Source of the DNA: Polytrichum commune | Taxonomy: Eukaryota > Streptophyta > Polytrichopsida > Polytrichales > Polytrichaceae | Length of the DNA: 64,000 nt | NCBI GenBank assembly: GCA_950295325.1 | Contig: OX485807.1 | Coordinates: 14,533,001-14,597,000, forward strand | Direction of reading: 5' to 3' | Shown: positions 1 through 64,000 of the stretch, in pieces | Position numbering within the stretch: position 1 is the stretch's first letter | Layout: each line of letters opens with the position of its first letter | The notes under the pieces: model-generated | Database searches by the model: none | What the model was told of the DNA's origin: nothing | What the model saw: the letters and a program-made list of their open reading frames with translations, nothing else | Translations under genes and position numbers: made by a program

Positions 1-299
1 TTAAATTTCCCATGATAACTAGAGTGAAGGTTCCTCTTTTAAGTACAAGATATCAAAATGCAAGTCGAACCCTAGTTCTTGGAGCTATTTCGAGTTATGA
101 TTTCTCAAAGTGAGGGCCATTTTCGTTATTTTGTCCCCTGTGATTTTTAGAGTGCAGGATGCTTCTTACACAGGAGATCATAGGGCAAGTTGAATCATAG
201 TTTGTACAGGTACGTGAGTTTAGTTAAGGATTCTCATAGGACCATATAGATCTGTATTTGTGAGTTTATATACTTGGTGACAGTTGTCAGGTACCTAGA

Positions 300-1100
300 A
301 CCGACTGCAAACAAGGTAGTTTTAGTGGCTATCAGAAGGTCAGTATCATTTTGTTCTTGGTATTAGGAAATCATTTGTTTTTGAAAATTGAAGTACAAAT
401 TGAAATGCCAATGTCATAATCATGGTCAAAGATTGTGGATGTGTCTTCCTTTACCTGCTACAGAAACAGGCGCCATGGTTTGCAACTCTGCGTCAAGATG
501 TGCCATAGCCCGGCATGACATTAAATCTCCATTTGGATAATTTGGTTCGCGAAGAATGCTGTGGAAATAGCTGAGCTGGTTGTGCATTCGGCAACAAAGC
601 AGAGATCTGCAGGCGTACTTGTCTGGCAAGGTGAGTATTTCAAATGTGAATACAACATCATACTTGAATTTGTGTCGGATGACCTGGTGATGATGTTTAG
701 TTGCACATTTTCCTTTTGTTGCTGCTGGCAACCAAATGAGTTCAATCACAAAAGCTGTGTGCCCCCTATTGTGACTTATTGTCAAATGTAATCATGTAAA
801 ATCTGGTCACTGTGGGTCTTCTGTGGTCACTCTTCTCAATTGGAACCCCTTATTTAAGTGGTATATGGCAAGGTTTGTAATTAAGAGCGTCCCAGCATAT
901 GTTACAATGACATTAGACTACATGCTCAAAATATAGACACCATTCGATGTGATCATTAAAGAGAGAGAATCTTCTTTTTGAAATCTTATGCGTTTTGCAT
1001 ATCAACTTCGATTCTTACACTTGAACTGACAATCTGATAATGCAGAGACTGAAGATGTTTGGACTTGTCGTATTCATCATATCCACTCAAGCCTGAACTG
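300..1100. repeat. Diverged segmental duplication, copy 1 (partner about 2690-3690)
   Basis: Matching blocks in the same order include the 'tttggataatttggtt' block, 'agatctgcag', 'tgtggtcactct' and 'gactacatgctcaaaa'. The two copies are clearly diverged and have indels. Between them lie the tRNA pair and both minisatellites. I see no convincing coding sequence in either copy; the short open frames here are not supported by splice signals or a recognisable product. Confidence 0.6.
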
Positions 1101-1339
1101 AAATCGTAAATTTTCCAAAGCCTATTGGATAACTTTTTTTTGTTACATAGAATTTCAGGTCTGGTAAAAGAAAATATTTACACCCCTAAACCGTTTTTAT
1201 AAAAAAATTCTGGTTATTTATTCATCTATCAACAATGAGGCTAGGTGACATGCTCATCCTAGGAGAACTAAGGTATAAAGACGTTAATTGCTCCATGCCA
1301 ACACATCAATAACCCGGTGGTCGAATGGCTCCTCGGGTT

Positions 1340-1412
1340 TCCGTAATAGTCTAGATGGTTAGGATACCTGGCTTTCACCCAGGCGACCCGGGTTCGAGTC
1401 CCGGTTACGGAA
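1340..1412 (+). tRNA. tRNA-Glu (anticodon TTC)
   Basis: The sequence folds as a cloverleaf. The 7-bp acceptor stem is TCCGTAA with TTACGGA and discriminator A. The anticodon loop is CTTTCAC, giving TTC, and the T arm carries GGTTCGAGTCC, which also serves as the Pol III B box. The D arm is AGTCTAGATGGTTAGGAT. No intron is present and CCA is not encoded. All stems appear intact, so it is probably a functional nuclear gene that decodes GAA/GAG. Confidence 0.93.
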
Positions 1413-1416
1413 CGCT

Positions 1417-1421
1417 GCGGG

Positions 1422-1464
<43 letters not shown>

Positions 1465-1489
1465 GCGTGTTCGATCCACGCTCACCGCA
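1417..1489 (+). tRNA. tRNA-Phe (anticodon GAA)
   Basis: From memory the sequence matches the plant nuclear tRNA-Phe consensus: acceptor GCGGGGA, D arm TAGCTCAGTTGGGAGAGC, anticodon loop CTGAAGA (GAA) and T arm GTGTTCGATCCACGC. It starts only 4 nt after the tRNA-Glu, on the same strand, with no T-run between them. A shared primary transcript is therefore likely. Confidence 0.95.
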
Positions 1490-1494
1490 TACCC

Positions 1495-1515
1495 TTTTTG
1501 CTTTTTTGTTTTTTT
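1495..1515 (+). terminator. Pol III terminator T-tracts after the tRNA pair
   Basis: Runs of 5, 6 and 7 T begin 5 nt after tRNA-Phe. RNA polymerase III stops at T runs of four or more. No such run lies between the two tRNAs, which supports a dicistronic precursor. Confidence 0.7.
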
Positions 1516-1645
1516 CTTCTTCTTGAGAATGGAGGTTGCTTCTTTGGTGCAGGAGATCACAGCGCAAATTAAATCATAGCTTTTGCAGCCATTCTGAGAG
1601 AGCTATGAATTTCCAATGTAGACAGCTTGTTAGCGTAAAGAGTGA

Positions 1646-1835
1646 TGAAACTGTGGGTTTGATCCTTCTTTTGGGAATCGAAACCATGGGTTTGATCCTT
1701 CTTTTGGGATACGAAACCGTGGGTTTGATCCTTCTTTTGGAAACAAAACTGTGGGTTTGATCCTTCTTTGGGAAACAAAACTGTGGGCTTGATCCTTCTT
1801 TGGGATACGAAACCGTGGGTTTGATCCTTCTCTAA
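1646..1835. repeat. Minisatellite, 29-30 bp unit, array 1
   Basis: About six head-to-tail copies of a unit around GGGTTTGATCCTTCTTTGGG, with GAAACCGT or AAAACTGT variants. The array gives long repetitive open frames on the minus strand (PKEGSNPQF type) that are artefacts of the repeat. Flanks at 1510-1640 and 1900-2013 are duplicates of each other, so array and flank were copied together. Confidence 0.85.
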
Positions 1836-2013
1836 GAAACCGTTCTATTGAGAGCCTGTTAGCTTGTTGTGTATTAAGAGCCTATTAGAACCTTTTGGTT
1901 TTTTTTTGGGGAGTGGAAGTTGCTTCTTGGGTGCAGAAGATCACAGCGCAAATTAAATCATAGCTTTTGCAGCGATTGTGAGAGAGCTATGAATTCCCAA
2001 TGTAGACAGCTTA

Positions 2014-2305
2014 TGAAACTGTGGGTTTGATCATTTTTTGGGAAACGAAACCGTGTGTTTGATCCTTTGTTGGGAAACGAAACCGTGGGTTTGATCCTTT
2101 GTTGGGAAACGAAACCGTGGGTTTGATCCTCCTTTGGGAAATGAAACCGTGGGTTTGATCCTCCTTTGGGAAACGGAACCGTGGATTTGATCCTTCTTTG
2201 GGAAACGAAACCGTGGGTTTGATCCTTCTTTGGGATATGAAACTGTGGGTTCGATCCTTCTTTGGGATACAAAATTGTGGGTTCGATCCTTCTTTGGGAA
2301 ACCGT
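2014..2305. repeat. Minisatellite, 29-30 bp unit, array 2
   Basis: About ten copies of the same unit as array 1, preceded by the same roughly 110-bp flank (block 'cacagcgcaaattaaatcat'). A weaker third relative of the flank is at about 155-205. No gene is seen from here to about 2690. Confidence 0.85.
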
Positions 2306-2689
2306 TCTATTAAGAGCTTGTTAGCGTGTTGTGTATTAGAGCCTATTTTGAAAGTTGAGTAAAGCTTTTGGGACCTACTCTTTCCACTTCTCAAATTTTG
2401 AGAGAATTTTAAGATCGAAAATAGGGTATGCTCATGGGACTTCCCGTCGTGTATCCTCGATCAGCCTATGCAACGCTAGCTTGGCCCACACATCCTAGTA
2501 GGACATGCTAGATAGCCAATTTTTATTAGCCGGACACCACTATGTATGATAATTTAAGCATTAAGAAAACTTGGGTTGGGTGACTTTGTGTTGATTCTCA
2601 TAAACACAGGGTTTGGGACTAAACCCATGGATTCATCTGCTTTACTTTAAAAGACGACTATTCATGATGGGTTGGTTTTTATGCACTGA

Positions 2690-3690
2690 AAACAACCCCA
2701 AACAAGGTAGTTTTAGTGGCAACGACTTGGTCTGCATCACTCAGGTTGTGGTTAATTGGAATCGGATTTTTTGCAGATTGAAATGCCAATGTCATAATAC
2801 TGGCCAAAGAGGCTACATGGATCCAAGCTTTGCATGTCTACCTCAAGTTGAGTGAAAGTCGCAAGGCTGGCGCCATTTTCGGGTCTTGGTGTCTGGGAAC
2901 AGATTCTTTGCAAGTTGACGTGCTAACCTGGATATACTGGTGAAAGATTGTGGATGCGCTTGTCTTTACCTCCTACAAAAAAACACGACCCAAGCTGTGC
3001 ACGTCTCCATCGAGATGAGTGCAAGCGACGATTTGCTTCTCGGTGTTTAGAATCAGATTCTTCACAATTTGAAATGCTAATCTTGAGATACTGGCCAATG
3101 ATTGTGAATGTGCCGTTTCTTTACCTGCTATGTACCTGAAAAATGTGAGCCAAGCTTTGCATCTCTCCATTCAGTTGAGCGATAACCCTGCACGATATCA
3201 TATCTTGGTGCACAATCAGAATACATGTGTGTCAATCTAATATGGATAATTTGGTTTGCGGATAGTGCTGTAGAAATAGCAGAGCTCAATCAGCATTGGG
3301 GCAAGCCCACAGATCTGCAGTTGTCCTCATCTGACTAGATGACTGAAACATGAATGCGAGGAGATACATGGGTCTTATGTGGTCACTCTCCTTAATTGAG
3401 CACCTATACATGACGGTATATGACCAGGTTTGTAGTTAAAAAGGCATAAAAAGAGACATGCATTCCAAATGATATTGGACTACATGCTCAAAAGATAGAT
3501 GCCGTTCTAGGTTCGATAGTTGAGAAAAAGAAGACTTCTTATTCCTTTCACATGTCAACTCTGATTCTGGAACTTGACATAACAATCTTTGTCACTTGCA
3601 TTGCTAACTGGATGAGACAATTTCCCGAGCAGATACAGTTACCAGAAATGTCTTACAGCGGATTGGTGCAACTCAGGTATGCAACTTATC
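2690..3690. repeat. Diverged segmental duplication, copy 2
   Basis: This is the partner of 300-1100. It also contains internal re-duplications of a block beginning 'attgtggatg' (about 2947, 3101) followed by 'tttacct'. No tRNA lies in this copy. From here to 3945 there is only the probable 3' flank or UTR of the acyltransferase gene. Confidence 0.55.
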
Positions 3691-3945
3691 CAATCATGCC
3701 TGAACTGAGAAGCTAAACGTTCACAGTTTGCTTCTTGGTACCTGTTAATCAATTCCATCTATCATTTGCAGTGAGATTAGTGACACAATTTCCACAAGAA
3801 GAACATGGAAATGTGCACAACTGTGGACATATTGGGTGAATAGCGTCCGCCTTAATTGATGTGATAAGTTGAGGGCAGAAGGAATTATGATGACAACCAA
3901 TGATTGAGACCATTGTCTCCAGTACAAGAGAATGCTTCATTTGAG

Positions 3946-6878
3946 TTATGGTAAAAACTCAACTAGATAGCTCATCATGGACTCAACAAAAGCCTGCATC
4001 TGCACACGAGAATGTAAAGGTGCAGGATAGACATTGGCACAATGAAGCTCACCATTGCGGATCGTATCAAAAATGGCAAGGGATGGACCTACACCGTGAA
4101 TTGATGAGCATCCAACGTAGTCTTTCAGACCCAACACAGAAGCCAGCTCTTCGAGGTCTTCAGATACCATAGTGTCCCGGAATGTTACAAGGAGAGAGGT
4201 GCGAAGAGAACTTGAGGGTGTGAGGTTAGGGTGACAAATGGCTTGGTACATGAGGTAGTTTAGGTCGCCCATATCTGTGAAGTGCTTGCGGTTGTTCATG
4301 GCATTGTCCAGTGAATCTGAGCATTTTCTTGCAAGTTCCCAGAACTCAATTGCTTCATTTAGGTGGTGGGTGCACATGAGTGCTGAATGATAGAAACCTG
4401 GCAAACACAGCAAAGGATGTTGTTGTGGTTAGACATCCTTTTGACATGACCAACTGCTTGATGTAATCATTGCATGCTATGGACTCTAATTGAATGACAA
4501 TATACACCATGTTTCGCCTCAAAAAGCACTTTGAAAGGTTGTTTATGGTCCCCTCTCAATTTTCTCTCTGGATCTTTGGCCTTGATACTCTCTAGTGGTG
4601 CCATATGAGCATGAACAACCATCCTCAGGGTGGTTAAACACGCAGAGTAATTGGGTCGATGGGGTAGAGGGCGGGTGTGGTTGTGGTTAACATTTAACAT
4701 GCCACAACCACAACGACTATTGCGTGTTCAAAATCCACACCTCCTACATAGAAATAATTCCACCTGATTATGAAGCCAACTTATACCAAACAAGAGTATC
4801 ACAAAATCTCAAAATGATGAGTGGAGTACATACCAACAGTGGCGTCAGTGAGTATAGGATTCAAGTATCTGCGGCAATCAACAAGGCTGATGACAGCAAA
4901 GTGCTCAGCTCGGTTCTCCAGCTTCTTTGCCTTTGCAGCTGCTTTCAAACCTGCTGCACAGATAGCTCCATACATGCTCGTTTTTGCTTTGGTGCATGCC
5001 TGCACAGGAACAAAGCTCTTACGACACTCCCATGACAAACTAATAAAAGAAGTGAAATACAGTCCTCAGGACATCCCTGTAACATACCCAAAGTCCTATA
5101 CAAGTTAACTATTCACAATTGGCCTGCCTCATCATGACCTTGTCTCTACGGTTGCCTGTTCAATTATACCACGGATACATAGATTACAAAGAAACCTTAC
5201 CTGCAAAAGGGCTTGTGTATGATTGTAGCTCAGGGAGGACCGAATCAATTCAGTTCTACGTGGTGCATTTGGGTCCTCAAAGGGTAACAATGCGTGTCGC
5301 CTTGAACCTAAAGAATATCCAAGCAGATCAATTCCATGTGCCCAGAAAGGCTTGTTTGCCTTCCCCGGAGGTATTGCAGCCTCAACAGGTATTAATTGAA
5401 AACCATTGCCTTCCTCCTTTCCTGTTGATGGCAAACATCAGCTTTTACATTAATGTGTATATTTGCAGCTCAGGGAGGACCGATTCAATTCAGGTATATG
5501 TGGTGAGATTTGAAATATTCGAGCAGACCAATTCCATGTTCCCAGAAAGGCTTTGCATCCCCCCAAGGTATCCCAGGCTCAACTTGAAAGCATTAATTTC
5601 CATGAAATATTCAGAAATCTCAGAGTACGAAAGAAAGAGTAATCCTATACTCAAGATGACCATTAAAAGTTAACGGAAACTCAAAGAACTTGCCTGTTGA
5701 TACTTCAACTTGCAGTAGGCCACTGATTTCTGCCTCTGAATTCGGAACAACAAGTTCCCCTCTACTGATGTTGAGAAGAGCTTTCAAGATATCTGAGAAA
5801 ACAGTGCCAGCAGAGACTCTATCACAAGCCGCTGTGTGCACTCTCAGAATCATAAGGGAGTGGTTTTGAGGCAAGCGGTATAGGCGCACTAAAAATAATT
5901 GCACTGGTTCCACAGAGTGCTCCCTCTCAGGCCACAAATTGATGTTTAACTCATCCTCCACATATCTCAGCCACCCTTGGCCATCGTTTTCTGGCCTCAA
6001 ATCGTCTACATTCAGTTCTTCGAGTACCTCAACTTTGACAATCGGCTTGGGGCAGACCTGAAAGGCGGGTTTTCCGTGGATCCAAACGAGCTGCGATCGA
6101 AGGCGAGGGTGCTGGAGCTGCAACACCATCCATCGAATCAAAATAGAAACTTAGCACATCTACTTGTCCTAAACTTCACAATCCGTTATACATATTTCCA
6201 TCTACTCGATAAGACGCTCTCAGTCTTCTCTATCCTTGCAAAAATTATGACCTAATTACAGCAGACGGGAAAAATCAAGTATTTCGATTGTAGACCATAA
6301 AACGGGAACATACGCAATGAACGCCCTTCAATTTGGGAAGATCATTGATAGATCTTTCTAAAAATCCTTACAACTGCAACCTGAGCCACATTACTAATTA
6401 CAGGCAAGGACTGGATATACAAACCAATCGAGAATTTTTGTGCATATTTGAGGGTTTGGTATGATATTCAATATCAAAAATAATAATAATAATAGTATCC
6501 AGAGAAAAGAATAACAGGTGGAGATTACAAGAGCTACAAGAGGACGCCATAACTGAGAACAACCACACCTCCTGTAGGAAACCGTCAGATATAAGGAGCA
6601 CTGACCTGCACAACATCAATGGCAGTTTGTAGGCTCGGCAAATCAAGTGGACGTGAGAAAAGAAATCCAAGAACAGTAATGCCTGTTCCACCTCCCACTG
6701 CTCTGCACCAGTTATGCTCAGTGTCACCCAGCATCCGATCATAGGGTCCCTCAAGACAGACCTCCTCCTCTTTGCAGTCTGAGCTTGAGCTGCCATTACT
6801 GGTCTGCTCATAATCTTGACAAGCGTCTTGCTGCTTGTCAAGGAAGCCCTCCTCGGGCTTCAATATCTCCACAGTCAT
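3946..6878 (-). CDS. Condensation/alcohol-acetyltransferase-like acyltransferase, five exons
   Basis: Exons on the minus strand are 6878-6606, 6117-5704, 5380-5201, 4999-4834 and 4397-3946, with GT donors and AG acceptors. The total is 1485 nt, an exact 495 codons including TAA, which supports the model. The protein belongs to the CoA-dependent acyltransferase/condensation fold (chloramphenicol acetyltransferase-like). The N-terminal part has RMLGDTEHNW and then LQHPRLRSQL. The catalytic-loop region is VHTAACDR at about residues 184-191. The middle has GKANKPFWAHG and GYSLGSRRH, then YGAICAAGLKA and LVDCRRYLNP. The C-terminus has SSIHGVGPSLAIFD and the YPAPLHS segment. The HHxxxD motif here reads HTAACD, so the usual catalytic second His is Thr. 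The weakest junction is exon 2 to 3 (donor GTATCA). Substrate unknown; in such families it would be an acyl-CoA plus an alcohol or amine. The ATG at 6878 follows an in-frame open stretch, so the true start could lie upstream. Confidence 0.8.
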
Positions 6879-6892
6879 CGTGACCTGTAGAG

Positions 6893-7362
6893 GACCTGTA
6901 CTATACAGACAATTTTTCTTGTCAAATTCGTTTCGCATTGTAGAACAAGGAACAAAGCTTCTTATGAGACAATGTTTTGTGCAAATCGGAGGCACTCAAG
7001 ACAGACCTCCACGAGGTTCATTAGGATACTATAATCGTTTATCGAGCATCATCCACTTGGATTCATCTATCGACCATTACCTACTTCAACGAAATTAAAC
7101 TGCACTGCCTTCGGTGAGGAAGATTAGCTTCGGCGACCTGTACCATACAGACTCTTTTCTTGTCAAAGTCGATTCGCATTTTAGAACAAGGAACAAAGAA
7201 GCTTCTTATGTGACAATAGTTTGTGCAAATCGGAGGCACCCAAGACAGCTGACCTGCAAGAGGTTCATTGGAATAAGATAAACTTTTTATCGAGCATCAT
7301 CTACTTGCATTCTGTGCAAGTTAATAATCTGTGCACTACTGTTGGTGAGGAGGATTAGGTTC
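6893..7362. repeat. Tandem duplication (about 235 bp x2) at the 5' end of the acyltransferase gene
   Basis: Unit 1 is 6893-7134 and unit 2 is 7135-7362. They share blocks such as 'agaacaaggaacaaag', 'gtgcaaatcggaggcac' and 'ttatcgagcatcat'. The duplication lies just upstream of the chosen ATG on the minus strand, in probable promoter or 5' UTR sequence. From 7363 to 8325 I see no further recognisable gene. Confidence 0.75.
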
Positions 7363-8325
7363 GAAGACAGGCAAATCCGCCTTCCAGCGCCTTCGCACCA
7401 AGTCAGAGGAGGCATTAGGGTCAATTCAAGAAACCGAAACTACTGCTAAATTGGAGAGCAAACGGAGCGGACTTGGATGCCACGACGCCACAGAGACGTC
7501 GACTGTCGCAAACGGCATCCAGGAGATTATAATATCCAGATAATTGTGGCGGTCATCTATTCTCCTGTTAAAGCGACTCGAGAGGTCAGGAATTTTGCCA
7601 AAGAGTTTCGAAACTTCGACACTGCTCTCACTCTGCTGCATTACAGAGGAACATCCAGCATCCCTCACATCGACATACTATGAATGAGCGCAGACTCGCT
7701 AAACACAAAATTCTTTGAACGTAATTACTATACTGGACTGTGAGGAATAATGCAATGTGTCTGCACCAGATAAGGTAAAACAGCGGAGAGGTAAGAAGTG
7801 TTCCACGAACCCTCTATTTACAGCTCGCAAGAACCACTGCACTGGTAACGGAAAATGAAAGAGGAAACGGGAGAAGACAAGCTTTGGCTTGTCTTCTCCA
7901 ATCGCCTCGACAAAGGATCCTCCTCAGTCGGTGATTCCGGTGGCTTTCGTGAGGGACTCGCTATGGCTCCAAGCTCGCTGCATGAACAGAACGCAATTTG
8001 TTATGAGATAAGAGAGATTTTCCAGAAAGACTGTTAATAGTAAAAAAAAAGGATGGTCGTATTCCACCGCTGCAGCAAAGAGATACAGATCTGTCAAAAA
8101 AACCTTTGTCCAGGAGACCTGAGCCTTCTTCAAAACGCGAATGGCTCCTATGAACACTTCAAAAAAATTCGAAGTTAAAAAGATTACTTCTAAGAGGAGA
8201 CATCCCTGGAACGGCGCGAGGAACAAGAACTCTTTCTAGATGCGAATAAGCAAGTGAATGACATACGAAATGTGGGGAAGACAAAGAAATTAAAATAACC
8301 AAAACTTAATAAGCACACTAAGCAA

Positions 8326-9045
8326 ACACACTCTACGTGAATCAGAAGTGGAAAATTGAGAAATCTCTACAAACTGAAAAGTTCACTACAAACAACAACC
8401 TACGTGGCAGTAATAAAAATCATCGAAGGTTGGTCTGAGAAACGTGCAATAATATGATGAGGAAGACAGACAAATTCAAGAACCTGATTCATTCAGTCCG
8501 GACAGACGGCACAGATCAAGGCCCCATGACTGCGCAAGGACTCCTCACAATGCCAATACTTAAAAAGCAGGTTGTGACGACAATGACAAGATTGATCACA
8601 GCTTTGTTTGGCTAATGTCTACGCAATTCCTTCCCCCTGTGGAAGAAGGGCATAGCCGTGACGGGAAGACCAAGCAAGTACAGTAAGCAAAGCTAATGAG
8701 AACACTCTAAGTGAGTACACACAGGTGGAACACTGAGAGATCTTTACAACACCGAAAAGTTCATGATAAACAACAAACTACATAGCAGTGATAAAAATCA
8801 CCGAAAGTTGATCTGAGAAACGTGCAATAATATGATGAGGAAGAGACAAATTGAAGAACCTGCTTCATTCAGTCCGGACAGATTACAGAACATCAAGGCT
8901 CCATAATCGCTCACGGACGAGTCACTGTGCCAGAACTTAAGCATAAGCAGCTTGTGACGAAAGTGATAAATTTGATCACAGGTTTGATTGCCAATTTTCT
9001 ACGCAACTCCTCCCTCCCTGTGGAAGACGGACATGGCCGTGACGA
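8326..9045. repeat. Tandem duplication, about 345 bp x2
   Basis: Unit 1 is about 8326-8668 and unit 2 is about 8701-9045. Shared blocks include 'gaaacgtgcaataatatgat', 'cattcagtccggacag' and 'ggccgtgacg'/'agccgtgacg'. It is non-coding as far as I can see. 9046-10150 holds no gene I can support. Confidence 0.75.
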
Positions 9046-10152
9046 TGGCAAAGAGCGATAAGAAACTTTTTACCGAGTAAGGAAAGGAAGAGGTAAGGCA
9101 GGTTGGTGAGGTTAAAATGGCTGCGAGGTCAGCGGAGAATGTTACAGCACTAAATGCTCATCGTGCGACACATCGGACGATCACAGATTCTTCACTTATC
9201 CCTGGAGAGATAAGGATAAGACAACCTTCGCAGGCAGGCAGGCAGCAGGCACCGAATGCCATTTAGTTCTGACATTAAAAATAAAACCCTGGCGAGTACA
9301 CTCCGGAGTCGGAGTCGGATCAAACAATTCTGCTGATGAATTCGTACCTGGGAAAAGAGAAAAAGTGCAAAAGTCTCACACATAACCTACCTGTTCCACA
9401 ACAGCATCTGATTGGCCTGGACGTGGAAAAACTTTGGCAACTCGCTATTCAAGCGGCCACACTGAGAAATCCAGGTCATCTGGAGATGGGAAAAGACTAG
9501 CAACAAAACCAAGCAGCTCGCTGCAGCCTCCGATCGCCAGAGTCTTTGTTGCCGATACAAATACTGCTCAATCTTCCGAATTGAATGAACATTGCGTCTT
9601 CACGTCGCCTAAATTTCTCAAAATTGGCTTTATCACGCATCATCCTCGAGGTGGATTCAGCGGGTCGTAAGCTCAGACACGTGCAAGAAATCCCGGGTTA
9701 ATTATAGGTACCTTGTGAAGAGGAGTTTGCAGAATTATCCTGAAACTTACGCTTCTTATCCTCCAAAGAGTCAGTTTATGATACTACAGTACTGACACGT
9801 AACACAGATCTACTGTACGTTTAAGTCTGATTTGGCACATCTTTGCCTAACTTCAATTCCCACGTCATCTCTTAATCGGTTGTGTCCCATCACATTGTGA
9901 CACGTGGTTCTTGGAGCAATGATTAGTTAAGTAATGCTTAATCTGACTCACTGCCCACACATAGGGCGAAGAGCACAACCATAGAAAGCATGAGTGGTCG
10001 TGCTATTGGTGGGATATATGTAATCTTCCGCCTACGCATTTGTATATCCCAAGAACCTTTGGAGTGCATAGAGTCTTATCTAGTTAATAGTGCATGTTTG
10101 AGAAAGCGCAAAAATGTGGTATTATCAAAAAGTTTCACTTTCTTAAACATGG

Positions 10153-10250
10153 CCATAACATTATTCAGATCCATAACATTGTTTTGTGGGATTGACGGTA
10201 TTCCTGGATATTCCCCACATTTTATTTTGAATAATGTTTTGACATTTGGG
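10153..10250. repeat. Foldback-type repeat, related to 12995-13152
   Basis: It begins 'cataacattattcagatcc' and ends with the inverse 'gaataatgttttg'. The inner part 'tgttttgtgggattgac' matches the foldback element at 12995-13152, so the two are members of one small repeat family. Confidence 0.5.
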
Positions 10251-10315
10251 ACCCAATTGTCATGATATTAGGACTCTCTCTAAAAGCAAGGAATCTTTCA
10301 ACTAACTCGCTACTA

Positions 10316-10531
10316 CATTGCTTATCCCACTTAGTGCGTGTCATTATTTGGAGTTACACATTGTAATAATATCGTACTCGTAGTTCAGTTTGTACTAACT
10401 AATGTTGAATAGGTTGTTTGGACATTATAGAACAAAAATGACTCTTCTTGGTAAGACATTACATTTTCATTAAATAAGTGTAGCGTTGCGTAACTCCGAA
10501 TAGTAACACGCACTAATTGGGATAGTCAATG
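10316..10531. mobile_element. MITE, 216 bp, TA target duplication
   Basis: The terminal inverted repeats are about 45 bp: left 'cattgcttatcccacttag' and right, reverse-complemented, 'cattgactatcccaattag'. Both continue into GTGCGTG and an ATT(T/C)GGAGTTAC block. Each end is flanked by TA. The related element at 61377-61574 shares the TTTGGAGT block and an internal 'ggttgtttggacatt'. There is no coding capacity. TA duplications point to Tc1/mariner-type mobilisation, but I do not recognise the family. Confidence 0.65.
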
Positions 10532-10697
10532 TACTTGTTGTCTGCAATTTTTGGAACTATTTCAAAAATTGTTAAGTAAAGTTCAAACTTGCAACTTGAA
10601 TCTTCAAGTTGGCATAGTCTAAATTGAGAATTTAGGCAACATGCATATCAATATGTCATCACATGTGCTGCATTTGTATTTAGGGTCCATTTGCACT

Positions 10698-11043
10698 CTC
10701 GGGGGGGGGGGGTAGTCATTGGTTGGAGTAGCAATATACGTGCGAACAAATGATAGGGTATTTTAAAAACATGGGGGCTAAAAATTATAAATGGACTTAA
10801 GAGTAATATAGGGTATCAAAAATGGCACTAGACATCTTTAAAGTACTATAGGGTATGGAATAAAAGGTAATTTGGAATTATAAGTAATGCAAGCCATTTT
10901 TCTATTAACCCAAAGTAGAAATTTACATAATGTTAGCATGTGAAAAAAAGAAGAGAATTGAAAGTAATACCCCCCTATAAAATAGTGGTTGTTCGCACCT
11001 ATATCCTTAACTTTTTAACACACTGCCCCCCCCCCCCCCCAAG
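10698..11043. mobile_element. Poly-G-ended MITE, copy 1 (346 bp)
   Basis: It starts CTC followed by a run of at least 10 G, and ends in a run of at least 14 C followed by AAG. It is flanked by a perfect 8-bp duplication, TTTGCACT (10690-10697 and 11044-11051). The interior is nearly identical to the inverted copy at 25015-25365. An 8-bp target duplication fits hAT or P-type transposases; the homopolymer-rich termini are unusual. No coding capacity. Confidence 0.8.
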
Positions 11044-11073
11044 TTTGCACTTCATGCTCAAGGCTTCGGTTAG

Positions 11074-11746
11074 AATAAGTGGACCACCTGGTGAGAGAAT
11101 CAATTAACATATGAGGCAATTAACCTATATGAGAGCTAATCAATATCATGTCCGCACCACCTAGTTAAAATTAAGGTTTAAATATAAGTTATAAAACTAA
11201 AAGTTAGCCAATAATTTTTGGAACCTTGTTTTTGTGGAGAAAATCTTAACTTGTACATACCCCTAATGCTAACTAACTTATTACAAATGTTCTATTTATT
11301 TCTTGATTGCCCGCCTCTCATTTCCTCCATCTCTTCTCCGTCCACTACGAGGTGGACCACAATATTTCTAACTTAATCCTAAATTAGCATACATTTCAAG
11401 TCATAAATATCTTTTTATTGTTTAAGTATTAATATAATAACATTCTCAATGTTCAAAATGAGATAAATACTACTTAAGCATAATTTTAATATTTCATTCC
11501 AAGTTAATTAATGAAACACAAATGGTGTGGGCCACAAAAATCATAATGTTCATAATTAGTGTTAAGTTCAAAATTTAGGCAAATTGAGTAAAACTTTGAT
11601 CAGTCAACCTTAATCTTCTCATTTTACCTAGGTGGTGTGGGTGATTTTACCATGATTTTAGCTAGCTAACCTTTTGGTTAGCTAATCTTCACTAACTTGT
11701 AAGTTAGTTGATCCTCTTAACTAGGTGGTGCAGGTGGACCCTTATT
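11074..11746. mobile_element. Inverted-repeat element, candidate MITE
   Basis: The left end 'aataagtggaccacctggtg' and the right end 'aggtggacccttatt' are inverted relatives. Further inverted matches lie inside (GAGAGAATCAATTAAC against GTTAGTTGATCCTCTTAAC). Several internal copies of a GGTGGTG(C/T)(G/A)GGTG motif occur. I could not define a target duplication, so the ends are approximate. Confidence 0.4.
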
Positions 11747-12007
11747 GAGGTAAATGTAAACGAAAAAATGTTTGGCAAAAGTTCCATTGTATTCCATGGG
11801 TCCCCTCTTGAGACTTGTTTCATTAGCATTAGTATCCCTCTCTCCCATGTCGTTGAAAGGATATAGCATAAGGAAAATAATAAAACATAAAATTCAAGGG
11901 TTCAAACATTGTGTTGCGATAGGAAATCTACGATGAAACATATGCAGAAACCATATTGAAAATCATACCTTCCTTGCTTTAGTAATGGTTACCAGAAGTG
12001 CATGTTT

Positions 12008-12210
12008 GTTGATTTCTTAATTGCATACATAGGTCCTCTCAGTTGCGTTGACTAATGAATGTAGAGAAGTTATTAATATTTGATCACGTAGTCCAATCTA
12101 TTTTAAACATGTGTCTTTATGATGTTTGCTCTTTGATCCTCACACACCACATACCAATCAAATATAGAGGTCCGATTAAGAAAAGTAACCGTATAACACC
12201 CGCATACCTT
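12008..12210. repeat. Dispersed repeat, copy 1 (partner 37625-37835)
   Basis: Shared blocks in the same order and orientation are 'ataggtcctc', 'aacatgtgtctttatg', 'ttaagaaaagt' and 'accaat'. The copies are diverged. I see no coding potential; they are probably remnants of one transposon family. 11747-12994 otherwise holds no gene I can support. Confidence 0.55.
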
Positions 12211-12248
12211 ATTGCTTACGGTTAGCGGAAATGGGTCTATGCTACCTT

Positions 12249-12266
12249 TTATATATATATATATAT
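12249..12266. repeat. (TA)n microsatellite
   Basis: Uninterrupted TA repeat. Similar AT runs lie at about 14032-14051 and 16727-16755, and GA runs at about 14449-14465 and 14792-14812. Confidence 0.9.
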
Positions 12267-12994
12267 GCTTATACAATCTGAATTCCGTAGCATCAAACAT
12301 GTGGCAACCAAAGTGCACATGATATTCCGGAGTTTTGTAGTGTTAACATTGATGCGTGATACTATAGAATTAGTGTAGCATGTGACACTATGGAATAACA
12401 CAAAGTGCAACATTGTAATGGTGTAGTGGGGTCCACTCCACTTGGCCTTCCTGGGCGATGTGGCATATGCATGCACCAACGTTCAACAAATGGCATAAGA
12501 ATAATAAGAAGAAGAAGAAACTCCACATATTGACACATGACGCAATGCGAGGATGTGGGTTGACTTCTTGGATGGTTTGCAGTAATGACGAAATTCATGA
12601 TACAAGGGAGAGAAATGTGACAATAAGGAGTGAGATTTGAAGTACCAACATCCGTTCCCTAGGGTTTCGGGATACTAAGGAGTGTGTGTGACATTATGGA
12701 GGTTGATATTACGGAGTATAGGGTGCATGATGGTGAGGCATGCCGGGTTCCTGGTGAGGGCTATCACACATTATTGCCACATACAATGAACTCTCTGCCA
12801 GGTGTGATACATCAGAGCCATCATGTGCCTGGGCTTCTTGGCAGTGCCACTTGCCGGCTAAAGTCTCATTAGCATATCACAGAGAAGACAGACCTATTTC
12901 CGATAACCTTCAGCCATTTCGGCAAAAGTGCAGTCCAGGTGTGGCTTGGATGTTGATATCACAATGTTTAACAAACACAACACAATTTGATTCC

Positions 12995-13152
12995 ACATAA
13001 CATTATTCAAATCCATTACAATGTTCTGTGGGACTGACAACATTTTATGGAATATTCTCCCATTTCAAATTGAATATGGGGAATGTGGAGAATATTCTAT
13101 GATATATTGTTCGTCCCACAAAACATTGTTATGGATCTGAATAATGTTATGT
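12995..13152. repeat. Foldback (hairpin) element, 158 bp
   Basis: The two halves are inverted copies. The left arm starts 'acataacattattcaa' and the right arm ends 'ctgaataatgttatgt', with further pairing through 'tgtgggac'/'gtcccaca' and 'ggaatattctcc'/'ggagaatattct'. The transcript would form a long imperfect hairpin of MITE or miRNA-precursor type. 13153-14284 contains no gene I can support. Confidence 0.7.
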
Positions 13153-14287
13153 AAGTTTTGAGATTTTTGTAAATTCTCATAGGCGAGATTCTCTCCCAAC
13201 TCATATTTGTAGTAGAGGTCTACTTATTTCCCAATAATTGGGAGACAAATAGTTGATTATAAATAGTTCCCTTTTCAAGGAACCCAAATTTGTGTCGTTT
13301 TAACTTACTTTTTCTCCATCATGCCGAACGTGAAGGTGAGATGTGTGCTTATTCGTGACTTGTTCCATCACGTTAGAGAATGATGACTATGTGTGTGGAG
13401 CTTCATGACTTTAGGGGATTCTATATAGTAAGACTGGTGAAGGAGGGGGGGGGGCATCGGAAATGGTTTGTCTACTCTAGAGTAGAGGCACCCATAACCG
13501 ATCACTCAAGAGATTTGGTGCCAATTCTAAAGAAGTATAAAGTGGTGCAATTGTTTACCACGTAGGAAGATAGAAATCAGGAGGAGTGCTATTTTTCAGG
13601 GGGGATTTTATTCCTTAACATAAAAAACATGTGAATTTTTGCAGCCAAAAGTTGGCCTGAACACATTACCGATGTCTTTTACTTTGCCATAAACACTCAT
13701 ACTAATTGTTCATTCCTCCTTAATTTAGCACTCAAAACTAAGACATGTGTTATGGCACTATTGGTTTTGCCCTAATCAAAATCCGATCCTAGGTTGACCG
13801 AGATTCCGGTACCCTATACATACACCCAAGTCCTAGCCGTGAACTTGTGAAGCCATTGGCTCTTTAGGCCTTTTTAATTCATCCAATAATCCATTTCAAG
13901 AATGATGCACCATGCTAGTTTTGAGTGGCCTTCAAGACTTATCCTCTAAGAGCGCGTGTCTCATGCCATCTGGTTGTCACCTTGTGGTTGGGTGAGATGA
14001 ACTTATTGGAATATGAGCCAACTTCTATGAATATATATATATATATATATAATGGCCCTAATCGTACAAGCCCGGATGTTACGTTTTAATTGCATTCAGA
14101 AATTAAAATTTGCTTCAAAGACCCAAAATTATCCCTAGCGAGACACGTTTGAGATGAATCAACCATGAACATGTTAGGGGTATTTTTTGAAATAGAAAAT
14201 GAATGGATGAACTGTACTAAGTGACATGATAGTCATGAAGGATAGTATTCCTATTAACACGACACATCAATTTTGATGCCACATTAA

Positions 14288-15131
14288 GGGCCGCTTCACA
14301 CTATGGTCGTCCAAGTCGAGAGGCCATGGGATTGAAAGGCCAAACTTTGTTGAGAGTCCAAAGAAATGGGTTGAAAATACATAGCCAATAAAATATAGGA
14401 ATTGGAGCCTTTGGCCGGGCATAGTGTGAAGCCTCCAAAGGCCAAATGAGAGAGAGAGAGAGAGACTTCCACACTTATCACGTATCTACTTAACTTAATT
14501 GATCAATCTAAGCCAAATATTTCCTCCTCCAAACATGTCAAAGAGTCTTCACATGGAAGAGTCTAGGGTTTAAGTATTGGTTAAGGTATAGTGGCCGCTT
14601 TAGGTCACTGAAACCCTAAATCGTGGAGCATGGTAACTTCCTTGACCATGGTTAATTTACTCATGGTTAAGTATAGTGTAATGTTTTAACTTTGGTGTAT
14701 AGCCTACTAAGTATTCCAGGCTTTGTAGGAGGTTTTAATCAAATTGTCAAGAGTATCATATTTTACTATATATATAGTTTAAAGGCAATAACGAGAGAGA
14801 GAGAGAGAGAGAGAATCCCACTTTATTCCCTGTCCAAAGTAGCCCTTCCAATCTAACGGCCAATATCTTGTCAGTTTCTGATTTTTTTAATGAAAAAATT
14901 GACGGCCTCTCGATCATAGTTTGGGTTTCCATTCCTATCCGACCCAAACTTCCTTCGAGGGTCCGTCACCTTGGTCAAAAAGTGTTGCCATGTAGGCATT
15001 TTGAAAAGTGACGGCCTTTGGACTTTGGCCTCTAGCGTAAAAGTTTCGAGAGGCCGAATTCTTGGTTTCTTGCAATCTGATTGGTGGAAATCAATGGCCT
15101 CTTGACCCTCAACCATAGTGTGAAGCGAACC
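14288..15131. mobile_element. PIF/Harbinger-like non-autonomous element (844 bp)
   Basis: The left end is GGGCCGCTTCACACTATGG and the right end reverse-complements to GGTTCGCTTCACACTATGG. A 3-bp TAA duplication flanks it (14285-14287 and 15132-15134), as expected for PIF/Harbinger (Tourist-type) elements. An additional internal copy of the terminal sequence in inverse orientation lies at about 14418-14432, so the element may be composite. The interior includes GA-rich microsatellites and no transposase. Confidence 0.75.
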
Positions 15132-15134
15132 TAA

Positions 15135-16723
15135 AATAGAGGATGCTAAACTCATTTATGTTCGAAGATTGCACCGTATGCACGCCTCCTAGACCCAGAA
15201 CTTGAGCACACTTGAAACATGTGCAAATGCCTGAGGGGTACAAACTAGAAATGATTTGGGCAAACCAACCCATACACTTGTTCCTTGTTGGGTGCCTAAA
15301 CCCTTGCCTCCAAGAAACCAGTGTACAAGTTGGTTCACCCCAGCCACTAGAAATGGCTTTGAACCAAACAATTGGTTGGGGAGGGTCATTTTGGGTTATT
15401 TTGGATACTCATGGGAGCTTGGATAGGTCCTATTGGACTGGTACGGTGGAATGGTGAACTGATTTCTTGGTGAAGAACTTTGTACCCATCCAAATTTCTT
15501 CACCCAATCCAAATAGAGTGCAATGCACGGGCACGTACCCTTTTGGTAAGAAAGCGGCCATGGATCTTGACCATGTTGACCTTGTATTTCTTTCTTATTT
15601 TGGATTTTGGAAATTGGGTGACCAAGTAGGTCATAGGGAGAGAGAGGGAATTATCATATATGAGTGTCCCTCTTATTCATTTATCATAGAACCCTTGAAA
15701 TAGTATGTTGTCCAGAAGTTACTTTTTGAAGTTGGTTTGACACCAGAATTAATTCTAAAGATCCTGAATTGGTGTACTTGATCGAGGTCAATTGAGATGA
15801 ATCGACAACAAATGTATAAGGGTTCAAGTTTTTATGTTGGATGAATGAGAGGTTCCCTTTCTCCAAGTTGTAGGATGGGCTAAAAAAGCCGAGGTAATGC
15901 AGTCACTTCTCATACACCTACACTTGAGACATGTATTCAATCATTGCAAAGTGTTGTAGACTCGATAGTAAAAATAAATGAAGAAAACCGTCACTTTGAA
16001 AGTTTGATATTGGATAATATGTTTATGTGAGCTCCAAAATTAGCAAGGAAATGGTTCTCATGCCATTTGGTATCGAGTGAGTTAATAGTCTCCTCTTATA
16101 TTGATGTCTCTTGCTCTTGCCTCATTCCCTTGATGCTTTGTTGTTGATAGGTGTTTACTGGAGCTTAGGAGATAATGCCTTGAATGTTTGATGTATTGAT
16201 GGTGGTTTGCCATACACCCACAGTCCTTTACTACTTTCTCTATTTATAAACACATACTAATTTCTCGTTCTATATCTATATTCTACGATTTCATATTTAA
16301 ACGAAAATAATTTTATCATGTTGATTTCTAAGATTTTAAAAATAACTTCCAAAAAGACAACCAGTTTCTTAAAACAATTTAATAAGTGTTGAAGCGGTAA
16401 AGGTACTACAATACTAGTTTAAGAAGGGTTTTTTCTGAGAGACTCTTAATACTTGGAACAAAACTATTCCCATTGAGATAAATTAGAAGCTTGGTTGAGG
16501 AAAGGTAGAGTTTATTATTGTGTGACTTGAATGTCAAGTTGTTTTGTTTTGGAAGTTCCTTAAGATATGGGTGAAATGTAACTAGACGATAGTTTTTGAT
16601 AGCGATATGTAGTGATACAACATGCCAATTCTTTGATTTAGATTTGCTAAGCTCGTATGAATCGCGTGTTAAGAAGTGGGCTAATGAAAACAAGTGACCC
16701 TTTAAGATCTATATGTCTTCACA

Positions 16724-16755
<32 letters not shown>

Positions 16756-17536
16756 TGATAGAGGACATATCATATTTGCTTTATCACTTTTATGTCTACT
16801 AGTGAGGAGCAATGCGATTACAAATCATGGAATGCCCTATTTGGAGCCATGGGATGTATCACTATAAGGATCATGGGGCATCGCCATTGGTTCTTTACTG
16901 CTACTAGGTAGAACTTACGAATCTGAATCTATAAGTGTATTAGATTTGGAGACCTAAAATCTACCTTGCAACAACAAAGAACTAGAGACAACAACCTGTG
17001 AACCTTGTAGTGTTTGCAACATGTTGGTTGATGTCAGTATGTGTTGGCCACGTGACATGCGCTAGAAATATCATGGTAGTGATGCTTAGCTTGCCAATTC
17101 AAGTAACTGTAGCATGCCAAGGAAAACAATTGCAGGTGGACGCAATTAACCCTTAGAGGCCAAGGCCAACATTTCTGTGAGGGCAATCATTGTTGCCCAA
17201 TAACGTACATGACCACATTAAAATCTTCCGATATTGCACATGTGAGTGGGTGAAAATTTGAGAAAATAATCCCAATTCTACAAAGCTTCCATCCATACAG
17301 TTAGTTCCACCATGAAAGGTTCCAATATGCTTCGACGAGGTTTTGAATTGGAATGAACTATTTTGGAACGATTTTGGGACGAATTTGCTTTGGCCTTTAG
17401 GAGTTAAAAGACCACATTGCGTATAAGAGCTTCATGGCACATTTGTTTGGCAGTTGTGTGTATTTCATTGCAGTGTTTGCCGTCAAGTTTCGGACTTTGG
17501 AAGCCATAGCTTTTGTAGTGATGGCAAGACTAAAAT
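15135..17536. other. No gene or element recognised
   Basis: AT-rich sequence with short open frames only, one 30-bp AT run near 16727-16755 and an A/T-rich stretch at 16200-16400. No splice-supported exon, tRNA or inverted repeat was seen. Confidence 0.5.
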
Positions 17537-17538
17537 AC

Positions 17539-18467
17539 CGAAGGTTCATAGCTGGTTCGACACATGTTAGCCGAATAATTAATTAAAGTTCAAAAAGTAC
17601 ATTCGGCACCTTAAAATAGTATATTCATATTTTCAGCAATTTTCTCTTTTAATTTTTAAAAATTCGGCTTAAATTCATTTTCTATTTTTTATTTAAGGTT
17701 ATATCTTGTACATCTCTCTTGCATTGAATGACAAGTAAGATGTGAGTGAAGAGTTGAGAATGCTTTGTGCTTTATGCAAGTAGAGTGGAGTTGTGTTCAA
17801 CAATGCATATGGGATATCTAAACTTTGAGGTGAATCACCGAGTTAGACTTCATTTTTATAACACGCATAACTTTTGCATAGAGTCTTCAAATGACATAAA
17901 ATGTGTTGGAGGTGAAAGATAACTTGATTTCTAAACTTTTCTTAGACCAACAAAATTCCAAAAATTTGATTTCTATGCACAAATGAGCTCCGAAAAACTG
18001 TTATGAACGCATTTTAATTTTTTGATCTTTACACGGCTGCAATGTTTTGTCCATAAAGACTTATTTTGACACAAAACTTGTTGGAGGTGGAAGAAGGATT
18101 GATTTCTCAACTTTAGTTAGTTGGACAAAATTCTATAAAACTTCATCTTCTATGCTCAATTGGACTCCAAAAATTTGTGTACAACACATTTGAAAAGCCT
18201 CACCTAGAGTCTTGCTACTTCTTAACCCATATTCTTTGTGGACTAATGTAAGTGAGCTTGATTACAAAAGGAGCACCTTCTCTATTTCAAAATTCACATA
18301 TGCTTCCACTGTAAGTAAAACTCTAGTGAGAAGTAAAAATTTCTTACTTTTCGGCAATTTTTTAAAATAATTAATTTTATATTCGGCAAAAAAATGCCAA
18401 TAATATTCCAAAATTTTCGGTGTCTATTTTTAGGATTATTTTGTGCCGAACCAGCTATGAACCTACG
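17539..18467. mobile_element. Non-autonomous element with 26-bp terminal inverted repeats (929 bp)
   Basis: The left terminus CCGAAGGTTCATAGCTGGTT and the right terminus, reverse-complemented, CCGTAGGTTCATAGCTGGTT differ by one base and continue a few bases further. TA flanks both sides. The interior has several copies of 'attcggc' near the ends and an internal diverged duplication of about 185 bp (about 17830-18010 against 18030-18200; shared block 'ttgttggaggtg'). There is no open transposase frame. The superfamily is not assigned. Confidence 0.65.
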
Positions 18468-18825
18468 GTACATTGAGGCCTCAATGACAATTGGAATTGA
18501 AGGTAGAAACATTCCCTTGAGGTATCTTGTGGTCAAGAAGATGTTGCCCCAAAGCAAGAATGCTCGGGTGGGCTTTGTATGCAAATGTTGTGAGACTCTA
18601 TCAACATTAGAATTAGCAACAATGTCCTTGATAGTCACAACACGAATTTAGAACCAAAAATATATATCAACAATGAATTAGAAATAAATGAATAATTGTG
18701 ATTTGTTATGAGCGGCTAAAATCGTGAGTTGCATACAATAATAGAGGATGGAAAATACTCAATATCAATAATCTAGCTATTTTGCTTGTTTTACAACAAA
18801 GAAATGTTTTGAACCTTTTAACGAA

Positions 18826-19352
18826 AATTGCTCGTTCTAGAACATTTGATGACATGCTTTGGGATTAAGAAATGCAGTGAAATCGTATCCATTTAAGTTA
18901 TAAGTGGGCCCATTCAAATTCCAAGGTTCAAATGCAGTCTGGTGGCAGCTTGGGTCTATACCAATGTTGGCTTGGTATCATCATTTTTAATACCATTCTG
19001 ATATCTATAGCGAGGACTTCACTTCTTTTTTTGCCACCAATAAAAATAAGAGTATTTGATGGTAGTTTTGTTTTCAATACCATTTGTTAACAAAAATTGT
19101 TCATTCTAGCTCATTTGATCACGTGCTTTGGGATTAAGAAAAGCAACGGAATTAGATCCGTTTATGTTGTAAGTGGGCTCATTCAAACTCCACATTTCAA
19201 ATGTTTTATGATGGCAACATAGGTCTATACCAATGTTGGTTTGGTATTGTCATTTTTGATACCATTCCAACATCTAAAGCGAGGACTTCACAAATTTTTT
19301 GCCACCAATAAGATATGAGTAAGTGTTTGATGGTAAATTTGTTTTCAATACC
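18826..19352. repeat. Tandem duplication, about 265 bp x2
   Basis: Unit 1 is about 18826-19086 and unit 2 about 19087-19352. Shared blocks are 'tgctttgggattaagaaa', 'ggtctataccaatgttgg', 'agcgaggacttcac' and 'ttgttttcaataccatt'. Non-coding. 19353-20290 has no gene I can support. Confidence 0.8.
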
Positions 19353-20339
19353 ATTCGGGTCTATATACCATGCAAGAACCATCATACCTAGGCAAAAATT
19401 GCCCCCCAATATTAACATGGTTTAGAATGATATATATTGACCCAAATAACAAGTTACTCATGTATATAGATATTTTCTCGCCGTGGCATACCCATCATTT
19501 ATCAACATTTGACCACTTCTACAATTCTCATATCAAGAAGGTTCTTTGGTACCATTAACAAGAGCATAATAACTTAGCCACAATCTAGAGAGCAGAACAC
19601 AAGAGAGCCATGAATGCTTCAAGAACCTAGATTTGTAAAAGCTTGGAATCCAATTGCAAACCCTAACAAGAATGGATAGGGTAGTTATTGAGGACTATTA
19701 TTGTATGACAATAATGGATGAAAATGTGAACTACATGAAACTAGCACATCTCTTGTCAAAACAATTCTCTAACCTTAAAGCCCCCTTTTGTAAATCGACC
19801 TTTACTTCTAGATTCTTAATAGCCTTTTTAAATGCACACACTAAAGACATATATTACCTCTCCCTTATGCATACTATGTACATTGTGGCCTCAAATAATA
19901 CCCCTTATAACACTCATGTTAGTTCATACATAGTGTGGAGAGTCCACCCCGGGAGGCTTGAACAGGCCTGGACTCGAATCCAAGCTCATTATACATTTAA
20001 GAGCCAACAAAAGGCTAACAATGCATGGATTGAAAGTTGAATCCAAAGTGCAATATTATCCTACTAGGCATGAACAAAAAATTGTTTCATGATCTTCTTA
20101 ATGCAATATTTTCAAAGTTATGACACTCATCATATCACAATACCTACCAAGTTAATTCCTAAAAGACAAGTTCTATATGGAATTATAACATGAGCCAACA
20201 AATGTACGACATCCAAATTATCATGTTCTGCCTTCCAACCTTTCAAAACATAGCCAGACATAAATGCTTGAAAGAGTTACAACGTCTAGAAGTCACTACT
20301 ACAGATCACGGTTTATATGACTGGACATATGACTTCTTT

Positions 20340-20830
20340 GAATTTATAAAACACTCAAATACTTTTTGACTTCCTAGTCGTTTCAGGTTAGTCTAATAAG
20401 GCATAGTCAAATGTTACGCAGTCTAAAAAACATGGTGTACATTAGACTATGGGCCGGGTGTGTATATTAGACTATGCTTCTGATCTTTGCATTAGACTAT
20501 AGTCAGTCAATAAAACATTGATACATTAGACTACATCTAGTCACAAGTATAAAAGCACATTAGACTACGGGTAGTCAAAACACATAGAGACATTATACTA
20601 TGGGTAGTCAATAAAACACACATAAGTAGACTATGGATGGTCAAATAAACTACCCTGATGATTCATCTTGACAAACATTCTGAGACATAATAGACTACTC
20701 CTAGTCAATAAAACATAGCTTTTTATGTCGTTGTTGACTAATTGGTGTATAGTAATTGACTATATTATGGTAGGGTTTATTAGTAAAAAAGAACATCGCT
20801 TATATGGTTAATTGACTATCGTTTGTGTAT
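20340..20830. repeat. CACTA left subterminal repeats
   Basis: More than ten occurrences of a degenerate unit like ATTAGACTATGGGTAGTCAA, each an imperfect palindrome, at irregular spacing of about 30-45 bp. The same motif fills 37125-37380 at the opposite end. Confidence 0.8.
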
Positions 20831-21231
20831 AAATAGGTTGCTTGTAGTTGATTAAGATATGTTATGGGCATATAAATAGACAATATGTAGTGCATTATAA
20901 CACAATATATTAATTGTACATGATATTGAACATAATTGACTAGTCGTTTGTCTACTTTGAGTGCAAAAAATATCAACATCAAAACATCTTGCAGTCAAGT
21001 AGGAACATATTGCACTAGGTTCTTTTACAAATTGACTAGAAGAAGATGACATGTTGTGTCTTTTAAACCAATCAAACACATTCATGAGACTATGATTGGT
21101 CTCCATTAGAGTCAATAAAACTTGCAACATGAGGCTAGGTAGACAAAATGCCGTATGTAGACCTTTACTATATATGAAGTCATGACAATTTACAATGAGT
21201 TCCCTAGTCTCACAAAATGTTGGTTAGTACC

Positions 21232-21422
21232 CTAAACAAGAACTAGATTCTCTTTTCTCCACAAAATTGGTGCAAATTCAGAATCCTTCATGCGTACTTG
21301 TAGAGGATTCTCCGCAAGGTTTCGATATTGCAACTTCATATCTTGTATCCACACTTTGTGTATCAGAACACTAAAACATCCCTCTGGAATTTCATTTCCA
21401 TTGTAGTTGTCATCTAGATAAC
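21232..21422 (-). CDS. Unrecognised exon-like open frame
   Basis: On the minus strand a pyrimidine-poor acceptor (attacag) precedes an open stretch of about 62 codons ending in TAG. The peptide includes EIPEGCFSVLIHKVWIQDMK and LAENPLQVRMKDSEFAP. It has the composition of a real protein and lies downstream of the phosphatase-like fragment. I do not recognise it. It may be another captured exon or a remnant of a transposon protein. Confidence 0.35.
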
Positions 21423-21804
21423 CTGTAATTCAACATTGAGCAACTAAATCAAAATTATGATCCATTACATGCACACATGCACACATATTATACTACATAC
21501 ATCCACAAACAAATCACATGTTAGTTTCAAGTGAGAATGATCTTGCTAAATGATAATTCACATTTAAAATCGGTAATATGTGCATGAGGCACACACATGC
21601 ACACATACTTACATGATTGCATGATACACACATACACACAAAATCAATCTTAAAGATGTACTTGAGTCAGCAAAATAAATCACATAATTCAGCATACAAA
21701 GTCACAAATCACATAATTCAACGTACAAATCACATAATTCAGTGTACAAAGTCAGCAAAACAAATCACATAATTAAAAGAAAGGTCAGAGGATGCAACGC
21801 ACAC

Positions 21805-22170
21805 CTTCACGATATAAGCATTGGATGATTCATTCCAGCTGTCATCCCCATCAAGACTTGATGGCAGCATACACAAATCGGCGATTACCTCCGCTGCAGT
21901 CTGCACACACCTCAAGAAGGGTGACATCACAACTCATGTGATGTTCCAGTCCTCAGCTCTCAACCTCTTTCCCACTCTCCACGACTATAATTTGCCTCTG
22001 TCTATAAGAGGGAGGTCCCAGGGGCAGGCGGTGATGGTGGTTCCACCAGGAGTATCCGTTTCATCTTGTTGTTCACCATGTGGCATCACAAATAGGTTCT
22101 GCACGAATGGGTCCTCCGACATGTCATTCTGTGATGGGAGGCTTTTGGATAAGCCATCCCCTTCAATACT
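21805..22170 (-). pseudogene. Histidine-phosphatase (phosphoglycerate-mutase-like) gene fragment
   Basis: A minus-strand exon lies between acceptor 'tttgtgcag' and donor 'aag|gtgtgc'. The reading frame shows NLFVMPHGEQQDE, ACPWDLPLIDRGKL, then MSPFLRCVQTAAEVIADLC. These are the N-terminal strand, the substrate loop and the SPF-x-R-C-x-Q-T segment of the plant phosphoglycerate-mutase-like/histidine phosphatase family. The catalytic RHG triplet reads PHG, so the phosphohistidine motif has lost its Arg. Two in-frame stops (TAG at 21985-21987, TGA just before 21930) break it. Only the first part of the domain is seen. It lies inside the CACTA element and is most simply a captured host gene fragment. 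Confidence 0.7.
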
Positions 22171-24250
22171 CTGCACAAAAGAAATAGATTTCTAACATAA
22201 GGTGGGTTGTTTCCAAGACGGCCGCTTCGATGTTCGTCCCTTCAATGATTTGAAAACTTTGACAGCAACAACTTATGTCTACATTCCAATTTTTTACCCT
22301 CACTGTTCACAAACTGACAGTGAAGGCAAGAGTCCTCCCACATCCCAGCCAACGACGTCTATGCCTCCTAAACAATGTCCACAAAGTTTCCAAAAATAAA
22401 ACCCTGTATAACGGTTGTGCACCCAAAGTTTGCGAATGCTAGCTCCTTGTTGGATCTGATATAAGCAAAGAATATCAAAAGCAAAGACCATGTCAATAAT
22501 AATTATTACAGTAAAATTTGATGAAAATACTAGCAGAACCATGTTCTTCCCTGTCAATGAGGACATATTGATTCAACTTATGAGACATCTTAAAGCTGAG
22601 AAGCACAACATCCTCAACTCCAGATTGTAAAGCCCGCGTCCATTCCCCCCATTACTTCTTCCGGGAGAACGACAGAGAAGAGGTAAGTATTCATCTGAGT
22701 CCTAATCATCTTGCCCTTCATCTTGCAATTAGTCATATTTCTTCACTAAGCTATATTACCTGACTAAGGCTCTATGTCAAGGAACCTATAGCATGCTTTA
22801 AGGGTTCAAAGGACAAACTTTAGTTTAGGAATCATATGATGTTTCTGGTCTCTACTGCTACTTGCATTTCCCTTGACTAGAAACTCAACAGCAACAACAC
22901 TCTCCGAACGCTCCAGTCTGCACTCGAGAATGGGTTCTACGTCAGAGAAACTAGAGAACCCAGACAAAGATGATAATCACCATGCCTAACCAACAAACCT
23001 TGTTCTCTCCTCTGCATTTTGTGGACCCAACAAGCCACTCTTCCCGCTAACACAAGGCAGTGCTCTGATCTTTTGCAAAAATGGGTGGAGAATCTCGACT
23101 CCTCCTCAACTCCTCTACCCATTTTGCTCGAAGGTAGAGAACTCTCCATTTCACGGCTGCAGCAATCTCGGTAAGGTTTACGTTTGGCTTGGATCCATAC
23201 ATTTCACATCCTCCAGAAATGGCACGTGGTTCTTGGAAACCCTCGCGAGAGTATAAGAGGGAGAAAGAGACGGAGAGAGAGAGTTACAAGAGTTTCCGGA
23301 GGTTTACATGCATGCACAGTGAAGGAATCTAGGGCGGAATTCTCACTCCTATAGAACATCAGTAATGTAACTTGAAATTTACAACAAGAATGCGAGGATC
23401 TTTCACAGAAACTCTGGAATGAAAGACGAACATTAATAAGGAGTGTGAAATTGGAGCAGATGCACTCCAACTGCAACAAGCACCGACTCTAATAGCCAAA
23501 CTTTGAGCGCATTCACATAGTTCTCCTCCTGAATTTGCTTAGAAAGTTTCAGCCAAGTTCAACATGAATTCCACAATGTATTACAGATTGTCATGTGCAC
23601 CAGACTCAAAGGCCATTTTGCAATGTCTGAGCTGTCCAAGAACTTCTGCCAGCATTAAGGGTGCCACCGCAATGCCAGGTACTACGTTGAGAAAACCAAG
23701 AACCGCCCACATACTCATTAGCTCAAAAGATCTCTGCGCAGCGTTGAGCAATGTGGATGTGATTAGAAAGAAGGTTTAGCAGCACAGATCCTGTTGAATT
23801 TTGATGTAAGGAGTTGAGAAACTATGAAGACGGTAATCAGAGTCGATCGATGTCGGTAGAAGACTGAAATGCTTACAGAATAGACCTCCGGCGAAGGAAT
23901 TTTTTCTGCACAAACTTCAGGCTATGCTGGGAGATGGAACATTCGCCACACGGATTGAGAAGCGACATTGGAGCAAGAAATAGATGCCAGACCGGACATT
24001 ATAGCCATGGCCATTGGGACCGCGGCTATAGCCGACCTTGGCGGGAATCCGAACTCTCGTCTCCACTCTGCCAGAATTTGAAGTTCATGATCATAGATGA
24101 ACGTAGGTATCCTAAGCTCATCCAGGTGTTCTTCATTCATCCTTTCCGATCGGTCCACAACTGACACGCTACACTAAATATATGATTTAGCGTGGCACCA
24201 AAATAAGACAATTCGCTAAAATAATAAAACGGGTCTTTTTGACTTGTCAT
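22171..24250. other. Gene-like but unrecognised sequence inside the CACTA element
   Basis: Base composition is closer to coding sequence than in the neighbouring spacers. Minus-strand open stretches include LMSMWAVLGFLNVVPGIAVA (about 23570-23770, hydrophobic) and EWRREFGFPPRSAIAAVPMA (within 23922-24167). A plus-strand open stretch ending in a GTAAGT donor lies near 22690. I cannot join these into a gene or name a product. They may be further captured exons. Confidence 0.3.
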
Positions 24251-24253
24251 ATA

Positions 24254-24741
24254 CAGTCCACCCTCTATAAATGTTAGGCTCTGGAGTAAAATTTTCCCAA
24301 CATTTATAGTGAGTTAACATTGTAACAGTTAATAAGGGAGCTTTTTGAATGTTTAACAAATATAAATTCATTACAATTATGGAGGGAGAGTTTTGCAAAA
24401 TTATCATATATAAAATATGTGTATCAAATCAATCTTTTATTGTTATGAAACAAAATAAGAATCAATATAGTCTAGATGAATAATTTGATTACAAAAGTCA
24501 AATTTGGTGGCTTTTGCCACTTTGAAAGGTTGCGAGTCAATGTAATGGATGTCATCACACAGTATTGGATGTATTTCGTAGGTTAACATTTATAAGTGGC
24601 AAATTAACAAAGAGGGGAGTAAATTATTGTTAACATTTAACATAGTTAACATTCTAGTTAGCAATATGAGGGAGGTACGATTTTGTTAACAAATATAATG
24701 AGTTAACGTTTATAAGTGTAACATTTATTGAGGGTGGATTG
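24254..24741. mobile_element. Pogo/Emigrant-like MITE (488 bp)
   Basis: The termini are CAGTCCACCCTCTATAAATG and, reverse-complemented at the right, CAATCCACCCTCAATAAATG. TA flanks both ends. This closely resembles the CAGT..CCTCTATAAAT termini of plant pogo-like (Emigrant/Lemi) elements. Internally several GTTAACATT/AATGTTAAC blocks repeat. No transposase frame is present. Confidence 0.75.
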
Positions 24742-25014
24742 TATAGCACCAAGTGTCATGTTACACCCTCTCAAGTTGCAACCTAGCGATTTCAAATGCA
24801 CTCTCTAATTAATGTGATTTGCACTCTCTAATCAATGGTATCCAGGGATATGACACCCTCTCAAGTTGTAACCCCATAAAAATTAGGGACTGTCCAAATG
24901 TTAACCTCAAAGGTCGATGTGAGCATAAAGGCCACTTTTACATATGTCAAGAAAATATTTCATTTTTATCAAAATAAACATCTTTGATGTTCATGCCATG
25001 CTTGCATTCAAGTG

Positions 25015-25365
25015 CTCGGGGGGGGGGGGGGGGGGCAGTGTGTTAAAAAGTTAAGGATATGGGTGCGAACAACCACTATTTTATAGGGGGGTATTACTTT
25101 CAATTCTCTTCTTTTTTTCACATGCTATCGTTATGTAAATTTCTACTTTGGGTTAATAGAAAAATGGCTTGCATTACTTATAATTCCAAATTACCTATTA
25201 TTCCATACCCTATAGTACTTTAAAGATGTCCAGTGCCATTTTTGATACCCTATATTACTCTTAAGTCCATTTATAATTTTTTGCCCCCATGTTTTTAAAA
25301 TACCCTATCATTTGTTCGCACGTATATTGCTACTCCAACCAATGACTACCCCCCCCCCTCCCGAG
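25015..25365. mobile_element. Poly-G-ended MITE, copy 2 (351 bp), inverted relative to copy 1
   Basis: It starts CTCGGG followed by a long G run, and ends CCCCCCCCCTCCCGAG. The flanking 8-bp duplication TTCAAGTG is perfect (25007-25014 and 25366-25373). The interior matches copy 1 at 10698-11043 in reverse orientation with few differences. This second, independent target duplication confirms the ends of the family. Confidence 0.85.
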
Positions 25366-25373
25366 TTCAAGTG

Positions 25374-26331
25374 TCAACTGTTGATTGGAGATCAACACCT
25401 CACATGAGCTCCCAACACAACAAAACTATGACCACTCTAATCATCTACAAATTGCATAGCTCATGTGTCCACGGGTAGATATCCACAGTGGCTTGATGTT
25501 TATAGTTATTTTCATTGTGGATGAATGAATTAGTTTGAGGTTAATGCAAGGAAGAAATTATCCATCAACTAGAATTGGGTTGCTGGGAAGTTAGGAGTTA
25601 AGTATTGTGGGCCGACAATGAATAAGGCCTTGTGTGGGTTGTAAGTGGTTATTTTTGTTTGTTAAGTGAACCCCTTGATTTAGGTTTAGTTTGCTTAGGC
25701 CATGCCTTTACAGATTGTCATTGCATTGAATCTTATTTTATATATATAATAATGGGCTAGCCTATTTTAGTGAGCATGGGTGTGAGGCCAAATCCACCAC
25801 CCTTAGGCGTCCTAGTCCGGGTGATGGCTTTGAGAATCACATTCAATTCCTAATACCATAACATGAATTGCTATATGGCTCTCATGTTCAAGGCACTAAC
25901 TTCATCTTAACTCCTTTGCTTTATTATTGTGAGCATCGTTGCTCGTAGTGGAATTCGATTTTTCAAGGGTCCAACCCGCGGCCTTGGCCACGCATGCCCT
26001 CTAGACTTCTTGATTTTTACTTCCTTTATCTTGTCCTTGCTAGGATCCTCCACAGTTCCCATTGATTGTGCACGTATTATATTCCAACCAAAGGTACGAG
26101 TGTTTAAAAACACTTGCTTCAATGGGTAACCATCCACACATTTGAAAGTCCCACACACTTCTACTTTCCTAGTAAATCCAACTCTACCTAAAGCCAAGAT
26201 GGCATGCAATAATCTATCATGGTCTATCAATCCTAAAAGGATTATCCTAACTACAACCCCCCTAGTAGTTTGACTAATTAGAGCTAATGAAATACTTAGG
26301 CCCAAGCCAAATTATCTTCCCGCAGCCAAGC
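25374..26331. other. No gene recognised
   Basis: Part of the CACTA interior. An open stretch on the minus strand at 25907-26305 has no splice support and no recognisable motif. No other element was seen. Confidence 0.4.
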
Positions 26332-26423
26332 TTCTTAGGCCTTAGGCCCCAGTCGAATCCCTCCAGCAGTCGCTCCTCACCTTAGTCCAGGAGCTAAGCG
26401 GGTGAGGCCTTAGGCCCAGCCGA
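26332..26423. repeat. 66-bp tandem repeat, left part of an interrupted array
   Basis: About 1.4 copies of the unit containing GAATCCCTCCAGCAGTCGCT and CCTTAGGCCCAGCCGA. The array continues on the far side of the Ty3/gypsy element at 34937, showing that the retrotransposon inserted within it. Confidence 0.85.
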
Positions 26424-27581
26424 TGTCGTGATGTAAATACGTACACTATATAGATGTGTACGTATTTAATATTGCATTGTGAGTCTTGGTCTTGGAGAAA
26501 AATAATAAAGAATAGAAGTAGATTACTTTTTTTATTTACTCATAGTTTATTTTAGTTATCATTACCTAAGGATAGAAGTGGATAGAAGTTGCTTACCTTT
26601 ATGTTTACTCATAGTTACTCATAGTTACCTTTACCAAATGATAGAAATAGATTACCTTTTTATTTACTCATAGTTTATTTTTGTCTTTTAGTTATCTTGA
26701 GTTACTTTGGACCAATGGGTGATTAGAAGCCATGTGATGAGGATAAGAGAGAACTTTGTCTCTCACATGGATAGGGAGAGGTGGTGACGGAAAGATGTTA
26801 TGTGATTATTGTGGGAGAGAAGTTGTTGAGAGAGAAAAGTGGATTCGAAGCTCACGGTGTGAGTTGTTTTTTAGAAGAATATGAAATAAAATACGAGGGA
26901 TTTGTGATTCATGAGAGATCTCACTTGTTGTTTTGGAAGTTAGCAATCAAGATTTGTGCTTGTTTGAGTGGAAGGAAGTCTGTTGGTTCTTAAAAGAAGA
27001 GCTGAGACTTCGACCGACCATAGAAGACGGACAGATTAAAGAATTGAAGGCTTCAAGACTCGAATGTGTGGTTGCTTGTGGCACGTTGTCTTTTTCTTGT
27101 GTGTGTGATTCCAAGCCGGTTTTGGAGGCTAGTTGCATTTCATTTCTGCATCGTAATTTGTTTCCTGTGTGACAACGAAGTGGGATTAATCACCCACAAG
27201 GTTGTTTGTGACAACGAAGTGGGATTAATCACCCACAAGGTTGTTTTCTGTCGTTCCCACTGGTGAGGCGCGATTGCTGGTCACCGTGGGTTTGAAAGTT
27301 TAGGAGCCAATCTTTCGGACGTCAGCTCGTGTTCTGACGTCCCGTTTTACCCGTCCGAAGCCCGTGGTTTCTTATCACACTACCCTTACCCTTTATCCAT
27401 ATAGAGCCGCAACAGGATAGGTCGACGGGAAAGAGGTTGAAGATTAGAAGAAATTGAAGAAATTGAAGACTAGAAGACCGGAAGATTCGATTGAAGATCA
27501 GAAGATTCGACGGGTCCGATAAAATCTAGTTGCAGCCAGAAGCCCAACGCTTTCCCAAGGCGGAACCCTCTCTACCCGACA
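26424..27581 (+). repeat. 5' LTR
   Basis: TG...CA ended. Near the left edge AAATACGTACAC and GTGTACGTATTT form perfect 12-bp arms around the loop TATATAGAT (26435-26467), so the TATA-like box sits in a hairpin loop. A 39-bp direct repeat lies at 27169-27207 and 27208-27246. AATAAAG near the left part is a possible polyadenylation signal. Confidence 0.93.
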
Positions 27582-27583
27582 TT

Positions 27584-27601
27584 TGGTGCTTCCACTGAGA
27601 G
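27584..27601 (+). promoter_or_regulatory. Primer-binding site
   Basis: TGGTGCTTCCACTGAGAG starts 2 nt after the LTR. The initial TGG is complementary to a tRNA 3' CCA end. I could not assign the primer tRNA; it is not the common initiator-Met type. Confidence 0.65.
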
Positions 27602-27631
27602 GTGCTTTGGGGCAACTGGATAAACATCGCG

Positions 27632-30160
27632 ATGGGAGATTCTGAAGGGATAGGTGGTGCCGGCGGAAAAGGCGGCGGTGGAACCCAAGTTCCCATGGAG
27701 GACATTCTTGGGGCGTTAGCCTTGTTCATGGAGCAACATCGAACCAATCAAGGAGGACAAGGGGCCACGAAGGCTCTTAAAACGGTTGTTGCTAATATTG
27801 GGAGATTTGATGGCAAGAACATCTCCAAGTTCTTGCGGGTGTACATCTGTGAGATGGAAATACACCAAGTTGGTGAGGACCGCATGTCTGAGACATTTGA
27901 CATGGCGGTTGTGCCTGAAATTCGTGAACGGGTGAGAGAAATTCGTGAGCGGTCACAATCATGGAGTGAGTTTGCTGAGCTTCTTCGAGATGAATATTTT
28001 GAAGAAGACTCAGAAAGAATGACTAAGAGATCTTTTCTTGAGTGGGTGGAGCGGCGACCTGGAGACAACATGAGCCCAAATGAGTTGCTGAAAGATTTCG
28101 AGAAGAAGTTTAGCCAATTACCTTTGGCAGAAAGACATCTCCTAGAGACTAGGAAGGCAGAGTTATTTCTTCAAGCTGCTGACGAAGGACTTGAAGATAG
28201 GCTTCTCCTACTTCTTGGAGATCGCACGACAGAAGGTGGTTTCACCAACGATTGGAGGAGGGTAGAGGAGACAGTTACTCTCTTGGCCAAACAACGACGT
28301 GTAAGGTCAAGGGGTATTGGAGCAAGAATTGATGTGGAGCCTATTCAGACTCCAAGGGCTCCTAGGCTGTCGGCTGATTCAACACCTTCCATAGCTCCAG
28401 GATCCATATTTAGAGCTACAAAGCCAAGTGAAGGAAATACCCTTGAAGACCTTATAAAGGGATTTCAAGAACTCAGAGTTGAGTTTGGTGAACTTAAGAA
28501 GGCTAGAGGGGCTTCTTCTTCTCAACGATCGGAAGAAGGACGAAAATACGCTAGGAGGTGTGTTTGGTGTGATGAAGAGACTGAGCATACTTTGAGAGGA
28601 TGTGAGTCCTATGAAGAAGCCCTTAAGAATGATCTTGTCATCTACAAAGATGGGAAGATTCATGATGCAGCTTCAAATTCTCCATTGAGGACTAACTTCG
28701 GGAAAGGGGGAATGAAGAAGTTAATGGAAGAGAAGATGACAAGAACCAACCGTGTGCAAGTGCATGGAGCTGAAACGTATCATGTTCAAGTGGAACAATA
28801 CTCAGTTGGTGTTTCATCTACTCAATCACATGTTCAAATGAAGAGGGGGGCTCAAGCCATTAGAAGAGCAACTGGATGGGAGGATCCTGTTGATGCAAAC
28901 AACATCAATGTCTTTTTGAATGAAAGAAAGCACCATGATGACTTGCATGATGCTTCAGTTGAAGAAAAACGTGTGAGATTTGATGTTGAGGATGAAGAGG
29001 AGCCAATGTCTAAAAGAAGGCCTCCAGTAAACAATGATCCTGCAAAAGAAATGAGGAGAAAAATCCCTACAAGGTCAAAGTCAGCCAATCTTGACATTGT
29101 ACACCCAGGAGATGGACCACTTCCTGATAAAGAGTGGGGACAGTCTAGTGGCAGCAAAAAAGACAAAGAAAAGGAGGATGTAAGCAAGACCAAAGCAAAG
29201 ACACCTGCTTACAAACTCCAATCAGACATTGAGACTTCCATTGACTTGAAGGGGGTATTGGAAGAAAGAATCTTGGATGCCAAGATTGAATTCACCTTGA
29301 GGGAGGCTCTTGGCATAGCCAAGAAAGATTTCCATGAGCTAATCATCGACATCATCAAAAGGAAGAGACAAATGACAGCTGAGGCTGTAATGGTGACTGC
29401 CTTAGACACCCACATGACCGAAGATGAAGAGATGGCGATTGGTGAGGTATTTGCTATGATGAGTGATCCAGTAGTTGAAGATGGTGAAGCTCTAGCAAAT
29501 GATCAAGAGAAGGGGAATATCACATTTTCAACAAATCAAGAGAATGTTGAAGCAAATACTTGCGGAGTAAAGATTGAAACTCTGAATGAAGAAACTCCAA
29601 AGGTTGAGGTACAAACTTTTGAATGTACCTCTGATCATTCTCTTATGAAAAGAAGTGAAGAAAAAACCGAATTTGATCAATTGTTTTGGGCAAGGGCCAC
29701 CACTGAGACAAAGGTGAAGCTTGGAGGATTGGATGACCCCATTTTAGCCCTTGTTGACCATGGTTCAGAGATCAATATTATGTCTTGTGATATTTATGAG
29801 AAAGGCAAATGGCCAATTGATACAGACCATGGCTGGATCATGAGAGCAGCCAATACTGGGCGGACTCGATTGTATGGAGCTTGTCCTACAGTTCCTACGA
29901 AGATTGGAGATGTAGAGGTTGAACAAAATTTCTTTGTTCAAAATCTTAGTGCTTACCCGGTACTCTTGGGCCAACCTTTCATCACTGCTTCACGAATGGA
30001 AACCAAAGTGTTGGATGATGGGTCTCATTATGCCCGAATTCGGAGTGTGGATGGAAGGAAATCAGTGCAATTCTTGACGGTGAAGCCTGACAATGAGAGA
30101 CACCGACTCCAACTAAGGGAGAATCCGCTACCGACATCTCCAAACTTTCAGGATTTCTAG
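27632..30160 (+). CDS. Gag-protease polyprotein of the Ty3/gypsy element
   Basis: 842 codons from the first ATG, after the primer-binding site. The N-terminal part has a retrotransposon gag region (FDGKNISKFLRVYICEMEIH). A zinc knuckle of CX2CX5HX4C form (CVWCDEETEHTLRGC) lies at about residue 310, one residue longer than the canonical CX2CX4HX4C. A long charged linker follows. The aspartic protease lies near the C-terminus (about residues 690-810) with LALVDHGSEINIM, so the catalytic triad is D-H-G rather than D-T/S-G, then YPVLLGQPF. Gag would form the particle and the protease would mature the polyproteins. The frame is intact. Pol is in the -1 frame, which is open from 30097, so gag and pol overlap by about 63 nt as open frames. 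Confidence 0.88.
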   Translation: MGDSEGIGGAGGKGGGGTQVPMEDILGALALFMEQHRTNQGGQGATKALKTVVANIGRFDGKNISKFLRVYICEMEIHQVGEDRMSETFDMAVVPEIRERVREIRERSQSWSEFAELLRDEYFEEDSERMTKRSFLEWVERRPGDNMSPNELLKDFEKKFSQLPLAERHLLETRKAELFLQAADEGLEDRLLLLLGDRTTEGGFTNDWRRVEETVTLLAKQRRVRSRGIGARIDVEPIQTPRAPRLSADSTPSIAPGSIFRATKPSEGNTLEDLIKGFQELRVEFGELKKARGASSSQRSEEGRKYARRCVWCDEETEHTLRGCESYEEALKNDLVIYKDGKIHDAASNSPLRTNFGKGGMKKLMEEKMTRTNRVQVHGAETYHVQVEQYSVGVSSTQSHVQMKRGAQAIRRATGWEDPVDANNINVFLNERKHHDDLHDASVEEKRVRFDVEDEEEPMSKRRPPVNNDPAKEMRRKIPTRSKSANLDIVHPGDGPLPDKEWGQSSGSKKDKEKEDVSKTKAKTPAYKLQSDIETSIDLKGVLEERILDAKIEFTLREALGIAKKDFHELIIDIIKRKRQMTAEAVMVTALDTHMTEDEEMAIGEVFAMMSDPVVEDGEALANDQEKGNITFSTNQENVEANTCGVKIETLNEETPKVEVQTFECTSDHSLMKRSEEKTEFDQLFWARATTETKVKLGGLDDPILALVDHGSEINIMSCDIYEKGKWPIDTDHGWIMRAANTGRTRLYGACPTVPTKIGDVEVEQNFFVQNLSAYPVLLGQPFITASRMETKVLDDGSHYARIRSVDGRKSVQFLTVKPDNERHRLQLRENPLPTSPNFQDF

Positions 30161-30174
30161 AGAGCACACGTGGA

Positions 30175-33100
30175 ATGAGGGGAGCCACGGGTGCTATGGA
30201 AATTCAAACTGCTAAATTCCCCAATGTAAATACCGATCTTAGGAGTGGAATTTTAGGTGTGACAGAGTGTGGATTTGTGAGCTTTACAAGTCTCAAAGAC
30301 TTGGATCTTATACATAAAAGATTTGCAAAGAAAATAGAGAAAAAATTCAAAAAGATGAAGGTTCTCTTGCCAGATGAATGTATCTCTGGAATTTATGAGG
30401 AGAATGGGTTGCCAAATGATATTGTGCATCTCTTAGAGGATATAGTTGAAGAAAATGATGCCATGGAAACAGTTGATTGTCTTATTGGCATTCACTCAAG
30501 TCAACTGTATCATGAGATTTCTCAAACAGTGACGATACTTGGTGATTTCAAAACCAATGGGGTGAGACCGGAGGCAACAATACATACAAAATACAAGACT
30601 GTTGCTAAAAAGGTGAAGCCAGTTACAACTCAGCTACCCTTTGACACTGAGGAGCATATCAAACAAGCTGAGAATGAGCCAAGTTTGAGAGAAACGAGAA
30701 AGATTGGACACAAGTTTACTGAAGAAACTTTGGCAAGATTAAAGATTGGAGGAGATGATTTTTTGACTGAGCCGGAGAAGAGGAAATTTCAAGACATGCT
30801 TTCTATGCATGGAAAGGCCTTCGCTTCTTCGCCAGATGAGATTGGGTGTGTGCAACCAAGTGTTGTAGCACCAATGGTAATTTTCACGGTACCACATGTA
30901 CCATGGGATTTGAAGCCTATACCTGTACCTAGGACTCTACTTCCAAAGCTTGTAGAGTTACTCAAAGAAAAGATACGCATGGGCATACTTGAGCCTTCAA
31001 TGGCTCCATATTCAAACCGTTGGTTTACAGTGCCGAAGAAGTCAGGGGCACTAAGGTTCATCCAAGATATGCAACCTGCCAACAAAGTCACAATCAGAAA
31101 CAAAGGATCCGGTCCAATTGTTGATGAAGTGGCAGAAGCATTTGCTGGGCATGCAATCTATTCCATTGGAGATTTGTATTCTGGCTATGATCAATTTCAA
31201 TTAGCAACTGAGAGCAGAGACTTGACAACCATGAAGACTCCACTTGGATTAGTACGTATGTGTACATTGCCTCAAGGTGCTACCAACTCGGTGGCGCATA
31301 TGCAGAGTGCCATGAATCAAATTCTAAGAGACTTTGTCCCTGAGAAGACGATACCCTTTGTGGATGACATTCCAATTAAAGGATGTGATGAGAAGAAAAA
31401 AGACTTGACAATCAACGATGATGGTTGCAGAGCTTTTGTGAATGATCATATCAATGATGTAACCAAAATCTTAAGCAGACTTGAAGAGGTGAATTTGACC
31501 CTCTCCATTGACAAATCCAAGTTTGGGGTTGGTGAAATTTTGGTGGTTGGACATTTATGTGGTTCCTATGGAAGAAAACCAAATCCTGAGAAGGTGAATG
31601 CTATAGGAAGAATGAAGGCATGTAGTAGTGTCACCAAAGTAAGGAGGTTTCTAGGAGCATGTGTCTTCTATCAGATATGGATTCCTCATTTTGCTCATGT
31701 GTCAGAGCCTCTTTACAAACTATTGCGCAAGAGAAACAAATTTCTTTGGCAACATGAGCAAGATATAGCTATGAGGGAGTTGAAGAAAATTTTAGAATCA
31801 CCACCGGTTCTAAAGCAAGTGAGCTATGATTGTGGAAGACCAGTAATTGTGACTGTTGACACAAGTCCAATTGCAATTGGATGGGCAATTGGACAAGATG
31901 ATGAAGAAGGAAGAAGATTTGCTATCCGATTTGGAGCAAGGATCTTGACAGAGCGGCAAAGGGCTTATCCACAAGTAAAGAGAGAGTTATGGGGAGCCCT
32001 TACAGCTCTAAAGGCAGACAGAAACTATTTGATTGGAGCAGAGGTGGTATTAGAAACGGATTGTTTGCCTTTGTTGGGGATGATTGCAAATTGCTCCTCA
32101 CCAGACATTGCAGTGTTGCGATGGATTGCCTACATAAAATCTTTGAATCCTATTTTAGTGCATATTGAAGGCAAAAATAATAGTGTTGCCGATATGTTGT
32201 CTAGAACTAGGTATTTTAAGGAGGAGGAGATGATGGCTCCTGAGAGTGAAGGAAAATTGTCACATGGAGGCTATGTGATGAGGATTGATGGAGAGAGTTC
32301 ATCCAATTCAGCTTTACCTTTTGCAACCGAGCTTTATGAAAGAAAATTAAGAGATATTGGACTTTACTTGAGTACAATGAAGCGGCAAGCGGGTTGGGTG
32401 GATAAGACATTCAAATCCATCAGACATCAATCCTATGGTTATCTGTTAAGAGATGGAGTTTTGTGGAAGAAAGCGAAAAGAACTGATCAAATGCCATTGA
32501 GAGTGGTTGGGGATTCTGAGACTAAAATCCAAGTTCTTAAAGAATTTCATGATTCACTTTGGGCTAGTCACAGAGGAGTTTGGGCCACTTATACAAAAAT
32601 CAAGGAGAGATATTGGTGGAAGGGGCTATACAAAGATGTTGAAGAATTTGTATCATCTTGTGTAGTATGCCAATTGCAATCGAAGGTACGACATAGAGAT
32701 GAGTTACATCTTACTTATCCCATTGCAATCCATTTCCAATGGATGATTGATTTGGTTGCTATGCCAAATGCAATGTAGGGAATGAAGTATATTGTTTTAG
32801 CTAGAGAAGAACTTTCAAACTTTGTTGAAGGAAGAGCTTTGAGGACTAAGACAACAGAAAATGTATGCCGATTTATACTTGAAGATATTTTTAGTCGGTA
32901 TGGGAGCATTGGTAGGATGAGAGCTGACCGAGGAGAATTGGATGTCGCTGAAGCCAAAGAATTTTTCAAGCGATATGGTGTGCAATTGAAGTTAACAACG
33001 GCTTATAATGCTGAGGCTAATGGCAAGATTGAGAGGGGACATCCTCCAATCATTCATGCATTGGTTAAAGCTTGCAAGGGAAAACATAGTATTTGGCCAA

Positions 33101-33735
33101 AATTGCTACCATTTGCTCTATGGGCTGATAGAACCACACATAGCACAGTGACGGGTTACATGCCTGTGGAGCTTTTATATGGACAAAAGCCAATGATGCC
33201 AGGGGAGGAAGATATTCCCACATAGGTTTTTCTTTCATGGGAGGATGACATTAGTACAGAAAGATTGTTGGAGCTTCGTATACAACAACTTGAGAGATTG
33301 CCTGAAGACATTGCAATGGCATTGGAACGATTGAAGGTTGCAAGGCTCAGTAACAAGGAGCGGTTTGACAAGACGCACCGATTGAGGGTAAGGAAAATTG
33401 AAGAAGGAGATTGGGTACTTGTATTTGATAGTTCCTTGGAGAATCAACATAGCACGGTGCGCAAGTTTGCAAAGAGATGGTTTGGGCCTTATGTGGTGAT
33501 CAAAGTGCATTCCAATGGCACTTATTCACTTCGCGAATTGGATGGGACTCTTCTACGAACACCTGTAGCTGGGAAAAGAGTTAAGGTTTTCAAAAGAAGA
33601 GATGGACGCTTTTACTATGAGGAGCTTGCAGAACTTATGGATCCAGACTCCCGAATTGACGAAGACGAAACTCAAAGAGAGTATGAACCAACAGAAAATA
33701 CATCAAACGATGACCAAGATGATGAAAAAGACTAA
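30175..33735 (+). pseudogene. Pol polyprotein (RT, RNase H, integrase) interrupted by two UAG codons
   Basis: One reading frame continues from 30175 to 33735, broken only by TAG at 32776-32778 and 33223-33225. In order: reverse transcriptase (KKSGALRFIQDMQPANKV, LPQGATNS, active site FVDDIPIKG instead of YVDD), RNase H (TVDTSPIAIGWAIGQ, then VLETDCLPLLG), the integrase zinc domain (SHRGVW to CVVCQLQSK), the integrase core (WMIDLVAMP, RADRGELD, NGKIERGH, with about 34 residues between the second D and E), and a GPY/F module (RWFGPYVV). No chromodomain is obvious after it. The first UAG falls in the integrase core and the second before the GPY/F module. Both positions would fit an ancestral TGG. 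Either readthrough occurs or this young copy was mobilised in trans. Confidence 0.88.
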
Positions 33736-33762
33736 ACTTGGCACATACCGGAGGATGTGCAG

Positions 33763-33778
33763 GTTTAGAGGGGGTGAA
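33763..33778 (+). promoter_or_regulatory. Polypurine tract
   Basis: A purine-rich run (TTTAGAGGGGGTGAA) directly abuts the 3' LTR and is the expected plus-strand primer for reverse transcription. Confidence 0.8.
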
Positions 33779-34936
33779 TGTCGTGATGTAAATACGTACA
33801 CTATATAGATGTGTACGTATTTAATATTGCATTGTGAGTCTTGGTCTTGGAGAAAAATAATAAAGAATAGAAGTAGATTACTTTTTTTATTTACTCATAG
33901 TTTATTTTAGTTATCATTACCTAAGGATAGAAGTGGATAGAAGTTGCTTACCTTTATGTTTACTCATAGTTACTCATAGTTACCTTTACCAAATGATAGA
34001 AATAGATTACCTTTTTATTTACTCATAGTTTATTTTTGTCTTTTAGTTATCTTGAGTTACTTTGGACCAATGGGTGATTAGAAGCCATGTGATGAGGATA
34101 AGAGAGAACTTTGTCTCTCACATGGATAGGGAGAGGTGGTGACGGAAAGATGTTATGTGATTATTGTGGGAGAGAAGTTGTTGAGAGAGAAAAGTGGATT
34201 CGAAGCTCACGGTGTGAGTTGTTTTTTAGAAGAATATGAAATAAAATACGAGGGATTTGTGATTCATGAGAGATCTCACTTGTTGTTTTGGAAGTTAGCA
34301 ATCAAGATTTGTGCTTGTTTGAGTGGAAGGAAGTCTGTTGGTTCTTAAAAGAAGAGCTGAGACTTCGACCGACCATAGAAGACGGACAGATTAAAGAATT
34401 GAAGGCTTCAAGACTCGAATGTGTGGTTGCTTGTGGCACGTTGTCTTTTTCTTGTGTGTGTGATTCCAAGCCGGTTTTGGAGGCTAGTTGCATTTCATTT
34501 CTGCATCGTAATTTGTTTCCTGTGTGACAACGAAGTGGGATTAATCACCCACAAGGTTGTTTGTGACAACGAAGTGGGATTAATCACCCACAAGGTTGTT
34601 TTCTGTCGTTCCCACTGGTGAGGCGCGATTGCTGGTCACCGTGGGTTTGAAAGTTTAGGAGCCAATCTTTCGGACGTCAGCTCGTGTTCTGACGTCCCGT
34701 TTTACCCGTCCGAAGCCCGTGGTTTCTTATCACACTACCCTTACCCTTTATCCATATAGAGCCGCAACAGGATAGGTCGACGGGAAAGAGGTTGAAGATT
34801 AGAAGAAATTGAAGAAATTGAAGACTAGAAGACCGGAAGATTCGATTGAAGATCAGAAGATTCGACGGGTCCGATAAAATCTAGTTGCAGCCAGAAGCCC
34901 AACGCTTTCCCAAGGCGGAACCCTCTCTACCCGACA
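33779..34936 (+). repeat. 3' LTR
   Basis: Same length as the 5' LTR and the same sequence wherever I compared them, including the 12-bp hairpin arms and the 39-bp direct repeat. Confidence 0.93.
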
Positions 34937-35308
34937 CCGAATCCCTCCAGCAGTCGCTCGTCACCTTAGTCCAGCAGCTAAGCTGGTTGGCCTTAGGCCC
35001 AGCCGAATCCCTCCAGCAGTCGCTCCTCACCTTAGTCCAACAGCTAAGCTGGTTGGCCTTAGGTCCAGCCGAATCCCTCAAGCAGTTAAATCCTCACCTT
35101 AGTCCAGCAGCTAAGCTGGTTGGCCTTAGGCCCAACCGAATCCCTCCAGCAGTCGCTCCTCACCTTAGTCCAGCAGCTAAGCTGGTTGGCCTTAGGTCCA
35201 GCCGAATCCCTCCAGCAGTTAAATCCTCACCTTAGTCTAGCAGCTAAGTTGGTTGGCCTTAGGCCCAGCCGAATCCCTCCAGCAGTCGCTCCTCACCTTA
35301 GTCTTGGC
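34937..35308. repeat. 66-bp tandem repeat, right part
   Basis: About 5.6 further copies of the unit begun at 26332. The unit length is a multiple of 3, so it gives an uninterrupted but probably meaningless frame (LQQSLLTLVQQLSWLALGPA repeated). Some copies carry a TTAAATC variant in place of TCGCTC. Confidence 0.9.
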
Positions 35309-37124
35309 TACCCTTAATACAACCTCTCCCATCCCATCATCAAGGTTTTGATTCTTCCTCTATTTTCTTTCTTTTGATGCTAAGTCATGCGCTAATCTAA
35401 CACACTACTTTAACTAACTAACACCTAATCACTACATGCAACCTTAAGCTCAAGAGCTCCCTCACTTGGGGCCTTGAGAGAGAGCTTAATTAATCAACTC
35501 TACTAAAAACTAATGTCACACACACGTGCTCAAGCTCTTTAAGAGCTTGCTCCCCTTGAGAGCGCTTGATGGAGAGAGTTGCAAATGAGAGAAAGAACAC
35601 CTTAAGTAGCAAAGAGGGAGAGAGGGAGAGAGGGCGAGAGAGGTGAGGATAGGGTGGGAGGATTAGCACCTCCAATCACAATCCCTTAACCTTCACCTTC
35701 AAAGTAGGGACTAATCCCCTTCCACCAAGCTTCCTTCTTCCTAAACTACCAAGGTGGATCCAAAAGTGGGCATTTAACCCGCGGAGCTCACCTTGCCTCA
35801 CCTTACCCTTTACTCACATAATCAAGGCATCCTCTTATTGAAATCAAACCTTGAAATAACTACACAACACATTCTAATGCCTAAACTTAAATCCAAACCA
35901 CACTTCACTCTTTTTATGTTTTGTGAATAGTCATAACACATCAAAGTCAAACTAAAATTGGTTTCGAAGAGTTAATCACCACATGTGGGCACCATTTTGG
36001 GCTCACAATGGGCCTAATTGAGCTCATGGAGGTTTTTTAGTTAAAAAGGATACTAAAGTTCAATTAAAGGCTCCACAATGCTCCACCCAATTATTGACAA
36101 GGATATATGATTTAGGTAGCAAAAAGAAAAGGAAAAAAAGAGAACGGATTTAGATGTGGGTATTGCAACTGTTTAAGTTTTGTATTTGAATATTGACGTG
36201 TATCATGAGGAGCAAATGGTAAATATCATGTGTTATCATAATACTTATATGAACTCAAGTGTAGGAATTTAGGAGTAAAACTATCGTTTAAAAGCGTTGG
36301 AATCCCAAGTCAAATAGAAAATGTATCATAAATTGTAAGTTCATAAAAATGCTTGTTATGGAGTGAACATTCAAAAGAAAGTTGTACAAAGTGAATTCTA
36401 AAACTACATCCATACAATTGGGACTACCAACATCATTGTTGTTTTTCATCAAACATCGTCTAAAACATTTGATTGCAAATAAAAAACAAACTAATTGACT
36501 TGGCCCTTGAGTAGGATAAATTGAAGATGAATGAAATCTATTGCCTTCCAAACCCTTGGTATTTGCCGTCCCTATTTGGATTTACTCTCTCAAACCCCTA
36601 CGCACCTTCAATCTCATCCACAACTGATTTATGCTCAAAATTAGAGGAAGAAGAAAGTGTTGCATGTTGAGCTTCGGTCTCCAAAATTAATCATATACTT
36701 AGAATTGAGTATATGACACAATACTATGATGATGGGCCTTTCAATTAGCATCAGAACAATGTCAAGTGGATGATAATAAGAGATCCCAATGCGAAAGATA
36801 TAAAATGTGGAAGTTGGTGAATTCATATCATTTTCATGTTATGATCTAACTAAGTGAAGATCTTTAGGGTTCTTCATCTGAAGATGACAAGGAATTTCAT
36901 CTTCAGATGAAGAATGAATGTCATACCGGCTTGTGTATCTCATACGTACAAAGTAGTTATTACAAGGTGCAAATAGCCATGCTTCTAATTCAATTTGTAT
37001 TTGATATGCCCAAACTTTATGTAGGATCATGTGCCATGCATGCATACAAATTACTAAGTAAAAAAAAAACAAATGCAATAGATAGGTTGCTTGCTACCAA
37101 TAATGTATGTTTCCTCAAGTTTTT
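35309..37124. other. CACTA interior, no gene recognised
   Basis: AT-rich with a GA-rich microsatellite near 35610-35640 and short frames only. A 24-bp palindromic block 'cttcatctgaagatga'/'tcatcttcagatgaag' lies near 36877-36912. Confidence 0.45.
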
Positions 37125-37380
37125 AAGACTGTAGTTAGTCTAAATGTGTGATTGGGTCTTGAGTCAAAAAAACACATTCAATGCATAGTTTGCTTGCTCC
37201 CAATAATGTATGCCTCCTCTGATTTTGTGGACTATGTTTAGTCAATAAGTGCGATTGGATTGCTGAGTCAAAAAAATCAAGGGTGGTTTGGGACTATGGT
37301 CAGTCACAAAAACCACCCTGACTATGAGGTCGGGCTACCTCAGTTAAATAAACACGGATAGTCAATTGTGCCGAGACATT
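37125..37380. repeat. CACTA right subterminal repeats
   Basis: Repeated GACTATG(G/T)(T)(C/T)AGTC-type motifs, with TGAGTCAAAAAA and CAGTCAC variants. They match the left subterminal array at 20340-20830 and lie just inside the right CACTA end. Confidence 0.7.
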
Positions 37381-37624
37381 AAGCCATGGTTCTGTACTAG
37401 TGAGTTCATCATCCTCTCACTATAAGGTGCCTACAAGACCATGACCCTTGGTGAGAATCGAAGGTGTGTGGGTGTTATTCAGTTCATTTTTTATGCTCTC
37501 CTCTTCTACCAATTAGATCCACACAACGGAACGTGTCTTGTATTAGCAAGTCTATGATGAAGCATCAACGAAAATCGGATTGAAATTCAGTCATCTCTTG
37601 ATTTAGTTAATTGGATGTGCATAA

Positions 37625-37835
37625 TTTGTTGGTTTCTTAACTGAATATATAGGTCCTCCATATTATTTTCATTATTGAGTGTGGAGTAGTTAATAATAAC
37701 TTTAAGACATAATCCAATCGCTTTTGAACATGTGTCTTTATGGTATTTGATATTTTATCCTCGCCGCACCACACACCAATGAATGTAGGAGTCTAGTTAA
37801 GAAAAGTGACCAAATAGCACTCACATTATTGCCTC
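37625..37835. repeat. Dispersed repeat, copy 2 (partner 12008-12210)
   Basis: Same orientation and block order as copy 1. It lies in the 1.3 kb spacer between the CACTA and the Mutator-like element. No gene is seen in 37406-38732. Confidence 0.55.
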
Positions 37836-38742
37836 AAAACAAACAACAATGAGTAGAAGTTCTACTATTCTTCTTGATTGTGTACTTAACCCATTAATGA
37901 AAGAGAATGCAAGTTCTCAAAGAAAGGAACACACAAGACTTTGGTTGAGCAACAACTTTTTTGAAGTCGGGCGGAGTGGGTAGGAAGCATGGGCTTCATC
38001 CGAGCAGTGAAGGAGGCGTGCCCGGGGTGGGGTCCAACCTTGGACACATGCAATCTAGCCTGGGGCACATGCTCCAAGGCTCCGTGCTATTTTGAACCGT
38101 GCAAAAATAACCGACATTTCTCATGAGGAACTTGCTCTCACTAATTTTTCTTTTAAAGGATCTATCCTTGCCATGTGGAATCTATGAGATCCATCATTCT
38201 ATTACGTTTATAAAAGCATTACCATGTCATAAAGAATAAAGCCTGAATTGTTTAAAACAATCTTAATTTCATCAAGATTGTAATAAGAGGAGGTTGTCGT
38301 TTTAGGTTTATAGGATCCGGGTTTTATAATAACTACTGTAGTGCAATTCAATTAAGCGGTTTTATTTCCATAATTCTTTATTATTGCATGGATCTTCTAA
38401 ATATGTACAACTTGGATCCATGTGGCTAAGGAAGACAATCCTTATTCACTAATTGTTTTCCTTATTGAGTGGTATGTGATCTAGTGTGGCTTAAAGACAC
38501 GTTCCAAATAAAAAGAAAAGAAATGAAATTGATGTTAGAGTCTAGGAAGCCGAAAGGCTAATGGGACTAAAACCTACAAGGTGGCATCAAACTAGCTAAT
38601 ATCCCTACAATGGCAGAGTGCAGTGGCCTCCGTGAGATAGGAGCTAATATTAACTTGTTGGTCTAATTGAAAGAAAGACTTGAGGTTCCCGAATAATAAC
38701 TTCTCAAATAGTGATTTAAACTTAACTCTAATGGGGTTGTAT

Positions 38743-38830
38743 GAGGGAAGCTATCTTATGAGCGATGAGCAGTGAGCGGTGAGCGGTGAGCAGTAACACA
38801 TGAGCAATGAGCAGTAACATATGAGCAATG
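38743..38830. repeat. MULE left terminal inverted repeat and GAGCAGT-type subterminal repeats
   Basis: About 38 bp match the right terminus with a few mismatches. Inside it, GAGC(A/G)(A/G)TGAGCAGT-type units repeat several times, a plausible transposase-binding array. The right-end counterpart is 58430-58492. Confidence 0.8.
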
Positions 38831-38955
38831 AATCCAAATTTAGTAAAGACACACGGGTTTAGGGTTTACAACCAAATTTTTGACAAATCAATTGCATATT
38901 TTCAATTGTAAATTGCCAATATTTTAAATGAAGCACAAGTGAAAGGGCCCTATTT

Positions 38956-39172
38956 CCATGGATCATTTAGAACACTTTCAATCCATTGCTGATTTTTATT
39001 ATAATAATTCAAACCAATACTTGTCATTTATTGACATCCTTATACATGTAGCTACAACTAGCACTTGTACAACTACTCATATTCTACAACACCAGCAAAT
39101 TCAAGTAGGTGCATAACCTCATTATACATATATGTCAGTGCCATAATTGTGAGCCACTCAAACTGCTCATGG
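38956..39172 (-). pseudogene. Partial duplicate of the transposase 3' end
   Basis: This is a diverged copy of about 39536-39725, which is the last coding part and 3' flank of the transposase gene. Shared blocks are 'tcatttattgacat', 'attctacaa', 'accagca' and 'tcaagtag'. It has no upstream coding sequence, so it is a truncated tandem relic or the end of an older MULE copy. Confidence 0.65.
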
Positions 39173-39236
39173 GTTGAATAAAGGCCCAAAATCTACAAAA
39201 AAAAGAAAATTAGATATTAGAAATAATGAATATGTA

Positions 39237-39440
39237 GGTAGCTACTAGGTTTTGAGACATCCGCCTGTGGATGCGAGTTGTGTAAGAGACTGGTATTAGG
39301 TCTGGATCAACCCGGGTTCGAATCCGGTTGGTTACATTGACTGGTGCTATCCCAAATTGAGCTAGTGATAAAACAGGAATAATCTATAGGCGGATACCAA
39401 GAAGACATTACTACGCGGATGTGCGTAGAATCTTCTTAAT
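39237..39440 (+). mobile_element. Candidate tRNA-derived SINE
   Basis: A good Pol III B box (GGTTCGAATCC, about 39314-39324) lies 45 nt after a weak A-box-like stretch (GGATGCGAGTTG). A tail ending in T-rich sequence follows at about 39425-39455. It lies exactly between the two copies of the transposase 3' end. I see no clean target duplication and the A box is poor, so this remains tentative. Confidence 0.3.
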
Positions 39441-42400
39441 TATTTTTTATTTTTAGAAACGTGTTATTATTTATCCGTGTGAATCAATCAAACCACACAT
39501 GGTTGGGTCGTAGTCTAAATAAAAATGAAGTTACTGAATCATTTGAAATACTTTCAGTCCACTGCTAAGTATAATAAGTATAATCCAAACCAAAACATGT
39601 CATTTATTGACATTCAAATATATGTTGCTTAATAGAGTACTTGCAATACTACTCACATTCTACAATACCAGCAAGTTCAAGTAGTCGCATGACCTCATTA
39701 TAGGTATATGTAGGTGCATGAATGAACTTGTCACTCTTGTAATCCACCTTGCACAAAAATCTAAACACATAATAAAGATGTTTACAATACACCCATTTTC
39801 CTTTATTTTCCAATGCATGAAAGGACACTTTCGTGAAATCTGGACATGTGCAATGCGGGATATCGCCAATTATGACATGGTAGGTAATATCCTGCTTGGA
39901 GACAATGTTGATTATCACTCCAAAGCCCGGATATGGAATGACAATGACCCCAACCACATAGTAACCTTCTATGAGTCTGGCGCTCTCCCATTTGTTTTTG
40001 TAATCCGCCAGAGGTGCTGTTGGATTACGACGCATTGTCTTCTCAAATCTGAATGTAGGGTGGGCGTTTGGGTTTGGTGGCATAGAAAAATGCGAGCGAG
40101 GGATGGGAAGAGTTGCGATTGTTGAAAGCCTACAACGAGGAGACAATGCCTCCCTCTGCTGTAGTTGAAATCCAGCATCTTCAAATGCCAAAACCTCCTC
40201 TCTCGATAGATTGGTATCTATCTTCACTGGCCACGTGTTGGGTATTATAGGCCAATCCAACACATATTTCTTCTTATTGCCACTCACACAACGTTTGATG
40301 TCGTCAGGACAAAACCAAAATTCATACTCCACATTGTTGGGAGAGCGAAATTCCTTCCTAAGCCCTTTGTATGTTGGAGCAGGTGTGCCATGTTTCCCAG
40401 TCCCGACTTTGGCATTGCACATAGTCCTTGTAATGGCCTGCAGTGCCCAACAACGTTCGGCTGAGTTGGGTGGCAATCTTGCAATGTGCCACTTAGAAGC
40501 AAGACAATCAGTCTCTAACACGGATGTAGTATGAGCCACACCATGAATTGCAGAACTCAACGATTCCTCTATGCGTTGACGAGTTGCTTGGGTGTTGGGA
40601 CGAGGAATGGAATAATTCACTTTGTCGGGTCGATGAGAGTCACAATCAGCACCCGGTGGTAGGTTGAGTTTGCGTTTGGTGGAACCAAAGAGCTCTGACC
40701 CTTCCAATGCACAATCTAACGTGTTGACGTCTTCTGCCCCTGGATAAGACTTCATGGCATCGGCCAATATTTTTGGATCTCCACACCTAGCAGCCGCTTT
40801 GAGTTTCAAGGATGCCGAATCAGGACCTTTACCATCAGACCTTCCTTTCAACCATGTCCGGTAATTTGCAATTTGCATGAAAGCACGAATCATGTCGTCC
40901 ACTGTAGCTTCATATAAACAAGTCATCTTGTTGCCGGACTGTTGGAGCCATTTGTTGTGTACAATCTCTGCAAGGTTGCATGTTGGCATTTCCGCACGTT
41001 CTTCTATTGTCATATCCTATGAACAACACACAAATATGAGGATAAGAAAAATAGAAGATATATATAACAGTGGAAGAAAAATGAATGACATTGAAGAATG
41101 AAATTTTATATGTACTTACAAATAGCATATGACCACCCCATTGTCTGTAACGAAAGTGCCAAAAACCTAAATGTGGGAGGGCCACCTTCAACCATCCAGC
41201 CTCAGACGGTGTAACCCGCTGCTGAACCGGTTTACATGGAAGTTACTCCCACCAAAATTAAATCTTCTCTTCTCTAAGTCTCGTGAAGGTGTTTGCATTC
41301 TTCTGTATCTCAATTCCGTAACATGCAGTTCCAATATCCTTATAAACTCTCTAAGGTCTAAAATTACAAGTTTATGTTTCCCTGAATCTAATGTCAAGGT
41401 TTGGTGTTCCTAAACCTTTAAATAGATTCAGTAACACAATACTTTTCTTAATCAAGAATAATGTGTTCAAGACCCTTTTATAAATCCCTAGGGATAAAGT
41501 GTCCAAGTTGTCAAGTTTATGTTCCCCGAAAGTGCCCTTAATGAGAACACTTCTATAATATCTCTCAGTATGTAGTTCCTTTTAAATAATCTCTTAAATG
41601 GATAGGTGCCTTAGATCTTAAGTTAATGTTTCTCAAACGTGTAATGTCAAGGTTAAGTGTTTCCCCGAGAGAAACATCCTCATACAATATCTTTCATGGT
41701 TGAATTCATCTAAAACATATTTCAAGTTCATAACTCTCGTAATTTGAAGCCATCTAAATTCTCCTACCCACAATATCTTTCATGTTTTGAATTTAGATCC
41801 TATCGATTTATAATCCTATATAGAATACTTATTCATTCCTTTAGATTCCAATGCCATAATCTCTATTCCGTTCAAGTCTTCAAACATGTTGCCTAAATAC
41901 CTTCATAAGGTAGCATACTCCCTCGCTAAGTCAAGACAACCTAGCGCGTGGAAGATGCTTTGGCATAATTAAAAATCCCTTTTACATTCCGTAATTTATA
42001 AGTGTATGCTCTCGAGCCAAATCCCTAAGGCTTAGCACATAATTGCTACTCCTTAGAAGATTCCAAATATTTGACTAAGGCCGGCTAAATCCCCAGAATA
42101 TTCTCTTAGGCCGCCAAAATCCCTAAGTGCTAAGGTAGGGGATTTTGATGACGAGGCCACATCTCGGCCACCTTTGGTTCCAACCCTTTGTTTGCTTTAT
42201 GATTTGATTAGTCTTATCAAGTCCTCTCAAGCAAACTAATCTCGGGGCCTCAAATCCATTGGCGTGAAAAGTAATGATGTGAACTTATGCTAAGGTGTCA
42301 AGCTTCGGCTTGGGGCATCATTACCCCTTTCATCAATGAGCACTACCTAGGTGGTTTGTTTTACGGTGCTTAGATTCTCTTGCCTCAACCTCTTGCCAAG

Positions 42401-42659
42401 TGTGGGTGACTTTTACCGTCTTGCATGCGTAATCCAAGTTGCTTATGAAATAACCTCAAGTGTGTCGCACGCGGTTTACTTCTCCTCATATGAATTCACA
42501 AAGTATATATATCGGAGTTCCTTTATATGGTGCTTGGCCAATGGACCGCGTGCATGTTCTCGGGTCATTTCTTTTCCAAAACTTTGCCCATCTTCAATTC
42601 GGTAATTGCCTAAGCCTATGTAAGTATGTTGCTCTTTGATTGCCGCATCCTTGCTTACC

Positions 42660-43655
42660 GCACCGAGGTTGCCGAATACGATCCCTAGACACAAACTTAA
42701 TGCACCGCGGGTGCCGATTTCTATCTAATAGCGATCACTAGACTCAAACTTATTGCACCGCGGGTGCCGATTGTCTTATCTAAAGGCGATCCCTAGACTC
42801 GACCTATTGCACCCAGTGTATATGTTTGACAAAGTTTTTGCAAGTTTTTCTCTTTTGACACGCAAAAACTTGCACAAAAAATAAATGCACGTCAATTGAC
42901 ACGCACATTTTAGAAGTTGACACGTACTGTGACTTGTGAAGAAAAAAACCACATGTCAATTGACACACTAGAAATTCAAATGACATGTATTAGTAGGCAA
43001 CTTGAGTACTATAAACTGCGGCTCAAGTATCAAGTACCCATAACATTAGGAGAACTTCCTAAACTCACTTACATACTTAAATTCAGCTTCAATTTTCTTT
43101 GTAACCGGGAGTTGAGACGGTGATCAGAGATAGCGAGACTAACTGGGAACAAGGAGAGGCAATGTGAAAGAGGATTTTCCAAACAAAATGCAATCAAAAG
43201 CCAATTGCGCAATAGGTTGAACTTGAAGACCCTTGATGCTCTTATGTGGGTTTCTATCTGTGGGCTCGAAATTTATGCAATGGATTGGGCTACCATCTTC
43301 AACATTTGGAGAAACATGCAAGACCGAAGGATACTTACGCCCGATTGATAAGTTTTTTTTTTAATTACGAATCAAGATTGCATATTGATTATTCAAAATA
43401 TTAGTTTTCCTAAAATATTGTGTAAGCTAAAATTGAGGTGACATTTTGGAATAAAATGTAGATGTCAATTGACATTCATTTTTGTTTTTAAGAACGTCAC
43501 GTGACACTTTGGATTTGAAGTTGAACGTCAAATGAAATTTGTCAAACATAGACACTGATTGCACCGCGGGTGCCGATTGTCTATCTAAAGGCGATCCCTA
43601 GACTCGACCTATTGCACCGCGGGTGCCGATTGTCTATCTAATGACGAACTCAAGA
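42660..43655. repeat. About 60-bp tandem repeat interrupted by an hAT-like element
   Basis: The unit contains ATTGCACCGCGGGTGCCGAT with its palindromic CACCGCGGGTG, then GGCGATCCCTAGACTCGACC. About 2.5 copies lie before 42814 and 1.5 after 43557. The hAT-like element splits one unit, and the target duplication restores it. Confidence 0.8.
42814..43557. mobile_element. hAT-like non-autonomous element (744 bp)
   Basis: Termini are CAGTGTATATGTTTGACAAA and, reverse-complemented at the right, CAGTGTCTATGTTTGACAAA. A perfect 8-bp duplication ATTGCACC flanks it (42806-42813, 43558-43565). CAGTG ends with 8-bp duplications fit the hAT superfamily. Subterminal regions carry repeated GTCAATTGACA motifs on both sides. 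There is no transposase frame. Confidence 0.85.
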
Positions 43656-46376
43656 CTCAAGACTTGGGAGCTCGGACACTCGTGTAAAGTCTTCTTATGC
43701 GAATGAAGTGTATTAGGGCCCTCAAGTGGCCTCCTTATATAGTTTCACATATCTATGTTTTCCTAGGATTTTTGTAAATGTTAGTTCGGCTAAATTTAGT
43801 ACTATATCTAAATATAGTCTGAATTAAAGGCCGTAAGTCTATTTTTATAAATCTATCTTAATTAAAATGTCTTTCCTAGCTACATACCCCTTGGTATCTA
43901 ATTAGGTAATTATTCATTTACCCATTACATTCATCCTTGAATTCGGCCATGTGCCCTATAAATAGGGGAGGGCCACCCTTTCAATTCTCAGCCTAACCCA
44001 TGTTTCCATTTCAGTAGCCGTCTTCCCTTCTACCGCGTACGTTCCCTTGGGTCGATGCCGCTCCCAAAGTTGCTCCCGTGCGTTCCCAGGTGCCTCGGCT
44101 CTTGGTTCCCGTTCCCGTGCATCCTCCTACGTTCCTGGTGCGTTCCCCTAAGTTCCCGGGGCTCTATTCACACCGCCGGCCGCTCCTTCACCATTGGCCT
44201 TCCCTTGCTCGTGCCCTGGCTTCCTCTCTCGCGCTCCTTGGTTTCATCTCCCGCGCACCTTGGCCTCTTGCCTTCCGGCTCTCCTTCCAACTTGGGGGGA
44301 AATGTGAGCTCACCACCAACCACTCTGAAAGGCCAAGGATGCCTTCTTCTGAGGCAGCTCCGGATGACAACCACCAAGAACGAATCACATGATACTTAGT
44401 CTCGGCGTCGTCCATCATTTTTGCGTCTTTGTAATCCTTGCATATTTGCTTGTGTTGAAACTGCAAGGATGGTTTGATATACTTTTGGGTCACCTTATCC
44501 AAGCTTGCAGACCAATGGAAAAGACATGTACGCTCACGTGCAACCATGGGTAGACTTGGATCACCATCCCCGTAAATCGCCCTCGCCGCATTCCAATTAG
44601 CTTGAGCACTATCAGCCATAAACCCTTTGAAGTTTACGTTTGGTACATCATTTTCTGCCATGACAGTATTCAAATTTTCCCAAAAGAGAATTTGTGCTGC
44701 ACCATCTTCAGATTGCATGTCACAACACGCAATAGTCAACACTTTACAGTATCGATTGTCGTACACATGGCAAGCCATGGCCGTCCAGTCCTTCAAACGT
44801 TTGACATGGTCAAACATAATCCATGATTTCTCCATGTCCCCACCGACTTGCATCTTCTTCACAAGCTCCACACCACTACTTGGAAGATCTACAGATATCT
44901 TGAAAAACAAACACTTTGTCCTTTGACTGCCCTGGAAACCGACTACCATGGACGAACTTGAAAGCAGAGTGGTTTTTGAGTGCCATAATACTATTTATAG
45001 TTTCCATTCCACTACGCAAAAAATGCTTTGATCCTGATACAAAGTTACGACAATTCGGAGACGCAAGAGTGCTGAATTTGTCCATGACGACTTCTAGGGA
45101 TGAACCAACCAAGTGATGGCCTTCGACATTTGCTGGAGATTTGAGAAGATAATCGGCCAAGAATTGTTTGCTTGCTGCCATAACTATGGCTGAATTTTTG
45201 GCTGTGGGTGTTTTCAATACTTCATTTGCAACGCACTGGTATACCATGTCCAATGACTCACGGCATGTGCCATTGGCCACAGGGTGATCATGTACACCAA
45301 TATGAATGCAAGCCCTGGACATTTCAACAGATGTGGAGTGGATGTATAGGATTCGAGCATGACATAAAGCAATGCACACAGGTGTGGAACGACATACCTT
45401 ACACTCGACAGTGGACCTAGTAGGAGGAACATTACCCACAGCAAATGGGAGAGGAGTTGAACCGGCCCATTCAGTGTTGTTCCGGAGGCCCCCATTGCGA
45501 TTCATGTAATCACAGTAATCATTAGGACATTGGAGATGACCAGCACAAGTAGAGCGCCGGAAGGACAATCCAAAATCATTTTGGATATTGATGGTTTTGG
45601 TGGTGCACCAAGGGTGACCGTCGCACATCTTGTCCATGCCGTCCATTGAGCGGCCATACGTACTTGGAGCTTTAAGTGCCACAGGGGGTAAGAGAAACAA
45701 AACATCACCATTAAAAGAAGATGGTAAGTACTTGACATCATGAACATCTATACTATCAAAATCAATGGATGCGAGATCTGATTTTTATTTTTTTTTAGAC
45801 TTTGTAAGCTTCAAAGCATCAACGATAGTCAACCCTATAGATGAAGGTGAAGAGGACGTTGAGAAGGTGAGAGCTGGGGAACCAAACTCTTGTACATAGG
45901 ACCGCATGGAGATTTGGCTAAATGTATAGGAAGTTGTGAAGAAGTGGAAACGGCGATGTGTTTGAAAGATTAACAGATGCAGAAATGTCATCTTCCGAAT
46001 CTGATAGTACAAACACACGGTTATCAATGGGTTCAAATTTAACAGGTACAACATAGGGAATTTGAACGGTGGATGTACCGGATTCGTTTGTCAAGATGAC
46101 AGTTGAAGCTTGCATTTGAGATTCAGAAAGACCTATTACCTTAAATGAATCAGGTCCTAAGATCCACATAAAACCAACCTCGGTTCTGTTTTTTTGAACC
46201 AAAACCGTTTCATACACCTCTCCATCTGCAGAATACATCTCCTGCTCTAAATACATGGTTCCTATCTGGAGGTTGAATCTCAGACTAAAAAAATCCTCTG
46301 AGACATTGACATGACCATCATCTTGAAGTGGTAAAATGAAGGGAACAAAATATCCGTGAGCTCTAATGGTAGCCAT

Positions 46377-47012
46377 GGAGAAGAAGGAATAGATGAACAA
46401 CACATGACAATAATCTTAGATCAACATCGCTTTTGTATTGAGTGATGGAAAATATAATAATGGATGTAAATTAAAAGAGGTGATACCATAGCATCCAATA
46501 ATACAAAAGGAGACAGATCATAATAGTAGACAGAGAATATTTGCAAGGAAGGCATAAAATCCTAAACCAGATCTTAAAAAATATCTCATTTAGAAACTAA
46601 GTCATAGGAAACTTGAACCCACAAAGGAGTTGTGTAATATAAGATTATCACATGGGAGAAATGCGGGCACGAATATCATGGAGAAAACGGCGTCAAATAA
46701 TAAACAAGTTGGCAAAGTTTTAAAATACGACTGTGTAGGGTGGATGTAGATGCAGGAACAATTAAAATTGGCCGGCAAAGTAAATGATTGGCCATTATAA
46801 ATAGAACAAAGTCAATGTGGTAGGTTGGGATATCAGAGAAATTTGGCGGATATAATAAAAATAGAAGCAGAGTGAAAGACGCGTTAAAACAACTTGATCA
46901 TTGGACGCCAATTGCAACACTGATGATCGTAATGTGCGTCAGGTTTAAGTGAGCTCTAAACACTAAACAAATGTATGAAAGTGGAGTGGTAGAAGATATA
47001 TCATAGACAACA
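46377..47012. promoter_or_regulatory. Divergent intergenic region between transposase and methyltransferase-like gene
   Basis: About 640 bp separate the transposase ATG (minus) from the first exon-like frame on the plus strand. AT-rich, with no element seen. It would be a shared bidirectional promoter if both genes are expressed. I could not pick a specific TATA box with confidence. Confidence 0.4.
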
Positions 47013-47174
47013 ATGATGGTGGAACATGTAGAGAGAACACTAGTGAGGCGGAAGAGAAGGCATAGGAAGGCGGAGGGCGATGAAGGTGCAAAGAACAAAG
47101 AGCAAAGAGCATGCAGACGATGGTATTTCGGAGTCGGAAATGAAGACGAGTTCACAAAACAGAACAAACAAAAA
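47013..47174 (+). CDS. Candidate first exon of the MULE plus-strand gene
   Basis: A basic, charged open stretch ends at a strong GTAAGT donor at about 47175. Two frames are open (one with RRKRRHRKAEGDEGAKNKEQ, the other with KEHADDGISESEMKTSS). The position just after the divergent region suits a first exon, but the connection to the next exon is not resolved. Confidence 0.35.
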
Positions 47175-47382
47175 GGTAAGTCAACTTCTGATATTGTTTG
47201 ATTTGAAATTATTTTGCTATGTATTCCTTAATAGATGTTGTTTGTTTATCTTGTTCGAAATATTCATATGGTTGATTGTATAATTTTTACTTGTATTATG
47301 ATGGGTATTAACACATGTATGTTGTCATGTGCTAGTAATGTGACGTTGGCGATCTTTTTTTGAAGAACCAAAATTTCTAGCA

Positions 47383-47424
47383 AGCCCATCACCTTCACGA
47401 AGCCTCCCTATCTATGCTGAGACC
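47383..47424 (+). pseudogene. Relic of the last exon of the methyltransferase-like gene
   Basis: The frame reads SPSPSRSLPIYAE, against SPSLSPQSLPVYAE at 57646-57688, with matching DNA apart from a 3-nt gap and some substitutions. It lies upstream of the main gene, so the locus appears to have carried a second copy whose 3' end is left here. Confidence 0.5.
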
Positions 47425-48571
47425 GTGGCTTCTATTTGGAATTCATAAATTTAGTGGCCGAATCATGATTAACATCCATGAAATACATGTTGTTAAGAGT
47501 AACAATATAGTGCAGAAGGTAGTTGAATGCGTTTAAATCTAAAAGAACGTCATTTATTGATGTTAGCAGTGGTTACTCCAGTGAAGGGTAGGAAAAAAAG
47601 TAGGCGAAAAAATAGCTTTCGTTTTTCAAGTAAGAGACAATTGTCAAGGGCTAGAATGAATAGACGTATTCCTCGAATGAAAGGAGTGGACCTACAACAA
47701 GGAATTTGACGTACGAAGATATTGTGGCATGCGAAATGATAACGAAAGATGTCTTCGAACACCAAACTCCTACATGTGAAGCTCAACCACATATCGTCTC
47801 TAAATGCAATGAAGAAGATGAAGAGGAGGAAGATTATGATAAAGGCATCGACGAAGAGCAAGCCACACAATACGAAAAAGAAGAACAATCTTCTGAGGCG
47901 GAGTTGGAGGTAAGTTGTATGAACGAAATGATAAGAGAAGAAATATAAACATGAAAATAAATTTAGAGGTATATAATGTATACTATATTGTGCACACCAG
48001 AAATACGATTCCAACGGTATATAGCATGAACAAAATAATTTTGTTTTGCATGTTTTAGAGCAAAAAAACAATTAGAGCATCTTAGATTCTTCTAAAAATT
48101 TCAAAACATGAAGATTTTATGCAGGAAATCTAACCATATTAGTTTTAGTAGACTTTGACGATTTATGTAAAATTGATATTATCTCCAATAATTCTGAAAA
48201 AAAATGGAGTGAATGACAAGGCTTTAATCTATACACTAGATTTTTTGTGGAAATAAATTAGGATATTTGAAAAAGTTATAGCAAAGATTCCATAGATTGA
48301 AATCTACCAAATTTTTACTTGTTTTTTTTTTTTTTTTTTGGAGTCCGACTTACCCTAATCTCTTGAAGCCATACTCTTCGTAATGTCTTCAGACATCCTC
48401 TTTCGAAGTGCGGTGGCAACAACATACGCAAGAAGCAAGAGCGCGCACCATGGAGGATGCAGATGCTACACAAGTTCCAGGCGGCGACGTGGGCGCATAG
48501 ACAAAACGAGGAAGAGCGACAAAAAAGCTGCAACTCCGGAAAGCGACTCATATGAAGGTGTGTTTCTCTTC

Positions 48572-51500
48572 CAACTGGGTAGCCGTTAACGGCCACCCTT
48601 TCTATGATGCCCAATTATGTGTTGTAGTCTGTTTCATCTAAAAGTGTGGCCGTTAAGAGCCACCCTTTGTTGCATCTTATATTTCTGAGTATATGTGTTT
48701 CTTTCTTAAAATATACACCCATTTCCTTAAATTTATTGTCTTTGAAATTTCAGACTCTTCTCCATATGTGTTTTTTTCTTCATTTATGCACTCATTTGCT
48801 TAATTTTTTTTTCCTCTAACAAGGGTGGACGTTAACGGCCACCCTTATTTACATTTTTGATCTCTTTTCATAAGGGTTTCTTTCTACATATATACACCCA
48901 TTTCTCTCATTTTTCTGTCCTTCAATAAAGGTGGCCGTTAACGGCCACCCTTATTTACATTTCGGATTTTTGTTCATCAGGGTTTTTTTCTACATGTTTA
49001 CACCCATTCTCTCATTTTCTGTCCTTCAATAAGGGTGGTCATTAACGGCCACCCTTATTCACATTTCGGATTTTTGTTCATAAGGGTTTTTTTCTACATG
49101 TATACACCCATTCCTGTCATTTTCTGTCTTTCAATAAGGGTGGTCATTAACGGCCACCCTTATTCACATTTCGGATTTTTATTCATAAGGGTTTCTTTCT
49201 GCATGTATGCACCCATTTCCCTCATTTTTTGTCCTTCAATAAGGGTAGCCGTTAACGGCCACACTTATTTACATTTCAGATTTTTGTTCATAAGGGTTTT
49301 TTTTCTACATGTATACACCCATTTCCCTCATTTTTCTCTCCTTCAAAAAGGGTGGCCAATAACGGCTACCTTTATTCACATTTCGCATTTTTTTTCATAA
49401 GTGTTTTTTTCTACATGTATACACTCATTTCTCACATTTCTCTGTCCTTCAAGAAGGGTGGACGTTAACGGCCACCCTTATTCACATTTCGGATTTTTGT
49501 TCATAAGGGTTGCTTTCTATATATATACACCCATATCTCTCATTTTCTGTCTTTCAAGAAGGGTGGCCGTTAACGGCCACCCTTATTCACATTTCGGATT
49601 TCTGTTCATAAGAGTCTCTTTGTACATGTATACACCCATTTCTCTCATTTTTTGTCCTTCAATAAGGGTGGCCGTTAACGGCCACCCTTATTCACATTTC
49701 GGATTTTTGTTCATAAGAGTCTCTTTGTACATGTATACACCCATTTCTCTCATTTTCTGTCCTTCAATAAGGGTGGCCATTAACGGCTACCATTATTCAC
49801 ATTTCGGATTTTTGATCATAAGGGTTTTTTACTACATGTATACACCCATTTCTCTCATTTTCTTTCCTTCAACAAGGGTGGCCGTCAACGGGTACCCTTA
49901 TTCACATTTCGGATTTTTGTTCATAAGGGTTTTTTTTCTACATGTATACACCCATTTCCCTCATTTTCTGTCCTTCAGTAAGGGTGGCCGTTTACGGCCA
50001 CTCTTATTCACATTTCGGATTTTTTTTCATAAGGGTTTCTTTCTACATGTATACACCCATTTCTCTCATTTTCTGTCCTTCAATAAGGGTGGCCAATAAC
50101 GGCCACCCTTATTCACATTTCGGATTTTTGTTCATAAGGGTTGTTTTCTACATGTATACACTCATTTCTCTCATTTTCTGTCCTTCAATAAGGGTGGTCA
50201 TTAACGGCAACCCTTATTTACATTTCGGATTTTTGTTCATAAGGGTTGCTTTCTACATGTATACACCCATTTCTCTCATTTTCTGTCCTTCAATAAGGGT
50301 GGCCGTTAACGGCGACGCTTATTCACATTCCGGATTTTTGTTCATAACGGTTTCTTTGTACATGTATACACCCATTTCTCTCATTTCATGTCCTTCAATA
50401 AGGGTAGTCATTAACGGCCACCCTTATTCACATTTCGGATTTTGTTTCATAAGGGTTTCTTTCTACATGTATACACCCATTTCTCTCATTTCCTGTCCTT
50501 CAATAAGGATGGTCATTAACAACAACCCTTATTCACATTTCGGATTTTTGTTCATAAGGGTTGCTTTCTACATGTATACACCCATTGCTCTCATTTTCTG
50601 TCTTTCAATAAGGGTGGTCATTAACGGCAACCCTTATTTAAATTTCGGATTTTTGTTCATAAGGGTTTCTTTCCACATGTATACATCCATTCCTCTCATT
50701 TTCTGTCCTCCAATAAGGCTGGCCATTAACGGCCACCCTTATTGACATTTCGGATTTTTGTTCATAAGGGTTTCTTTCTATATGTATACACCCATTCCTC
50801 TCATTTTCTGTCATCCAATAAGGCTGGCCATTAACGGCCACCCTCATTCACATTTCGGATTTCTGTTCATAAGGGTTTCTTTCTACATGTATACACCCAT
50901 TTCTCTCATTTTCTGTCCTTCAATAAGGGTGGCCGTTAACGGTTACCCTTATTCACATTCCGGATTTTTGTTCATAAGGGTTTCTTTCTACATGTATACA
51001 CCCATTTCTCTTATTTTCTGTCCTTAAATAAGGGTGGTCATTAACGGCCACCCTTATTCACATTTCGGATTTTTGTTCATAAGGGTTTTTTTCTACATGT
51101 ATACACTCATTTCTCTGATCTTCTTTCGTTCAAGAAGGGTGGACGTTAACGGCTACCTTTATTCACATTTCACATTTTTTTTCATAAGTGTTTTTTTCTA
51201 CATGTATATACCCATTTCTGTCATTTTTCTGTCCTTACAAAAGGGTGGCCGTTAACGGTGACGCTTATTCACATTTCGGGATTTTGTTCATATGGATTTT
51301 TTCCTACATGTATACACCCATTTCTCTCATTCTCTGTCCTTCAATAAGGGTGGTCCTAAACGGCCATCCTTATTCACATTTCGGATTTTTGTTCATAAGG
51401 GTTTCGTTCTACATGTATACACCCATTTCTCTCATTTTTCTGTCCTTCAAAAAGGCTGGCCGGTAACGGCGACCCTTATTCACATTTCGGATTTTTGTCC

Positions 51501-53775
51501 ATAAGAGTTTTTTCCTACATGTATACACCCATTTCCGTCATTTTCTGTCCTTTAGTAAGGGTGGCCGTTATCGGCCAGTCTTATTCACATTTCGGATTTT
51601 TGTTCATAAGGGTTTTTTTCTACATGTATACACCCATTTCTCTCATTTTTCTGTCCTTCAACAAGGTTGGACGTTAACGGCCACCCTTATTCACATTTCA
51701 GATTTTTGTTCATAAGGGTTTCTTTCTACATGTATACATCCATTCTCTCATTTTCTGTCCTTCAATAAGGGTGGTCATTAACGGCCACACTTATTCACAT
51801 TTCACATTTTTGTTCATAAGTGTTTTTTTCTACATGTAAACACCCATTTCTCTTATTTTTCTGTACTTCAAGAAGGGTGGCCGTTTATGGCGACCCTTAT
51901 TCACATTTCGGATTTTTGTTCATAAGGGTTTCTTTCTACATGTATACACCCATTTCTCTCATTTTCTGTCCTTCAATAAGGGTGGTCATTAACGGCCACC
52001 CTTATTCACATTTCGGATTTTTGTTCATAAGGGTTTTTTCCTACATGTAGACACCCATTTCTCTCATTTTTCTGTCCTTCAAGAAGGGTGGCCGTTAACG
52101 GCGACCCTTATTCATATTTCGGATTTTTGTTCATAAGGGTTTTTTTCTACATGTATACTCCTATTCCCCTCATTTTCTGTCCTTCAAGAAGGGTGGCCGT
52201 TAACGGCGACCCTTATTCACATTTCGGATTTTTGTTCATAAGGGTTTCTTTCTACATGTATACACCCATTTCTCTGATTTTCTTTCGTTCAATAAGGATG
52301 GACGTTAACGGCTACCTTTATTCACATTTCACATTTTTTTTCATAAGTGTTTTTTTCTACATGTATACACCCATTTCTGTCATTTTTCTGTCCTTCAAAA
52401 AGGGTGGCCGTTAACGGCGACCCTTATTTACATTTCGGAATTTGTTCATAAGGGTTTTTTCTTACATGTATACACCCATTTCCGTCATCTTCTGTCCTTC
52501 AGTAAGAGTGGCCGTTATCGGCCAGTCTTATTCACATTTCGGATTTTTGTTCATAAGGGTTTTTTTCTACATGTATACATCAATTTCTCTTATTTTTCTG
52601 TCCTTCAAGAAGGTTGGACGTTAACGGCCACCCTTATTCACATTTCAAATTTTTGTTCATAAGGGTTTTTTTCTACAGGTATACACCCATTTCTCTCATT
52701 TTCTGTCCTTCAATAAGGGTGGTCATTAACGGCCACACTTATTCACATTTCACATTTTTATTCATAAGTGTTTTTTTCTACATGTAGACATCCATTTCTC
52801 TCATTTTTCTGTCTTTAAAAAAGGGTTGCCGTTAATGACTACCTTTATTCACATTTCAGATTTTTTTTCATAAGTGTTTTTTTCTACATGTATACACCCA
52901 TTTCTCTCATTTTCTTTCCTTCAACAAGGGTGGACGTTAACGGCCAACCTTATTCACATTTCGGATTTTTGTTAATAAGGGTTTCTTTCTACATGTATAC
53001 ACCCATTTCTCTGATTTTCTTCCTTTCTAGAATGGTGGACGTTAACGGCCACCCTTATTCATATTTCGGATTTTTGTTCATAAGGGTTTCTTTCTACATG
53101 TATACACCCATTTCTCTCATTTTCTGTCCTTCAATAAAGGTGGTCATTAACGGCCACCCTTATTCACATTTCGGATTTTTGTTCATAAGGGTTTTTTTCT
53201 ACATGTATACACCCATTTCTCTCATTTTTCTCTCCTTCAAGAAGGGTGGCCGTTAACGGCGACCCTTATTTACATTTCGGATTTTTGTTCATAAGCGTTT
53301 CTTTCTACATGTATACACCCATTTCTCTCATTTTTTGTCCTTCAATAAGGGTGGTCATTAACGGCCACCCTTATTCACATTTCGGATTTTTGTTCATAAG
53401 GGTTTTTTCCTATATGTATACACCCATTTCTCTTATTTTTCTGTCCTTCAAGAAGGGTGGCCGTTAACGGCGACCCTTATTCACATTTCGGATTTTTGTT
53501 TATAAGGGTTTCTTTCTACATGTATACACCCATTTCTCTTATTTTCTGTCCTTAAATAAGGGTGGTCATTAACGGCCACCCTTATTCACATTTCGGATTT
53601 TTGTTCATAAGGGTTTCTTTCTACATGTATACACCCATTTTTCTCATTTTCTGGCCTTCAATAAGGGTGGCCAATAACGGCCACCCTTATTCACATTTCG
53701 GATTTTTGTTCATAAGGGTTTCTTTCTACATGTATACACCCATTTCTCTCATTTTTCTGTCTTTCAAAAAGGCTG
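48572..53775. repeat. 105-bp satellite with a palindrome in every unit, about 50 copies
   Basis: Head-to-tail units of about 105 bp share 'cacatttcggatttttgtt', 'tacatgtatacacccattt' and GGGTGGCCGTTAACGGCCACCC-type centres. In the best copies AATAAGGGTGGCCGTT is followed directly by its reverse complement, a perfect 32-bp palindrome. The first units (to about 48830) are diverged and irregular. The unit length is divisible by 3, so long plus-strand frames (FIRVSFYMYTPISLIF type, up to 267 codons) run through many units; I treat them as by-products. The array lies in the probable intron 47911-53960 of the methyltransferase-like gene. Confidence 0.9.
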
Positions 53776-54144
53776 GCCGATATGATGAATATCTTGCCTC
53801 CTTTATTTTTTTTGAAGTATTAGTTTTTCACGATTTTTGTTTTCTTGTATATTTTTCTTGGTTTCTTTTTATTTGGATTTCTATAACTATATTTTCTATT
53901 GCATCTTATTTTTGTTGTGTGTGATTATTCATACTCTTATATGTTTTTTCCTTGGTGTAGCAAGAGTTGGGAGATGCTGCTGCTATTGCTCAAAGAAAAT
54001 TTTATGAGAAATATCCTGATCCTGCACATTGGACTTCGAGTGCAGTGGATGAATTTGTTTCCAAAGTTGTTGAGAGGGTGAGATTGACTTCTCATTCGGA
54101 ATTGAAGAAACAACTTCCCATTGCGGATCCTAAACATTCTCCTT

Positions 54145-55110
54145 TGTCGCGCACCTCTCCATAAGGAGTGCCCAAAACACCATGGGCACAAGGGGGACCC
54201 CGGAATGACACCCGGGACTTGTGGCGCCGTTGGTGAGAGGGCCCAAGTGATCCTAGTGTGGGCGAGGGCCCCGGGCATTGGGAACGCCTCCCACCCACGG
54301 AGACTAGGATGCACAAGGGTAAGGCCATGAGCTATGCATAGCTCATGGTGTGGTGATTCTAGAATGCTCAAGATCACCTCAATCGGAGGTGTGAGCTAAG
54401 AGTTATGGCAATTGGAGTGGGGCGCTGTCCCGGGACAGCGCCCTGGTACAGCAGTGCCTGGGAGTGATTCCCGGGACTGCCAAGGTTTGAGGAGGCATAA
54501 CTTTCTCAATACTTGTCCAAATGGGACAAGTGAGGAGTCCATCGGCATCTACGTGAAGCGTAGATGAAGATGAAGTGGTTGCTTGTTGGAATCAGACATC
54601 TTACAAGGAAGTTATGATGGTCTGGGGGCTTCTAGGCCCAGCGGCTAAGGGAAAGTGTACACTTGGCCCCAACTCTTGGTAGAGAGACAAGAGGTTGGTT
54701 GACGGTGGGGTAGGGGCCCCGCGTAGAGTCCTAGAGGCTTATATGGGTGAGGTGGTGTGGCCTCACCCACCCGCGGCCGAACGGCACGGCCTCCATGGGC
54801 TTTGGCCCATTGTGAGGCCATAGTTGCCTAGTATGGTTCGGGTTGTTGTAGTGTTGCTCCCGCAACGCGAGGATCAACATAAGATTGGACTTCCATGGGT
54901 GGAAGTCCACATCTAAGGATTGGTTACCGATTAAAGGGGTGAGTCCCGAAATCAAAGTAAGAGGGTTGGTTCCCCTCCTATGAACTAATGGTCCGGGGTT
55001 AGAGGAGCTAACCATGAGCATGGCGGTATGCGAAGGGTTAGCGACTCGTAACCTTTGCTAGAATTGAAAATTAGCAAGATTGTTAAGGGGAACTAGCAAG
55101 GGTTGCGACA
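54145..55110. mobile_element. Solo LTR (966 bp)
   Basis: It starts TGTCGC and ends GCGACA, has higher GC than its surroundings and no coding sequence, and interrupts the exon ending in ADPKHSP. The flanks TCCTT and TCTTA are at best a degraded 5-bp duplication. A TATATGGG box lies near 54738. It is not the same family as the 1158-bp LTR despite similar tips. Confidence 0.6.
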
Positions 55111-57802
55111 TCTTATGTTCTTAGAGCAGGTGAAGTCTCATTATGAAACTCACGATGAGAACCTTGAGATGATTCAAAAAAAACTTTGGATGTTAACAAC
55201 TTCGGCAATGGACACATCTATGAAGGTTAAGTGGCTTGAGAGGTGGAACAGTTCACCTGCTCTTCGTGAGGCTCTCAAGTTTCCGAAACCAAAATTCAAT
55301 GATATAGAGTTTCCTATGTGGCTTCATAAAGCTACTTGGTGGGCTCATGTGATAATTTTTGTCCTTCTATTATGTTTGGTTCATTTATTTTTTGTCTATG
55401 TTTTTAATTTATTTTTAATATTTTTTCAAGCCTTTAATTTTTCTAATATTTATTTTGTATTTGGCAGTTGGCTATTGAGACCGAGAAACTCTTTGATGCT
55501 ACTGTGACTGATATGCATATGTCCATCAACTACCTTCCAGATGGTATGGATCCTTTGCCCATTATTTTTTATTATGTGGAGGCAATGCGCATATCATTGT
55601 GGGATACTGCATTTTTTTTGTGAATTTGGTGTAGATAAGGGAGTTCACAAAAATCAGAACATTAACAAGCAACTCAATTTTTATCTGGCCATGCGAAGGG
55701 TGTTTTATAGGTACTTCAAATATGTCTTATTTCTTGCGAAAGCCATTTCCAAATCTCCCATTTTTTTGGCTAATTATTTGAATATGGAAAGTGAAGAATG
55801 TATGTTTATAGAGGGGATCATGAAATCTTGGGATCTTGTGCATTTTGAAAAATGTGGGTCGTATTTGGATTGTCCTCTTAAATCACCTCTCACTTTTGAT
55901 ATTACCCTTCGAGATTCCATTCAACCCGCCCTCAAGGGTACAACTAAAATTGTTCCCTCTATAATGGATGAGGATGCAGCCAAGATGCCAAAAAAAAAGA
56001 AAGTCTAAGCCTAAAAGACCAATCCTCCTCATTCATGATAGCGATGAGGATGCTCCAATTCAAAGCAGTCTCAACAACCTTGTAGTTACTGAACCTTTTT
56101 CAAATCTAGAGGCAACGTTTCATACTTCAAAGCGGCAGAAAACAACCCCTTCTCCTACCTTGGATATACCTCCCAAGCTTAGAGGTATGATGAATATCTT
56201 GTCTCCTTTATTTGCAAATCATACATCTTCGGATTTAATCTTGAATGATTCTTTTGTGAGGATTATCGAAGATAAGAAGCAAACATGTACATTTCGTGCA
56301 CCATATGACGACATTGTGGCTTTTCTATCAAAGGTGAGTTCATTTTATTTTACAGTTTTTACTTTATTCAAGTTTTATAAAGTTTCACTCATATTTTGTC
56401 ACGTTATTTCATTTTTTACTTTTAATTGTCGTCTTTATTCATGAATTGTAATATTTATATTTTATCTTTGTAGGTTGGTGAAGGTAGACAATTTTTTTTT
56501 GATGGCCAATTGCAAAAGAAATCTGTTGTGGACCTCATTATTGTGGATTACCCAGATGGTCTTCGGGTTCCAGGTGTCTCGGATCCGCCATCTCAAATTC
56601 CCCCTTGAAATGCCAACATTCCAAGTTTTCTCAACATATTGATGGCATTTGCTCTTACCTATCTTCATGATGATGGAGCATTCCTTTTGTTTTATCCTGA
56701 CAGTTCTGCCGTGAAAAGAGAAGTGGCAGGATTCTTCAAGAACTATAAGTTCAAAATCAAGGATGAGTGGACTATCATTAATTCCTTGCACTTGGCAAAT
56801 CCTATGAATCCGTCCAAAAATGTAAGTAGCAATTATGACATTTCATTTTGATTGGTTCATATTTGAATTTGTTTTTATATGTTGTATATTTTTTAATTTC
56901 AATTTTATATTGACTTTCAGACTTTGAAGTTCAAGGCTTTGTTATTGGTTCGATCATTTTCAATTCCCATTGCGAGGCAACCTCAAGAACTTCTGATCAC
57001 CATGCATCCTTCAATTCTTGAGGTCGATTTAGCCACAGATAACGTTCTCTTCAACTCTATTACTATAGAAACTCAATTATGTATACAAAGAGATGGCAAG
57101 CCATGGAGGGGTGCAAAGGAGAAGTCTGACGTTTTAATGAAGTTATTTGTTCATGGTTTGAGTCATGTAGGCGGTATTGTGGCAGACATGACTACTTCTA
57201 CAGGTATTGTATATTACAATATCCAATTATTGGTTCATATGTTTTTTAATTCATACTTCAATGTTAGTATTTTCCTAATTAATGTTTTGCTTCATCCAGG
57301 TTCTTCTATTAGAGCGGCTCATTCATCCGATCGTCATATTCTAGCATCAGAAAATGATGCCGAACTCTTTGATGAGGTACTAAAGCCTCTTCAAACACCT
57401 ACAAATGATACCTCATGCGATGGTATGGACTTTGATAATGATACTCCAATAGAAGACGCCGCATTTCTTAACTTATGTGAGTAAGTTTTTTCATTGTTTT
57501 TTTCTCAACAACTTCAATTGCAAATTCTAGATTTTGTATTCTAATTTGTTGTTACATATTCTAATACATGGTTTGTTGTTTGTAGTTTGATGAATCCATC
57601 GCCGATACAAATGTCGTCATTTTATCAGCACAGTGGATTATTGAGAAGCCCCTCTCTTAGTCCTCAAAGCCTCCCTGTGTATGCTGAGGCTTTAGCTGAA
57701 GCTTATGCTAATGCTTCATCTACTTCATCTTCAATTTCACCTTCACCTCGTAGATATTACGATACTAGAGTATGTGCTTATTTTGAACTCAGTGCATCTT
57801 AG

Positions 57803-58429
57803 TCCGACGATATTTAAGTTTGTATTCATGATTTGATTTTTGATTTTTAAAATTTGATTTCCAAGAACTTCAACAATTTTAATCTACTACCCGATTTATA
57901 TCTACAATCCACTTTTGTTGTTCTTTATGTTTTGGACTTCGTAAATGTCACCCTCATGATGGTGTTATAATGTATTCAAATTTTACATTGATGTGTATTA
58001 TAGTGAGACATTCTAACATGCTACACTTGTTTTCAACATGAGTTTGCTTACACATTGTCTCCAATTACATTATTATTATCTCAACAGTTGAATGTATATT
58101 AGTTCATTTTTAGTACAAAATTGTTATAGCAACACTCTCATTTGTTGTTTATTTGGACTATAGACCCTTACATGTAATTCCACAGTCATAGGCCCCCAAC
58201 GGATTTACAAACCATAACCGGGAAAAAATTGAAGGCTCGCATGTTCACGCTTGCATGCTCACATACTAGCAACCCCGAGTCGTGTACATATTGGTCTTTT
58301 TCATCGCTCACTACTTGCAATCTAGCATTCATATTATTTGTCCTCCCCAATCTTCTTATTATTGAACCCTAAAAAATTATTTCTTTAGGCCACGGTTATA
58401 GGATACTCGGGGTCCTATTACCAAATATT
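57803..58429. other. MULE 3' region without recognised gene
   Basis: AT-rich non-coding sequence between the last exon and the right terminal repeat. 'cgctcactac' and 'gctcacata' near 58250-58310 resemble the subterminal units at the left end. Confidence 0.5.
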
Positions 58430-58492
58430 TTGTTTTCTTCACCGCTCACAAATTACCGTTCACTGCTCACCGCTCACAAGATAGCACTCCCC
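58430..58492. repeat. MULE right terminal inverted repeat
   Basis: Inverse of the left terminus, containing CTCACCGCTCACAAGATAGC, ending in ACTCCCC directly before the 10-bp duplication at 58493-58502. Confidence 0.8.
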
Positions 58493-58502
58493 GGGGTTGT
58501 AT

Positions 58503-61376
58503 AGGGGACACTCTAGTACAAAGTGTGCCTCATATTATAAGAGCAAGAGTGAAATAATCTATTATCTCTAGAGAAAGTGATAGTGGACCACTGTCCAGTT
58601 TTGATGACAAGTATGTGATTTGAGATGTAGTCAACGACAAAGATCTTGTATTGTGATGATGTCAATGATTGCCTCATGTACAATTCACATTTATATTTAA
58701 AAAAATCCTTGAGATGTAGGTAATCTACAGTAAATATGATATTTAGTTTCATATGGTATATTTATGTCAAGGATTTTTTTTTGGGTGCAAATCGAAAAGA
58801 TTCAATTGCTAAAGCTAACCAAAACAAACCATTGCGAGAAAAATGCCACCCATGGACCCACGGGGCATCAAGTAATAATACCCATATTGGCTCTAATCTT
58901 CCACATAACACTCTTAGTGGTAGTAAGGCCTTTGACACACCACGTCTTATCAAAACCATTCACAACATCAGGAGTATGTGTGGCTCAAAGTATGTTCAGC
59001 ATCAAGCAAATTACAATATCTAAATGTGAACCAAAGATCTTTAACCTAATAAGCCTTTTTTGTGATAAGACCCTTCACCAGTTTAATATAATTTGTGCTT
59101 GTTCAATTCCTTCATTTAAGGTTCTCAATAGGAGGAGAATCCCAAGCAGTGCATGGGAAGATTTTGGGCATAGTCGGTCAAGATCCTCGTGATTCTAAAT
59201 CCAGCCAATTCCATGTTGACATATTATGGTTTGGCTTTCATTCATTTGGGGTATATTCCATAGATTCCTCTAAAATGATTGGTGATTCTCCTGAAGTCTC
59301 CAACTTCAACCGGTTATTTCTCAAACTCAACCAACTCATGTGTAACTAACCGTTGGTTCTCAACAGTTTGCAATTCTAATATACAAACGGATAATTAGTG
59401 GTGATGGTAGTTTATCATCACACCATTCTATGAATTTATGGAAAGGTGGGGCGACCAATTAAGAAGATGTGTCAAGTGTAAAGAATTGGGACAATGCATG
59501 CCTATATTAGTAGCCTTACAAGTAGACAACTTTCTCATTCTTGTTATGAGAGTTATGGCAACTACATGACACTACGTGAATCGTGTGGTTTACTATTGTA
59601 TGTGATTTAGTATGGTAGTAGAATACGTATGGTATGTCAACATTGAACTCATTCTGCCCAAAACATTTTAAATCTTGCTTCAAACTCATTAACTAATTTA
59701 CTTTTTCTTACAATGAATAATACAATGTGAGGGTATTGGTTGGATAACCACAAAGTTAGGAATGTGTAGTGACGTATTTAACCTTCCAGGTGTTGGCATG
59801 TGGAAGACTATAATATAACAATGCAAGTGATAATAGTGGCCATTATTAAGACACATATTTTTGCAAGACTTTGTTACTATGGATGAATGATGAATTTAGC
59901 CAAGTTCTCATGACAATTTTAGAAAGTAATCGATGATTAGTATTTATAATTTTTCATTTCCACCCAGTGTAATTTTTTGGGAGGCTATGTAGTGACAAGA
60001 TATATGGATGCTTACTTTCATTCTTTTAGTAAACTCTATATCTTCAACCAAATTTGTCATTGATCCCAAGGGTCCATGTATTGCAAGTAGTAAATAGGGA
60101 GATTCACACAATTTTAAGGACATTTAAACATCAAAATAGCCTTTTGATAGCCTTACAAAATGTTAAATTTGCTTCAAGGGAAAATGGTGGTACTAGTACA
60201 TGGCCTTCAAAAATTTCTTGGGCACATCAACTCTTTTTTTCTTCATGTTTACATAATTTACAAAAATACAAGACATTGTAAGTAGGTCAATCAACCAAAA
60301 GACTTGGGATTTTTGGACATTGTTGACTTCTTGGGAAGTTCACTATAATTTAGAATAGCCTTCATGAATTGTCATGTTGCATCAACAATAGTGAACATAT
60401 TGCACTATCACTGCATGGGTTGATAATGAATAATGTGGGCCACACTACATCAAGTATACATTGTGGCTATATCTGACTAGATAGCTTTACAATCTACGAA
60501 TATGGTAGATGGTGAATCCACATTCATAAATTTTATATCATTATTCTTGAAAAGAATTGGTGATAAGACCGCACAATTCCCATGGCGTGAGACCCTACCC
60601 TAAAGCTAGAAAGAACATGACTAGGTCAGACAAACACGCTCCCATTCACGTCAATTCATAAAACAACATTTTTTTTATTTTTTTTATTCCCACATTGTGA
60701 GGCTATTTGTATCAAGATTCAAGAACTTTAATAAGCTCTAATTGGTAGGATTATCCTATGATGGACTTTTTTGTTTCATGGATTGAAAATTAATTTATCA
60801 AATGAAATCCATGAATTGCAAACAAAGGTTTAATCAAACCATGCACACCCAAGAACCAACACTATGTATTGCAAGTCATATAATTCATAGCCCCAAAATG
60901 TTTGATTGAGGTGCATAGTGTTGTTTTGAGGTTCAATGTTGGGTTTGAGTAATACCTCATATAGTAACTTTGATTGTTATATGTATCCTCAACATGTACA
61001 AGGGAGTACATATTCACAACACCTACCATCAAGGACAATGAAAACATAAATGCTTGGATAAACCCCCCAGGGTTTAACACCTAATTAACACCTTAATCAG
61101 AGTCAAAGTGTTGAATCACTCTGCATGAATCATAGTTAAATTTAGCAAAAATCATAGGTTTATTAATAAATCTAAATATCAAAGCTCTACCCCTAAAGGT
61201 TTCTCTAGATATAGTATATACCTATAGGGGTAGATATGTATTGCACCACCAATGATGGGTGTTGGGAAGTGAAATCCTACACGAGGCTAGAGATTTGTAA
61301 TGTCTATGTAAACTCATTCACGGGGAAGGTGAAAACGAAATGACTTATTCTACAACCTAGAAACTACAATAACTAT
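58503..61376. other. Host-type spacer, no gene recognised
   Basis: AT-rich with scattered short frames, none flanked by convincing splice sites. A plus-strand frame at 58764-59192 has no recognisable motif. No tRNA or terminal-repeat element was found. Confidence 0.5.
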
Positions 61377-61574
61377 TGTATTGAGTGTCACATACTATTT
61401 GGAGTCACACATGCTATATATTTCCCTATTAATGTACATTTATTTATCAAGTAAAGAAGTTTATGTTTTACAATGTCCAAACAACCACTTTGACCTTTGT
61501 TGGCAAAAAAAAGAGATATACAATACCTAGTTATACCATTCTGTAATTCCAAATAGTAAGTGACACTCAATACA
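61377..61574. mobile_element. MITE, 198 bp, related to 10316-10531
   Basis: The left end TGTATTGAGTGTCACATACT and the right end, reverse-complemented, TGTATTGAGTGTCACTTACT are near identical and continue into ATTTGGA. The interior contains an inverse 'aatgtccaaacaacc' that matches copy 1. No coding capacity. 61575-63297 contains no gene I can assign with confidence. Confidence 0.7.
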
Positions 61575-63297
61575 CTACTTAGTGTACTTTTTTCATAAAA
61601 AATTACTTTAGAAATAGCATCCAAGATTCTAGCCCTCAACTTATAGGGGAATTATTTTTACTATAGCCCTTCGAGTCATCATGGACGAGTTCAAATACAT
61701 AGATGCATTGAATCCCAAATTGCGCAGTTTTTGAATCTAGACCTAGAAACAAAAACTAAAGTAGGCTTAAATTGAGTACTTCCTTGTTGTTAAAAATGAC
61801 GTACTAGGTGCTTTTGGCACATCTATCTAAACATAATGTCCAAAAAGCAAGACTCAAGCCGCATTCAATGCTTCCCAGATGTCTAAGGTAAGCGTCCAAC
61901 TCCAAGCACTTAGTGATCTACTTTTGGGTCTCCAAGTGGGTGGTCGCATACTTCAAAACGATTACCAATGATACCATTATAAGAATAAAAAAACACAATC
62001 CTTGCATTTATTTGCGAAGCCGCTTGATGCGCGTGGGCCGCAGTACTCCGTGTCTTCTCTCACACAACATCGCTTCTGCCACTTTCTCTGTGCGCTTGTG
62101 GTTTGGTTCACCATGATGTTTTCTGGGTCGATGTAGGGTTTTGGTTGGAGGCGACACCAAATGTCTCTGTGTGCTTCAAAAAACAACACTTGAAGGAGGT
62201 ATGGAGATCTAACGTTTTCAGTTGACTGTGGGTACGGAGTCTCTTAGGTTTTCAGTTGAAGTTGAAGATTTCAGTCGGAGTTAGCGTCCTCATCCAAGTA
62301 TGTGTTGGTCGGATGGAGTGTGTTAGATCAGGGTTGTGTGGCGCTTTGATGTGTGTGCTCCAACAATATATGTGGCCTTCCTGACCTAGTCTGTTAGTTT
62401 TTCAGATCTGATTTTGTGTCGTCGTAGAATACATGAATCGACGTGTGAGGTTGTTGTTTTGGTAGACAGTTTCTTAAGTTTTGGCCCGTTGCTCTTGAGA
62501 CTTCCGACATAACTTATGTGCTACATTTGGGCGCATCTGGCACCAAAGGAACTCTATGCCGGCTCAAAATGTGCTCTTTTGCAAGATTTGTCTCTCTCCC
62601 TATTCGGCCACGAAGCTTTACTTGGGTTATTGATATCTGTAACCATGAGATCGGAGGAGATCTGTGGACTCCGTTAGTTTAAACTTGTACATGGCCATAA
62701 AGTTGTCTTCCATTTAGCACTGCTTTTTAAGTTTCTATATTTTTGTTAATAATGATAAAACCCTTTCCTGTGGTAGACTTTGTGAGTCCTACTTTTTCCC
62801 TCTGGAGTTGCAAGTGCAGGTGTGGTCATCCTCTGGCACCCTTGTAAGGCTGCGACATGGTTCTGAGGTCTTGCAAATCATTGTTAAAGCTTCAACTTGG
62901 TCGTGTAGTTCACCCTGCCATTCTTGCGAACCTTGTGGGTGTTGGATAGAAGCAAGAACTTTTGTTAGCTGCTACATTAAATTCAATTCTTGATATGGTT
63001 GTACAATCTTCATGTAAATTTCTAGACATGCTCCACACTTATAGGACATTATATGTGGTTAGACGAACGGAGCTTGATCAAGCCATATGTATCTTTAGTC
63101 TTACGTTTCTCAAGTTTTTGGATACAAGATCCTCTCAAGATTGCTCCAGAGATGCTCTATATTTACATACGTAAATGATTGGCTTGCATTACTATATGCC
63201 TACTACCTTGGTTTTTGAGTGTAAAATAACAACCAAATCCTTCTCTTGGTTTTCTGCCATAACTAAATGTCGTTGAATTTGTTGTTGGTATCTGTAG

Positions 63298-64000
63298 AAT
63301 CACCAACCCTCTCCAAGAGCTTCAGTTTTGGTGGATTTGCAGAAACTCAATCACGAAATTATGGCACTGCACCAAAGTGGAAGTTAGCACGCTGTGAAAA
63401 TGGTACCCCTTAGGTCTCTTCCAGTGTCAACAATCTTGAAAGTGTTCCATGAGTTCAAACTGAGTCTATTTTACTTTACGGTGCTATGCCATTGAAATGT
63501 TGTCAAACTATCCTTGAGTCCGTGCTGATGAGGTGATAGCTTGAATTGCCTGACAATTGGTAAAATAACAGAGGCTCACCAGTATCATATTACTGATATG
63601 CAGGGTTGAGATATTTTGAGGAGACTGCAGATTTCCCTTTCAAGTATAATGTAAGCTTGGTGTTTGCAATAGTGTATGTCCTCTGTACTTTCTGCAGTTC
63701 CCTGATCAACTCAGCACGTCTTCAACTTAAGATGTCTGCTGATGCAAACCAAATGTTTTTGTGGAAGGCATCAGCATTTGTTGACCACTCTTTTTGTTGT
63801 AAATTGTTTCAGCTGGCAGTGATGAAAGCAATTAGGGTGGTGAAGGCTCCAGCTGATCAAATCTTTAATATCATAATGGATTATGGGTGTGAACGCCAAC
63901 AGTAAGCACTCACAACTTCAGTTCCACTCTGCTATATTTGAAATGGAATTGTTAGACCAAGAAAGTTGTATACTCTTTCACCTTGCTCTATCAATGGGTG
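63298..64000 (+). CDS. EDR2-like START-domain protein, partial (runs off the right edge)
   Basis: Exons 63298-63402, 63604-63650 and 63813-63901 have GT-AG borders and join in frame. They read through WKLARCENG, LRYFEETADFPFKYN and VMKAIRVVKAPADQIFNIIM. WxLxxCxNGLRxFxE followed by a short loop and M-A-V-x-V-V-x-A-x-x-x-x-I-F is the start of the START lipid-binding domain of plant ENHANCED DISEASE RESISTANCE 2-type proteins. Those proteins have PH, START and DUF1336 domains. The START domain binds lipid in a pocket, and the protein sits on endomembranes. Upstream exons (a PH domain would be expected) were not found between 61.6 and 63.3 kb; they may lie in unrecognised short exons, or the gene may begin here. 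The last donor is at 63902. Confidence 0.72.

Follow-up and report, generated by a model that had tools for sequence, protein, structure and literature searches.

A plant DNA transposon family with Mutator-like ends carries a gene for a putative ParB-like and methyltransferase-like protein beside its transposase

Architecture of the element

Within the window, by which we mean the whole 64,000-nucleotide stretch of DNA analyzed here, two divergent genes lie between inverted ends that are bounded by a perfect 10-bp target-site duplication, GGGGTTGTAT, at positions 38733-38742 and 58493-58502. The left terminal inverted repeat (38743-38780, plus strand), which runs into short direct repeats of the GTGAGCG type, pairs with the right one (58455-58492, minus strand) at 31 of 38 positions. 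A sequence-only reading of this DNA had claimed both the duplication and matching inverted termini, and both are borne out, although the termini are imperfect. With up to three mismatches allowed, the end motif was matched 1,015 times (481 + 534) in the 408-Mb assembly, while its reversed control was matched at no place on either count (0 + 0). A perfect duplication of 9-12 nt flanked all 12 copies in which both ends were compared, the upper length of 12 arising because each end was permitted to slip by one base, and the inverted ends of these copies were identical at 31-32 of 38 positions. Target-site duplications of Mutator-like elements measure 8-11 bp. These results confirm that the element is real and belongs to a two-gene DNA transposon family; the family is a large one, of the cut-and-paste type, in this plant genome.

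The same reading had described an element of 19.75 kb. The element is present, but this size is not native: copies A1 and A2 measure 12,458 and 12,395 bp between their ends, and the window copy is a dead, enlarged version of this approximately 12.4-kb parent. A 3.15-kb insertion (41168-44315), missing from A1 and A2, interrupts the transposase gene, and comparison with these copies reveals a 0.96-kb insertion (54148-55110) within the linker exon of the second gene. Between the two genes lies a tandem array of a 105-bp unit that contains the palindrome AAGGGTGGCCGTTAACGGCCACCCTT (48763-53779); it comprises about 47 units (47.6), versus 7.8 in A1 and 5.3 in A2. At 53780-53801 a deletion has removed the ParB-like exon, which is still found in A1 (8128-8499 of L013). 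The second gene of the window copy is a pseudogene with an in-frame TGA at 56606 and a frameshift near 56000, and the N-terminal frame of the transposase is broken. Whether the two genes co-occur in other copies, a check proposed at the outset, has a divided answer: longer copies carry both, whereas all eight of the short copies read (6.3-7.1 kb) lack the catalytic exons as well as the N-terminal part of the transposase. The short copies retain the first methyltransferase exon and look like internally deleted derivatives.

The encoded proteins

The transposase is encoded on the minus strand by a C-terminal exon of 455 aa (39652-41016), in which a SWIM-like CxC...CxH motif can be read by eye, and by an N-terminal and core exon (44316-46376) that contains frameshifts and stops here and stays open over 794 aa in both A1 and A2. 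It had been taken for a MULE transposase. The length of the duplication, the ends, and the weak SWIM-like motif agree with that assignment (for the B1 homologue, the Pfam SWIM match has E=0.076 and 13.0 bits, below the cut-off of 19.6), but neither the Pfam MULE domain nor profile-profile comparison recognizes the protein. Pfam returned no match to the MULE transposase domain PF10551 on the transposases of these elements, none of the 142 genome matches to PF10551 was seen on them when compared by eye, and hhalign against PF10551 proteins of the same genome gave a probability of 0.1% (three rows a side). A PDB search likewise gave no placement. Since PF10551 does not match the transposase, we use the term Mutator-like for the ends only.

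The second gene occupies 53961-57802 on the plus strand, opposite to the transposase, and is the divergent multi-exon gene that had been claimed. Its linker exon is split by the 0.96-kb insertion into a first part (53961-54147; tblastn, 90% to A2) and a second part, MT1 (55111-55348). The frameshifted middle exon or exons (55469-56335) are followed by the motif IV-region exon (56474-56823), which contains DYPDG at 56546-56560 as well as the in-frame TGA, and by an exon (56924-57203) that carries PWRG..EKS and in which motif I begins (ADMTTSTG, from about 57176). The remainder of motif I resumes at 57300, in an exon that also encodes the next strand-helix unit (57300-57484), and a C-terminal exon (57588-57802) is defined by its open frame and splice-like borders only. 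The proposed order, motif IV and then motif I, thus holds.

Profile searches agree on the relationship of this core. A PDB profile matched a DpnA-type enzyme (E=6.7e-8) and CcrM (E=6.3e-6), the latter alignment spanning the core (positions 4-220) with motif IV ahead of motif I. All seven lineage cores matched Pfam PF01555 (N6_N4_Mtase) at E<=1 (best 1.5e-7), the 577-aa frame of D1 exceeding the curated cut-off (29.9 versus 26.7 bits) and X (23.0 bits), E (21.7 bits), and the A core (19.9 bits) falling below it. Judged by these matches, the second gene is a permuted relative of the beta-class amino-methyltransferases, kin to bacterial DNA-methylating enzymes. To this extent the earlier assignment to the beta class stands; the catalytic motif IV, however, is non-canonical. 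In place of [DNS]PP[YFW], all seven cores have [DEQ][YIFV]P[DE] (DYPD, EYPD in two, QFPD, DIPD, DIPE, and DVPE). SAM-binding motif I is preserved in all seven, and its D is replaced by N in 2 of 15 A copies. Structure prediction, which had been proposed as a check of the fold, yielded no usable model: AlphaFold2 of the window core, read through its introns, had a pLDDT of 30.

Because motif IV is non-canonical, an active methyltransferase cannot be assumed. The protein could nonetheless be a competent N4C/N6A DNA methyltransferase that methylates its own element and so changes how the host or the transposase recognizes it. Conservation of the permuted core and of motif I in seven cores is in keeping with this possibility, and the same idea has been published for a Sola1 gene of Ectocarpus (PMC12477816). 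The alteration of the catalytic position in every core argues against it, as does the loss of activity described for bdelloid N4CMT when SPPY is changed to APPA (PMC8885841), and we consider such an enzyme unlikely.

The N-terminal region of the second protein has a conserved DGNHR, with GNHR in six of six rows, so that a GxxR P motif is present. Pfam gave no match to this region and the PDB no relevant one; a PHROGs ParB-like family was matched at E=0.12 in one of the six only, and AlphaFold of this region of L044 alone had a pLDDT of 39. We designate the region putatively ParB-like on the basis of this one motif and of published analogues. No relative emerged when viral contigs were scanned with two alignments of the methyltransferase, with the ParB-like region, or with the transposase, and phage records contained no close relative, the best match being weak (E=0.3). 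L060 looked by eye like a possible ParB plus methyltransferase, but profile comparisons gave it probabilities of 0.1% and 0.5% and neither Pfam nor PHROGs returned anything relevant, so we do no more than note it.

Pairing, exchange, and constraint

Pairing of the two genes was scored when a divergent transposase match lay within 25 kb of a methyltransferase match, using lists of the best 150 matches. Among the matches listed, a divergent window-type transposase accompanied 14 of 27 A-type methyltransferases and 19 of 30 in the 38-41% class, as compared to 0-4 of 189 in shifted controls. With the F-type transposase list, again among the best 150, pairing was found for E (12/20), C (12/52), and the 42-46% class (6/50), and shifted controls gave 1-5 of 150. 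The side-by-side arrangement of transposase and methyltransferase-like gene noted in the window therefore recurs at many places, and the divergent partnership exists in six lineages of this genome. Both genes also occur, on different contigs, in the soil-crust metagenome bin AVDCRST_MAG81, where the methyltransferase has an intron at the corresponding place within motif I. Because the genes have introns, we provisionally explain the cyanobacterial label of L044 and L045 as eukaryotic contamination. A moss origin of the host of the element was considered; its LFY reads KMRHYVHC, taken to be the non-moss form, and the host is classed as a streptophyte, very likely a land plant.

The transposases of lineages A, B, and D share 79-90% identity; identity of their methyltransferases is 37% between A and B and 30% between A and D. 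The transposase and methyltransferase trees conflict, from which it follows that the second gene has been exchanged between lineages. Lineage D carries a kinase gene as well. This exchange bears on the proposal that the second protein is a transposition cofactor, aiding cutting, pairing, or maintenance, with the palindromes as architectural sites. MURB of MuDR is a precedent of the cofactor type, and the divergent pairing with the transposase, together with retention of the palindromes in eight short copies that have lost the catalytic exons, would suit such a role. However, swapping of the second gene among lineages with near-identical transposases argues against tight protein-protein co-adaptation, and we regard a cofactor as improbable.

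Comparison of lineages A, E, and C gave a dN of 0.30-0.48 at saturated dS, values that point to purifying selection between lineages. Among copies within lineage A the median dN/dS was 0.75 (84 of 105 pairs, dS above 0.02), as would be expected of copies decaying after insertion. MULEs frequently capture gene fragments, and the second gene might in principle be a passively captured host gene of the Pack-MULE type, with no role. Its presence as a partner in six lineages and in a second organism, and the apparent purifying selection between lineages, make this explanation very hard to credit.

Palindrome arrays

Lineages A, B, C, and F each have palindrome arrays of their own, outside the coding frames; D has few copies, and in the 7.5 kb read of E we found palindromes singly and no array. 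The A palindrome occurs at 143 exact genomic sites versus 0 for its control; of the 50 sites listed, 46 have a listed exact end or a listed A-type methyltransferase match no more than 12 kb away (random expectation, 1.4%), and all eight short copies have kept it. The arms of the B palindrome have 9,731 exact sites, with none in the control, and the centers differ among the 100 places listed. The B palindrome is also present in L060, apparently a different element, so a given array does not always go with a given second gene. Lineage E, the nearest to A by methyltransferase, had been predicted beforehand to share the A palindrome core. That core was absent from the 7.5 kb read, and the idea that the palindrome strictly tracks the second gene was consequently dropped.

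In the window array, the palindrome core showed no higher conservation than the flanks (0.88 versus 0.873), although the value for the outer palindrome was 0.949; core conservation in the other arrays is inflated, their units having been chosen by core. The window DNA to the left of the element contains 11 palindromes, as against 2.8 in shuffles. This excess outside the element, the single palindromes of lineage E, and the B palindrome in L060 would all be expected if the arrays were ordinary minisatellites unrelated to the second protein, a possibility compatible with the other alternatives. Yet none of the 11 left-flank palindromes is repeated, whereas one palindrome recurs within each of the A, B, C, and F elements, and the exact B arms, absent from the control, surround centers that differ. 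An origin as ordinary minisatellites is thus a doubtful explanation, though one that we weigh seriously.

Discussion

The reading that we favor, and to which we give roughly even chances, is that of a two-gene transposon with Mutator-like ends whose ParB-like and methyltransferase-like protein would act on its own element against silencing, in the manner of VANC. ParB proteins act from specific sites. The putative ParB-like and methyltransferase-like protein would bind the repeated palindromes of its own element and, once bound, would counter host silencing or label the element as self, rather than serve as a general genome methylase; the repeated mirror-image motifs and the second gene may thereby provide a way of marking or protecting the element's own DNA. 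An arms race over specificity would then account for the swapping of the second gene between lineages and for the replacement of arrays from one lineage to the next. A more specific form of this mechanism, modeled on ParB-parS, has the ParB-like/pseudo-methyltransferase loading onto the palindrome arrays, binding SAM without classical amino-methylation, blocking silencing, and being swapped as a cassette that confers lineage-specific specificity; in this full form we judge it to be quite unlikely.

The comparison is with the VANC proteins of VANDAL MULEs, which counteract silencing through tandem motif arrays that lie in the element's own introns and upstream sequence (PMC5735166). VANDAL elements and the family described here have in common MULE-type features, an extra gene, and arrays of a specific motif in their own non-coding DNA. 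The two differ in that VANC is described in the excerpted source by conserved and highly variable regions, with no methyltransferase or ParB domain named there, and in that its motif, YAGTATTAY, is non-palindromic (PMC5735166).

The domain pairing proposed here is seen in the ParB-CTPase fold-N6_N4 methyltransferase fusions of phages and bacteria (PMC12704722), whose GxxR is comparable to the GNHR found here; those fusions are prokaryotic, and our best phage-record match is the weak one given above. Bdelloid N4CMT is likewise a bacterial-type amino-methyltransferase of a eukaryote and has a link to transposons, but as described it is encoded by the host, acts on transposons, has a canonical SPPY motif and a chromodomain, and is not borne by a transposon (PMC8885841).

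The closest precedent is algal, and a passenger of this kind cannot be called unprecedented: algal transposons already have accessory genes for ParB plus N4/N6 methyltransferase (PMC12477816). In Sola1-1_Ec32 of Ectocarpus, a single gene opposite to the transposase encodes ParB-like and N4/N6 methyltransferase domains, and self-modification has been proposed (PMC12477816). This gene and the green and red algal genes cited with it resemble ours in description: the two regions are joined in one gene that runs opposite to the transposase, and the DNA transposon itself is large. The superfamily there is Sola-1; here the duplications are 9-12 nt and the transposase is not placed by Pfam or the PDB. 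Compared by description with the algal genes (PMC12477816), the present family is set apart by the LEAFY-bearing plant genome in which it resides, by the number and divergence of its lineages, by its altered motif IV, by lineage exchange, by palindrome arrays, and by the kinase gene of lineage D. An accessory gene of a kind described for algal transposons is here found in a plant genome on a different transposase, as a partner retained across diverged lineages, with altered catalytic residues and swapping between lineages. The family opens a long-standing question to experiment, namely how transposons acquire sequence-specific proteins directed at their own DNA as a means of escaping silencing, and also the question of whether a methyltransferase fold can become a DNA-binding regulator.

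Element boundaries and the state of the window copy

The sequence-only reading placed a Mutator-like element at 38743-58492 of the window, bounded by a perfect 10-bp duplication and matching inverted termini. The duplication, GGGGTTGTAT, is indeed exact on both sides, and the termini are identical at 31 of 38 positions, i.e. they form an imperfect repeat. The end motif, allowing at most three mismatches, has 1,015 matches in the 408-Mb assembly (64 contigs), and the reversed control has none. With one-base slippage permitted at either end, perfect duplications of 9-12 nt were found in all 12 copies compared, eight of them short (6.3-7.1 kb) and four longer (the window copy, A1 and A2 of the same lineage A, and B1 of lineage B). 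C_LFY_FLO, the LEAFY domain, matches the assembly at three places (six exons, two of them with a stop); LEAFY being a streptophyte gene, the genome is very likely that of a land plant.

The window copy is colinear with A1 (12,458 bp) and A2 (12,395 bp) at 92-96% identity. Compared with these two, it has gained insertions of 3.15 kb (41168-44315) and 0.96 kb (54148-55110), has expanded a 105-bp tandem array to 47 units, and has lost the ParB-like exon through deletion. The N-terminal frame of its transposase is broken, and a stop at 56606 and a frameshift near 56000 disrupt the second gene; A1 and A2 retain an open transposase frame of 794 aa. The window element is a dead relic, and the biology must therefore be read from its relatives. 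The 3.15-kb insertion holds five near-copies of a 41-nt unit, several containing the imperfect palindrome ATTGCACCGCGGGTGCCGATT. Palindromes such as GGGCGCTGTCCCGGGACAGCGCCC occur in the 0.96-kb insertion and recur at two lineage-C places (L039+L021), a sharing that points to another repeat family.

A methyltransferase relative with an altered catalytic motif

Lineages A-F were named by the identity of their methyltransferase cores to that of the window, and six lineage representatives were aligned with X, the second organism. The invariant columns include D....TG of motif I and W.G...K preceding it. That the second gene is methyltransferase-like was borne out: PF01555 matches all seven cores at E<=1 (best 1.5e-7), and the frame of D1, a single 577-aa exon of lineage D, scores 29.9 bits vs a cut-off of 26.7. 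Proteins of A, E and X stay under the cut-off, and a Pfam search with the window exons alone gave no match. Among solved structures, the core profile matches DpnA-type enzymes (6.7e-8) and CcrM (6.3e-6). The CcrM alignment spans motif IV to motif I, the order originally proposed, and sets the CcrM DPPY opposite D-hydrophobic-P-acid.

The sequences found at this catalytic position are DYPD, EYPD (two), QFPD, DIPD, DIPE and DVPE in the seven cores. In lineage A, 15 copies were compared, counting that of the window: the P of motif IV is retained in all but L036 (L) and the acidic D that follows it in all but L033 (Y), i.e. each in 14 copies; the motif I D is replaced by N in A1 and L027. Since the bdelloid amino-methyltransferase N4CMT loses activity when SPPY is changed to APPA (PMC8885841), catalysis by the second-gene protein is, by analogy, likely to be lost or changed. 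Upstream of the core, a DGNHR region common to all six rows aligned resembles the GxxR motif found in ParB proteins (PMC12704722); profile searches and a predicted structure of this region gave no confirmation of ParB.

Within lineage A the median dN/dS is 0.75 (84 of 105 pairs, dS >0.02), as expected of copies decaying after insertion. From one lineage to another (A, E and C), dN is 0.30-0.48 and dS is saturated, so the lineages themselves have evolved under constraint.

Pairing of the two genes and exchange between lineages

The genome was searched with one second-gene exon (best 150 of 1,070 first-look candidates scored, about 29 of these rows showing a stop by our count), with a second exon pair (best 150 of 1,294; 172 matches, not all of them listed), and with the window-type and F-type transposases (best 150 of 1,622 and of 1,289). 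Among the matches listed, a divergent window-type transposase lay within 25 kb of 14/27 A-type matches and 19/30 of the 38-41% class, vs 0/20 for E, 0/52 for C and 2/50 for the 42-46% class; the rows added by the second exon pair gave 1/4 for A, 0/3 for E and 2/3 for the 42-46% class. The shifted-position control gave 0-4 of 189 rows (149 of the 150 from the one-exon search and 40 hand-picked from the second). The F-type transposase was the partner, again among the matches listed, for E (12/20), C (12/52), the 42-46% class (6/50) and A (1/28), with 1-5 of 150 in its control. As both lists hold the best matches, an unpaired second gene may still have a transposase beside it. Four stretches, each 7-10 kb and lying upstream, were read by open frames alone: a transposase was visible in L041 (lineage F), and none was seen in L039 (C), L040 (F) and L042 (E). 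Half of the sequence of a further locus, L022, is N.

Co-occurrence of the two genes in other copies, suggested as a check by the sequence-only reading, is thus seen at many places, but not in the eight short copies. These keep the first methyltransferase exon, have lost both the catalytic exons and the N-terminal part of the transposase, and so look like internally deleted, non-autonomous derivatives.

The two genes do not group the lineages alike. Transposase identity is 79-90% among A, B and D, 51-55% among E, C and F, and 44-48% between both groups, whereas methyltransferase identity to A is 67% for E, 56% for C, 41% for F, 37% for B and 30% for D. The methyltransferase data reject an A+B+D clade at AU p=0.011, a value weaker than it appears because the tested clades were named after the identities were seen and because that tree places D and X on long branches; the transposase data reject an A+E+C clade (AU p=4.5e-44). 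At the level of sequence, these comparisons show a swapping of the second gene between transposase lineages, the conflict being already visible in the identity matrix. Lineage D also has a protein kinase gene (PF00069; D1 E=1.3e-9, the stop read as "X") between transposase and methyltransferase. It is present in all three D copies read (L019+L020, L025, L026), its frame broken in each, and in D1 one can recognise HCD..N and DWG motifs.

Palindrome arrays

Palindromes sit in arrays outside the coding frames: TGGCCGTTAACGGCCA in lineage A (arms up to 16), GTGCCGTTAACGGCAC in C, TTTGGGTCGnnCGACCCAAA and TGTGCGTTAACGCACA in B, and GGTTTCGGnnCCGAAACC and TGTCTCGGnnCCGAGACA in F. Lineage D has TTGTGCGCnnGCGCACAA once or twice per copy. 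Palindromes with arms >=8 were counted against block-shuffled expectation, the fair count being one palindrome type per array, since tandem copies are not independent. Observed vs shuffled numbers were 9 vs 1.8 (window), 6 vs 1.0 (A1), 8 vs 1.0 (A2), 17 vs 1.1 (B1), 20 vs 1.1 (C), 26 vs 1.6 and 17 vs 1.1 (F), 5, 4 and 3 vs 0.9-1.2 (D), 4 vs 0.4 and 4 vs 1.2 (E, each sequence once), and 2 vs 0.3 and 1 vs 0 (X). The eight short copies had 2-8 vs 0.1-1.1, with the A palindrome in every one. Window DNA outside the element gave 11 vs 2.8 and 0 vs 0.4, with no palindrome recurring; at 1647-2302 it holds a 32-bp minisatellite (GAAACCGTGGGTTTGATCC...) whose unit is near-palindromic.

The A 18-mer palindrome has 143 exact genome sites (control 0), and 46 of the 50 listed have an exact end or an A-type methyltransferase match, itself among those listed, no more than 12 kb away, vs 1.4% at random. 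The B palindrome TTTGGGTCGnnCGACCCAAA has 9,731 exact sites (control 0), with centres that differ among those listed. Core/flank conservation was 0.93/0.64 in the short copies, 0.92/0.67 in B1, 0.97/0.83 in C, 0.96/0.88 and 0.89/0.62 in F, and 0.88/0.87 in the window, core values that are inflated by choosing units with at most 3 or 4 core mismatches, so that the contrast argues weakly for a conserved core.

The second-gene protein may act on its own element through these arrays, in the manner of VANC, the anti-silencing proteins of VANDAL MULEs. The VANC motif arrays, too, are located in introns and upstream regions of a MULE (PMC5735166). Two observations argue against a simple model matching palindrome to second gene: lineage E, with the methyltransferase closest to A, has no A-type palindrome in the 7.5 kb read, and L060 (G000:C1:1181300-1190900), apparently a different element of ~10 kb, has nine TTTGGGTCGnnCGACCCAAA palindromes. 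These surround open frames that by eye appear ParB-like and methyltransferase-like, and that matched no relevant Pfam family. A single accessory gene with a ParB-like region and an N4/N6 methyltransferase domain is already described for algal transposons, among them Sola1-1_Ec32 of Ectocarpus (PMC12477816). We did not find the system in its present form described in the literature on amino-methyltransferases, ParB, VANC, or 6mA and transposons, in coverage lying mostly outside subscription journals.

A second organism

A scan of prokaryotic genomes located the second gene on two contigs of the soil-crust cyanobacterial bin AVDCRST_MAG81, where an intron interrupts motif I at the equivalent position. 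A transposase relative (E=1e-268; frames of 719 and 476 aa) is also present in this bin, the two genes lying on separate short contigs. Because these contigs bear introns, we take them as eukaryotic contamination of the bin. Three loci, L044, L045 and L051, are intron-bearing contigs of AVDCRST_MAG81 with this transposon family.
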